Shown piece after piece: positions 1 through 64,000 of a DNA stretch of 64,000 nucleotides. A program made the position numbers and the translations under genes. The stretch is from Ophioderma brevispina (lineage: Eukaryota; Echinodermata; Ophiuroidea; Amphilepidida; Ophiodermatidae). Position 1 is the stretch's first letter, and every line of letters begins with the position of its first letter. The stretch covers positions 1 through 64,000 of the forward strand of contig JAMKCH010078420.1 in assembly GCA_023653785.1 (NCBI GenBank), given 5' to 3'. Below the pieces are notes generated by a model. It did no database searches and was not told the origin of the DNA. It saw only the letters and a program-made list of their open reading frames with translations.

Positions 1-395
1 ATAGATATATTTTATTTATTTATGGGCTAAAAGTACCCTTCAGAACGGTGGCACTCTCAATTACAAATCCAGTGCACCCACATTTAAAAATACAATAAAA
101 CGAACAATATCATATAATAAAATTACTATCAAATCTAAGAAAAAAGACATACAAAGAATTACACATGCAAGCACAGAACACCACAATGGGCGCTTGTACG
201 GCAGGCTCAATAGGTATCTGGCCAACAGACTGCTCCAGGAACAAACCCAAGCATGCAGAGACTAAACAAAGCGAATAACCTGTAGAAATAGCTTTAATGT
301 TCAGGTGAACCACGGTGGATGCATTTATTCTTCGCATCCTGGATGATCTGGAGGGCAAACAAAAGTCCATTCAAATATAATTTACCCTTCCGTGC
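1..395. other. No recognised gene; AT-rich flank
   Basis: Nothing can be named here. A minus-strand open stretch at 110-370 would encode a hydrophobic peptide with two possible membrane segments. It has no family signature, so it is treated as chance or unknown. Confidence 0.3.
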
Positions 396-619
396 AGGGC
401 CCTATAACCGGAGAAGAGAATGCTCCATCTGAATTAAAGGAAGGAATAAAGCACCATAAAGTAGGTAAAATTTACACATTTCAGTTAGAACAACAACCAG
501 CGTGGAGGAGTGTATACAACAGACCCGAAGAGGCCTCGTTGAATAGACAGGTCGGGAAAGCATTAAAAACCACTGCTAATCCCAGAGGCACCCAGAGTTA
601 CCGTTCAGAACAAGATTGA
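396..619 (+). CDS. Possible terminal exon, unknown product
   Basis: A pyrimidine-rich tract ending in CAG at about 393-395 resembles a 3' splice acceptor. It is followed by a frame open to a TGA at 617-619, giving about 74 codons of ordinary polar composition (several charged residues, proline and glutamine, no low complexity). A donor-like AAG|GTATGA lies at about 684, past the stop. No domain is recognised and no partner exon was found. It could equally be an intergenic chance ORF. Confidence 0.18.
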
Positions 620-1605
620 CTTGACCACATCGGGAGATTATTTTAAAAAAGTTACTACACCTACACAGAGTGTGCTCCTTTTAAGGTATGATTTGCTGGA
701 TTTATCAAAAAATTAGTTCTACATCAAGTGGGACCTTTGAAGGAAAAGAAACAGATGTAATTATGAAGTTATCACCAAAAACGAATACGTTCCAATAGTT
801 AGTAGTATCCATGTTGATACAATTTAATTGGGCCTTTTTTGTATTCATCAGAATCGCTACATCATGCCGGGCTCCATGCAAAACCAAGAGGTTACAAGTC
901 TTCAGTAGACTGGTAACATAGCTAACTCATAAGAACCAGAATTTTTCCACATTTCTTTTGGTTACACGCCAAAAAACTAAGGTATTGTTTGGCATTGAAT
1001 TTCAAGGAAGCACCCCCCTTAAAATCCTATTTATCAAGAAGGTAAATTTCGCAAGGCTCAACTTTATAGAATATATAATTCGTCAAGGTAGATTTTAACT
1101 CCATATGTCAGTAACGTTATGCACGTTCTTACTTATATCTAAATTCGTCATAACCCAACGTTGTATTTACGTGGTTATCCGAAAACAAATCATAGACCAC
1201 AATTACTTAGACACTTTTTGACAGTATCTCTGAACCAGGTTCCATGGCATATTAATTTTGTTTGTGCTAAAATCATATAAGTAGTAAATAAGTAGCTTCG
1301 GTAATCTATCATCGGTCATATTCGTAAGCGTTTTGAACATAAGATATTTTGTTTTCCTGCATATATTTGATTATATACCAGTATAAGGTCCCATAATAGG
1401 CTTCCTTAGCATGTATTTACGCTGGACATGCGCTGGACAGAACTTGCATAATGCAATGAGGGCAAAACAATTAGACCTTTTTAATTAAAGATGCCATTAA
1501 TAAAAATCGATCATAATACATATGATTCCCAAGGATAGACATCACATAGGCAATTAGCATATTACCTCTTGTTTAGACACATCCAATATCCTTTTATATG
1601 CACTC
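620..1605. other. No recognised feature
   Basis: AT-rich sequence without a long open frame, recognisable repeat end or RNA gene. It may be intron or decayed repeat. Confidence 0.3.
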
Positions 1606-2517
1606 AATCTATGAAAAAATACTAGGTAAACCTGGGGACCAAAATTGCTACAGCAGAAGGTGGTTTTGCGTAAATTGCTGTAAAAGATCTCCCAAACAAA
1701 AATTATCCAAAGGTTGAAAAGGGAAGCCTGGAAAGACATGCTAATTTGCATTATCTTACGTGGACATATACGCCCGTATTTTGACAAAGGTATGTAGCTC
1801 ATAAATGTATGTTAGGGGACGAATTTCCATTTTTCTGTTAGTATTTGAACAACCGGTTTTGCATGGCTATACCTGCAAGGTGTGTAGCACTTTCGATGGA
1901 TATATTAAAAGTGGAAAGTGATGGTCATTATTCAAGATGACCGCAATTTTCCCGCCAAAAATTAATTTTGCATTCTAGATGATTTGTCAGACTGCAATCG
2001 GGATGGGGAGATCTGTATTTAGCAAATTATTATCAGAGAGTGTTTATTCAAACACATTGGGTCAACTAGTGCCGGGGCCCTCCCTATTCGAAGTGATGGG
2101 TATATGTGCCTCGCCCAGATGAAAAATAGGGTCCTTTTCCCAGGTCCTTTCAGATAAAAGTACCCAAAAATACGGGATCATTCGGTACACAAGCTGAATA
2201 AAATGGGGTCATCCAGTATGAAACTTTAAGGGGGCCAATGATGTTAAAACCTTAAATTAAAATAGGAAATGTTTCTTTTTCAGAGTTCAAACTGCCATGG
2301 AATTATAACATTGTTGCCATTAAATTATAAATTTGTTAAAAATATGCACGTAGGCTGCAAATTTGTTTAATTTGGGTGTTCAAATTCTTTAAAAAAGTGG
2401 ACAATTTTATGCAAACTTGTGATAAAAGTGGATAGCAGGAAAGAAGAAAATGGGGGGTCATTAATGTGAACATTTTAAAAAGGGGTCATTTGGTAATAGC
2501 CTGAGCAATATGTAAAA

Positions 2518-2800
2518 TAAATGGTGCGCCCGCAGGCGGAGTGCCCATCTCTCTGTCATTGGCGTTTGGGCCAGACTCCCTCATCTAATGTTGCTGTGGG
2601 GGGTTCGCCACTCCTCCCGCACAGCGAGTCTGTTTTGCATTCCCAGCATATGCCGGTACCCATTTATACTCCTGGGTGGAGAGAGGCAAGCGAGGTAAAG
2701 TGCCTTGCCCAAGTGCACAACACATTGGCGACAGCGGGGCTCGAACCCACAACCTTATGTTTATGAGGCGAGCGCTGATCCACTGCACCACATGTGCCCA
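2518..2800 (-). mobile_element. tRNA-derived SINE inserted in copy A
   Basis: Read on the minus strand, it starts with a tRNA-like head. An A-box-like GTGGTGCAGTGGATCAG is followed by a B-box-like GGGTTCGAGCCCC. A CACTTGGGCAAGGCACTT core of the type common in metazoan SINEs comes next. The inverted paralogue at 28-30 kb has different sequence at the equivalent position (about 28835-28980), so this is an insertion that postdates the duplication of the host element. Known: such A/B boxes drive RNA polymerase III transcription. Confidence 0.75.
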
Positions 2801-2859
2801 CAATATGTAGGACAGCAGAATAAAAAGGCGGCCAAGCATTCAAGATGTCACCAAAGTCA

Positions 2860-3125
2860 GCATCTCACAGACCTTGACTACGCAGCTCTAACAGGGGATG
2901 TGATATGTGCTGCACAAGATCTACTACAAAGCCTCATTTGAGAATGCTGCAGATAAAGTCAGCCTACATCTAAATGCCAAAGAGACGGAATGGAATACAT
3001 GACCGTCAATGAGGGAAGAGAATCATCAACCTATCTGCAGTACACACGGTACCCAACTCAAAAAGGTTAGACCTCAAGTTCTCCGGGTCCTATGTTGGAC
3101 AGCAAGAAAGACTCAAGAGTTAAAG
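2860..3125 (+). pseudogene. LINE reverse transcriptase fragment in copy A
   Basis: The translation, with frameshifts and stops, follows the non-LTR reverse transcriptase palm and post-palm pattern. It shows a TDLDYA motif at the usual YADD position, then DLLQSL, then a KETE-like block followed by YMTVN. The second aspartate of YADD is not preserved, so the piece is dead. The same fragment occurs in copy B, so it was acquired before the two copies separated. Confidence 0.65.
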
Positions 3126-3649
3126 GGCCGTGGCATGATCGCTAATAGTATCGTTCCCATACTCCAACGATTTTACCGGAAGTGGTCAACATTTTGGTTT
3201 TTGAAGAAAGCTACTATTTTTCTCATTTACCCTGTGAAATCTTAGGGCTAAAGGATATTGGTTTGGAAGTTATGAGCGAAAATGTACCCCATATTGGTCG
3301 ACGGAGATTAATTTTACACATATAGGGCTAAGAAAATCATATTTTTAGCTCTCACGTGAAAACGTGTTGAAATATCAGCGCAAAACTCTACAGATGGGGT
3401 TTAGGGGCGAAGACCAATCTATCAATATGAAAACTGTATTACTTAAATCGGGTCGTCTTCTTCTAATATATTGTATAATAACCAAAATATAGGCAAAAAT
3501 GGCACATAGGTTTTATGCAAATTAGCATGTCTTGCCATGCTTCCTTTTTTCTACCTTTTTGATATGTTGTTCGGGAGGGTTTATACAACAAGTTACAGCA
3601 AGAAAACCTTCTGTAGCAGTTTTGTCCAGGTCATAACGTAGATTGAGTG

Positions 3650-5345
3650 GACTATTATGGTCTTTTAAAGTTCTACTTATTATGACTCCAAGATATTATA
3701 TTCATTAACTTCTTTTATTAAACCATTGGTATAGTCCATTTAGTTGACCTATTGACACGTTTACCAGTTATAAGAACTCCACATGTTGTCAGAATTAAAA
3801 CTCCACCTCCACTTTGAGGCAAAATCATGACACGTATCAGAAATATTTGGAAGGTGTTTGGCATTATCGCTATTAAAACAATATCCCATCATCCCACATT
3901 TAAGACATTTTATCTTGATATAGAAAATAAATAATATAGATATTAGTTATGCAGGCAGCATCTTACTCAACTCATTAATCAAAATGGAAAATAACACAGG
4001 TGAGAATACACAACCCTGTTTACTCCAATATATTGGTCCCAGAAAAATCCGTAATGAATATCATCCCGTATTACTTTAGCTTTAGTCTTTGAATAAATAA
4101 TGCTTATCAGCCTCCAAATTTTCCTCTAATAGCCAACGTTCCTATAGAATATAAAAACCTCCCGCCAAACGAATCAAATGCGTACAGGATCCAAGATGCA
4201 AAATCGTGTTCAGACCATGACATTTTCAAAATAGAGGCAATACTTTTTAAAAAAAAATGTTGTTTTTCACACCGATGATCTTTGCGAAAACCTCCCCGGA
4301 CCCTCCGTAAGAACATTATTTCCATCTAAGAAGGTGGTAATTGAGTTTGGCAATTATAACGATTAAAAACTTTTCAGAACCCCCAACCGATAATTGTATG
4401 CCAGAAACTTCAAGTTTCTGCTTGTTACCCTTTTTAGGGATTGGTATTATCATCCCCTCATATCCCATTCTTTAGGTATACATTGCATCGTAAAAATTCT
4501 TTTAAACAATAAAGACGGACTTAACCATGTAAGTCCTGCACTGAAGTCAATCTTAAGAGCTCATTCGTGATCGAATCTGAGCCGGGTGTTTTTTTTATTT
4601 TTTGGCGGCATTTTTAAGTCCGTGGGGCCCGATCGCTAATTACCTCGTCCCCAGAAGCCCCAGATTATTAAACCGGAATGGTCAATATTTTGCTATCGGA
4701 AGAAAGCCACATATTTTTTCTATTTAACTTTACCCTGTGAAATCTTAGAGTCAAAGTATGTTTGGGTTTGGAAGTTATGAACTAAAATGTGCCCCATTGT
4801 GGTCGACCAATATTAATTTTATACAGTACTCTATGGGTCTTACAAAGTCACGTTTTTAGCTCTCACGTCAAAACAGATTGAAATATCAGCGCGAAATTTT
4901 ACAGATGGGGTTTTGGAGTGAATGACAATCTATCAAGATGAAAACTTCATATCCTTAAATCGGGCCATCCCCCTTTAAAGACATAAAAACGTCATTCTCA
5001 GTTATTGAAATTGAATCAAGAGTGGACATAACATTCCTGCTATTAATACCGTCAATGATTAAATTGATTAAATTATCATTACCATTACGCATATTATCAA
5101 CCGCAATTTTAACATATTGATGAAAAATGTCATCTTTACAAGGTGCAATCAGATTTATATTCATTTTTCCAAGAGTATTCTAATGCATCATTATAGACAT
5201 TTGCATTGAGGATTTATCTTTACACACTTGCCCTGTATTGGGATTAACAACCGAAGATGGCAGCTTATTTTTGGTACTGCCACGCAGTAGTTTCCAAAAA
5301 TCCTTGCAAGAAGGTCCACCTTTCTGAGCGACCTTAACACTCTAG
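3650..5345 (-). pseudogene. Decayed LINE pol (reverse transcriptase), minus strand
   Basis: Minus-strand translations are in family order. DFWKLLRG and SSVVNPNTGQVC (about 5340-5220) are typical of the linker between endonuclease and RT. Then come LPLR-like sequence, CIPKEWDM (about 4480), GGFRKDHRCE (about 4270-4300), and AFDS followed by LYSIGTLAIRGK (about 4150). Multiple stops and frameshifts make it a pseudogene. It is interrupted at about 4600-4972 by a repeat related to the right part of the 1.6-3.6 kb element. A separate fragment at 13560-13830 may come from the same family. Confidence 0.7.
4600..4972 (+). repeat. Partial copy of the copy A/B element
   Basis: This segment aligns by eye with about 3125-3470. 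Shared words include CCCTGTGAAATCTTAG, GCTCTCACGT and GAAATATCAGCGC, and both end in an ATCGGG(C/T) tract. It lies inside the LINE pseudogene and carries neither terminal repeat, so it is a truncated copy or solo segment. Confidence 0.65.
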
Positions 5346-5384
5346 TTAGGGAGCCAAGGATCTTGAAATTGAAATATTTTGCCC

Positions 5385-5965
5385 GGGCTGCTCTAAAATT
5401 TTGGTGACTATATTCAAGTAGGGGAACATCTTGGGCATCAGAAAACTGATGTTGGATTATTTTTAACGATTGCGAAAAAATAGAAATCCAAGATGGCGTC
5501 CAAAATGGCCGCCGATTTGACTAACGAACCGATTTTAGCGGTAACTTTTGATTGTAATCTTAAAATGGAATGCAATTTGTGTCATCTGAAAGAGAATTAA
5601 ATTATCTACACGCTGGTATCAAAATGTGTGAGTTTAAGAATTATTTAAGGTGCAAATTTGAGGGAAAATCACATTTTTTGGCATTTTTAACCAAAAAATG
5701 AAATATTCGTATCTGATGTTCCTTTGATATGGCCAGAACCTAATCATCAATTGAGCCAATTTTTTCTACAGATTTTACCTAATAACACACGTTAGTCATA
5801 TCAAAATTACAGTTATGTACCTTATTCAGAAACGAAGTTATTCTGTAACGAAGGTCATCAATCAGTTACACAGAGAAGTTGGCTTACCGCGCACATTTTG
5901 CTAAAAGTGATCATAATTTTTTGATCATGAGAAAACTCATGACCAAAATCCCTCAATTGAAAGTA
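5385..5965 (+). repeat. Dispersed repeat shared with 13.0-13.5 kb
   Basis: It contains a segment around 5475-5515 with the words AATCCAAGATGGCGTCCAAA. The reverse complement of that segment occurs at about 13420-13470. In both places it abuts LINE pol sequence and the words GCTCTAAAATTTT. No ends were defined and no coding potential seen. Confidence 0.5.
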
Positions 5966-5974
5966 CACATTATA

Positions 5975-6151
5975 CACTGTTAAAAATGTTCTTAAAAAAC
6001 GTTGTTTTGACTGTCAGCTGGGACTCAAAACGTGCAAATAACTGTAAAAAGGGACTCGAAACGGGCAAAAACTGTAAAAAAGTCGTTTTAACTGTTGTGA
6101 GTCCTAGCTGCCAGTCAATACGACGTTATTTACTGAACATTGTTAACAGTG
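5975..6151. mobile_element. Short MITE with TA flanks
   Basis: The 177-bp unit begins CACTGTTAAAAATGTTC and ends with an imperfect inverse (GAACATTGTTAACAGTG). Inner inverted blocks follow around GTCAGCTGGGACTC and GAGTCCTAGCTGCCAGTC. TA flanks both sides, as expected for a Tc1/mariner-type target duplication. It is non-coding. Confidence 0.6.
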
Positions 6152-6450
6152 TAGGTGTCATTTCAAAATACAATGCAATGCTTATTTATATCTGATACAT
6201 TTAAATCGATCAAGAATTTTAGCACTAAATGCCCTTTCAAACATTTTAAAAGCAAAATCTTAAGTAGGTATTACAGTGTGATATCAAGTTCTTTACCTGA
6301 GGTATTTTGTAGCATACCAGTTGGAAGGAATATGATTGCAACCCTATTATTTTGCCATTTTACTAATGAAACCATCTGTTTGAAAATTTGGTAAATCAAT
6401 GCCTAATAAGTACATGAACATTGCTCTCCATGACATCATAACTATATAGC
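6152..6450. other. No recognised feature
   Basis: Short AT-rich interval between a MITE and a fold-back element, with no supported gene. Confidence 0.3.
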
Positions 6451-7400
6451 AGGGGACTGTAGTGTAAGAGTGTGCGCTTCCGGATAAAATTGTGAAATTT
6501 TGCACACAAGTACTTTAGGCCTTGATAATCCATAAAATTGATGGAAGCACTTGCCAACCCCCCTTAATGTCCCCCAGCTTGGGCTTCAAGGTTATACAGG
6601 GGTCAAAAATTTAAAATGTTCCGAATGTGTTAAAAAGCACACCATGGTGTTTGTCTGGTCACAAGGATTCCAAAAGGTATAGTTTACACTATCTATGGCT
6701 TATAGTTCCGGAGTTATGGGGTAAAAACTGTAAAAATGGTGAAAAAGTCAATTTTGGTGTGTACATGGGTCAAAAGTTAAAAATTGCTTTGTTTCAGTTA
6801 TATGTGGTGCAAATTGTGTCCCTAGTTAAAGGATTGAAATAAGGAATAGTTTGCCTTATTCTGTTGGCTTATTTTTCACGTTATCCAACAAAATGGGTCA
6901 CAGGTCAATAGAATCCAATAGCTGGCCAGAGCTGTTGCTTTATGCGCCTTTCGTTAATAACCAGACATGTAAGATAGTCAAAAACTATTCTAAAATTTCA
7001 TATTCTAGAGCTAAACCAACAATTTGAACCACCTTTTAAACAAAATTGGAGCAAACTTTTATTTTTGACCCCTGTACAAACTAAAATTGACTTTTTTTAA
7101 AAACCATTTTTACAGTTTTTACCCCATAATTCCTAAACTATAAGTCACAGGTAGTATAAATATACCTTTTTGGAGTCCTTGTAACCAGACAGACATCATG
7201 GGTACTTCAACACAATCGGAACATTTTAAAAATTTTACCCCGTGTAACCTTGAAACCAAGCATGGGGCCATAAAAGGGGTGTGGCAAGTGCTTTCATCAA
7301 TTTTTTTGTGATTAATAATGTATAAAGTCTTTGTGTACCAAAATTACAATTTATTCCGGATTTGCACACTCACATAAGATCTTTTCACTACAGTCCCCCA
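6451..7400. mobile_element. Fold-back element, about 950 bp
   Basis: The left arm, starting AGGGGACTGTAGTG at 6451, is matched in inverse by the right arm ending CACTACAGTCCCCCA near 7400. The complementarity continues almost to the centre at about 6900-6940. Inner landmarks repeated in inverse include GTTATGGGGTAAAAACTGTA, CAAGGATTCCAAAAGGTATA and ACAGGGGTCAAAAAT. A single strand could form a hairpin of over 400 bp. No ORF is credible. It shares the GGTATAGTTT and TATAGTTC words with other fold-backs at 51.2 and 63.3 kb. Confidence 0.8.
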
Positions 7401-8755
7401 CTAATAGAAACCTTCAAATGCCGGATGATTAACACGTTTGCTAAAATTACATATTTCCAAGCTCGGGATTCAAGCCATACAATACAACGAAGGTTTGACA
7501 AAGAGCCTTTCTTCCCCAATGGAAGGTGTTGTGTCAATATATTTTGCTGCAGAAATCATGGTCCTACAATTAGAAAAAAGTGTTTTGTCTTATCGGTTGC
7601 AACAACCCTTTTCGGAGGCTATGCTAACGTTTGCACGCTGATACAAGAATTAACCTATTTACTTTCATTTACACATGGCTCTGTGTAAGACTCCTGTTGT
7701 TGGATAGATAATAAACTAAGAGCCAATCTTGTGGATTTACAAGTTTTGTTTGACCCCATGTTTGACCCAATGCTTTAAGGCTGTGATAGGCAAGCCTGAA
7801 ATTAGCCATGTTTCACTTGTTTATTCCTAAACAAAGACATACTAATAAAATCAGTATATAGATCCTCTGTAGAATATTCAGAGAAACCAAAAAATGAATA
7901 TTCCGGGGGGGGGGGGGGTAAACTGGGAATTCTGGTCGGGAAACCACCCGCGTTACAAAAAAAACGCGAGACCTGGGGCTGTCTCGAGAGACTTGCAATA
8001 TAGGGATCAAATTAAACCTATGTCTCTGTCAGTCTCACATAGGTATAAAATTTTACTTTTCAGTTTCAGGTTGAGTATAAAATCAGCAGGTATCTGTTAG
8101 AATAATGATTTTTTGTATTGATTTCATGCTCAATAATAGAATAAAAAGTCCCATAAATAGCTCAAATGAAGTGTGAAAATCCCAGGTTAAAATTCCATTG
8201 GTAATATTGACTGGCCCTGGGTATGGATAGCGTGTCCCTTTGAATAGGTCTGGTGTCAAAGAGGGTATCCGTTTGAACAGATCTGGTCTCGGAGGGTATC
8301 CATTTTCATCCGTTTTGCGTCCGCGGAGAGCACCACCGGAACCTTGTAACTAGGGTGGTACCAGGGCTCGTGTACAGGTTACCCCCCCGGTAATAAGTAT
8401 TGTCATTCTTTCCACATGTGTCCAACAAACTAAACCCAAAATTTTCTGACACACCACATACCATACACACGCACATACATACACAAGTCTAAAACACGTA
8501 GTATACCGAGAATTGTGCTTGTAAAACGACTGACTTAGAATAGTTAAAAATTTAGAATAGATTACTGAAAACAGGATTAAGGAAACTGAGTAAGGAAATA
8601 AATTCCCTTGATATGCCGTGCAAACGTTACTCCAAATGATGTTAACTTCATAACCATCTGAAAGAAAAAGAGAAAGTTCTTCCTGAAGTATTTATGATAA
8701 AAAACGCACATGCTTTTTATACGTGCCAAAGCTCAGGGGGTTGAAGACGGGGAAA
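7401..8755. other. No recognised gene; G-homopolymer
   Basis: Only low-level features are visible: a G run at about 7905-7918 and CCCCCCC at about 8385. The short overlapping open frames on both strands show no family signature. Confidence 0.3.
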
Positions 8756-9857
8756 AAAGTAGTAGGTATTTTCTTAATTTAGAAAAAAAAAACACTATGA
8801 GCAAAAACTTATTCGAAAATTGATGTTGATGGTGATGAAATTAGAACCTAAGGATATTCGTAATGTTGAAGCTGGTTTATTCAAAATGTGTATACATTGA
8901 ACAATATTAATGATAATTGTGATATTGACTCGGTCTTTTTTTTTTGCAACAAAACCCTTTCGGAGCTAGATAGCGATTAGTGGTTTAATTTGAAGGTCGA
9001 TAACGAATGGGGAATGTTGGAAAACTGTCGGGTCAATGCCTTTTAAATGATAAATTCTGAGAAGGACGGGGTTTTACCATCAGGATTTTATAAATCTTTT
9101 TGGATATGAAATTAGGGGTCCGCCTACGTGAACTACTTAACTATTTTTTGCTACGGTATCCTCTCAGTTTCCCAAAGAAGAGGTATCATGACACCTATTG
9201 CTTAAAAAGGATAAATCTTTGATTATCTGGAAACCTGGAGGCCCATCTCACTTTTTCCTGACCGTAGATTATAAAATAATTACAAAGTCGCTTGCAAACC
9301 GTATGAAAGTTGTTCTTCTTAAAGGGTCGCATATTGGCGAAAATGTTAGATTAATTTTGGATATCAAAATTTACAGATGTTGCGAATATTATGGTTTGCC
9401 TTGTTTAAAGACATTTGATAAAATGATTTGGAATTGTATAAATAAAACTCTGCTAAATTTGGTTTTTGACCCCGATTTCCAGAGATGGATTTATATTTAT
9501 AGATAAAACGGAGCTGAAAGTTGCGTTATAAATAATGGTTATGTATTTCATGCCTCTTCATTTTCTTCAAAATTTTGATCGGTTTTCTTCAAGGTCGCGG
9601 TTTTGTTGTCAACTTACATTTTATTTTTGATAGTTCAAACTTTAAGCATTCAATCTGGTATCAAAGAAAAAGTCCAAAAGGTATAAACGCGTCTTCTTGT
9701 ATCGTGTGATTTAAAAGATTATGATATTTAAATAAGTCAGTATGCAGATAGATGAAACCACTTTGAAAATATATTAGGACGGTAAACAAATGACTCTTTG
9801 CAGGAAACATTGGAGCGTTTGGATAAATTTCAGTTATTTTCGGTTTGCATAAAAGCT

Positions 9858-10254
9858 ATAATAAAACAGTACACGATTTATAGGCGAGGCAGTTAAGAAT
9901 TCAAATGTTGTTCATTGTGAAAATAGGGACGATGATTGGTTAACGATTCCATTTTTATTAGGTAGGAAAGATATTAATGATCTGAAACATTAAAAATATG
10001 AGTTGATGTTAACTTCAATAAGCGAATTGATGATATAAAGAAAACCTGCAAATGTGGAAGAAGAGAAATCTTACCCTGTTGTATAGCATAATAAAAGTAC
10101 GATTTATGGAGGCAGTAAGGAATCGCAAATGTTGGTCATGTGAAAATAGACAGATGAATTGGTTAAACGATTCCATTTTTTATTAGGTATGCATATATTC
10201 CATGAGAGAAACATAATATGGTTGCTGTTAACTTCAATAAGCGAAAAGATGATA
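9858..10254 (+). repeat. Internal tandem duplication in the LINE
   Basis: Two diverged copies of about 225 bp lie back to back. The first is 9858-10084. The second starts at about 10086 and resumes after the TIR element, at 11346-11397. Both contain GTTAACTTCAATAAGCGAA and GAAATCTTAC. The first copy preserves the uninterrupted site that the TIR element hit in the second copy. Confidence 0.7.
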
Positions 10255-11345
10255 CAGGGTGAGTCAAAAAGATTCACACTCGTTTGTTTGAATTTGTCTA
10301 CAGCATTGAAAAAATCTACCAAAGATACGGATTACCATATATAAAACTAGATTATTTCACCTACTAGAGAAATTTGAATTTTGATTTTTGAACTTCATTG
10401 CGAAGTTATGGCTAACTTAAAGATAGGTACCCGTTTTTCACTCTGTCCACGGAATCACTGTTTTGGAATTTGGCCAAAGAGACTTTGGATGAGTCTACAC
10501 AAATACATCATGACATTCTTTGCTTGCTTGATACCTTTGTGTAAACCTTCAACAAGAAAAATGTTAAACTATTTCATTAATCTGAAATCAATAACAAATT
10601 ATGGAATCTTACAACCAAATTTTGGAGCATTACTTCAATAAATGTTCGAAATTGATCACATATCTTTTCGCGGAAACTAAATGCAAATATGTAGGCAACC
10701 CTGTGCAATACAGCCGGCTGACCCACATTTCCACTGACTCCTTCATAACCTGATGGGTGGGGGGGGGGGGCTACTTTGGGGAATCAATATTTGAACATTA
10801 CACACAGTAAAAACATCCATATGTCTTTCTTTACATCTCATTCCTTTCTTCTCCCTTCCTCTCTTTCCCTACTCCCTTTTGCTTGTCCTTTTCCCACTTT
10901 CCCGCTTGCCGCTAGCTTAAGCTTATTCCTGGTCAGGCCTTGGGGAAGGGGACAATGCGTCCCCTTCCCCTGCCCCTGTTACGCTACTGTCATTGACTAT
11001 TGTTAAGAAAATATTATCAACAACAGTTGTTACAGATATGGTAATGGTTACTTTAGAACAAAATACAAAAACTAATGCGTAAAAGTAACAGTAAAAGTAA
11101 CAGTGACTCAATGGCTTTTGCTGCTGTGCAAGTGGAAGAATTGTACACCGGGTTCAATATGGTTTTTGGCGCCTTTCCGTTAATTTACCTAGCTGCAATA
11201 TCCAAAAAGGTAAATGTTAGATTTTTTACCAATGATAGTGGATATAATGAGCTATTGTTTTCCATTGTCTAAAAAAACAATTCTAAACTTGTTAAATATT
11301 TTTAAGTTTTTCTGAAATCGAGTGTAAATCTTTTGACTCACCCTG
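10255..11345. mobile_element. Tc1/mariner-like non-autonomous element
   Basis: The 1091-bp insertion has terminal inverted repeats of about 28 bp starting CAGGGTGAGTCAAAAAGATT, and TA lies directly outside both ends. Removing it and one TA restores GATGATATAAAGAAAA, exactly the sequence of the unbroken paralogous segment near 10031. This confirms both boundaries and the TA target duplication. No transposase ORF is visible; the interior includes a CT-rich tract near 10840-10910 and a self-complementary GGGGAAGGGGA region near 10945-10975. Confidence 0.88.
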
Positions 11346-12000
11346 TATAAAGAAAACCCTGCAAATGTGGAAGAAGAGAAATCTTACACCTGTTGGGTAA
11401 GATCACTTGATCAAAACTTTCGCTGTGTCTAAACTTGTATATCCTTTTTTCAGTATTTCCAAACCCTCCAGAGCAATTTTAAGGAGCTTGATAGTATTGT
11501 GTATTTTTTTTTTGTGAATGGGGTTTCAGATAAGATTAAGAGAATGACTATGATCCTACCCTGTTCAAAGGAAGCATGCCATTTTGTAATTACAAATGAT
11601 CTGCAATTAAAATTGCCTGGATCAAACTGTTTTATGATAAATCCAACGATGCTAATAGGAAATTGCTGTTCATAATTTCAATTCAGGCTTTTGGCGTGAC
11701 TGCTATTTAAATGTAATTTTAAGAACACTGAGTTCTTTATCGAACATTTATAGAACCTCTTTGGTAAAAATATTGTGAATACTGGGCTACCATTCGTTTT
11801 AAGAAACCAGATGAGACCAGTATTTTCAATAAGATTGTTTGATCAATTCGTTTATTAAAATTGCATGATATAAGGCATTCTTCTGGAAACACTGGTTTTG
11901 ATCTGGTATTGTGTATATAAAAGACATCATGTCGGATAATTTTGAATTTTTGAATGTTAAACCTTGCAAGGAGATATTTCTAACACTATAAACTGGTTCC

Positions 12001-13015
12001 ATTATTACAAACTCATATCTTTTACTTACCCTGTAGCATCCGCCAATAGACTCACAAAACTACGAACTTTCATTTCAAATTTTCCACAAAATTATTGCTA
12101 CAAAATTCTTTTTGTGTAAAATTGGCGCTATAGACTACTTTATAATGACTAACTTTTGTGGTGATGATATCGAGACCTGCACATGAGCACATATTTTGTC
12201 ATTGTAGTATAGTCTTACGCATGATGCAATATTTGTACGGCTCGGCGCACTGAGCCGAGGGATGTTGTACTAATGATAGGGATAATTTTCGGCATTCTGG
12301 GGATTTTTTTTTTATTTTGAGAATGGAAGGGTCTTGCAGTTGTATATGTAACATGGGAAGCCAAAGGTGTGAAAGATTTTTTATGCCAGGTCCCAGAACC
12401 GTGCATAAGTTGGAGTTTGTGCTTTTAGGTGTGTGTGCCCCCAAAAAGGCTGAGGAATTGGTCTTTTTAGTGACCACTTGCCACAGCTATAATTCGTAAA
12501 CGTTTATAGGTTGCATTTATGAGGTGGATCATGTGGATGGATTTAATTCCCCCCCCCCCCACCCCTAATTATCCAAGCATGCAGGAAACACCAATACAAC
12601 ACTGTTAGGTTGCCTGGAATTTTTGATTTTATAGGTGTTTTGAAGTGGTTTTCTGCTTGCGCTTGGGTGTTGGGGATATATTTTTTCAGTCAGTTAAATC
12701 TTTAGCATATTTAAAGTGTACATACTATAGGGCGTACCCCCTAATGTATGAACATGTAGGATTTTGGAATGAGACCAAAACACCATCTTCACTGGGATGT
12801 CAGTTTTTATATGTCTGTATGTATTTTTGATGTTGTTCTTGTATGTGTTTGGAATAAAGGCAGTAGCTAAAAAAAAATATTATTTTTTTTTTTTTTTTTT
12901 TTTTTTTTTGAAATCAACAAAAAGCAATAACATTTATTCAATTTCTTCAGTCATTCATTACCACTGCCACAATGTCATGTAATATCATTTTCAAATCTCT
13001 CGCTTTGTTCAAGGA
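12001..13015. other. No recognised gene; C and T homopolymers
   Basis: A C run lies at about 12548-12560. A T run of about 27 lies at 12883-12909, preceded by an A-rich stretch. No RNA gene or coding exon is supported. Confidence 0.3.
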
Positions 13016-13019
13016 CTAA

Positions 13020-13545
13020 TAATCTGTATAGGTTTTCTAGAGTGCACTTAAAAAGCTTAAATCTCAAATAACTGCTTTATGAACTTTGTTACGTAATAAC
13101 TTGCTTTTGGTATATCGAATGCTCCTGATATTTTTATGCCATTTGCGTATGATATCAGGTCAAATTTGTGGAAAATATCGAATGCATTGGTATAATGGTT
13201 TTAACCATATTGAAGGAAATACAAATATAAAAAGTCCTTTTTTTTTCAAAAAATGCTAAAACACTTTTAACCTAATTTTCTACCCTTAGCATCCTTAAAC
13301 TGTACCTAAATTGGTATCATCTTGTAGCAAATTGTATTGGCTTTTAAGTGACGTAAGCGGCACTATTTTGGAGGTTGTAATCAAAAGTTATACATAAAAA
13401 CATGCTTTTAGGTAAAAAAGCGGACATTTTGGACGCCATCTTGGATTTTTATTTTTTCGCAAGAGGCTTATTTAATCCAACATCACTTTTCATACCCCCC
13501 AACATTACACTATACATGTATGGGGTCAAAAATTTTAGAGCAGAG
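13020..13545 (-). repeat. Dispersed repeat, inverse of the 5.4-6.0 kb copy
   Basis: The block TTTTGGACGCCATCTTGGAT at about 13425-13445, followed by a TTTTTTCGCAA stretch, is the inverse of sequence at about 5470-5515. Weaker similarity continues outward to about 13190. It directly adjoins a LINE pol fragment, as the other copy does. Confidence 0.5.
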
Positions 13546-13559
13546 GCTGTAAGATCAAC

Positions 13560-13830
13560 CCTTTTTTAAGCGAGATACGGATTGATGGCTCCTGGACTAC
13601 TGATCGATACGCTTTTGCATTATCTTTTGATGGACAAGATTTTTTGCAAGCTGTTTCTTCTCTTTATAAGCATCCCAAAGATCATTATTTATTGGATTAT
13701 CAGGGGCAGCTTTACAGCACACCCTGTGGGCCTTGGCTGCCATTTTTCTATCTTTTTTGGCATTATTTATATCTTCATCCCACCAATGTTTACCACAAAG
13801 AACATGCAACCTCTAGTTCCATAATATCAA
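13560..13830 (-). pseudogene. LINE pol linker fragment
   Basis: A minus-strand frame at 13809-13597 encodes a charged peptide containing HWWDEDINNAKKDRK, NPINNDLWDAYKEKK and KIMQKRID. That pattern is typical of the segment between endonuclease and reverse transcriptase in CR1/L2/RTE-like LINEs. It is about 70 residues long and without the flanking domains, so it is a fragment. Confidence 0.65.
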
Positions 13831-14730
13831 AAGTATCTAACTTAGATAAGACTTCGATGACCTGAATAATGTACTAAATACACTATCTGTTCCTAGACAT
13901 ATTCCATACAAGCATTATGTACTTGTATTGCTTGAGGCTTTCTGTTTATAAATCCATTAACATGGATTCTATGTAAGTGAGCCTCAGGCAAGGGTTGCAA
14001 GCAAATACCCTTCATGTTGGTCAAGCTGTGGAAGTACATTACTGGCAGAGATAGAAGTGTTTCTTTAAGTACTTCCTTCTTTATTTATGTCCAAATTTGA
14101 AGTTTCTTGTTTTCTTAACCATAACAAACTGCATAACTGTTATCACAAAACTATTTCTAAAAAGCGCTCACGGCCGTGTTTTTTTTTTTTTCAGTTTTAC
14201 GAGAGGAGAGGCGGGCAGTTAGCTTTGTTAGCGTCTTTGCAGCACCCCATTTTGAAATCGTGTGGCGTCATTTAAACCATCCTAACAAAAATATTTCAAA
14301 AGCAAGTTTTTTTTTTTATATTTTTTAAAATCAAATCAGCAAGTTGTATTCTTTATCTACAATATATTGGACCACCCCTCGAATTTTGCTTATAAACAGG
14401 CAAGTCGCCGTATTTCGTTGCAGCCAATATTCTTTTGCAAGATCATTTAGACATTTAACTTCCTGCCCACTCCCTCACCGATCTGACAGTAACATATAAC
14501 TTCAGTTCCTTTGGTGGATATTTTACAATGTATTTAAAATCATTGCACTCAAATTAAAGCCATATCAAATTCTTCAATATATGTTAAAATCAAAGCTTTT
14601 CATAACTTCTTAGACTTTGTACAGTTCTTTGAATATCGAATACCATTTTCAATTTTGTTCCCGGCTTGGAAATAAATTAATATTGCACTAACTAAACACT
14701 AGTTTACTAAAAAGTGTTTTGTTTTCCTTT
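13831..14730. other. No recognised feature
   Basis: AT-rich DNA with T runs near 14180 and 14310. No gene is supported. Confidence 0.3.
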
Positions 14731-14912
14731 AGTATAATTTTACCGTCTTGTTTAAAGTTATGTTTAAAAGTCCATTTATACAACTCCAGCTCTTCCTTTA
14801 ACTTGAGTGTCCTGCAGATCAACACATCGTTGTGCCCTTCCAAAAGATACAGCGTTGTGTTGATCTGCAAAGCACTGAGGTTGAAGTTTGAAGATCTAAT
14901 GCCTTTCATACG
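14731..14912. repeat. Imperfect hairpin, about 180 bp
   Basis: TGCAGATCAACACA at about 14813-14826 pairs with TGTGTTGATCTGCA at about 14855-14868. Complementarity continues outward with AACTTGAGTG against CACTGAGGTT. It is probably a small MITE or decayed inverted repeat; no target duplication was identified. Confidence 0.5.
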
Positions 14913-14939
14913 ATTAACCCGATCTTTGATGTGAAAAAG

Positions 14940-15536
14940 TGTACTATTTCATTAAGTATCTATATGCAGGCGATCATGTATGGGGGATTAATATATGAGT
15001 CTTTGTTCTTAAGGTGGACTTGCAGTATCGTTTGTCATTTACTTTATGTAACTCAAGAATATAAAATTTAACTATCATTCTAAGTGTTTAATTTGCCATT
15101 AGTAACGTGCAATTCTGTAGTTGTTAAATATTTTGGCTATGTATTGTACTCTATTGATTTTTAACTTAATTACACTTAGAATATGTTAGCTACCCATTGC
15201 ATTTCATATTTATTGATATTTGTATACTTCATTTGTTAGATTTACTGGTTATCTTCAACTCATTATTTGTTTTAGATAAAGTGCATATAATTTGTTATAA
15301 ACATCATAACATCACTTTAATATCAAGGTGTGATTTTTCAGTGATGTGTAATTAAAAAAAATGTTTGGCTATTTATTTGCTTACTTTAATATGTGTTTGT
15401 AATTAAAGCTTTTAATCATTAGTGTATTTTGTATTTTATGATGGCCGCTGGGTACCTGGGCACCATGGGAGAACAATGTTTGTAATTGAATGGTCTCCCC
15501 AGGTTGTAAATAAAAACGATTAAATAAATAAATAAC
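14940..15536 (+). mobile_element. Possible LINE 3' end with TAAA tail
   Basis: The segment ends in GGTCTCCCCAGGTTGTAAAT followed by AAAAACGATTAAATAAATAAATAA. A GGTACCTGGGCACCATGGGA block precedes it. This resembles 3' UTRs of CR1/L2-type LINEs that finish in a short tandem tail. The 5' limit is not defined and there is no coding portion. Confidence 0.4.
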
Positions 15537-15732
15537 AGTAGCTTATCAATGAACATGAAAGAAATATGCAATTATGTATGTTCTAAATAAGAATGCTTGA
15601 CTAATTGACAAGCAGGCAAGACACACGAGTCCTCTTGAGCACAGAGTCTGGATAATCATGATGATCGTCGAACATTTTCTGATTAAAATTAAGTATACCT
15701 CATTTTTCATCCATATTTAGATTCATATAAGA

Positions 15733-15965
15733 GCACGTGTGGTCCAGATAGTTTATGTTACAATATAAGTGCTGATAGGCATGTTTGCTTGTAAGACATG
15801 TCATTGAGCAGCCACCTAGACGAAGACGATTTCCTGGAGGCGACGAAAAAATAATTGTCAACAGCGCTTTGAGACTGATTACGGTGATTAAGTGCTATGT
15901 AAAAATAGTTATTATTATTGTTATTGTTATATTATTTATCTGCAATAGCAGAACAATCACACTTA
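15733..15965 (+). mobile_element. SINE copy, head deleted
   Basis: It shares CGTGTGGTC, GTGCTGATAGGCATG, GAGCAGCCACCTAGA and GATTTCCTGGAGGCG with the fuller copy at 24056-24420. It ends in the same AAGTGCTATGTAAAA tail followed by TTATTATTG repeats. The B-box part of the tRNA-like head is missing. Confidence 0.75.
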
Positions 15966-16045
15966 ATAAATATTTATCTCCTCTACTACATCTACGGTTG
16001 TTTAAATTCCGGTATCAACGCAAATACCCTATCGAAACCCCTTAA

Positions 16046-16632
16046 CCCTCGTCCGACCACGAATGATGCCCTGTCGCACAAAATAATTATGATCTAAGGC
16101 CTGTAATTTCTTGTATGTAATTGTAAGTTTGAGGTAACAATTGGATGTAACACCTTCAGGAGGGTCAGGGTGTCCCGTCAAAGTCGGAAGCTTCGGGCGG
16201 TGGTTGCCACCTGCCTATACTTTACTGTGTGAAATGCCAAAATGGTACTTATGTTACTGATGATGCTACTGTAAGCAAATACTGATAATATTTGTACTTT
16301 TTCCTATTTTTAGAGTAATAACATGTGTATGCTTACTTTGGCACCCATCATTGCCAAATAAATACCAATTTTGCTTGCATGAATGGCGAAAACCCCTTAA
16401 TTTTGGAGATTTTTCAGATACGACATCTTTTATATAAACTCTCAGTTATGACGTAACTGTGACGTAATATTGTTAACACTTGATATGTTTGTACTTCATA
16501 TGAAGAAAGGACATATGTAGCTACACACTGACACCAAACAAGATGATGTTTGTCCCTTAATTACGAAAAAATCAGGAGGGTGGTAACCCACCGGTCGTGA
16601 ATGTAGTAGAAAAACATTTGGTTGGACGAGGG
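16046..16632. mobile_element. piggyBac-like MITE, TTAA-flanked
   Basis: TTAA at 16042-16045 and 16633-16636 brackets ends reading CCCTCGTCCGACCA and, in inverse, CCCTCGTCCAACCA. A TTAA target duplication with CCCT-type termini is the hallmark of piggyBac-type elements. The interior is non-coding and includes a ggTGGCAACCACC-type word and a GACGGGACACCC-type word found in related sequences at 20.3 and 58.0-58.7 kb. Its right 232 bp form part of the tandem repeat that follows. Confidence 0.8.
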
Positions 16633-19600
16633 TTAATTTACAAGTATATAGAACTGTTCTCAGGTTTGCATCCTACGATCGCACAACAAATCGACTGAAG
16701 TACCCGAGTTATAAAATAGCCAGCACATAGGCACGGGCAGTTGCACAACGAAATTGTAGCTTCAAATTACCGGATTCCATTAAACATCTTATACCTCTAG
16801 ATATTGATTATTTAAGTAGATAATTGAATTTGATATCGGAATTGATGAACAATCCATTAACAGAAAAGGACTTGGACAGGATATTAAACCGTGATTGATC
16901 ATGCCTCAGTGCTTTGCCGATGGCTGACGACACAAGGTTTTGTCACCGGAAATTTGATCGTTTTTAACTCATGTGACGTCACATTACGTCATTATTTCTC
17001 CTTGGATCTCTCTTGAATGAAACCAGGATATTACAAATAAAAAGGTTTGCGCATGAGAAAAGCTGATAAACTGGCAAGATTAGCAGGTTGGGCAATATAT
17101 TGCGTAAATGTTGTAGAAAACTGTATACAATAAATTGTGCAATTTTAAAAATTTTACCCGCATTTGTGTAATTTATACTAATTTATACAATTTCGGGAAA
17201 AGTAAATGCCTACCCGACCCATTAACCACGTTCAGAATACCTTATCATATGGATAATGATGATTTTAATTATATATTGAACAATAGTATTTGATTTACGA
17301 TTGGGACATTTACCTTTTAAATCCATTACTATAATTATTTTTTTTTTCTTTTCAACATAATGCGTAAGGATATAATTCATCTAAGGTACACAGGTATTTT
17401 GGCATTAAAGAAATAGTTCAAAACGTCTTCATTCAAGGTTTACCAGCAATATGGTACATTTCGATGGCTATGTAAGGTTGTTACAAATTCAATACAAAAA
17501 TGGTAAGTCAACACTACATGTAATTAACCATATATCATGTCGTTCAAAAAATGAGATGTTCTGGAGGAGGAATGGATGCAAATTTTGTGATTTTGGAGAT
17601 TTTTCAGATGCGACATCTTTTATATAAACTCTCAGTTATGACGTAACTGTGACGTAATATTGTTAACACTTGATATGTTTGTACTTCATATGAAGAAAGG
17701 ACATATGTAGCTACACACTGACACCAAACAAGATGATGTTTGTCCCTTAATTACGAAAAAATCAGGAGGGTGGTAACCCACCGGTCGTGAATGTAGTAGA
17801 AAAACATTTGGTTGGACGAGGGTTAATTTACAAGTATATAGAACTGTTCTCAGGTTTGCATCCTACGATCGCACAACAAATCGACTGAAGTACCCGAGTT
17901 ATAAAATAGCCAGCACATAGGCACGGGCAGTTGCACAACGAAATTGTAGCTTCAAATTACCGGATTCCATTAAACATCTTATACCTCTAGATATTGATTA
18001 TTTAAGTAGATAATTGAATTTGATATCGGAATTGATGAACAATCCATTAACAGAAAAGGACTTGGACAGGATATTAAACCGTGATTGATCATGCCTCAGT
18101 GCTTTGCCGATGGCTGACGACACAAGGTTTTGTCACCGGAAATTTGATCGTTTTTAACTCATGTGACGTCACATTACGTCATTATTTCTCCTTGGATCTC
18201 TCTTGAATGAAACCAGGATATTACAAATAAAAAGGTTTGCGCATGAGAAAAGCTGATAAACTGGCAAGATTAGCAGGTTGGGCAATATATTGCGTAAATG
18301 TTGTAGAAAACTGTATACAATAAATTGTGCAATTTTAAAAATTTTACCCGCATTTGTGTAATTTATACTAATTTATACAATTTCGGGAAAAGTAAATGCC
18401 TACCCGACCCATTAACCACGTTCAGAATACCTTATCATATGGATAATGATGATTTTAATTATATATTGAACAATAGTATTTGATTTACGATTGGGACATT
18501 TACCTTTTAAATCCATTACTATAATTATTTTTTTTCTTTTCAACATAATGCGTAAGGATATAATTCATCTAAGGTACACAGGTATTTTGGCATTAAAGAA
18601 ATAGTTCAAAACGTCTTTATTCAAGGTTTACCAGCAATATGGTACATTTCGATGGCTATGTAAGGTTGTTACAAATTCAATACAAAAATGGTAAGTCAAC
18701 ACTACATGTAATTAACCATATATCATGTCGTTCAAAAAATGAGATGTTCTGGAGGAGGAATGGATGCAAATTTTGTGATTTTGGAGATTTTTCAGATGCG
18801 ACATCTTTTATATAAACTCTCAGTTATGACGTAACTGTGACGTAATATTGTTAACACTTGATATGTTTGTACTTCATATGAAGAAAGGACATATGTAGCT
18901 ACACACTGACACCAAACAAGATGATGTTTGTCCCTTAATTACGAAAAAATCAGGAGGGTGGTAACCCACCGGTCGTGAATGTAGTAGAAAAACATTTGGT
19001 TGGACGAGGGTTAATTTACAAGTATATAGAACTGTTCTCAGGTTTGCATCATACGATCGCACAACAAATCGACTGAAGTACCCGAGTTATAAAATAGCCA
19101 GCACATAGGCACGGGCAGTTCCACAACGAAATTGTAGCTTCAAATTACCGGATTCCATTAAACATCTTATACCTCTAGATATTGATTATTTAAGTAGATA
19201 ATTGAATTTGATATCGGAATTGATGAACAATCCATTAACAGAAAAGGACTTGGACAGGATATTAAACCGTGATTGATCATGCCTCAGTGCTTTGCCGATG
19301 GCTGACGACACAAGGTTTTGTCACCGGAAATTTGATCGTTTTTAACTCATGTGACGTCACATTACGTCATTATTTCTCCTTGGATCTCTCTTGAATGAAA
19401 CCAGGATATTACAAATAAAAAGGTTTGCGCATGAGAAAAGCTGATAAACTGGCAAGATTAGCAGGTTGGGCAATATATTGCGTAAATGTTGTAGAAAACT
19501 GTATACAATAAATTGTGCAATTTTAAAAATTTTACCCGCATTTGTGTAATTTATACTAATTTATACAATTTCGGGAAAAGTAAATGCCTACCCGACCCAT

Positions 19601-19962
19601 TAACCACGTTCAGAATACCTTATCATATGGATAATGATGATTTTAATTATATATTGAACAATAGTATTTGATTTACGATTGGGACATTTACCTTTTAAAT
19701 CCATTACTATAATTATTTTTTTTTCTTTTCAACATAATGCGTAAGGATATAATTCATCTAAGGTACACAGGTATTTTGGCATTAAAGAAATAGTTCAAAA
19801 CGTCTTCATTCAAGGTTTACCAGCAATATGGTACATTTCGATGGCTATGTAAGGTTGTTACAAATTCAATACAAAAATGGTAAGTCAACACTACATGTAA
19901 TTAACCATATAACATGTCGTTCAAAAAATGAGATGTTCTGGAGGAGGAATGGATGCAAATAT
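16401..19962 (+). repeat. Three-copy tandem repeat, about 1189-bp unit
   Basis: Units start with TTTTGGAGATTTTTCAGAT at 16401, 17591 and 18779; the third ends near 19962. By eye they differ at only a handful of bases, for example CATCCTACG against CATCATACG and T-run lengths near 17340, 18527 and 19715. Each unit consists of the right 232 bp of the TTAA MITE plus about 957 bp of flank. Each carries one perfect TGACGTCA palindrome (16974, 18164, 19352) with further TGACGTAA and TACGTCAT near-sites. No ORF beyond chance is conserved. Confidence 0.95.
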
Positions 19963-20146
19963 CAACAGCGTTAGTGTTAGCGTTACACCAATTAATAATA
20001 TGATTGATGTTACTTTGCTGTTGTTTCTTTAAAAAAATTTTGTTAGTTTTGACATTAATTGATAGGGTATTTTAATTTTATCAAATAATCACCAAAGCGA
20101 CAAATTGGTATTGTGTCGTACAGTGTGGAACATCTGCTGGTGTTAA

Positions 20147-20497
20147 CCTTCGTCTTACCAAGCCTTTTTTTGTAACACGGTTTACCAAGGGGGGTGGGGG
20201 TTGACTAGTTTTACATAAACAGAGAGTTTTAGAGCCATACTGTACATAATATTTTCAAAATGCACCATAAAATATCCTTGGGTGGCAACCACCCCCCCCC
20301 TCCTTGCCCTTCGACTTTGACGGCATACCCCTAACCCCGGTGAAGGTGCTTCCTTCACATTTTTTCGCTAAAATGACCGGAAAGGATGAGAGAACGATTA
20401 CCTAGAAGCTTTTTATGAAATTTTTTGGCATTTTAGCTCACCCGAGCGAAGTTCACTAGGGGGTGTGGTAACCACCCCTCCCTTGGTAAGAAGAGGG
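20147..20497. mobile_element. Second TTAA-flanked MITE
   Basis: TTAA lies at 20143-20146 and 20498-20501. The termini are CCTTCGTCTTACCAAG and, in inverse, CCCTCTTCTTACCAAG. The interior contains GTGGCAACCACC and TTCGACTTTGACGGCA, clearly related to the 16.0-kb MITE and to 58.6 kb, so this is a diverged family member. Confidence 0.78.
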
Positions 20498-20501
20498 TTA
20501 A

Positions 20502-21885
20502 CACAAAACGAATAAGACCAATCTGTATTCAAATATCGGATATATGTAGTGTTTAAAAAGTGTAACATTCTCTTTATATTGAAAAGTCAAATTTGTGTTT
20601 AACACCTTAGTTTGTGAAATGTTCTGTTTTCCAAAGAAAACAAAACATACGCTTAAATTTAACAAACCTACAACAGGTTCCACATTGTTCCAACCCGAAT
20701 GGTTCCGCGAAATCATTTTTACTTTCTCTCTTTCCTTTTGAAAGGAAACAGCGACGAAGTTAAAGTCTGACTCAGAGATTTTTGAAATATATTTTTTGTG
20801 TATTTATTGAAAATAGTTACCTAGAACTAAAGATAGTCACCTAAAATGCCCAATTCCAAAGTTTGAGATGTATCGGATTTTTCGTTTGCATGCAGTAAAC
20901 ATTTATGTGTAGTATACAGTGCCATAGGATACTGTGTATCACTAAATTTCCGGATCCGGAAATGTATAACAATGTTGCGATTTTCTATATATGAAGGACT
21001 TCGATTTGAGCTTAGCTATTTCATACAGTGTTTAGTATATGGACAAGCATTATGAATATGCAAAAAACACAATTTGTTTGAAATTTGAGGGCACCGTCCT
21101 CGGGAAATCTCTGTGTCAGCCTTTAAGTTGTTGTGACAGTAACATAAATTGCATATACCATTACCACTACAGGGTGTCCCATAAAAAGTGGTACAAGCAG
21201 ATAAATCCCGATTTCTCAAAAAACTGCTGAAGCTGTTAATTTCGTTTTCGTGGAGGTTATTAATTATACTCTTTTGTATAAATTTGTGCTTGAGACTAGG
21301 TCATTCCACTGAGGAAAGACTCACATCTTATCCCTAGAATTGATCGTGGTGATGTTTTGAAGCGGTCCGATAGACTAAATGCTTCAAAACCAGGACATAC
21401 CCATTAAAGCAATAGCAGCACATTTTTTGAAGAGCGCCCCCAATTTTCCGGATATTTTGAGATTTTTGCACAGTTGCATTGGTAATTGACTAGTAAACAA
21501 TACCTGTGAATGGTAGAACTCAAAATTCTCTTTGTGTCCCAAAAGAAGGAATTTTGTAATTAGAATAATTAATATCGGAGATCTCCGATAATAATTCAAT
21601 GGTTGTTGGATACGTCCGTCCAATATGAAATTAGAGGTCATATTCGTGAGGTGGTACTATTTCATCATGGAAGGACATAAATTTTGTGTTTTCAGCTCCG
21701 TCATTAAATTACAATCAGGAATTTAGTACTAACCACTATCATAACATTCTTGTTTAAAACCTGAAGAATATGCCACTCTGTATGCGATCAACGCTACCAT
21801 TGGGCATTTGACAGTATATAAATCAAAACGTTACTAAATTAGTGTGTTCTGAGGTCTCTGGGCTTTGGACGGGTTAAACCTGGTT
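20502..21885. other. No gene; single mariner-type end at 21170
   Basis: TA followed by CAGGGTGTCCCATAAAAAGT at 21168-21189 resembles one terminus of a Tc1/mariner element. No matching inverse end was found nearby, so it is probably a solo or truncated end. A 17-bp near-palindrome (AATATCGGAGATCTCCGATA) occurs near 21570. Nothing else is recognised. Confidence 0.4.
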
Positions 21886-21889
21886 TTGT

Positions 21890-22480
21890 GAGCGATTAAC
21901 CAATCCACTTCCCTCAGAGTATTTTCCTAGAGTTGCTTGTAGCTCCATTTTCTGAATGCCTTTAAGCTTGGGCTGAGACAGATGACATAGCTCGGTCTGA
22001 GTGCAATTTTGGCTGCTGTATTAGTTGTAGCCTTCCTCCTTCCTTTAGGAATGCCCAAGGATGTCAGGCATTATTTTGTTGACTGATGTATTGCAGTATT
22101 AAACCTCTGCTTCCTACTTCTATTGGAAAGTAGTATGTAGACCATCCTCCGTTTTCACAGTCACTAGATCTTGGTATTTGCACTTCTTTCTAGCATATGC
22201 ATTGGATTCTCCTCCATAGGGACCGTCAACTCTGCAATGATCACCGTCTTTGTTTTGGTAGAAAAGACGATGATATCTGGTCTCTTAGCTGTCTTAGTGA
22301 TTTCTGGAGGGATACCATTTGTTTGCGTTCTTCATCCATCAGGAATATCTAGTCATTGACCTTCTTCAGAATGTTGGTTGCTCTGTCTTAGGTATTGGTG
22401 AGACTGGATTTCGATAGGTTGTACCATCAGCTGTGCGAAAGGCTATTGTAGAGATGGGGTTCAGATTCTGAGCCTTCAAA
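21890..22480 (-). pseudogene. Retroelement-associated nuclease-like remnant
   Basis: Minus-strand translation gives RPDIIVFSTKTKTVIIAELTVP (split here as RPDIIV and ELTVP), then EEN, then in other frames KKCKYQDL, GWSTYYFP and IEVGSRG. This order (RPD, hydrophobic strand, ELTVP, KY.DL, GW, E(V/I)G.RG) matches a C-terminal domain common in invertebrate retroelement proteins with PD-(D/E)xK-like character. The blocks sit in different frames with stops, so the gene is broken. Function is inferred from remembered patterns. Confidence 0.55.
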
Positions 22481-22499
22481 ATGGCGTGTTTAGTCTTGG

Positions 22500-23365
22500 T
22501 GTTGAAATTCTTGAAATTGTTGATAGGTAAACATAGCTATAATACAAATTCTCAAAGGATTCAACTTGCAGCTTCACAAGGTATCACATAGTGACGTTTA
22601 TTGTTAATGTGTCTCATACGACAATTGTTTAATCAGAGATATAAATTGATAATTAATATCTCACTAATTGACTCTACACCTAGGGACTTCTTAAATTCCA
22701 GATGATGAACAACTGAGTAACCATAACAAAATCCAGAGAATCAAAAGTGTAAAAGAACCCCGTATGTTTTTCAACCGGTGATATTTCAATCGAATTTATG
22801 TACCTGGTGTAGTATGAGGCGTTCTCGAATCACACTCTCTTTTTGGAGCAACTGTTAACGCAAATGTTTAATTGAAATGATGGTTGTTTAAAGACATGGA
22901 AATAATGTGCGATTCCAACATCTTTTAAAACCACAAAACGTTTGTGCTCGATGATTACCAAATGTACTACCAACCTTGCATTAATAATACTTTTGTCGCC
23001 AGTGTTTTTTTTTGGAATCATTTTGTTATTAATCATTAACCGTAAACATCTAAATGTTGTAGTTTCATGAATATCGAAGCAACTTAGGACTTCACTATAC
23101 GTGCACAAAGCACTCTCAAAGTAATTTAAAAAATCAATAATGTAAACTTAATTAGAAATCAGTGATTAATATTAAGTGCACCTTTCCATATACGTCTTGT
23201 CTCGGCTATTACTCTTTGTCGAAACAGTACTCATAATCACAGCTGTTACATTTAAAGGTTTCCAAAAAGACAATCACGAATCCCAGACATTATTCGCCAA
23301 ATCCAGATTAAGACCTTATTTTGGTACGTATTTGTATTTGTTGTGTCGTCGTTGTTTTCATTATT
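22500..23365. other. No recognised feature
   Basis: AT-rich interval with only short open frames lacking any domain signature. Confidence 0.3.
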
Positions 23366-23718
23366 AAAGGTGCAACGAGAGATTTTGCATATCAGATGTC
23401 CCTAAAAAATTGAAAGTACTGATTTTTGCCCTGATGTAAAGCTTTCCATCAAAAATATCCCCATCTGAAAGGATTAAGCTGAGAAATGTTTCTTTGGTAC
23501 AAAATTTGTGAAATTTCTAATTTCGTATAGGAGCAAATACGAAATTCAGCCTATGTTTTCTATTGAAATATAAGCAAATCAAAATCACCTTTTTCCTCTC
23601 TTTCAAGACATTTCTGTAGCCATATACAGGGTAAGAAATCTATTGAGTATCTAATCTATATGAAATTACTATTATGACACAATATTTGAGTACCTCAAAA
23701 TCTCTCGTTGCACCTTTA
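23366..23718. mobile_element. MITE with TA flanks, 350 bp
   Basis: Termini AAGGTGCAACGAGAGATTTT and the inverse AAAATCTCTCGTTGCACCTT are perfect over at least 20 bp and flanked by TA on both sides. The interior is non-coding. Confidence 0.82.
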
Positions 23719-24055
23719 ACTAGAGGAGAGACCAGAGATAATGGTGGAAATGAGGGGGAATACGTAAAAAATGTAAGCGAGATTGGGAAATGTGATTTTT
23801 TTTCACCAAGGAGCGAGGGGGAACAATGACTTTCAGCGGGAACGTGAATTGCTTAACGGAAGCGAGGGGGAATGGGAAATCTTTGGCCGAAAAAAAATCC
23901 TCCATTCCTCTGGTGTAAATAATGACCGTTCCATAATCTGAGTAATTAATAAGCATCCTTTAAGAAGCAATAGGACATAAGGATTATAATGGAAATGCAT
24001 TTGGTTAAAAAAATGCTTCATTCTACCTCAACGCCCACACTATGCTACGAAAGTA

Positions 24056-24420
24056 CGTGTGGTCTAGTGGAAAATGCAAGACTCGTGATCATTGGACCGT
24101 CGAAATCGCGAGTTTGAGTTCCACTGTTTTCAACGTGTTTGTGTCCCTGGGCAAGATACTTAATCGCAATTAGCTCGTCGACCCAAGCGAAATCTGGTAT
24201 GCTATTATGGGGAATATTACAATCTAAGTGCTGATAGGCTTGCGCGCTTGTAAGGCATGTCTCTGAGCAGCCACCTAGATGAAGCTGTGTTGTGACGATT
24301 TCTTGAAGGCGGCGTAATAATAATTATAATAATAATAATTGTCAACCGCGTTTTGAGCCTGTTTACGATGATAAAGCGCTATATAAAACTGGATATTATT
24401 ATTATTATTATTATAGGGCT
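24056..24420 (+). mobile_element. tRNA-derived SINE, fullest copy
   Basis: The head CGTGTGGTCTAGTGGAAAA resembles a pol III A box. A B-box-like GCGAGTTTGAGTTCC follows about 50 bp later, then the core GTCCCTGGGCAAGATACTTAA. A body with GTGCTGATAGGC and GAGCAGCCACCTAGATGAA comes next, and the tail AAGCGCTATATAAAA precedes an ATT microsatellite. Related copies are at 15733 (+) and 35345 (-). Confidence 0.8.
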
Positions 24421-24480
24421 AAATTGTTTTTTGGTTTTTCACTCAGAACGCTCTTAGGGCGAAATATCATTCTCCCTAAG
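24421..24480 (+). repeat. Short leader repeat shared with 30.26 kb
   Basis: CACTCAGAA(C/G)GCTCTTAGGG and the following CGAAATATC occur here (about 24439) and at about 30262. Here the leader immediately precedes the satellite; at 30.26 kb no satellite follows. Confidence 0.55.
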
Positions 24481-24484
24481 ACTG

Positions 24485-25958
24485 GGTTCAGAAACCTGGT
24501 TTTTCGGCGATAAACTTGGTTCTTCACTGATAAACCTGGTTTTTCAAAAACTATGATAATCAAATTCGAAAAACCTGGTTTTTCGATTGAAAAACCAGGT
24601 TTATCAAAAACTATGAGAATCGCATTGAAAAACCAAGTTTCTCGGCGAAAAACCAGGTTTATCAAAAACTATGAATATCAAATTCGAAAAACCTGGTTTT
24701 TCGATTGAAAAACCAGGTTTATCAAAAAAAACTATGACAATCGCATTGAAAAACAAGTTTCTCGGCGAAAAACCAGGTTTCTCGGTCGATAAACCAGGTT
24801 TATCAAAAACTATGACAATCAAATTCGAAAAACCTGGTTTTTCGATTGAAAAACCAGGTTTATCAAAAAACTATGACAATCGAATTGAAAAACCAAGTTT
24901 GTCGGCGAAAAACCAGTTTTCTCGGTCGATAAACCAGGTTTATCAAAAACTATGACAATCAAATTCGAAAAACCTGGTGTTTTTCGATTGAAAAACCAGG
25001 TTTCTCGGTCGATACACCTGTTTTTTCGAAAACTATGACAATCGAATTCGGAAAACCTGGTTTTTCGATTGAAAAACCAGGTTTATTAAAAAAATATGAC
25101 AATCGAATTCGAATAACCTGGTGTTTTTCGATTGAAAAGTCAGGTTTCTCGGTCGATAAACAGGTTTATTAATCAAAAACTTGACATCAACTTCTAAAAA
25201 CCTGGTTTTTTCGTTGAAAAAACCAGGTTTATCCAAAAACTATGACAATCTACTTGGAAAAAAACAATTTTAATCGGCGAAAAACCAGGTTGTCTTCCAC
25301 TCTCGAGTCGATAAACCAGGTTTATCCAAAAACTATGACAACAATTCGAAAAAAACAGGTTTATCAAAAAAACCTCTGACAATCAATTGAAAACCAGTTT
25401 ATCGGCGAAAAAAACCAGGTTTCTCGTCGATTAAACCAGATTTATCAAAACTATGACAATCAAATTAAAAAAAAAAAAACTGGTTTTTCGATTGAAAAAC
25501 CACATGTTATAAAGCAAAAAAAACTTTGACAGTCGAATTGAAAACCAAGTTCAAATTCGGCGAAAAAAAACCCTGTTTCTTCTTTCCTCGGTCGATAAAC
25601 AGGTTTATCAAAATATGACAATCAAATTCGAAAAAAACCTGTTTTTTTGATTGAAAAAAACCAGGTTTAGTCACAAAAAACTCTGACAATCGATTGAAAA
25701 ACCTGTTTTCGATTATGAACATCGAAAACCTGGTTTTTCGATTTGAAATCGATTTGAAAATCGATATAAAAATCAATTTCGATTGAAAAAACGTCGATAA
25801 ACCGGTTTTTCGAAAACTATGACAATCGAATTCGAAAACCTGGTTTTTTGATTGAAAAACCTTTTTTTAATAATTATAATATTTGTTTGAATGGGTGAAA
25901 AACAGGTTTTTTCGATCGAAAAACCCAGGTTTATCGACGAAAAATAGGGTTTATCCTT
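24485..25958. repeat. Self-complementary satellite array 1
   Basis: Degenerate tandem units are built from AAACCTGGTTTTTCGATTG followed by its near-inverse AAAAACCAGGTTTATC, with spacers AAAACTATGACAATC(A/G) and CGGTCGATAAA. Each unit can form a hairpin. Unit order varies, giving higher-order structure, and decay increases to the right (homopolymer indels beyond 25300). Open frames on both strands (KPGFSIEKPG-type peptides) follow from the repeat and its palindromic nature and are not taken as genes. Confidence 0.92.
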
Positions 25959-26237
25959 TCTATTGTGCAATATCTTGCCATACCACGAGCGTCCCTACTC
26001 GTTCTCTCTTTGGCGCCGATGAAATGGATACTATTTCATAGACAAGAATCTAACTTGTTTTGGTAAACCACCTACCTTATTAACCGAAGCAACCCAGAAT
26101 TGTTTATAGGGGATAGTCAGAATACCTGAACACCACTGCCACCCGTCCGAACAGGACGGTATACGTTGCATGAAAATCGAACATGTTTCGGTTCCCCCAC
26201 TACTATTATACAAATATTGACTGCTATGAGGGGCCAA

Positions 26238-26342
26238 TGGTTGAAACTTAGGCCCAAGGTGATCTCGAAACCATACTGTGCCCCAAGGCGTAAGCCGAGG
26301 GGCAAAGTATGGTTTCGTGATCACCGAGGCCTATATTTCCAA
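26238..26342. repeat. Hairpin with about 50-nt arms
   Basis: The left arm contains AAGGTGATCTCGAAACCATA and TGTGCCCC. The right arm contains, in inverse, GGGGCAAAGTATGG and TTTCGTGATCACC. The loop is only a few bases (GCGTAAGC). Mismatches are few and sit at matched spacing, so it is a young inverted repeat or MITE. Confidence 0.75.
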
Positions 26343-26399
26343 CCGATCTCTCCGAATAAAAAGCAGTCAATAATTTGTTTTTATATATACCGAAAATAG

Positions 26400-27565
26400 A
26401 TTGTTGTCACTGATTGGTTAAAAGGACATTCTATTTCTAAGCAAGGATGCTAACCATCACAGGCCTATAAATAATTATCCATGTAATACATAGGCCAATG
26501 GCATGCATCATGGTTTAAACACTTTTGTGTAAACTTAGGGTCCAAAACTTAAGAATTAGCAATCAACCTTCCATGTGTTCAGGAAGTATGTTGGAGTCCA
26601 AACGGATCACCGTAATCGACTTCTTTGTGAGTTGCCATTTTTTTTTTTTGTCGCAAGATGCGTACAACTCCGAATTTAGCAACTTTTACCACGCCTGCAA
26701 ATCCGTTATCGGTGTCAATTATATCTCTCGAATATCTGTACGGTGTATTTTTTAACCTGCCGTTCTTGGTATTAGCCCTCTACTGCATCTCTGAAATTCC
26801 TTGCATCTTCTACAACAAGCTCATCGCATAGATACAGGTCCTCTGCGATTCAGCATTTCCTTGCCAAGCCTGCATCAGACTTGCACTACAATTTTTTGTT
26901 TACACCTTACTCTCCGTACTGTCAGTTCGGCCAGATTCCAGGCTGGTCGGCATATCCGTCCAAATGCAAAATGCGAATTCTCTTACCTCTTACAACGACC
27001 CGCTTCATCAATTGTACAAACACTCCTAATACGGATGGATATATGGTCCGTACAGCAGTCCTCTATGTTTGGGACGATGGTGTCCAGGGTAATAGGTCCT
27101 GAATAGATGCCCGCTCTCCCAGGGTAATAGTGTCATTTTTGGGTTCCTTCTTGAAGCTAGTTGGATTTATGCCTCCACTTTTAACGCAATCAGAGACAGG
27201 GATCTATAGATGAGGTTTAAACTATATATATTCCTCAGAGATAATCCTTGGCATCTGAGTGATTAAATTAAGTCACTGACATGGTATAGTTTTTTACTAT
27301 TTTCCCCAGCAATCAAAAACGCGTATAGTAATCTTTTTTTCCCCGGTAAATAGTACCTTTTCTAGTACATTTCTGCAGTATACGTAACTTTCTGCCGGTA
27401 TAGTAATTTTTTGGCCCGGATAGTACTCTGTGACCGGTATGTAACTCTTGCCGGTAATAGAGTAGGCCCTATTTTTCTGCCCTAGCTGTAGTCCCCAATC
27501 TTCGTTCTGAAGGCAAAAGTATCTGAGGGTATAATACAAACAACTATTTAACATGCCTTTAATTC
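26400..27565. other. No recognised gene
   Basis: An overlapping open stretch at about 26801-27106 (+) was examined in all frames and shows no domain. A segment at 27290-27480 repeats CCGGTA(T)AGTA-like words several times. Otherwise nothing is supported. Confidence 0.3.
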
Positions 27566-27569
27566 GGGC

Positions 27570-27680
27570 ATAGTCCAATCTATTGGCCCTCGTGATCTCA
27601 GACGGTACTACTCTTTTTTTTTCCCTCAGCTCCGCTTCGGAAATAGTACGGCCTAGAGATCACCTCGGTCAATAGATTTG
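27570..27680. repeat. Imperfect hairpin
   Basis: AATCTATTGGCCCTCGTGATC at the left (about 27576-27596) pairs with the inverse of GATCACCTCGGTCAATAGATT at the right (about 27657-27678), and the centre contains AGCTCCGCTTCGGAA. It is similar in style to the hairpin at 26.24 kb (GTGATC in both stems). Confidence 0.55.
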
Positions 27681-28035
27681 CTATTACCTCATGGATAGTC
27701 AATAATTTGTATACTATACATACTAAGTAGCACTATAACTATCACGGATATAACGGCCTTTTCGAATAGTTTCCTCGTATGTGACCCGTTGTGAATCAGA
27801 TATAGTCCGTCGGGAGTCTATCCGGGCTCCATAGACGACAACGGAACAAAGCTTGAAAACTAATGTGCGTGAAGAGTCAACTGAATATATTCCCTATGTT
27901 CACCATTGTTTTCCCGGACTATGAGTACGCCGGAACCAATACTTACTACTTCTACACTAACACCGTATTTATAGTAAATCCTGATTGTTCGTTAATAGTC
28001 CACTCAATCTCCGGTATGACCTGTACAAAATTGCT
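27681..28035. other. No recognised feature
   Basis: No repeat end or coding signature was identified. Confidence 0.3.
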
Positions 28036-28039
28036 ACAG

Positions 28040-29910
28040 AATTTTCTTGCTGTCACTTGTTGTCCAAACCCTCCCGAACAACATAATCAAAAGGTAGATA
28101 AAGGGAAGCATGGCAAGACATGCTCATTTGCATAAAACATCTGTGCCATTTTGCCTATAATTTTGGTTTATTATTTAATATATTTGAAAGAAGAACGACC
28201 CATTTAAGTAAATAAAGTTTTTTTTTTCAATTTTGATGAATGGTTCCTTCACCCCTAAACCCCATCTGTAGAGTTTTGCGCTGATATTTCAACGTTTTTC
28301 ATGTGGGAGCTAAAACTGATTTTCTTTTCTTAGCCGAATATTGATGTAAAAGTAATATCGTTCGCCCAAATGGGGTACATTTCCGCTTATAACTTCCAAC
28401 CAATATCCTTATGTAGCCCTAAGATTTCACAGGTAATGAGAAACTAGTACTTTCTTCAATACCAAAATGTTTACCCCTCCGGTAAAATATTGGAGTAGGG
28501 AACGATGCTATTAGCAATCACGCCACGGCCCTTTAACTCTCGAGTCTTTCTTGGCTTGTCCAACTAGGCCCGAGGTACACTTTCGGTCTCACCTTTTTGA
28601 GTTTGGTAGCCGTTTGTAGGGCAAATGTTGATGATTCTCTTCCTCCCTCATTGACGGTCATGTTTTCCATTCCCGTCTCTTTGGGCCTTCCGATGTAGGC
28701 TGACTTAGTCTGCAGCATTCTCAAATGATGCTTTGTAGTAGATCTTGTGCAGCACATATACATCCCCTGGTTAGGGCTGCGTAGTCAAGGTCGGTGAGAT
28801 GTTGACTTTGTGACGTCTATAGAATGCTTGACCGCCTTTTAGGTTTAGGTTTCCAGGTTTATTTCCATCTCAATTGCACATGACAGTAAAATCAACTATT
28901 GTAAACAATATAAAAATATGAACATATTTGAATAAACACAAAATTGATTTGATTATAATATACCATATAAGAGATGTCCCTACCTATACCTACCAACTGG
29001 CTATTACCACCAAATGACCCCTTCTTAAAATGTTCACACATACCAAACCACTTTTCTCTTCCGCTATCCCCCCACTTTTATCACAAAATTTTGCATGAAT
29101 TATCCACTTTTAAAGAATTTGAACACACCCAAATTAAATTTTCGCAGCCTACGTGCACATTTTTAACAATTTATAATTTCATGGCAGTCATTTTATAATG
29201 GCATGGCAATTTGAACTTTGAAAAAGAGGCACTTCCTATTTTAACTTCAAGGTTTTTAACATCATGGGCCCCCCTTCTTCATTTTTCTACTGGATGACCC
29301 AATTTTATTCAGCTGTGTACCGAATGACCCCTTATTTTTTGTTACATTTTATATGAAAGGACACGGGAAAGGTTCGAAAGGACCCTAATTTTCCCCCTGG
29401 GCCGAGGCACATCTGCCCATCACACTTCGCATAGGGAATGCCCCAGGTACCATTTTGACCCCAATGTGTTTTTACATACTCTCTGATAACTATTTGTAAT
29501 AAGATCTCCCATCCCGATTTCAGTCTGACAAATCATCTAGAACGCAAAATTAATTTTTGGCATGAAAATTTGCGGCCATCACTTGATAATGACCATCCAC
29601 TTTTTCCACTTTTAATATAGCCTTGCAAGTGCTGCACATCTTGCAGGCATAGCATGCAAACATGTTTTCATACCTAACCATCCGAAAATGGAAATCTCCC
29701 TAACATGCATCTATAACCTTTGCGAAATATGGTGTATCGTCACGTAGATAAATTCAAATTTTAAGCATGTCTTTCCAAGCTTTCCTTTTTCTAATTTTTG
29801 ATATATATGTTTTGTGAGATCTTTTTACTGCTAGTTTGCAGCAATGAAAACCTTCTGTAGCAAAATTTGTCCAGGTGTACCTAATATTTTTCATACATTG
29901 AGTGGAACCT
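28040..29910 (-). mobile_element. Long-TIR element, copy B (inverse of copy A)
   Basis: The sequence is the inverse of about 1620-3640. GAAGCATGGCAAGACATGCTC near 28107 matches the right end of copy A. The RT fragment at 28545-28830 matches 2860-3125, and the 29000-29700 block matches 1740-2510. Terminal inverted repeats (CTACAGAA and TTGCTGT words at about 28033 and 29850) are kept. Instead of the copy-A SINE it has a different insert at about 28835-28980. It is non-autonomous. Confidence 0.6.
28545..28830 (-). pseudogene. LINE reverse transcriptase fragment in copy B
   Basis: This is the inverse paralogue of 2860-3125. Minus-strand blocks include ENMTVNEGGRESSTFALQ, TATKLKKV and TSQERLES, in the position where LINE RTs have the MTVN-like and FKYLGS-like motifs. 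It is frameshifted and lacks catalytic motifs. Confidence 0.6.
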
Positions 29911-29984
29911 TACGCTATTCGCGTGCCCTGCAAAACGTGCACCGCATACCCGAATCGTAATACACCATGTGAACCACAAGCCTT

Positions 29985-30430
29985 ACGTAATGCCTTTGTA
30001 TTGCGGTTTATTAATTTATTATTCCGTTTTGAATAACAAAGGATTTGAGCATGTTGAGTGTTCATGTATGCAAGTGAAGGATAATCCACTAGAATAGCAC
30101 AGGACTATGAAATAGTAAGTTAATTTAAAATAAGAACAGAACTCATATGACCTAGATGGAATAATTAAATTTCCCCTATTCCACTGTGAGAGTCCCCTGG
30201 TTAAGAGTTTTTTATTTATTAAATTCTATATGTAACGTTGGGCGAAAATTGGCTTTTGTATTCACTCAGAAGGCTCTTAGGGCGAAATATCGTTTTCCTC
30301 CCCCCCTGACGTATCCCTTTGTCTTGCGGTTTATTTCGTTTTGGGATAACAAGGATATTAATATTAATTAATGCAAATAGGATAATCCCTAAAATAACGA
30401 AGGATGCGACATTAATTAAAACTCGTTCTG
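29985..30430 (+). repeat. Two diverged direct repeats
   Basis: CCTTTGT(A/C)TTGCGGTTTATT, then a CGTTTTG(A/G)ATAACAA-like block and GGATAATCC, occur at about 29992-30090 and 30310-30390. The leader repeat seen before satellite 1 lies between them at about 30262. Confidence 0.5.
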
Positions 30431-30674
30431 TTTACCCCCATAAGGCGCGCTGATTTAGGCTTACTAGTTTACATGTGAGGGCTAATGTAATAAGCTTTAC
30501 AAACAACCGTGTAAAAATATGAATTTTGAAAATATAGAGGGCGCACTATGTTTCAAAGGTGCCAGTGTCCTTTAAAACGAAAGCCTCCATCGAAAGTGGT
30601 GGTCAAGTGACGTGGGCTATTAAACTCCATTTTTCTCCCCTGGTTTGAAGCAGAGGGGATATTGCGAGGGGTGC

Positions 30675-30715
30675 GCATGTATGTATGTATGTGTATGTAT
30701 GTATGTATGATGCAA
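30675..30715 (+). repeat. ATGT microsatellite
   Basis: Tandem ATGTATGT units with one GTGT interruption. A separate TCTC and then CACA stretch lies at about 31065-31112. Confidence 0.85.
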
Positions 30716-30821
30716 CGTATGGTATGTGTGTGGTCCAGTTTGGTTAGGTTTGAGGTTAGGTTTTCGTTTTTTGTGTCTTCCTTCGAAAAGTGAAGTCTGA
30801 TTTAAAACCAGACTTGGAATT

Positions 30822-30892
30822 AGGTCACAGGGTTCCTTCATATGTTGAGGTGTCAAAGGTCATGGACCTAGGTCAAAGGTCATCTTAGGTCA
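30822..30892 (+). promoter_or_regulatory. Cluster of AGGTCA nuclear-receptor half-sites
   Basis: Five AGGTCA half-sites lie within 71 bp on one strand (30822, 30857, 30870, 30877, 30887). Two form a perfect DR1, AGGTCAAAGGTCA, at 30870-30882. Known: DR1 elements bind RXR/HNF4-type nuclear receptors. No gene start is visible nearby, so function is unproven and it may be a repeat-borne motif. Confidence 0.4.
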
Positions 30893-31151
30893 TGCTCCCC
30901 AGACTGCCATTTGCCAGGGGGAGTCGCCAAGTTTACTTGCAATTTTTTTTATCATATGATAAAGGGAATGTATGCTGCGACAACATATTCAAACGGGAAT
31001 GACATTGGGATTAGCAATATATGGAATTAAAATTGATGATGTCGATAGAATGTTTCGCTCTCTACTCAGCTCTCTCTCTCAAACAACACAGACACACATA
31101 CACACACACACACGTTCAGCGCAGTAGATCGTTCACCGATTACGTAATAGG

Positions 31152-31443
31152 CAGAGGGTGTTTTGAATCAATCCATGATGCATAGCAATGTGCCTATACT
31201 GTACTGTACTAAACATATGTCAGTACTTAGAGATAAAAAGTGTTCCAAAAGTTTAAGAACCACAAGACGTCTCATAATCATGCAAAACAATCCTTAAGTA
31301 CTAACACTTTGTGGGCTAAAATGAGCGTTAAAGTCAGGTTTTTATGTGTTAAGAAAAGGATTTTTATGTAATCACACGACCCTATATTGAGGCGAAATTT
31401 CCCAAAACTGGTGCACTGTGGGATTGACTCAAAACACCCTCTG
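31152..31443. mobile_element. hAT-like MITE, 8-bp flanks
   Basis: Termini CAGAGGGTGTTTTGA and the inverse TCAAAACACCCTCTG are flanked by GTAATAGG on the left (31144-31151) and GTAATAGG on the right (31445-31452, one extra base between). An 8-bp duplication with CAG-type ends suggests hAT. A related but eroded sequence lies at 59480-59725. Confidence 0.75.
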
Positions 31444-31644
31444 AGTAATAGGTAACTGAACTGCCTAATGTATGGTCATGTGACAATAACAATTAAGCAA
31501 TGGAATTCGAATTTCACAAGGAAACCTAAAGAAATAGAGGAAAAATGTTTCTTTTTCAAATTTGGAAAAAATGGAACCCGGAATGACACGGTTTCGTTTC
31601 CACAAATTATGTGGAATGAAACAGTTCTCAATATGTGTTCTGAA

Positions 31645-32395
31645 AGATCCAGTCTACCTTAGACCCTCCCAGGGTCTGTGGTATAAACGATTAGTAATGG
31701 AGACTAATATCCCTCTGAGTCAACCCAATGGTATTTTTAATTTTGTTAATCAGTGGACAAGTTGGTTCGTATGAGGGCGTATGGGCGGCCATTGGGGTCA
31801 AAAAGGTGTCAGCGCAGTAAAGGCACTATCAGTGATTTGCTAAATCATGAAATCGAAAAAATCATCAAAAATCAGATTTTTACATGTCTGTAACAAGTAC
31901 GGATACCCTAACATACCCTGCAAATGATAAGACCATCAGAAGCAACCTAATAAGCACAAAATCCGATATTTTAGTCATTACTGTCCGAACGGACACTTAC
32001 TACAACACGTAATTGAATGGAGAGTCATATCTTTGAAGACCGCCGTTTTCTTCCTTTTCTGGCAATTCTTACTGGGAAAAAGTAAACTAGAAATTATACG
32101 GACTTATCCTTCAATTTATGCCATTTCCTGCAAATTTCAAATATTTTGACTCTTTCGGGTAAATCACTGATGCCCAAGGCTGGAGGGAGGGCCCAGCGAT
32201 CTGGGTTTTTTTACGATTTTAGTTTTTGATTTGTTTTGTATATACATTGGATGCATCGTGTTGATGAGTGCGACTGTTGTAAAAGTGCAATTCCAAATAA
32301 ATAAATAAGTTTGATTTTATGTCAATTGAACCTACTGTGCCCGGAATCCGAAGACAAGAGCCGAGACTGTGGTACAGTCTAAGTCTACCTATATT
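31645..32395 (-). repeat. Dispersed repeat, inverse of the 54.6-kb copy
   Basis: Blocks shared in inverse with 54615-54985 include GACCCTCCCAGGGTCTG, CAGTGGACAAGTTGGTTCGT, GGGCGTATGGGCGGCCATTG, TTGTATATACATTGGATGCA and GAGCCGAGACTGTGG. This copy is longer because a 340-bp element sits inside it at 31830-32169. Confidence 0.75.
31830..32169. mobile_element. MITE nested in the dispersed repeat
   Basis: Ends read CAGTGATTTGC and the inverse CAGTGATTTAC. The paralogue at 54.8 kb reads straight through this position (GGACCGATGCCCAAGG in inverse), so it serves as an empty site. A duplicated AT/TA dinucleotide is compatible with the flanks. The interior is AT-rich and non-coding. Confidence 0.65.
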
Positions 32396-32399
32396 TAAC

Positions 32400-32990
32400 A
32401 GAAATGTCATTTTTTAATATATCAATATCATATTTTTGGTAAGTGGCATTTTCTGCCGTGTAACTTTCCAATTGGTTTGTACAGTGGCGAAATGTAGATA
32501 TGGCAAAATAAAATGATCGCTATCATCATATAAAGGGTTAACTCTAAATTTAATATTGTTATTTATTGTTTAATTACAAGAATATGTCAATACTTAAACT
32601 GGCAAATTCATAATTACTTATTTTAATTATTTTGTTTATCTCCGTTGGTGGATAAGAGGGTTCCTAGGGAACCACACTAATTATGTAATTAAATATTTTT
32701 GTCTTGAAAAGCTGCATATCCAAAAGACAGAAAAACACAAAAATATGAGTCGGAAAAGTATATCGTTGGTCGTAAAACTGGCAACATTTAATTTGCGGGT
32801 CCACTTAATGACAAACAAATAACAAATCCAAGCAAATTTAAGGTCGTCCATTTTTGTACTGGTAAAAAATGTTTACCACCATTTGTTTATATAGTGGTTG
32901 TTAGGGAACTCTTCATTCAATATCAGTAGCCTGGAAACTTGTTTCCAATGCATCTGTCAGTATGACTAATGCCTGCTTTGGTCCCATACT
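32400..32990. other. No recognised feature
   Basis: AT-rich interval without recognisable repeat ends or coding sequence. Confidence 0.3.
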
Positions 32991-32992
32991 AC

Positions 32993-33175
32993 CAGGGGCG
33001 GCGCCAGGGTAAAATCATAGGAGGGGCGAAACATCATAGGGGGGCGAAACAGTGTTAAAAAATTACCTTATTTGGTTAAAAAACCCTAATATTTTTGCGC
33101 CAAAAACCCCTGATTCCTAACTTTGAAATTTCAGGGGGCGGCCGTCCCCCTGCCACCCCCTGGGCGCCACCCTTG
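32993..33175. mobile_element. hAT-like MITE, 183 bp
   Basis: The left end CAGGGGCGGCGCCAGGG and the inverse right end CAAGGGTGGCGCCCAGGGG resemble the widespread hAT termini built on CAGGGGCGGCGCC. The flanks CATACTAC and CATACACA agree only in their first five bases, so the target duplication is imperfect. Confidence 0.65.
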
Positions 33176-33302
33176 CATACACAACTACTAACGGCAGGTC
33201 AGTTGGTAACCATTTATTAATACCTTGGAAGAAGTGCACCTTTCTTATTGTAATGGTCGGTTGTACTGGCCAAATTTTCACGTATTGTTACGGAGATATG
33301 GC

Positions 33303-33373
33303 AGTCATGCGTGGACAAAACCACTGGTTTATAGACAATCCAGAGGTCGCAGGTTCGAATCCCGCTTCAGCCA
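33303..33373 (+). tRNA. tRNA-like relic
   Basis: A B box GGTTCGAATCC with flanking CAGAGGTCGCA and a CCCGCTTCAGCCA-like 3' end is clear, but the 5' half does not fold into a D arm. Together with the better-preserved copy 260 bp downstream, it belongs to a small tRNA-derived family. Confidence 0.4.
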
Positions 33374-33563
33374 ATGAATCTTTACTCTCGTTAGGTTATA
33401 ATTGTATTTAAATCAGGTGCATCAAATTCTGATCCAGTAAATGTACAAATGCAGTTTCCCATCTTCGGTTCTTAGTGCTTGATTAAGGTGAGTGCATCAA
33501 TATACTATAGCTGATTTAGGAAAGATGATGGCTAGCAATTAGGGGATCAACCGCCAACACAAG

Positions 33564-33634
33564 GGCTGAATAGCTCGTAGTAGAGCATTGGTCTCACATC
33601 CAGAGGTCGTCGGTTCGAATCCCGCTTAAGTCCA
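33564..33634 (+). tRNA. tRNA-Val(CAC)-like sequence, probably not functional
   Basis: The acceptor GGCTGAA pairs with TTAAGTC apart from one mismatch and one G-T pair. The D stem GCTC/GAGC is perfect, the T loop is GGTTCGAATCC, and the anticodon loop CTCACAT gives CAC. The anticodon stem has two mismatches, so this is more likely a tRNA-derived pseudogene or SINE head than a working tRNA. Confidence 0.4.
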
Positions 33635-33686
33635 TATTCTTTTCTCTCGGTATATAGCATACATAACATATACATTATACGTCCCC

Positions 33687-34932
33687 AAAAATAAGTCCCC
33701 CTCTGGGCTGACCAGACTTTGTCATGAAAAAATCCTTTGATGGGTAGATTTCATCGCATCAAGTAATTTATTTTTTACAGAAAACATTTTTCCATGTAAT
33801 CAGCTCAGTCATTATTGAAAGGTAATGCCTTTTTCTAACACCCAAGCATTTGTGAAAAAATGATGTTTTCAAAACAGACCAAAAAAAGTTGCACTTTTCA
33901 ACTTTCTAAAGGGCCCAACAGTTATAGAAAGTTCATTACTTTAAGTCTGCTCAGTTAGTTGAGCGAAGGTCAAAAACTGTGTCATTTAACCAACGATTCA
34001 TTTCCCCTTTGTGATGCCATCATTCAACTTCACCATTTTTCTTGGTCTCTGGCATGTGGCCATTCATTAGTCTATTCCTGTCTGGAGACACTTGATTTTT
34101 CTTTGGTGCCCTAGTCTCTGTGTACAAGCCCTCTAATTTGACGAGTGGAAAAAGAAGTGTGAGACCAGTGCATATTTTTATTAACATTATTTTGGCTTAA
34201 TTTCAATTGTTATCGCAAATGCTTATGCAAAATGTAGTCCTTTATTTTAAATTACTAACCGTATCTTGCGCCGGGTATTGCCTATGGATGATGGACATGT
34301 CTGCCGTACTGTTGTAACAGCGGGGTCTCCCATGACGAGGCAAATCTTTGACCTAACCAGCTGATTATCCTGCAATTTTTACAAGAAAACACTTCTTCCA
34401 GAAATGCAGGTGATCTTCGCGGTTTCTGAATCAGCCTTTAACTAAACATGCAAGAGAAATCCACATGCCAAATGTGTGTGAAAGATTTCTTGCAACATTT
34501 GCCAATTAGTCTTCTCTTTTCATGACCCACACCTGAATTAATTCATACATGTAAAGCATACTTTTTTTCATGACCCATAACCTGGATCAACTCTTGCCCT
34601 CATCATTATGAAAGCATTATGTATAGGGATTCAAGGCTGAATAATTGGCGTGCATTTCAAATGTTTATGCATAAGGACCACATTAAAGGGGTCCATTTCA
34701 CATTATGTTGCAATAAGTTGCCAACAAGTTAAAAGTGCAACTTTTTGGCTGTTTTGAAAACATCAGTTTATCAACAAAATGCTGGTGTTAGATAAAGCAT
34801 TACTTCAACAAATATGACTGTATTACATGGGAAAATGTTTCTGTAAAACAAATAAGTTATAATGGAAGAAATACACCCATCAAGTGAGTTTTATCATGAC
34901 AAAGTATGGTATCCAAGAGGGGGACTTATTTT
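33687..34932. mobile_element. TIR element, about 1.25 kb
   Basis: Outer ends AAAATAAGTCCCCCTCT and its inverse open arms of about 235 bp. The arms match in blocks (TTTGTCATGA, TTACATGGGAAAATGTTT in inverse, GTTTTGAAAACATCA, AAGTTGCACTTTT). The centre (about 33920-34690) has no ORF of note. Target duplication is not obvious. Confidence 0.75.
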
Positions 34933-34944
34933 AAAGATGATGAG

Positions 34945-35030
34945 ATATATATATATAGAGATATATCATATTATATATATTTATTATATATATTATTGTT
35001 AGCGATATAAATATATATATATATTAATCA
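34945..35030. repeat. AT microsatellite
   Basis: Runs of TATATA interrupted by GAGATATATCA and TTGTTAGCG. It directly follows the TIR element. Confidence 0.85.
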
Positions 35031-35344
35031 TTCTTTATTCAAGTCAGGAGCCCAGGGAACTGCTTGTTGGATTTTGTTTTTGGTCACTTGTAGCGCTAAT
35101 TAGACTTATTCCAATATCAAAAGCTGTCGTGGAAAAACTACTGACAAACTAATTATATTCTTTTCATCCAATATCGATACCACGGAAATTCGCTTACATA
35201 TCGTAATCAGCGATGAAACACATTATTTTTCTACCGATTTATTATGAATCAAAATCCCCTGCTGTATACCATAATTTTTTTAATGGTTTCTTGAGTATCT
35301 TAATGAAATAGATAGTTGGACATTTGCTTTAATCAGATCAGTTA

Positions 35345-35665
35345 ATAATAACTACTATCGTTTTTATATAGCGCTTTATCACCGTAAACAGTTTCCAAGC
35401 GTGTTGCCTATATTATTACGCCGCCATTAGGAAATCGTCAAATTCATTTCGGTTCATTTAGGTGGCTGCTACCAAGTCGCACATCTCTATCAGCACTTAG
35501 ATTGTAATATCCAAAGATGAAAGCTCTCTAGATTTCGGTTGAGCGGCGAGGCAATTTTGAGATTAAGTATCTTGACCAGGGAACACAAACCGTTGGTCAC
35601 GCGGGGCCTCGAAAAATCTATGTGATAACGAGTCATGCAACTTTTCTACTGGACCACACGCCCGA
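35345..35665 (-). mobile_element. SINE copy, minus strand
   Basis: In inverse it reads GGCGTGTGGTCCAGTAGAAAA, then CCCTGGTCAAGATACTTAATC, GTGCTGATAGAGATG, GCAGCCACCTAAATGAA and the tail AAAGCGCTATATAAAAA. This is the same order as the 24056 copy, so it is a near full-length member of that family. Confidence 0.78.
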
Positions 35666-35689
35666 CACACGCGCTCTCAGTTTTTTTAA

Positions 35690-36915
35690 AATAGGAGACT
35701 ACTCTTCTTTCAGCTATAATTTGTTTTTTTTTTGATGAAAATCCGACATGCCTTTCCGATTATATAGTAATTTTAAGTATGAAACACAAAACATATCAAT
35801 ACATGTAAAATCGCCATGTAGGTGGTTTTGTTTACGGAAATATTCTTCTATATAATTTATACGAAATGTATGATGTTGTGTGAGATCATTTTTGCTTAGA
35901 ACCCCCTCCCCGCACCTTTATGCATAACAACATTTTTAACAGTAAATTATTTTGCCCAAAATTTTACGTTTTTTATTTTTATTGCCTAAATATCAGTTTG
36001 TGCAATTTGGTGGGAACCATTCACACTCGGCCCCCCATTTTTTTTTTTTGGGCCAATATTCGCTTATAGCATAAGTCAGCATTGTGGTGGTGATAGTCTG
36101 AAACATGATTAAAGGTGCATTGTTTTGCCACTTAAAAATCGTTCTCGAGTAACTTTTTTCACAATTATTATTTAAGCAATGAAATGTATTTATGTCTAAT
36201 TTATATTCTTACAAAAGTTTTAGTTTTCTAAATTCTCAAGCGGTCATTTTAAAATATTAAGCAAAAAATAATATCAAATTTTCAACAAAAGTCATGTTTG
36301 TAATGTTAAAATTTATTATCTCACTATTTATTCTAAAAAATTAAAATGCAAACATATAGTTTAAAATGTAATTTTATAGTGTTTTTAGATTTTAAAGTTA
36401 ATTTTATCGAAAAAAATTGGGGGCCTTTTTTTTTTTTTTTTTACGGACTATGCTATTGCGCTCAAAGCATTTCATCGTAGAAACAAAGATGAACAACCCA
36501 TGCTTTTCAAGTTGTCAATTTTATTTGTTACACATTTTTAATGAATAAAATTGCTTCCAGCAATTTAATAAAAATTTAGTTTGAGTTTCCTGATTACTAT
36601 GGTATATAATTCTTATCGAAACATTAAAATACACAAAAACCCACACTCTGCTTATTTAAAGCTCCTTCAAGACATTTAACAAAGATTAAATACCTATGTG
36701 AATACACACACCGTTTCAACATAGGGGCAAGTGGTCTATGCATTTTTGGTTTATCTTTCTTTATGTTAATATATTCCATTTGAAAATTTTCCTGGGTGTT
36801 GTGAAAATTCCATTCAAATGCGGTTACTCTTTTTTGTGTAGTGATTTGTTATACTATTTCACAGGAACACTTCAGCGATGGCCAACGCAGCAGTCGCCAC
36901 GAACGGCAAGGGAAA
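35690..36915. other. No gene; homopolymers
   Basis: T runs lie at about 36038-36050 and 36426-36442, bracketing a stretch whose flanks GGCCCCCCATTTTTT and AAATTGGGGGCCTTTT are inverse to each other. That suggests an AT-rich inverted-repeat element of about 410 bp at 36030-36440. No coding region is supported. Confidence 0.4.
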
Positions 36916-36927
36916 AGGGACAGGCGC

Positions 36928-37985
36928 TATGGTTGGCTAATGGCCTCCAAATTAACGAAAATCCAAGATTTTCGACAAAAGCTGGATGTTCGGCGGCTAA
37001 TCACGTTTTGATTTGATAATCAAGTTTCTTTTTCAATTATTGGTCATTTGGCGTCGAAAAATCTTGGATTTTCAATCGTAATCAAGTTTCAACTCTGATT
37101 TTTGGTAATCTTTAATCTTGCATAAATTCGATAAAATTGGATTATCACTTTGATAACCAAGATACTTTTCGATTTATGGACCGATCCTTGAAATCTTGGA
37201 TTTTCATTTGATTAATCCCAGTTTTCATTCTGAATCTTGGATTATCAATTTGAAAATCCAAGAATTTTCAATATTGTGCATCTAGCGTCGAAAATCCAAG
37301 ATTTTCGGTCGATAATCAAGTTTATCGAGTATTGTCCAGTTAGCGTCGAAAATCAGAGTTTCGGCGATAAATCCAGTTATCAAACGTGATGTCAAGTTGA
37401 AAATCTGGATTATCAATTTGAAAATCCAGATTTCAAATTTGGGCTATCTGCGTCGAAAATCCAAGATTTTCGATCAATTAATTCCCATTTTCAACTTGAT
37501 TTTGATGAACTGGAACTATAAAATCGAAAAACTGTGATTTTCACTTTGATAATAACAAGTTTTTCGATTTATGTACAATTTAGCGTCGAAAATCCAAGAT
37601 TTGCGGTCGATATCAAGTTTATCACTTGATGTCAATAACTTGGACTATCAAATCGAAAACTCTGGATTTTCCTTTGATAATGCCAGGTTTTTCGACATTT
37701 ACAGAAAGAGAGACAAAGAAATCGAAATTCTTGGATTATCGAATGAAATCCAAGAGATTTTCAGAATCAATGTCCAATAATTAGAAAAACCTGGATTTTC
37801 GAGTCGATAGTCTTGGATTATCAAGTGATAATCCAAATTCATTCACATATCGAAACCCCAAAATATTGGATTATCAATTGAAAGTCCACGGTTATTCTGA
37901 GAATTGGATTCAATTGAACAATTTCTTGATTTTCGACGGGGATAATCCAAAATGTGGGCGAAAATCTTGGATTCGGATATTGGAC
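36928..37985. repeat. Self-complementary satellite array 2
   Basis: Units centre on GTCGAAAATCCAAGATTTTCG and on (A)ATCTTGGATTATCA / GATAATCCAAG inverses. A more complete unit at about 37284-37335 reads GAAAATCCAAGATTTTCGG, then TCGATAATCAAGTTTATC. That framework is the same as array 1 (GAAAAACCAGGTTTCTCGG, then TCGATAAACCAGGTTTATC) with the palindromic core changed. It is strongly degenerate with many indels. Confidence 0.85.
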
Positions 37986-38284
37986 ATTAGGCCAACCATA
38001 GGACCTTATATGATACTCGCGTGTTGTCATACTACTAACAGCCACTCAAGGTTCAGCAAAATCACTTCGTGTTTACTCACATCGCTTTGACGGCGACTGT
38101 AATACGATTATCTGTTTCACATGTATCATCAATTACTAATCAATTACAAGATTATATTACAGTATACTATATCATGAAAGATTACAGGATATTATTAAAA
38201 TTATCTCACAGTGTTTGTGAAGGACCTGGAAGGATAATCAGAGTTAGGAATATCCAATTAACATACTTTTGTGAGCTATTTATA

Positions 38285-38710
38285 CATCAGTAATTCAACT
38301 GAACTATTTGAACTACCCCCCCCCCCACAAAAAAAAATCCCCAAAATGCTGTTCCGGGGTACCCAAAGTGCTCTTCAGGAGGGTCCAATCCCAAAAGAGG
38401 GTGTGGGTGATTTACTAACAGGGTTAGGAATGCCCTATTTACGTGCTTTAGGTGTATAAATATACATTATCGGCTATGAGAAATTCAAAAAAACATTTGT
38501 TGCACCCCCCCGGAAAAGCATTTTCCTTTTGAATATATTTTTTAAAACTAGTTTAGTTAAACTTCTCATAGCCGAAATGTATAATTGGACACCTAAATCA
38601 CCTAAATACGACATTCCTAACCCCCTTAGTAACAATCCCCCCCTTTTTTAACCATCCCGGAACAGCACTTTTGTCATTTTGGGGGACTTGGCAAAATAGT
38701 TCAGTTGAAT
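38285..38710. mobile_element. Fold-back MITE, about 425 bp
   Basis: The left arm (GAACTATTTGAAC, CCAAAATGCTGTTCCGGGGT, GTTAGGAATGCC, TTATCGGCTATGAGAA) is matched in inverse by the right arm (TCTCATAGCCGAAATG, GACATTCCTAACCCC, CCCGGAACAGCAC, AAATAGTTCAG). The loop is at about 38485-38540. Confidence 0.8.
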
Positions 38711-38919
38711 TTCATATATAAGAAATTATGTAATTGAAGAGTGTAGAACAAGAAGTACCCAAGTGTTAAACAACTTTTCAAATTAAAATAAGCCTCAATA
38801 CTTTCATTTCCTGATTTGTTGAAAAAGGTGAAGTACATTTCCTCAGAACTAAATTTGTGGACTTAAGTTCTTCTTATTCTATACTCTTCAATTAGACCAT
38901 AAAATTATGTGAATTGGAC

Positions 38920-39155
38920 AACCGAGCCATTTCATTAAACTACCCTCTCACGGCAGTGGCACCCCCGGAAGAGCATATTAAGCATATTTTGGGAATTTAA
39001 ATATAGTTTAGGTGAATTTCTCATTCCCGAAAATGTATAATTAGACACCTAAATCACATAAATATGGCATTCCTAACCCATTAGTAAAAACACCCCTTTT
39101 TGGAGTGGAACCCCGGATAAGGATTTTAGACACATTTTTTTTAATTATCGGCGTT
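38920..39155. repeat. Single arm of the same fold-back family
   Basis: GAATTTCTCATTCCCGAAAATGTATAATTAGACACCTAAATCAC, GGCATTCCTAACCC and ACCCCGGA (each seen as separate blocks) repeat the right arm of the 38.3-kb element 350 bp upstream. No matching left arm is present. Confidence 0.7.
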
Positions 39156-39243
39156 CGCCATCGTGTTCAGCGGAAAAATCACTCCAGAATGAATTTTAAA
39201 AATACAGTGGGCAACATTTCTCACTTGAGTGTGGTTCAGAAGA

Positions 39244-39700
39244 CCCAATTCGCATAGCAGGAACATGTTATAACTGGTAGATGCTATTCAGCAGGTACCT
39301 GTTATAACTGACTCAATGTATACACTGCATACAGTGCTATACAGCAGGTACCAGTGGAACGGGTTACTGTTCCTTAACGTATTGTACACGCGTATTTCCA
39401 ATCATGGGCTTAGAATGTTTCTCTTTACTCTAAAATAAAATTGAAATACATTTATTTTAAAAAGTCCATGGTCGGATTCGAACCTGTGATACCTGCATCA
39501 TAAATCGATGCTCTTATCCACTACACTAGCGAGGGAGGAGTGAGAGGTGATTGATTTTAATCCTACATAAGCTTTACGGAATAAAGCGATAATACTTTTG
39601 TGATATGATATACTGTATACATTGAGTCAGTTATAACAGGTACCTGCTGAATAGCAAAAACATTTACCAGTTATAACAGGTTCCTGCTATGTGAATTGGG
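39244..39700. mobile_element. MITE with 80-bp TIRs and a tRNA-like core, copy 1
   Basis: Arms start CCCAATTCGCATAGCAGGAA and contain three tandem motifs of the form GTTATAACTG and CAGCAGGTACC. The right arm is their inverse, ending at 39700. Between the arms lies a minus-strand tRNA-like segment (39465-39536). A second copy is at 55532-55951. It is non-coding. Confidence 0.82.
39465..39536 (-). tRNA. tRNA-like core of the MITE, copy 1
   Basis: In inverse it reads CTAGTGTAGTGGATAAGAGCA (A box with D-arm character) and CACAGGTTCGAATCCGACCA (B box). The acceptor ends do not pair, so it is a tRNA-derived relic carried by the MITE. Confidence 0.5.
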
Positions 39701-40060
39701 TGTTCAAAATGATAACCGTTTTTCGCTTACGTATATCTCAGCCAGTATCCGTCACTTTCTTGTACCAAATCATGCGTGTTACGGATACACGTCAAATGGA
39801 ACGCAAAAGGTGATGACGTATCCGTGCTCATATCCGTATCCGTGACCTTGCTAAACCTCTCTAATAGAACATTGAGTACCAATTACGGGATTACATCTCG
39901 TGTGAGATTAGGTACGCCCACACATAAACAAACTGATCCCGAAGCAAAATCATGAAAGGTACCTCCGTATACCCCACTCCTATTACTAGTCCATAAGCTG
40001 CCATCATATCGGATTTCCCGTCCGTTGCACCCAACTGGTGATTAATTTTCCCATATATCA
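39701..40060. other. No recognised feature
   Basis: Intervening sequence between two mobile elements, without gene or repeat signature. Confidence 0.3.
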
Positions 40061-41400
40061 CCTTGAAGGGGATGTCCCCCTGGCTAGAATGAGGTATGTT
40101 TCCGCCCCGAAAAGCTTCACGTTAGCGTGTCCTGCCTATTTCAAAATGGCCGCCATTGTTTCGTGTAAAACAGCCATTTTAATTTCATTACAGAGAGAGA
40201 TTTTATCCACGCCTACGCGAAATCAGGTTTCTAACTTCCTAAAGGGCGCTTACACATCTAAGCGTCCAAGATGGCCCCTGCAAGGAGGCATATTTTGCTA
40301 AATGTACTTAAAATGGCATATTGTTGAAATAAGAACCTGGGTGATATTTTGGGAGCTCCAAAAAGAATTTATGGCATTTATATTTCACATACAGGCTTGT
40401 TTTTAAATATGGCGGTGATTATATTCGCTCTGGGGTACATAAATCAGGAAGAAAAGCAGCCCTACCCCTCTTTTCGATGTTTTTAAACAACACTTTCTAA
40501 TAATGACCCTAATCATTTCCAAGATGTAAAAATATTTAAGTGGTGTATTGACTTGTCCAAGAGAGTGCTGTAACTATAGCTGGTTACTATGTGGGCATAT
40601 AACGTAGTTTAAATCGACTCTATAATAGTTCAAAGGAAGACAACAGCTCATATCAACCTGATACAATAAAATCATAATAAATGGGTGTGGACTGTATTTA
40701 AAGACTACTCAGTGACGTCATAGGTGTTTCCCAGTAAAAATAGTTGTCTATATGTAGAAGGAAAATTTAAATATGATGACCTAACTTTCTTTCGAGCACA
40801 TCAATTGCTTTCTTTGTTTCTGACTTGCACCACCAGCTCTTTCTCCGTCTCTACTGCCGAGACCGTCTTCCTTCCCAGCGCCAACTAGTGTTGAGTGGTC
40901 TGCAATTGTCCAGAAGTACGAGAGAAAATTGCAGGAAAATCAATAGTTTTCCTTATAGTACTATGTCGAAAAAGATGTGCAGGGGCGTTTTTCTTCTTGA
41001 TTCATGTCCCCCGGAGCGGGTATAACCGCCGCCATCATGAGTTAAGATCATGTCCGCAATATACAAATGTCTTTAATTCTCTTTTTGGTGCTCTCAAAAT
41101 ATTACTCGCATTCTTACCCCATCAATTTGGCAATTTTAGTACATTTAACAAAACATGCCTTCTTCCGGCGTATGTATACCACATTGGACACTTAAATGTT
41201 TAAGCCCATTTGAGGAAGGTAAAACTTTATTTCGTTTAGTCCTGGATAAAGTTCCTTTCTATATCTATAATGAAAATACAATACCAGTTTTTCATAAAAC
41301 AATGGCCAAAGCCATTTTGAAATAGGCAGTACTCGATAATGTGCCACATTTCGGGGCGGAAACATACCTTATCCTAGTAAGGGGGACACCTCTTTCAAGG
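40061..41400. mobile_element. TIR element, about 1.34 kb
   Basis: The left end CCTTGAAGGGGATGTCCCCC with GAGGTATGTTTCCGCCCCGAAA is matched in inverse by the right end (TTTCGGGGCGGAAACATACC, GGGGGACACCTCTTTCAAGG). Inner blocks GCCTATTTCAAAATGGC and its inverse extend the arms to about 110 bp. The interior holds no recognisable transposase. Confidence 0.8.
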
Positions 41401-42480
41401 AATATGTCAAATTTTTTGTCAAGCGCAGTTTGACTTACATTCATAAAATATGTAACATGATGCACACAACATCGTGTTTGCTCGAATTGTTATTGCTGAC
41501 ACTGTAATATTGATGGATTAATGAAAGTAATAATAAATTTGAAAATAAGTGACAGAAGGAATATTTTGTTCATTTCGTTGTGTTTTATTATTATTGATAT
41601 AAAAACACATCGATCGTCAAGTTCACAGGGGGTAGGACAACGACTGCTTCTGCTCGATTTGGGCTTGGGGATTTCAACGGTAATAATTTTGTGGAACGCT
41701 ACGTTGGCAGGTACTATGGTAGTCTCTGTGTCTCAGTTTATTACAAAACTCCTTCTTAATCCTAGTTCAATAAATCTTAGTAATATCCTGATAAATAAAG
41801 GATAAATTATTTGACTTTAAAAATCCTTCGGGGTTAGTGGATTAACCCGCTGCAAAATAGTGTAATTTCCAATAACGTCATTAGATTTAAATATTCGTGA
41901 CCAGGCCTAGCAAGTCTGAGTGTAACGTCCGATACGCGTAATAGCCGGCCCTCCTACCGTTAAGTCTTTGAAAGGACTAGCACTCGAGTGGGCTGCGCCG
42001 TATTTGTGATGCCGATTTGGATTCAGCTGTTGCTGTGTTAGGATGGCATGTCCTACCCCCCTGGAGTTTCACTCGAAGAGGAAAGTGGCACCACTGCGAT
42101 ATGATGTCACAACGACGTAAATTTGGATATTCATCACGTGACTTCACCATTTGGCCTGCGATGTGTGATTTTTCGAATCGTTTTCGAGTAATCTATTGGG
42201 CGAAAAATTAAAAGGGCAAAAACTCAACAATGTGGACAATTTTCAACATTATTTTGATTTCCTAAGTAATCTACGTATCTAAGCTTTCCATCCATACCAA
42301 GTTTTCCAAATATTCAGAATCATGACATATTTCCTTTAAGGGATATTATTTGAAAAATTAATCACCAGGTGGGTGCAACAAATTCGAATTTTAAGGCTTG
42401 TACAGAACTGGCCTTATGGACTATACTAATATTATTCGCTAACGACTACAACAGTGGCGTGTAATGACCCGTTTACGATA
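41401..42480. other. No recognised feature
   Basis: Mostly AT-rich, with no ORF that shows a domain and no identified repeat end. Confidence 0.3.
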
Positions 42481-42483
42481 AAA

Positions 42484-44689
42484 ACTAATTAGTCAAAACG
42501 AAAATGCTGCAATATTTGAAAAATCGGCTCATCACGATGGCCTTTATGATTCTATCTGTTGACTTCTTAACATGCATATAACAATTGCTTAATACAACGT
42601 TGTTGAACACCTAAGTAAAATCAATCATTTTCATAATATTTACCGAATGATAAAAATCAAATTTGATTTAAAAATTATAGATGACATTTTACGTTGAAAT
42701 AAACACAACGTTTTTATTCAAACTCCCAACAAAGCTCTTTACCGCCCCAGTGTTGAAATACGTAGGCCAGAGAGATTCTACGTTCATGTGACCGTACATT
42801 TGAGTGTATATACACATTTTCTTTTGCTGAAATGAAGATTCGGGGTTGTAGAATAAGAATCTGCCGCGCGCCACTGGAAATCCTGGGCGTTTTGAGAACA
42901 ATCCAAAGATGGCGTGCCATAACTGATATTTATCTATTCAATACTAATATCTAATCAAACTATGGAGTACTTCTAGAAATAAATAGGACCCAATGAACAA
43001 GTGTGTGCACTCGTAACATTAAAGTCATACTTTAATTGAAATGGAAGCAAATCCAATAATTTTAAAATACGCCATATAACAGCCACATACCTGCGTAAAT
43101 AGGAAATGGAAGTGCTAGGGTAATGGTGTTAGACCACAATAAATGCATTTCTGATACTTTAAAAATTGTACATAAGTCAATCAATATGGCATGTCAAAAA
43201 TTGTTTAAATGCTCCAAAAATCGAATTTAAAAATTAATATGGCGCAAAGTTGTCAAATACCATAGGAATTACATTTTTTCACATAAATTGCACTCAATTT
43301 ATAATTTGACACATTTTTTTATCGGGATCACCTGTATCACTTGGTTATGATCATAGGTACATTTCTAATTGTTTCATTGACACATTAATTTATACTTAAG
43401 GGTAATATTTAGAAATTTGTGTCAAATATTGTTTTGAAGATATTCACGTTTTTGGCTGCCATATTGATTGAAGGGGGCACCCGGCAGATTCCAATTCTAC
43501 ACACCCTTATCTATCACTTTCAGCAAACAAAAATGTGTATATACTCAACTTTACGGTCAGGCCATAACTTGGACCATATCTCTCCGACTATCAGACAAAG
43601 TGACCAAATATAAAAATTATCGTCGTGAACACGTAAGTGTAAAGTATCCATGGCTTTCTGGAATGCGTAAAAGTTGCGATGGCTTTATAGTCTACTAATA
43701 TCCTGGTCTGATTTGTAGTCACCTCTACACACAACACTTCTTCCACGCTTCAATCCGTTATTGTCTATGGAAAGCGGACTCAGGGATAATGTGATTCATT
43801 TACAATGTGCTTCATTGGTGTCAAGTCGGGAATCTACGAAATATTATGTCATATGCCTATTTACACTCATTTTTTACCAAGGTTCGTCGTACCCGACAAG
43901 AAAAAGGACCATGGGCAAGATACGTTTAGAGACCATGGAATTTACGTCAGGTGGCCCATTTTGTGACTCAATTAGATGGCCTATGTATTTTCAATGAATT
44001 GTCTTGCATTCATGTTTGGAATGCCAATTTAGCCAGTGTTTACTCAATGTCTGCTTACCACAAACAGAGCACCTGAAAACACCGTCACTGTGACATAGAC
44101 GTATATGGTCCATGAGGCAACCTTCATCTTGATATTGCTGCTGGCAGATTTGACATTCGTGGATCACTGCAAAAGCCTTTTGTTGGAGACATTCGTGGCA
44201 GTTACAAATGGGGAAAGAACGAGTATCACACTGCGTTGTTTATTTTGCATTTATGTCGTGCAACACCTTCTCGTCCATCCGTGCTATACTATCAAAGGTG
44301 AACAGCTTCTCACAACTAAAACAAGATTTCCCAGACAATTGCATTTTCACGTGATGCAGATATTGCTCTTTTGTGGGAAAGCGTCTTCTACAGAACCAGC
44401 ATATTAGTTTCTTAGCAAGATCGTCGTATTCTTCGCGATAATCTTTAGCGCTTTTTGTTCTTAAAGTTTTCTTACGCTGGAAGCATTGATGGACGGTTTG
44501 TTCTGATTTTCGTTTTTGTTTATGCGCAAAGGAAGCAAACAAATTGCTCTCCATAGTTTTGAAATGTAGAGGAATTTCAATTTGAGAGATCGGTCTCGTC
44601 GTATCGGATGTGAGCATACTACATACTGAATCAGAACCTCTTATGTTACATTTGCCTATGAGAGACGGTTCAGACGGATTGTAGGTGTT
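42484..44689. repeat. Tandem duplication, unit 1 (upstream copy)
   Basis: This unit recurs at about 44702-46879. From 43261 to 44689 I see no difference from 45451-46879 (offset exactly 2190). From 42484 to 43260 the match to 44702-45450 is broken by many one- and two-base indels and substitutions. The identity stops abruptly inside the zinc-finger gene at 44690, so this unit holds only the gene's 3' part. The sharp mosaic suggests an assembly or haplotype artefact or recent partial gene conversion. Confidence 0.92.
43991..44687 (-). pseudogene. Truncated 3' copy of the zinc-finger gene
   Basis: It repeats the last ~148 codons before the internal TAA (44240-44242) and the 82-codon continuation down to TGA (43991-43993), with the same in-frame stop. 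The 5' four-fifths of the gene are absent because the duplication begins within the coding sequence. It is either a non-functional duplicate or an artefactual assembly repeat. Confidence 0.8.
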
Positions 44690-46180
44690 TCAAATCGTCA
44701 ACTATAGTCAAAACGAAAATGCTCAATATTTGAAAATCGGCTCATCACGATTGCATTTATGATTCTATCTGTTGTTCTTAACATGCATATAACAATGCTT
44801 AAATAAACGTTTTGAACACCTAAGTAAAATCAATCATAATATTTACCTAATGCTAAAAATCAAAATTGATTTAAAAATATAGATGAACATTTATGTAAAA
44901 GAAACAAAACGTTTATCAACTCCCAACAAAGCTCTGTTCCGCAGTTTGAAATACGTAGTCAGAGAGAACGTTCATGTGACCGTACATTTGAGTATATACA
45001 CATTTTCTTTTGCTGAAAATGATAGATTCGGGTGTGTAGAATAAGAATCTGCCGGGCGCCACCTGGACATCCTTGGGCGTTTTGAGAACTCCAAGATGGC
45101 GTCGCCATAAATGATTATTATCTATTCAATCCTATATATATAATCAAACTATGGAGTTACTAGAAATACTATAGGACCCAATGAACAAATGTGTGGCACT
45201 CGTAACATTAAGTCATACTTTAAATTGAAAATGGAAGCCAAATCCAATAATTTTAAAATACGCCATATAACAGCAAATACCTGCGATAAAATAGAAATGG
45301 AGTGCTTAGGTAATGTTGTTAGACACAATAAATGCATTTCTGATACTTTTAAAATTGTAACATAACGTCAATCAATATGGCAGTCAAAAATTTGTTTTAA
45401 ATGCTCCAAAATCGAAATAAAACTAATATGGCGCAAAGTTGTCAAAATACCATAGGAATTACATTTTTTCACATAAATTGCACTCAATTTATAATTTGAC
45501 ACATTTTTTTATCGGGATCACCTGTATCACTTGGTTATGATCATAGGTACATTTCTAATTGTTTCATTGACACATTAATTTATACTTAAGGGTAATATTT
45601 AGAAATTTGTGTCAAATATTGTTTTGAAGATATTCACGTTTTTGGCTGCCATATTGATTGAAGGGGGCACCCGGCAGATTCCAATTCTACACACCCTTAT
45701 CTATCACTTTCAGCAAACAAAAATGTGTATATACTCAACTTTACGGTCAGGCCATAACTTGGACCATATCTCTCCGACTATCAGACAAAGTGACCAAATA
45801 TAAAAATTATCGTCGTGAACACGTAAGTGTAAAGTATCCATGGCTTTCTGGAATGCGTAAAAGTTGCGATGGCTTTATAGTCTACTAATATCCTGGTCTG
45901 ATTTGTAGTCACCTCTACACACAACACTTCTTCCACGCTTCAATCCGTTATTGTCTATGGAAAGCGGACTCAGGGATAATGTGATTCATTTACAATGTGC
46001 TTCATTGGTGTCAAGTCGGGAATCTACGAAATATTATGTCATATGCCTATTTACACTCATTTTTTACCAAGGTTCGTCGTACCCGACAAGAAAAAGGACC
46101 ATGGGCAAGATACGTTTAGAGACCATGGAATTTACGTCAGGTGGCCCATTTTGTGACTCAATTAGATGGCCTATGTATTT

Positions 46181-46429
46181 TCAATGAATTGTCTTGCATT
46201 CATGTTTGGAATGCCAATTTAGCCAGTGTTTACTCAATGTCTGCTTACCACAAACAGAGCACCTGAAAACACCGTCACTGTGACATAGACGTATATGGTC
46301 CATGAGGCAACCTTCATCTTGATATTGCTGCTGGCAGATTTGACATTCGTGGATCACTGCAAAAGCCTTTTGTTGGAGACATTCGTGGCAGTTACAAATG
46401 GGGAAAGAACGAGTATCACACTGCGTTGT
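46181..46429 (-). CDS. In-frame continuation past the TAA: C2H2 zinc-finger segment
   Basis: Directly after the TAA at 46430-46432 the same frame stays open for 82 codons to TGA (46181-46183). It contains a Cys cluster (CDTRSFPICNC, HEC). Then comes a canonical C2H2 finger, CQIC followed by QQQYQDEGCLMDH and IRLCH, with spacing C-x2-C-x3-Y-x5-L-x2-H-x4-H. A shorter finger-like CSVCGK...H...HSKH follows. A perfect finger in the exact frame of the upstream gene is strong evidence that this was, or is, its C-terminus. The same sequence occurs in the duplicated copy. Confidence 0.75.
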   Translation of the reverse strand, partial: TTQCDTRSFPICNCHECLQQKAFAVIHECQICQQQYQDEGCLMDHIRLCHSDGVFRCSVCGKQTLSKHWLNWHSKHECKTIH

Positions 46430-46456
46430 TTATTTTGCATTTATGTCGTGCAACAC
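46421..46456 (-). other. Candidate 36-nt in-phase GT-AG mini-intron
   Basis: AAG|GTGTTG at the 5' side and AACGCAG|TGT at the 3' side enclose exactly 36 nt (12 codons) that include the internal TAA. Removal would keep the frame and join the 775-codon ORF to the zinc-finger continuation. At 36 nt it is shorter than usual animal introns, so this is only a possibility. Confidence 0.25.
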
Positions 46457-48757
46457 CTTCTCGTCCATCCGTGCTATACTATCAAAGGTGAACAGCTTCT
46501 CACAACTAAAACAAGATTTCCCAGACAATTGCATTTTCACGTGATGCAGATATTGCTCTTTTGTGGGAAAGCGTCTTCTACAGAACCAGCATATTAGTTT
46601 CTTAGCAAGATCGTCGTATTCTTCGCGATAATCTTTAGCGCTTTTTGTTCTTAAAGTTTTCTTACGCTGGAAGCATTGATGGACGGTTTGTTCTGATTTT
46701 CGTTTTTGTTTATGCGCAAAGGAAGCAAACAAATTGCTCTCCATAGTTTTGAAATGTAGAGGAATTTCAATTTGAGAGATCGGTCTCGTCGTATCGGATG
46801 TGAGCATACTACATACTGAATCAGAACCTCTTATGTTACATTTGCCTATGAGAGACGGTTCAGACGGATTGTAGGTGTTAACATGTTCAACATTAATAGG
46901 CAATGTCACTGCATTTTTTTCTGAATTGTTATATGAAATGGGTTGTTGTGCTTTTGGTTGCTTCTCTACTTTGGAAGCATCGTCTTTTACTGAAACACCG
47001 CCATCTATTTGAAATGGTTTATGAGGAACTTGTGAAAACCGCTGAACTACTATTTGTTCTATAGTTTGGAATGAAGTATTTCCTGTACCTTTGTCATTGT
47101 CATTGTCCGTGTTGTAGCACATACTGATTGATGAGGTGGATTTATTACATGAACGTTCATGGATTTTACCAACTGTAACTAATCTTCTACCTACTGGATC
47201 TTTACTTGATACATCTATTATCCTATTAATAACTTTATTTTGATCAATACATTCCATATTAGCAGTTCTGATATTAGCAGTCTTTGGCAGGGAACTTCCT
47301 CTGGTCTCTGATGCATCACAACACGACGTCCCAATAAATGAATCTGTTGGTGCCTTTCTTTTGCGTTCTGTATCACGGATGGCGTCAACAGTAAGGACAG
47401 ATGCAGCAGGAAGTAATCGATCCTTATCTGGTATGTCAAACACAAAAGTGGTCGAAGGCTGATACAATGGATTAGTAATGGTTCCAAGATTAGTATGTGC
47501 GTCTAAGTCACATTCACTGATGCTATTTGATGAATGGCTTTCTGTTTTACCCGAAGTATAACAGCTAAATGTAGAACTTGGTATAATCATATTGGAATCG
47601 ATCGAACAGGAAGGATTGAAACTTTGCATAAATTCTTGCTTACTTTCCCAACTTTGAGGTAACATTGGCAACAACTCTTCATTTTCATTAAGAGAGTGTA
47701 CTTCATCAACATTATGAAATTGTGAACTGCAGTCACCAGCAATTTGTTCGCAAACCGCTGATTGAACTGTGTGTTTATAGAGATAATCACTTGATACACT
47801 AGTACCCAAAGTCATGGCAATGCCGCTATCATTATCAATATTATATTTCAACGAGGAATTTGTGTTTAAAACATTCTGACCAGTTGAACAATTAATGTTA
47901 AATGGGTCGTTCTTTCCGTCCTTATGGGATTGACGTGATACGGGTATGCATCTTTGATCAACTTTCACAATAGCCTGCAGGCCATCAGGTTTGCTGAAGC
48001 TATTGTGATGTATTCCATTTGAGCCACTTACTCCACCAGGTTTCATGGAATCTGAATTAATCAAGTAGTGATCAGTCCGATATGATGGAATAGAATTTAG
48101 TTGAGCTTCGGTACCGCTTTGAAATGAGACAGGAAGAAAATCGCTCTTTATGTCAACGGAATGCAGGGTATCATTGTCGACAAAGGAAGGCGACCAATCA
48201 TAATTGATTGCTGATGTTGTTAAGTCGAGTGGTAGAACCGATTCATTTGCGATTTTTTGGTGTGGCTGTATGGTCCTGTAAGATAGATCAAGACCATTTG
48301 AGTTCTTTTCATCTTCAGGGTTTAATTCCATATCAGTGTCGATAATACTTCGATTTAATGATAATGGCATTGAGTCATACGGCGTAGATGTTTGGACGTT
48401 TGAGCTTGAATTATTGAAACCCTTGGGAACATGCGTAGAATTTGGAGGAGTAATCCATCGCAAAACGGGAATATTGCCAAATTCTGATGGCTCTGCCAGC
48501 CGTTGAAGACTGTCATTATTTGATTCATCGGAACTATAGCGACTAGAGGCGTCATATGACCAACACTGAACCGGTGGCGTCTGCAAATTAGTACTAGTTT
48601 CGAAATCGCATGCGCCTTGATCTTTACTTCGACTAAGGTCCAGCGCATTACCCTGTTTTATATCTGGTGAAGTATCAAGTGCTTCCATAACTCGTAGGTC
48701 TAACGCTGTACCTTCCATTACTATTTCATCATTTGGACAGCCCCTTTGATAGGCCAT
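46430..48757 (-). CDS. Putative zinc-finger transcriptional regulator with PxDLS-like motifs
   Basis: This single 775-codon frame is by far the longest in the window. The start at 48757 is the first Met after an in-frame TAA at 48830-48832. The N-terminus carries ALDLR (18-22), ALDLS (38-42), GLDLS (155-159) and PLDLT (176-180). The last fits the PxDL(S/T) CtBP-binding consensus and the others are close variants. Residues ~190-640 are Ser/Asn-rich and probably disordered. Basic clusters ERKRK (464-468), KQKRK (683-687) and QRKKTLR (697-703) look like nuclear signals. The C-terminus has Cys pairs C723/C726 with H738/H739, and C749/C752, finger-like but incomplete before the stop; the same frame continues with a true C2H2 finger. 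Inferred role: nuclear DNA-binding co-repressor-recruiting factor. No orthologue is named. It may have an upstream 5' UTR exon. Confidence 0.8.
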   Translation of the reverse strand: MAYQRGCPNDEIVMEGTALDLRVMEALDTSPDIKQGNALDLSRSKDQGACDFETSTNLQTPPVQCWSYDASSRYSSDESNNDSLQRLAEPSEFGNIPVLRWITPPNSTHVPKGFNNSSSNVQTSTPYDSMPLSLNRSIIDTDMELNPEDEKNSNGLDLSYRTIQPHQKIANESVLPLDLTTSAINYDWSPSFVDNDTLHSVDIKSDFLPVSFQSGTEAQLNSIPSYRTDHYLINSDSMKPGGVSGSNGIHHNSFSKPDGLQAIVKVDQRCIPVSRQSHKDGKNDPFNINCSTGQNVLNTNSSLKYNIDNDSGIAMTLGTSVSSDYLYKHTVQSAVCEQIAGDCSSQFHNVDEVHSLNENEELLPMLPQSWESKQEFMQSFNPSCSIDSNMIIPSSTFSCYTSGKTESHSSNSISECDLDAHTNLGTITNPLYQPSTTFVFDIPDKDRLLPAASVLTVDAIRDTERKRKAPTDSFIGTSCCDASETRGSSLPKTANIRTANMECIDQNKVINRIIDVSSKDPVGRRLVTVGKIHERSCNKSTSSISMCYNTDNDNDKGTGNTSFQTIEQIVVQRFSQVPHKPFQIDGGVSVKDDASKVEKQPKAQQPISYNNSEKNAVTLPINVEHVNTYNPSEPSLIGKCNIRGSDSVCSMLTSDTTRPISQIEIPLHFKTMESNLFASFAHKQKRKSEQTVHQCFQRKKTLRTKSAKDYREEYDDLAKKLICWFCRRRFPTKEQYLHHVKMQLSGKSCFSCEKLFTFDSIARMDEKVLHDINAK

Positions 48758-48893
48758 TTGCGGTTTTTTGCACGCAGATGCACTTCTCTGTAGCGTTCTG
48801 AAGTTGGTACTGTTTTCCAGTTTTTCCAGTTAATTGCTTCGTTTGTAATATTCTGTTTGATGCCACATTATGCCATTTTTGCGAAGATGGAAC
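48758..48893 (-). other. 5' leader of the zinc-finger gene with acceptor-like site
   Basis: Upstream of the ATG the minus strand shows an in-frame stop at 48830-48832. A pyrimidine tract CTTTTCCCTTTTAATAG ends at about 48894, which would make 48893 the first exonic base of a 5' UTR-containing exon. No promoter or first exon was recognised further upstream. Confidence 0.45.
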
Positions 48894-49032
48894 CTATTAA
48901 AAGGGAAAAGCGATAACAAAATTATATTAAAAATTGCTTGCAGCATCCCAGAAGAAATCTCCTGAGTGTCTTTGACCTCTAAAATAAAGGCTTCAATGTT
49001 TATAAATATAACTCTTTCTAGGATACCTTCGG

Positions 49033-49415
49033 TGATTATAATAATAATAATAATAGCAGAGATTTATATAGCGCCTTATGCTATTGGCCTCTAAGCGCTT
49101 TCACAAAAGGCCGCTGATCACTGTGGCCCATCTATACCATAAACCATTTCGCATCATTTCAAGGGATGCAGCAGATCGGGATCAGCGCTTTCCCTTATCA
49201 GCAAACATACATCGAGATAACCATCGTAGCCGGGACCAGCTCCCCAAATATCGCATGGGTAAATCGGGACAACCAAGCGGTTAATTTCTTTTCCAGGGAA
49301 ATTACAAAATAGCTGAATCTCACAGGGCTCGAACGCCCGCCTATACGCATGGATGAGCATATACATGAGTCGAGCGCTTACCTGATTGAGCTATCTTCTC
49401 CGCTCCATTCCAATG
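49033..49415 (-). mobile_element. tRNA-derived SINE, minus strand
   Basis: An ATA/ATT microsatellite and TTTATATAGCGCCTTATG tail lie at the left. At the right, in inverse, is a tRNA-like head with GATAGCTCAATCAGGTAAGCG (A box) and GGCGTTCGAGCCCTG (B box). It is distinct from the 24.06-kb family in its body but has the same architecture. Confidence 0.65.
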
Positions 49416-49734
49416 GAGTAAAATTTCACTTTTTCGCGAAGGGAATTCACTCTAAAGCGAGCACATTTTTAAAGAGGCACTACTTGATCCTCAACCTCGA
49501 CTCCACCTTTCACACAATCAAACTTTTTTACTCGTATGTATGTCGGATTTAAATGATGTGATGGCCCTTCCTACCAAAATAGAGAAAAATATATTTTGTT
49601 GTAGTCGGGCGGGACAACTTTAATTAATCAAAGGGAAATTGCACTTATTTGAGAACCAAATTTTCACTCATCAACAATCAGAATGGTCACTGTAGACAGT
49701 CCGAAAGAGTGAAATTACACCCTGTATAAACAAC

Positions 49735-49870
49735 CACTGCAACTTTATGGAGATCCTATCAAGTATGTGCCCGATTTGAGATATCTGGGCTCAAAGATGT
49801 CATCTACTTCAAGCGACTTCACATGACACAAGATACAAGTATGGCTCGCATTTTCAAAGTTGGTTAGCTT
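49735..49870 (+). pseudogene. Short LINE fragment
   Basis: The frame gives LYGDPIKYVPDLRYLGSKM and then SSTSSDF, matching the post-palm YLGS motif of LINE reverse transcriptases. It stops shortly after, so only about 40 residues remain. Confidence 0.5.
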
Positions 49871-49879
49871 GTGAAAGAG

Positions 49880-51150
49880 TCTCGAGTTACTAATTGCAAC
49901 AAACGAGGCTTATACACCACTGCGTGAAAAGAGGCGACCAGACCAGCCATATCTGACGTTTCTTCCAGGGGAGGGCGGCCAAGAAATTCCAATTTCAGAC
50001 GTCGCCATTGGTTTAACACGTAAAAACGAAATCTTGACGAAAAATTCTGATTTTTTTTACATGTTGTCAAAGAATATTTTCTTATTCCAAAACCGTTGGA
50101 GTTGAAGAATCAACTCCACTGGAAGGGTAATTTCTGATTTTTTTGTATGAATAACGAAAGAGGACGAGGTCGTATGTGGGTCATGGGAACACCCATGACT
50201 GACCAACATCAAAGCACCCAAATTGGTTTGTGGTTTGCACTCCGTATTGCTGTAATTTCGTTTGACATTTTTGGTGAGTTGCTACAATTAATGAGGCTTG
50301 GCCGCCACCGCCTGGTATCTTCAGCACTTACTGGACGACAATGAAAGCAAGATTCCACAAACAGCCTCACCTGCCCAAGATAAGAGTGCATGGAAAAAAA
50401 ATCCTTGTGGTCGACTGTTCTGCAGCCGAAGAATAATTAAGGATAATAGTATACTCTGGTATTTAATCTAATAAAACCCAGTAGAGCCGTTTTTTAAATC
50501 TTCATCAACATGGTACCAATATATGAATTCGACAACCTTTCACTGAGTGACTTGATGCCTGTATCACCGTGAGGGTTGTGTATTCCAATGGGGATTCGCT
50601 ATCGCGCAGTAAACTTATAGGTTGTATTTATGCCAGCATGATATTTTCAATTAATCTGACAAATGACCTAAAGTTTACTGGTGCATGGACGTCGGTACAC
50701 GACTACACGGCAGGTGCATCTACATAATCATGATTTTGAACCACCAGGACTTCGAAGAAAAAGGTAAAGTAATGATAATATGTTTGTAGATTTTGTGTTA
50801 TTTTTTAAATACTAGGAATACCAAAGTAAATTTTGCTTGTCTACTTTTAATTTTTGAAAGAGTAGTTCTATTACAGAAATCAAGTCAGAATACCTGGAAG
50901 TTTCGAGTATACTGAACAAGCCATTTTACTAAACCCGGTGATAGTCCAATAATTGTATGATTTGACCCCACACAAATTGCAACAGAAACAATTTTGGTGT
51001 TAATATACTCTGAAATAGTCAAAAAATATATTAAAGTCTTACCACAATCAACCGAGTGGAAACTGTAGAAATAAGGGGGCAACGTTTGTACAGGGGGAAA
51101 AATTAAATTGTTCGAATTGATTTATAATAAATGTACCAATTTAAATTGGC
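49880..51150. other. No recognised gene
   Basis: Several short frames on both strands were inspected without a family match, and no repeat boundary was identified. Confidence 0.3.
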
Positions 51151-51159
51151 TACCCTGAG

Positions 51160-51625
51160 GTTTAAAAAAAGGTATAGTTTGCCCTATCTACGCGTTATAG
51201 TTTTTATTACAATAGGCTCATTAAAGTTCAAGGTCATCCTGGGGTAAAATTACATAGAGTGGTCCGATTTTTTTGATCGACTGATTGTAAACTGTTATTT
51301 TGTCCACTAGATACTAAATGTAAATATATTCTTTGTTTGAACTTTCCTTATATAAGAATTACAAGAGTTATGACTAGTACCTCCCATATACCCCTGTATC
51401 CCCCCGTCACTTTTGCGTTCAAATTAAATGCAACGAATATTATGAGTTGCACCAGTATATTTTCGGGTTCTGTCCATTAGACAACACTTTGACACCATTT
51501 GTTTATAACGAACGGATATATCTGAAAATTTACACCCCCCATTGTGACCTGAACCTATTTTGACTCATCACTATGAACTACAACCTGCAGATATGGCAAA
51601 CTATACCGTTTTTTAATCCTGGAAA
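51160..51625. mobile_element. Fold-back element, about 465 bp
   Basis: The left arm (AAAAAGGTATAGTTTGCC, GTTCAAGGTCATCCTGGGGT, TTATTTTGTCCACTAGA) is inverse to the right arm (GGCAAACTATACCGTTTTT, TGTGACCTGAAC, CTGTCCATTAGACAA). The outer GGTATAGTTTGCC word recurs in the fold-backs at 6.45 and 63.0 kb. Confidence 0.7.
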
Positions 51626-51954
51626 TGTAACGAACACGTTGTGCATATTTTTCGACGCGTTTTGATACTTTTCATATTTAGACCCCTGTATAAACCTTAC
51701 CCCCTTTACAAATATATTTCCAATCCCTTTTATTTTAGTAGACTTTTGATAATGTTGTTTTTAAAGGTATTCTCAATACAATTCTGTTGGAATTGATTCT
51801 TGTTGCAATTAGTGGTGGGTTCAGGCCAGATTCATTCTATTTTGACTGGCCTATGAGAACCTCTACTTTCCCGATGATAAACATTTTGCTTTCCTACATC
51901 CAAGTCTTATTACTCAATTCAATTTAATAAAATTAATGTTGCTACAGTTGGACA

Positions 51955-52250
51955 ACAGTATGCTCAACAATCAGTTGATCAAAAACTTTGCCGTACTCAC
52001 CGGTTGAGCAAGAAATCTACTACCATACATATTCTTGTGGGTTGAGTAAAGTTTTATCACCCCTGTTGAGTAAAAAATCACAGCTCAACCGTTGAGTAAA
52101 CGGAGTAAATTTGCACTCACTGGTACAATTTTTACTACCGAGGCAGATAAACGTGCTACTCCACTTTGTTGAGTCCAGTTTACTCAACAAAAGAGCTCTA
52201 ATGAGAAAAATATTAAAAAAAAAAAATACTCAGGTTGAGTACAAATTTGT
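51955..52250. repeat. Cluster of GTTGAGTAAA-like motifs
   Basis: GTTGAG(T/C)A(A/G) or its inverse TACTCAAC/CTCAAC occurs about ten times in under 300 bp, in both orientations and with irregular spacing. It is not a regular tandem array. No ORF spans it. Confidence 0.55.
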
Positions 52251-52259
52251 CAGTAAACT

Positions 52260-54600
52260 GTATTTTTTCTGAAAAAAAATCTTAAGTGAACTTCCTTTGG
52301 TCAAAATATGTCAACCTGTTTTCTGCACTCAATCCCAATATCAAGTGGAGTTATTTGTTGGCAGTTTTACGTCAGGCAGCTGTCTTGAAGGTGTACAAAA
52401 GGCGGTCGTTAAAGACCACTGGTATTATCAACAGGTCATATTCTGTCTTTATTGGTGTGCAGTAAGTGTGACCAGAGACTCTATCACCAAATTCTATCCC
52501 CGACGTCCTTCGCCTGCATTTAAATGCACTTTTGAACAAGACGAGTCCTTAAAAAGGACAATCTTCTGCGTCTTAGTGCACAATTTGCGAAATGAAACAA
52601 TAAATAGAGTTTTGTAACAGTCAGTCGCTAGGTAGCTCGATAATGAAGTCATTCGCCCGATTCTGTTTTCATGATCCCGTTCATTGCGAGAGTTTAGTCC
52701 AATCTGTTAAATGACCGAACAACTTTATGATCGAGACTCAAACATGGTAATTGAAGTAATTATTATGGTTTGGTTGAATATTTAATTTTATTTTGAATGA
52801 TCAACTACACCTCATCGTATTTTCCAGAAAAAATGACATCCGATATTTTATTCTTGAACCAATAATGACAATTTTAAAATGTACCCTTTTTAAAGGATGT
52901 CAGAACATGCCCTCCTTTCCATCTACCCCCTGTTTGTTTTAATTAACATGTGAATTAGTTTGCAACTTGTATGTTGAGATCAAAAAGCAAGCTTTCTGTT
53001 GGCGCTACCTTCATTAGGGTATATACATTCGTTCATATCCAAAATTTTTTACCCAAACTCTATAAAACATTCGAAAATTTTCGTTTACACTACGTCTCTT
53101 CATGTACGTTTGCACGGTGTTCAATACGACTCGCCCGCGGTCAGTGTTTGAAACAGGTGAAGCCTTGGCATGCTTGATTAGACTTGGTTCACCTGGCCTG
53201 CTTGTGTGTTAGTCAATAGAAAAGCAGTAACACGTGCACAGCCTAGTTAATTTACAATGCGATTTTAATTTTCACGAGACTAGTTGCTACCCCATCCTTG
53301 TTTTAATAAACATATCAGCAAAATTAATGAATTGTTTTGAAGATGAAGGATGGGCTTATTTATGTACCGGTCCATAGTAATATATAATGTGTGGTAAGCA
53401 AGGTTTGGCACAGTTAAATATTATAAACAATTAAAGATAATATTTTACAACGTGTTGTTAAACGTGTTATTAAAAACTTCTGAAATAGGGTCTGTCGGCT
53501 GTTAAAGTTAACAACAAAATAATCTACATGTAATTAAAAGTTCAAATAACCTGAAGACGAATTTGTGGGTTTAAGGCGAAACTAGTTGTTCGTAATTTTG
53601 ATTTTTAAAATGTTGTTCAAAATGTATGAATATTCAAAATACTGCTATGCTTGGAAGCACCAGTGACCAGCCATGCATAATTGCAAACACAGAGAACCGA
53701 TTTCTGCATAGCTCGGGACTGACTGGTAACACTATATTGCAATGAATACTATGCAAGGCATCAATCATTATAATGATCAACCTTTATTGTGAAACAAAAA
53801 GACATTCAGTTTCATGTTACTTTTTCTGGTACATCTGGTATTATTGGTATTATTGAAGTAGAAATCGCATTGCATGGAACACCAAACTACAGGTTACCAT
53901 ACTCTCCTTTTAAATGGAACTTCTTATCCAGTGCAAAGGCCAAATCACACTGTGTAGTAATATCTGTCATACATTGCTGAACAAAAATTGCGTCTGTTTA
54001 CCACACATGAAATATTAGTCTGATTAATGAAATAGTTACATGCTATCAGTGTTAAAATATACATACAAACAATATAATTCTCTACCACAATTGTATATCA
54101 TAACATTGGAAGTATTATTTTGGATATAAATTGGCTATAGAAGTCATTCTACAGTAAAATTTGTCAAGCAAAATTTTGCAATCTGACCCAACCATATCAG
54201 AAAAACTGTTACATAGCTACCATACAAAGCTTGGTTAGGACTAGTCTCATTTAGTGCAAGCAGGGAATGTCACTATCACTAGTGACCAGTGCAAGTAGGT
54301 TATGTATATCACTGACCAAGGCCATGGAAATATGAGACTCTTGAACTCAACATCTAGTATCAGTAACAGCTGAACAGTGTAAACAATGGACGGGCTGTAT
54401 ACACACAATAAAAACTATATGTACCACTGCATGGGGTTTTGGTCAATTCAGGATTAATCTTCTGCCAGGCAGAAGAAAAAATCCCGCAAAGGAAATAAAC
54501 CATTGCTAATGGGACATTGGCTTTAGATCTAACAAGAAAAATTAACACTACTTCTTTTTGGCGGTGATCGACAGATTTTCCTCCAGGGATTTTCCTCCGT
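52260..54600. other. No recognised gene or repeat
   Basis: A 2.3-kb stretch without domain-bearing frames or visible element ends. The ORF at 52297-52617 (+) has no recognisable motif. Confidence 0.3.
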
Positions 54601-54614
54601 TAGTGATAAAAGTG

Positions 54615-54985
54615 ACATACGCGTAGACTGTCCCACAGTCTCGGCTCTGTCTTCGGATTCAGGGCACAGTAGGTTCAATTAACATAAAACTTATTTCACT
54701 CACCAACACCATGCATCCAATGTATATACAAAACAAATAAAAATACTAAAATCCTAAAAAATATCAGGTTGGGCCCTCCCTGCACCCTTGGGCATCGGTC
54801 CTTTTATTACTGCGCTGCCGCCTTTTTGACCCCCAATGGCCGCCCATACGCCCTCATACGAACCAACTTGTCCACTGATTAACAAAATTCAAAATGCCAC
54901 TCGCCCGGTTGGCTCAGAGGGATATTAGTCTGCATTACCAGTCGTTTATACCACAGACCCTGGGAGGGTCTGCATACACACAGAA
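54615..54985 (+). repeat. Dispersed repeat, second copy
   Basis: Inverse of the 31645-32395 repeat but without the nested 340-bp element, so it is effectively the empty-site form. The right part includes GGTTGGCTCAGAGGG and GACCCTGGGAGGGTC. A tRNA-like A box is possible there, but no B box is evident. Confidence 0.72.
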
Positions 54986-55531
54986 TCCACAAACAGGCAT
55001 CTTTATCTTCAACCATCAAGTTGCCATCCCCATCAGTAAGAAATATCTCTTCATACCATATCACTTACGTCCCAAATGACTACCAACCTGACGATCATCG
55101 CAAAAAAGGAGGTAGCGTTATTTTTCTTTTCCCCCTAAAAAACAAGACAGGGGTCCACCCCGTGATTTTTGAAAAGTGCCAAAAATGACATTTATAGGGA
55201 CGTAAGAGACATAGTCGTACTTTGCGACGTACAGTACAGTGTGTCTTCAGAGGGAGAAACCTCCACAAAATATAATTTGAATTTAAACGACATCAACCAG
55301 TACCAAAAATGAGCAGATAACCAAAGCAACACAAGTGACTACCCAATACAACACTGGGAAGTAAGCCACTGATCATGTACCCCTACCGTTACTTATCACC
55401 CTGATGAACTTAACCTGAACAAAGTAATACAACGGCATTGCGCTCATATACAATCTCATCCATGTGACTACAAAGCCTTACCGGATCTCCCGATTATCTT
55501 AACACTTTTAAACCACACTTAGATATAAGGA
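54986..55531. other. No recognised feature
   Basis: No supported gene or repeat. Confidence 0.3.
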
Positions 55532-55951
55532 CCCAATTCACATATCAGGAACCTGTTATAACTGGTAGATGCTATTCAGCAGGTACCTGTTATAACTGAC
55601 TCAATGTATACACTGCATACAGTGCTATACAGCAGGTACCAGTGGAACGGGTTACTGTTCCTTACCGTATTGTACACGCATATTTCCAACCCTGGACTTA
55701 GTAATGTTTATCTTTACTCTAAAATAATATTGAAATACATTTATTTTAAAAAGGCCATGGTTGGATTCGAACCTGTGATACCTGCAATATAAATCGATGC
55801 TCTTATCCACTACATTAACGAAGGAGGAGGATGTGGAAGGAAACTGATTTTAATCCTACATAAGCTCTACACATGAGTCAGTTATAACAGGTACTTGCTG
55901 AATAGCAATAGCATTTACCAGTTATAACAGGTTCCTGCTATATGAATTAGG
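55532..55951. mobile_element. MITE with tRNA-like core, copy 2
   Basis: Same architecture as 39244-39700. Arms start CCCAATTCACATATCAGGAA with GTTATAACTG and CAGCAGGTACC motifs, and the inverse right arm ends at 55951. It has small deletions in the right half relative to copy 1. Confidence 0.82.
55753..55825 (-). tRNA. tRNA-like core of the MITE, copy 2
   Basis: In inverse it has TTAATGTAGTGGATAAGAGCA and CACAGGTTCGAATCCAACCA, as in copy 1. The anticodon-arm region differs slightly and the acceptor is unpaired, so it is a relic. Confidence 0.5.
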
Positions 55952-57345
55952 TGATATAGGACATTGGAACTAAAACAGTTTGTCTCCTGTTTGATGTGGA
56001 ATGATTGGCCAATTACGTGACTTGTAAAAGAGTCAGTGATGTAAATTGTACACATTTTTTGTTTGCAGCGTGATTTGAGAAAAAATGTCTCTTTGGTTAA
56101 ATTTCCAGTGCTCCTTCTTACTTTGGCTTTTAAAAGAATGTTACGGAGTTTGGGTGGGGATCTATTTAAAAACACACACATTTTAAAACTAGTTTCACGT
56201 TTCAAGCTTATGTTCCAAAGTTATGGGTTTCTGCATTTTCCGGAAAAGTTTGGATTTTTGAAAATGTTTTCAAATTTCTTACAGAAAAGACAAAATGGAA
56301 ATTGTTGTTAGTGTCATTCTTAGTAAATTTAACCCCCGAAACAGAAAAGCGATATGGCGTTGAAAATAATTCAAACAAAATCAGTGAAAACAACCTGTCA
56401 AAACTTGAAGAGTTTATAAGCAATTTCGACGCAGTTTTCGATTTTCATCTTTACCTGAGATTCTAAAGAGAATCTGGTTTTGAGATCGGAGTTTTATGAG
56501 TAGTATGTTTTTAAGTAGTAGCCAAAAATGTTTTCCAATGGGGCCTAAATCCACTTCACACATAAAATAAAGAAATACATAAAAAACATGTAAAATTCAG
56601 AGAGTGTGGCCTCTGCATTGCGTCAGAGTCTTGACCTTAATACCTTAGAAAGACATGAGGACATTTCCAGAAAGAAGCGTCACAATTTTTTTTCAAACCC
56701 GGTTGTTTTTGCATATTTGGAATACGGTGTCTATATGTAATAAGATGATGATTTAGTATTTTCTGTCGTGCACGACAGAAAATCAAAGCATGCTTTTCTT
56801 TAGGGACGATTACTATAGCAGGTAAGTTCAAAACAAGGTTTGCGGTTTTCTTCTGTACTTGTTTGTCCGTTAAACCTTCGAAACATTCTCTGTGGTCTAC
56901 AACCGATCCAGTGCAATTTATCTTCAAAAAAATCCTCCTGTCACTTTAAGCAGTTCATTTGTATGTTCCTGAAAATACATTAAGTTCCGTTCTGGTTTAA
57001 CCCACGCGGACAAAATGTAATTATTCAGGCCGCGGAAACAGTTCCATAAAAAAGATAAAAAGATGCACTTACCCGGATACTGTGTACAGACAGACAAGAA
57101 CGACGAATTGTTAATGCGTCGATACTTAATCACGTCCGTTATGAATTCTTTCAAACGATATATTATTCTGATATTAAAAGACACAGCTGAGCTAATGCGA
57201 ATGGAGTATATATCTGTCGATATAGTTCACCAACTTAATACAGTACTGCAGTAGAACTTGAACCTTGCGTGAAGTTGACCCCCGGATTCTCTCATGTGTG
57301 ACCATAGTAAATTTGAAGTATAAACAATGAAATCAATGGTAGACT
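55952..57345. other. No recognised gene; perfect 26-bp palindrome
   Basis: Adjacent minus-strand frames (57184-56924 and 56927-56637) were examined; neither shows a domain. A perfect palindrome lies at 56758-56783. Nothing else is recognised. Confidence 0.3.
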
Positions 57346-57349
57346 TATA

Positions 57350-58680
57350 TAGATAATCAGTCATCCATCATTGGTGACCTTCACACCACTGGCGAGTGCC
57401 AAATTGTGTAAAACGTTTTTCTATGGAGTGTGAACTGCGCACTATGATGAGATTGCTATTTATTCCGTATTGAAATACGCGTTAACACAATTTGGAACTC
57501 GACGACCCTCTCAGGTTGGTAACAAAAGTCTGAGCACTGACCCCGAACCTTACAGTACGGGTTGGCAAATAAACACTTTTCTTTCAAATCTCTATTTAGA
57601 CGAGTATATTTTATGGCCATTTTGGCTGCTAAAATGAATCTGGAATGCTGTTAAGCCTCGTCCAACCAAGGGTTCTTCTACTACATTGACGACCAAGGGG
57701 ATTTTTTTCGTAATTATGGGACAACCATCAACTTGTTTTGTATCAGTGTGTAGCTAAAGTACAAAAGTGTCAAGTTTTAACAATATGACGTCATACGTTA
57801 AAACTGAGAGTTTATTTGTAAGCTAATCTCCACAATCGACTGATTTTCGACCATTTTCGCCATTCATGCTAGCAAAATTGGTATTTATTTGGCAATGATG
57901 GGTGCCAAAGTAAACATACACATGTTATTACTATAAAAATAAGAAACAAATACAAATATTGTCAGTATTTGATTGCATTTTTTGGCATTTTAAACAGAAA
58001 AGTATACGAAAGTGGCAGCCACCCCCTACCTTCCGAATTTGACGGGACACCCCGACCGTCCTGAAGGTGATACCTCAAAAAAAAAAAAAAAAAAAATAGA
58101 TAATCAGTCATCCATCATTGGTGACCTTCACACCACTGGCGAGTGCCAAATTGTGTAAAACGTTTTTCTATGGAGTGTGAACTGCGCACTATGATGAGAT
58201 TGCTATTTATTCCGTATTGAAATACGTGTTAACAGAATTTGGCACTCGACGACCCTCTCAGGTTGGTAACAAAAGTCTGAGCACTGACCCCGAACCTTAC
58301 AGTACGGGTTGGCAAATAAACACTTTTCTTTCAAATCTCTATTTAGACGAGTATATTCTATGGCCATTTTGGCTGCTAAAATGAATCTGGCATGCTGTTA
58401 AGCCTTTTAAGAGTTTATTTGTAAGCAAATCTCCACAATCGACTGATTTTCGACCATTTTCGCCATTCATGCTAGCAAAATTGGTATTTATTTGGCAATG
58501 ATGGGTGCCAGAGTAAACATACACATGTTATTACTATAAAAATAAGAAACAAATACAAATATTGTCAGTATTTGATTGCATTTTTTGGCATTTTAAACAG
58601 AAAAGTATACGAAAGTGGCAGCCACCCCCTACCTTCCGAATTTGACGGGACACCCCGACCGTCCTGAAGGTGATACCTCC
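57350..58680 (+). repeat. Tandem duplication of a MITE-related segment, about 747-bp period
   Basis: Copy 1 is about 57350-58078 and copy 2 about 58097-58680. Both begin TAGATAATCAGTCATCCATC and end CCTGAAGGTGATACCTC, with an A run (58078-58096) at the junction. Copy 2 lacks about 155 bp present in copy 1 (about 57658-57812), a part that starts like the TTAA MITE terminus (TTAAGCCTCGTCCAACCA). GTGGCAGCCACCCC and TTGACGGGACACCCC link the segment to the MITEs at 16.0 and 20.1 kb. Confidence 0.85.
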
Positions 58681-59479
58681 ATTTTTCCCTAAAATGACCG
58701 CAAAGGATGAACTATAACATGTTACATCAAGCCGTCTATCCCTTCTTGTTTTCGTTCTCGTTTTTTGTGCGACAAGGGAATCATCCTTCGGGGGTACCCT
58801 CCTTGATCGGAGAGTTGTTAATCCTCAATGAATTTTGACCTGGTTCCGTGTGAAGTCAATGGTGAAGTCAATGATGAATTTTGGCAATTTTAGACATGAC
58901 TTCGAAAAGTAATGTAAAAAATCTATCCAATGCCTTGTCAAAAAATGTTTTGCGTCTTTCATGTGATGCATAACTTTGTCTTGTACTTCGTAACATGATG
59001 TTCTGATGTTTGAGATGAATCACATGAATCAATGTGATTAGGCTCACATTTGCTGCTTGGACAGAGTCTCTATTGCTCCCCACTAAAATGTGTGACTTTC
59101 TTTGACATCTGAATAGTTAGGCTAGCCGCCCCATACTGTAGTCCCATACGACCTTACAAAAGAGCCTGCTTAAAATGTTTTGACGGTTTCTGGACAACAT
59201 TGACCTGCTGATATTCCAAACCTCGATGATGCTACTTTGTCAACTTTGAGCATTTGACCCCCCGGTGGTAATTTACGAAGTACCCATTTTATAAACGTTT
59301 TATTTAACGGGTAAAATAATTTTTTGGGTTTTTATAGACATGCTTATTCCGTCCTAATGTATAAAAAAATGTTTACATTTGCAATTTCTACAAGCCCTTG
59401 TGGGATGAACATGTCTGTAGACATTTTAATCCCGTATGAACCATTTACAAATTTTAACCCCTGTTAAAAGGATGTTTTA

Positions 59480-59725
59480 AACCAATCCCAAAATGCATTG
59501 CAATGTGCCTCTTCTGTACTAAACACAACACATGACAGTACCTATGGAAAAGACTCACAAAAGGACGCAGATTCATGATCAAACACATCCCTTAAGTAAA
59601 GCACTTTGTGGGCTCAAATGAGTGTAAAAAGTCAGTGTTGTTATGTGTATAGAATAGGATTTTTGTGGGATCACAAAACCTTATTGAGGTTTGTGGGATG
59701 GACCCAATACACCCTCTGAATTACC
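59480..59725. repeat. Eroded relative of the 31.15-kb MITE
   Basis: Shared words include CACTTTGTGGGCT, GGATTTTT, TATTGAGG and ACACCCTCTGA. The left end (CCAATCCCAAAATGCATTGC) is weak, so the element is degraded. Confidence 0.6.
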
Positions 59726-59729
59726 CCTT

Positions 59730-61545
59730 TCCTAAAATGCTCAAGTATGACAAAGTGGCATCAACAAGATTTGGAATCAGCAGGACAATTCTGCCCAGAT
59801 ACCATCGAAAATTTCGCGCAGACTACCGACAATAAGAAAATGAAGATACACCCCATCATACCTATAGTCACGAATACCAACCAAGTTCAACAGATAATAT
59901 TATATACTAGCATAGAGGGGATGAACAGTATAATATCAGTTGACCTCTTTATTGGATTGTTACCTTGAATTTATTGTTCAGTTCAGCGGCAACGTACCTA
60001 ATGATTAAATAGGGTATGGTAGAAGTCGTTACGGCTGACATATTTCTTATTGAACTCAGCTCTTGCTATTTCACAATACGTAGAGTAAGTCACTAGCGGC
60101 TGCCCTGGTCAGGCCCCACTTTTGCCCGCAATGATCGGCATGCTGACCCATGGAACCATTGAATAACACGCAAGATGGTGAGTACTAAATTTAATCGATA
60201 GAGCGAAAAGGGGCGGTTATTGTAAATAGCTTTCTGTAGTGTCAATTGACGCAAAAAGACCACAATGACAAACTAACGAAAGGTGGACGTGTTTCTGTGA
60301 AATATGTGTACTAAACGAGGCTTGGATGTCAACTTTTGCCCATGAAGCATGGGAAACATCACCTCTCAGGTGCAACTGTTCGTTTTATTTAAGAAGAATT
60401 TGGGGTTCCTTGGCGCTTTGTGTTCAGGGAAAAAAATCGGCCACAACTTATTTCCGGCTCCTCAGATTACAAGTCGACTGTCGCGCAGTCCGTGCATTAT
60501 TATGTTAACAAAAGCTCACAATGTCCCTAGTTCTTGGCACAGGACCGAGTACGGAGTCCACCCTGTTATGGTTGAATTCGGAAATGAAAGTTTTATTGCG
60601 CCGAAATAAAACAAATTTACCGCCGGCAAAGAAGTTTGTTTGGCAGCAAAATGTAAATGCAATCGGTCCATTGGCGGCGCCCTCTCTTAGTGTATTATCC
60701 AATCATGTGTGACGTTATTAGCCTTTGACGGCCATTTTCAATGCCAGCCATTGCTGTCATTCTCTGTCAGTGCACAAATCGCAAAGGGTTGCATAATTTA
60801 TTTCTCCTATCATATTCCTTGTTAGAGGATCAAAGCCTGGACATAATAGAAAGAAGGCAACTCCAAAGCGAAAATCATCAATTACCTAATTCGATTACCC
60901 ATTCATCTCGACAAAGTAGGTACTCGCAGTGTGTATTCATGGGCATACACCGATACCGTCTTTGATATAATATCTTGCCGCGGCGAAGCTGTGACTATGT
61001 GGAAAAGATGTCCACAAAACTTAATTTAACCGGATGTTGTGACCCATGACTGAAGGGTTTTGACCACAGTAAATCAATTCATCATTTTTGGCAATTGTTG
61101 GCACCAAAGAGAGGAAGGAATTTTGTTCAGCAAAACCGAAAACACCATCCAAATCCGTCATTCCTTTGTGGAGCTACGACTGTAGAAAAGAAGCTTGCAG
61201 TTGGGGTGATTTGGGACCCGTAATTGTTAAAAATCTTGTGAACAATAATATGAAAAGTGTTCCGATCACTTCCGACTCTTGGAAAAACGTGTTATGAAAG
61301 ATCAATGTACCTTGTAACAGGCTATAACCTCTGAAACTGGCGCCCAAGCGCGCCCAAAACGTGTAATTGTACATCGAAAACCCACATATGGTACTATTTT
61401 AACTTCTGGTTATGTTGAATTTGGTTACCGCTGTGGCTGTTTTTGATAGTCGATACCATGTCGAACTGACTCCACTGTCGTTTCATCGGAAATATGAATG
61501 TGATAAGTCTAATTTATACCTAATTAAATGTCTACATTATTAAAT
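59730..61545. other. No recognised gene
   Basis: Several 60-86-codon frames on both strands (for example around 60349-60609) show no domain, and no repeat edges were identified. Confidence 0.3.
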
Positions 61546-61549
61546 AAAA

Positions 61550-61830
61550 TTAACCCTCGTCTTTCCGAGGGTGGGGGGTTGTGTTACCGCTCTCTTCTAT
61601 TCTTTTTGCCCAACCAAAACACGGTGTCATATGAGTTAATGTAATTACCAATTGACATTTTATGCTCCGTTTCATGCCCCCACCCCATTAAAAACACTAC
61701 CGGGGTATAGCAAAGGTAAAGGGTGATCCCAAAGTGATGGATAGGGTGTGGCAATCACCCCTCCCCCAGGCGTAAATCCCGGGGGATGGGGGATATATCC
61801 CCCCCCCCAATATTTTGATGAAGGGGGATG
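61550..61830 (+). mobile_element. Partial TTAA-type MITE end
   Basis: TTAA at 61550-61553 is followed by CCCTCGTCTTTCCGAGGGTG, like the left termini at 16046 and 20147. No inverse right end with TTAA was found, so the copy is truncated. C and G runs (about 61741-61860) follow. Confidence 0.45.
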
Positions 61831-62535
61831 GTCAATAGATCACCCCCTCCCATGTTGATAGTTTTTGACCCAAAATAACCTCATATTTTACCATAATAGT
61901 TTAAAAATGGTAAATTTCCGCGCGCTTTGTGCGCATTTTGTTCAAATTACAATTATATTTAATGATTTTAGCTTCTAAATGGCAAAATTTTTAGCGCGTA
62001 ATGGATCTTTTCAGCAAACCCCATTTCATCCATAAATTTTCATCAACCCCATCCCCCAATGTCAAAGAGAAATTTACGCCAATGCCCCCCCCCCTTTCAG
62101 GAGGGAAATACAAGTGTTACAATATTAATTTTGAGCCAGTAAATTTGCAAAATATCAATGTTTCTTCCTATATGCAGTACTTTTAAACTTTATTACCTTA
62201 TGACGTCATAGTGACGTCATCGTTAGTTTCTACATATTCTGATACCAATGGAAAGAGTAAAGTTAATGAATTCTAAGCTATACTGTAGGTACACATTTAT
62301 AGGAATTGGATGTTCAATAAAGCAAATTCAAGCGAAGGCCAGACAGCCCTCCTGCTGAGAGGGTGATTATCGCATTATCTTAAGCCGGTAAATGGGGATT
62401 TAATAACAAAAGGCGGCAACGTGATAGGGTCTTTGAAACTCGTGTGTTGTGGGTCCTCTTCTCTATTAGGTCCATGATCAAAGCAAGATTTTTTTCGGAA
62501 GGTCAAGCCTGACTTAAGAGATTTATTGTGATTTA
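61831..62535. other. No recognised feature
   Basis: A TGACGTCA palindrome overlaps GTGACGTCATCG near 62200-62220, with a second TGACGTCATA immediately before it. No gene is visible. Confidence 0.3.
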
Positions 62536-62538
62536 TCT

Positions 62539-62996
62539 TTGGACCTCAGGTTTTTGAATTTAATACGACGTGTGTGGGATGATCTCAAGATGGGAAGGAA
62601 TCGTTCAACGAACAGACCGAGAATTCGCGCGAATTTAAGAAACTTATCATCTAAGAACACAACAACCAGTGCGTCATCTCAATCACAAAATACAGCCTGG
62701 CCTCCGTTAAATTCATCGGGATCTTCCGTAAGAGAGACTAGAAGTCAAGCCCGGCCTATTCGGAACCTTACTACTACCGTGGACCGCAAGCCATATTAGA
62801 TTGCGCCAGTACCCAATGGCAGGGGAAGTCAAAATAGCGATAGTTCCGATCCGTCCCAACTAGTACCAGTATCGAAACCGACAGTTAGAAATCCTCTAGA
62901 AATACGCGAAATGCTGTACAACAAATTCAGGAACTAGCTCAAAATTAACAACAAGGAGTCGATCAAAATAAAGTCAATAACTCTGGACGGCCAACA
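62539..62996 (+). pseudogene. Broken glutamine/serine-rich ORF, possibly a retroelement structural gene
   Basis: A frame from 62539 runs 86 codons (basic, Ser/Asn/Arg-rich). After a frameshift and stops, Gln-rich sequence continues up to 62996, where a fold-back element interrupts it. Further Gln-rich coding-like sequence resumes at 63912 and runs to the window edge. Composition resembles retroelement gag-type leaders, but no zinc knuckle or other decisive motif is visible. The product is unknown. Confidence 0.3.
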
Positions 62997-63911
62997 TAGT
63001 GTGGGTTGGTGTGTACTCCCGTAGGATTTTCAGCTTAAAATGATTTTGTTGCTGTTTGGGTTTCAAGAGAACCCTAAAATGTCAGAAAATGATGGGGTGC
63101 CAAATTTTCCGATGTTGCCCCCTTCTTCAAGGGGGAAGGAAAATGTAGTACAGGGAAAAATATAAAATCGAGTCTAAATTGTGTTTTAATGTTACCACTA
63201 ACGCGTTGTCTCGTCATAAGGATTAGAAAAAGTATATATTTGCTTATGTTCTAACCTTTAGTTAAAAGCGGTATAGCCCATAACGGTCAAGGTCAAAACT
63301 GGGGGTACAATGTCTCCGATGTGTTGAAATGTGGTTGTCAAAAACAAAGTTGGAATTCCTTGTGTCTTTCTGAAACAGAAAATGCATTTTAATGAGCTTT
63401 TCATGTCACCATTGCGGGACATCCAGGGAAAGTTCTGTTGACCCCCATAGACCGTGTAGACCCTTGCGACATGTTTCTATGTAATTAGCAAACCAGAATG
63501 TACACAACTGCTTCTAAAAAATAATTTTTGGCTCCTGTGGGACAATACAAACCCAATTTAGCACCAGTTTCAACAAAATCTGAGCATTGGGTAAATGTTA
63601 CCCCAGGATGACCTTAATTCATTATGGGGCTATACGCTTTAACTAAAGGTCGGAACCTCTACAAACTATAACTTTTTCTGAAGCTTATAATGAGACGAAC
63701 GCGTTAGTTAGACATTAAAACACAATTTGACTCGATTTCAAAATTTTCCTGTAGAACAGTTCCCCCCTTGAAGAAGGGATCAGCAGTCCGAAAATTGCAC
63801 CCCATCATTGTCTGACTGTCTGGTCCCTATGAATGAAAAAACAGCACGAAAATTCAACTTTAGTCACTAATATCCTACGGGAAATGTTTATTGACATACC
63901 AACCCACACTA
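62997..63911. mobile_element. Fold-back element inserted in the Gln-rich ORF
   Basis: The left arm starts GTGTGGGTTGGTGTGT and the right arm ends in its inverse; TA flanks both ends. Long inner complementarity covers about 300 bp per arm (TCCCGTAGGATTTT, CCCTTCTTCAAGGGGG, AACGCGTT, TATAGCCCATAACGGTCAAGG blocks, each inverse on the other side). The centre is at about 63420-63550. It is non-coding. Confidence 0.8.
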
Positions 63912-64000
63912 ACAGCAATCTAGATCTCAACAGGTTGGTCCTCCAAACATGCTTCAACAACCTGATCAAGCATTGCTAGTCGTGCAAGCCAATATTCAAC
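63912..64000 (+). pseudogene. Continuation of the interrupted Gln-rich ORF
   Basis: The frame after the fold-back is rich in Gln and Ser (SQQ, LQQ, VQAN) and open to the window end. It matches the composition of the segment before the insertion. It is truncated by the window edge. Confidence 0.3.

Follow-up and report, generated by a model that had tools for sequence, protein, structure and literature searches.

When a stop codon is followed, in the same reading frame, by the codons of a recognizable zinc finger, the protein may end at the stop, run through it, be made from an mRNA from which the stop has been removed, or carry a stop that is merely an error of the sequence. This question is raised by a gene of the ophiuroid Ophioderma brevispina, located in a window of 64,000 nucleotides (the whole stretch of DNA that was analysed) that belongs to contig C61031 (81,672 bases) of an assembly of 2.51 Gb in 65,844 contigs. 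An open reading frame (ORF) of 775 codons on the minus strand, with its ATG at 48757, ends in TAA (46432..46430) and continues in the same frame for 82 sense codons up to TGA (46183..46181), exactly as described in the first-pass annotation of this locus (Table 1). This tail contains the segment CQICQQQYQDEGCLMDHIRLCH, an exact C-x2-C-x3-Y-x5-L-x2-H-x4-H, followed by a second, finger-like module, CSVCGKQTLSKHWLNWHSKH (C-x2-C-x12-H-x2-H), and Cys and His together make up 19 of its 82 residues. Both the classical C2H2 finger and the further Cys/His clusters that had been claimed for the tail are therefore present, the spacing of the former matching exactly.

Table 1. Coordinates of the features discussed in the text (positions in the window).
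Feature	Position	Strand	Basis
ORF of 775 codons ending in TAA; C-terminus with weak finger-like motifs	46430..48757	-	Open frame
TAA stop; CAA in the C12588 copy; 12-nt in-frame deletion instead in the C56849 copy	46430..46432	-	Alignments and branch assignment
AATAAA hexamer, possible poly(A) signal	46429..46434	-	From the same C-to-T change (AAACAAA to AAATAAA)
82 in-frame post-stop codons with two C2H2-like fingers	46184..46429	-	Motif, chance test, genome-wide tail matches
TGA, end of the old frame	46181..46183	-	Sequence
Second identical ORF end, TAA and tail, within a tandem repeat, probably an assembly join	43994..44689	-	Repeat comparison

The earlier argument that a random continuation would not yield such a finger agrees with a simulation of 20,000 random 82-codon tails at the dinucleotide frequencies of the window: 109 of them were open, none contained the C2H2 motif (a pattern written after the tail had been seen) and none reached 19 Cys and His residues. 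Because the motif was missing from all 20,000 simulated tails, the sequence indicates that the tail is old coding sequence, former or present. Across all six frames of three complete contigs, 374,296 codons in total, the motif was seen only three times, in the tail of the window, in its tandem copy and in the same tail on contig C12588. When the whole genome was searched with the tail, 60 matches came up at E ≤ 1, 53 of them with E > 0.01; six are the gene's own copies and the remaining 54 are nearly all weak, mostly covering about residues 27-75 of the tail. Two further matching loci were inspected and both are C2H2 genes, one of them presumably Sall-like.

The tail resembles C2H2 zinc-finger proteins in the Cys/His spacing of both of its fingers and in its weak alignment to C2H2 arrays of the same genome; the first finger follows the C-x2-C ... 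H-x3-5-H spacing with its hydrophobic positions exactly, and the second has H-x2-H. Unlike those proteins, it lies below every Pfam cut-off. No Pfam family matched the protein above its cut-off, the sub-threshold matches being the second finger of ZNF451 at the C-terminus of the ORF (residues 723-744, E 0.0052, 17.2 bits against a cut-off of 30) and, as top match of the tail, zf-H2C2_2 (14.7 bits against a cut-off of 40). It also differs from them in having no relative in a protein database of uncertain animal coverage, searched with the 775-codon ORF at E 0.001 (with words from its first 500 residues only) and with residues 690-858 at E 0.01, the TAA being read as Gln. A single-sequence fold model of residues 720-858 had a mean pLDDT of 43.8, too poor to judge a beta-beta-alpha fold.

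A six-frame protein search of the assembly returned eight matches on three contigs, with an identical outcome at E 0.001 and at E 10. The gene was found as the window ORF, as an incomplete tandem copy elsewhere in that contig, and as one copy each on contigs C12588 and C56849. A DNA search returned the same gene places together with a dispersed repeat situated immediately upstream of it, to which most of the DNA matches belong, and no further copy, intact or intron-bearing, appeared among the candidates scored (12 of 12 in the protein search, 40 of 2,830 in the DNA search). This repeat, about 370 nt long (49035-49404), has at least 36 further places with 95-97% identity, and it is also present upstream of the gene in C56849, apparently as a separate insertion.

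The C12588 copy is 97.3% identical to the window over 49016-47803 and 93.6% over 47802-45623, differing at 70 of 2323 aligned ORF sites, and the C56849 copy is 84-85% identical over the gene. Along 13.8-52.9 kb of the window, contigs C61031 and C12588 show collinearity in reverse orientation to each other (18 chained pieces with 9.2 kb aligned, against 6 pieces with 1.5 kb in the other orientation; some pieces of the collinearity may be dispersed repeats), and they are either haplotypes of a very variable animal or the result of a young segmental duplication. Frame breaks are found in the ORF of both other copies, and no copy is intact throughout. The C12588 copy lies at the start of its contig, where its sequence may be less reliable, and the single-base gaps of both relatives, all less than 7 kb from their contig starts, may partly be errors. 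An in-frame stretch of 30 nt at codon 319, shared by C12588 and C56849 (L009 2516-2545), is absent from the window ORF (between 47802 and 47803), and was apparently lost on the window's branch.

At the position of the TAA, the C12588 copy has CAA, inside an open frame of 256 residues that runs through the site, and the C56849 copy has an in-frame deletion of 12 nt and no stop. Since the stop is missing from 2/2 copies on other contigs, the TAA would most simply be a C-to-T change in the window's copy. With C56849 as outgroup, carrying C, the change from CAA to TAA falls on the window's branch, a call that depends on one base beside the 12-nt gap, whose placement is ambiguous (an alternative alignment leaves no C56849 base there). 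Two things can be taken as shown, the absence of the stop from both relatives and the former coding character of the tail. Among the options listed in the first-pass annotation, the nonsense allele is supported by the CAA of the nearest copy and by the lack of a stop in the third. We consider it likely that the TAA is a recent nonsense change, in an allele or in a duplicate, that ends the protein early and leaves readable remains of the fingers.

Similar cases are described in the parts of PMC5100048 used here, where stops found only in close relatives were set aside as recent nonsense substitutions, which leave a coding signature without readthrough. The present case resembles those substitutions in having a stop in one lineage only, a sense codon in a close relative and a readable coding signature behind the stop; it differs from what these parts describe in that copies within one genome, not species, are compared, so that allele and duplicate are indistinguishable.

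Selection on both sides of the stop was estimated as dN/dS, excluding codons with gaps or stops. Before the stop, this ratio was 0.45 against C12588 (26 synonymous and 44 nonsynonymous changes; Fisher p 0.0017) and 0.60 against C56849 (Fisher p 0.00015); behind it, on few sites, it was 1.21 against C12588 (1.5 synonymous and 8.5 nonsynonymous; p 0.69) and 1.53 against C56849 (5 and 31; p 0.49). The comparison of dN/dS on either side of the TAA that had been proposed earlier, made here with within-genome copies, thus gives a value below 1 for the ORF; for the tail, the value is not distinguishable from 1 against either relative, on counts so small that constraint could go unseen. When tail and ORF are compared, the tail has the higher nonsynonymous rate against C56849 (p 0.013), and not clearly so against C12588 (p 0.16).

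Indels were also compared across the stop. Of the indels against C56849, 19 lie in the ORF, 6 in the tail and 16 in the 3' flank, and the frame is broken by 5, 4 and 14 of them, respectively; against C12588 the corresponding counts are 2 of 3, 4 of 4 and 10 of 12. Gaps at slice ends (a 3-nt gap at position 0 for C56849 and, for each of the two relatives, the final gap in the flank) are omitted from these counts; with them, the raw values are 5/20 in the ORF and 15/17 in the flank for C56849, and 10/13 in the flank for C12588. A pairwise alignment with other gap placement gave 5/17 in the ORF against C56849, the same number of breaks. Taken together, dN/dS and the frame-break counts indicate that the ORF shows coding constraint and that the tail is breaking up in the relatives. 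The substitutions of the ORF against C56849 are spread evenly across the three codon positions (94, 91 and 107), which indicates that the gene is under weak constraint overall. On the window's branch the frame of the tail is unbroken, with changes at 2 of 224 sites in the tail, 27 of 2283 in the ORF and 26 of 424 in the 3' flank (tail against flank, p 0.0009). Such a slow tail would be explained by a stop too young for decay, and equally by readthrough or by a base error.

Programmed readthrough of the TAA, which would yield two forms of the protein, a long one that has the fingers and a short one that lacks them, is highly improbable. In its favour, the tail has an open frame with fingers and has changed as slowly as the ORF on the window's branch. 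In the parts of the sources considered, animal readthrough genes (PMC5100048, PMC3840789 and PMC8417969, the last a POU/Oct factor) share with the window's gene an in-frame second ORF with a domain behind the stop. Unlike the genes described there, the window's gene has a stop that is not conserved, being missing in 2/2 relatives, no detectable constraint behind it (dN/dS not below 1, on few sites), no TGA-C context and no strong RNA structure, and the earlier suggestion that readthrough toggles DNA binding is left unsupported by its relatives without the stop, its tail without detectable constraint and its lack of such a structure. In the 103 nt from the stop, no strong structure was found (z -0.88), 39 of 200 shuffles folding as well. 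The stop is TAA followed by A and not the leaky TGA-C. As far as the parts of PMC7089771 used here go, reporters show less readthrough at UAA than at either of the other stops, and the next bases rank C, U, A, G with G418, which puts A third of four; in untreated cells, genome-wide, UAA and UGA stand above UAG. According to the parts of PMC5100048 mentioned above, the stop of mosquito readthrough candidates is usually a conserved TGA, and TAA stops lose readthrough more easily in both mosquito and fly. Moreover, the new AATAAA may end the mRNA before the finger codons are reached.

Removal of the stop from the mRNA, by splicing or by editing, is scarcely credible. Pairs of GT and AG that would skip the TAA in frame exist, including a GT-AG span of 36 nt that ends just before the first Cys of the tail, but the top in-frame pair scores only 0.9 bits and its donor 0.7 (rough weights), so that the RNA-processing option of the first-pass annotation comes down, for splicing, to very weak candidate sites. 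The 36-nt span is below the usual sizes of animal introns and loses its AG in C56849. Editing of UAA to a Trp codon would need two A-to-I events.

The stop is found a second time in the same contig, at 44240, within a tandem repeat of about 2.2 kb (42483-44689, corresponding to 44700-46879) in which the entire tail and the final 450 nt of the ORF, up to and including the stop, recur identically (43994-44689). From 43255 to 44689 the repeat units show no difference; all differences lie before 43255, where the outer unit departs from its partner and from C56849 by many small gaps and mismatches. This repeat probably arose when an unpolished stretch was joined on during assembly; a real duplication followed by partial conversion is the less likely alternative. 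On either reading, join or duplication, the second TAA is probably no independent support for the first. Other repeats are found in the window at 16400-19960 (about three head-to-tail units of ~1.19 kb each, 99.6% identical) and at 57349-58679 (two blocks repeated with 98-99% identity at a spacing of about 0.6-0.75 kb). The window also contains a weak Rfam tRNA match at 33564-33633 (32.2 bits against a cut-off of 29), and outside it, at 69210-70397 of C61031, there is an open frame of 396 residues resembling a reverse transcriptase, perhaps a Penelope-like one.

The probable join brings in the possibility that the TAA is itself a consensus or assembly error, the true base being C and the frame running to the TGA at 46181. 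An error would be consistent with the CAA of the closest copy, with the unbroken and little changed frame behind the TAA, and with an error-rich stretch (42483-43254) at a likely join ~3.2 kb away, under which the second TAA is no independent witness. It is nevertheless rather unlikely, given that the stretch with the TAA has no frame breaks over 775 + 82 codons, that its tandem-repeat partner matches the outgroup at places where the other copy departs from it, and that, with 70 of 2323 ORF sites already differing between the copies, one more difference is unremarkable.

A decay of the whole family, with all three copies being pseudogenes and the TAA one lesion of many, is a doubtful alternative that overlaps with a recent nonsense change and was judged apart from it. 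The window ORF is open over 775 codons with dN/dS < 1, and 14 of the 19 indels against C56849 keep the frame in the ORF, compared with 2 of 16 in the flank, all of which argues against decay; in addition, the single-base gaps near the contig starts may be sequencing errors. What points to it are the frame breaks in the ORF of both other copies, the even spread of ORF substitutions over codon positions against C56849, and the failure to find a further intact or intron-bearing copy, in a DNA search that scored 40 of 2,830 candidates.

In the preferred explanation, a recent nonsense change, the ancestral protein would have had ~858 residues, with finger-like modules before and after what is now the stop, and one C-to-T transition in the window's copy would have converted CAA (Gln) into TAA. 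Translation would now end at this codon, with loss of the last two fingers and of their function, and the finger codons would still be readable since the change is presumably recent. The same transition makes AATAAA, the sole AATAAA or ATTAAA on the minus strand from 46600 to 44900, suggesting that the transcript may be cut just behind the stop. As C12588 would be the other haplotype or a young segmental duplicate, the TAA would therefore be a segregating nonsense allele or be fixed in one of two duplicates.

A bolder proposal is that two haplotypes with one C/T difference form an on/off switch between a long and a short form of a lineage-restricted protein, with and without its last zinc fingers, affecting the DNA-binding end and adding a poly(A) signal, to which its boldest form adds low readthrough from the TAA allele; we regard it as very unlikely. 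A single-letter nonsense change is a commonplace mutation, and the one proposed here probably does not switch the protein between two forms. If the collinear contigs are haplotypes, this locus would be a natural truncation of a finger-bearing gene, and otherwise it would be of local interest only. The case illustrates clearly that a young nonsense change, through the strong coding signature left behind the stop, can imitate readthrough, and that the choice between these readings can be made from copies found in one and the same assembly.
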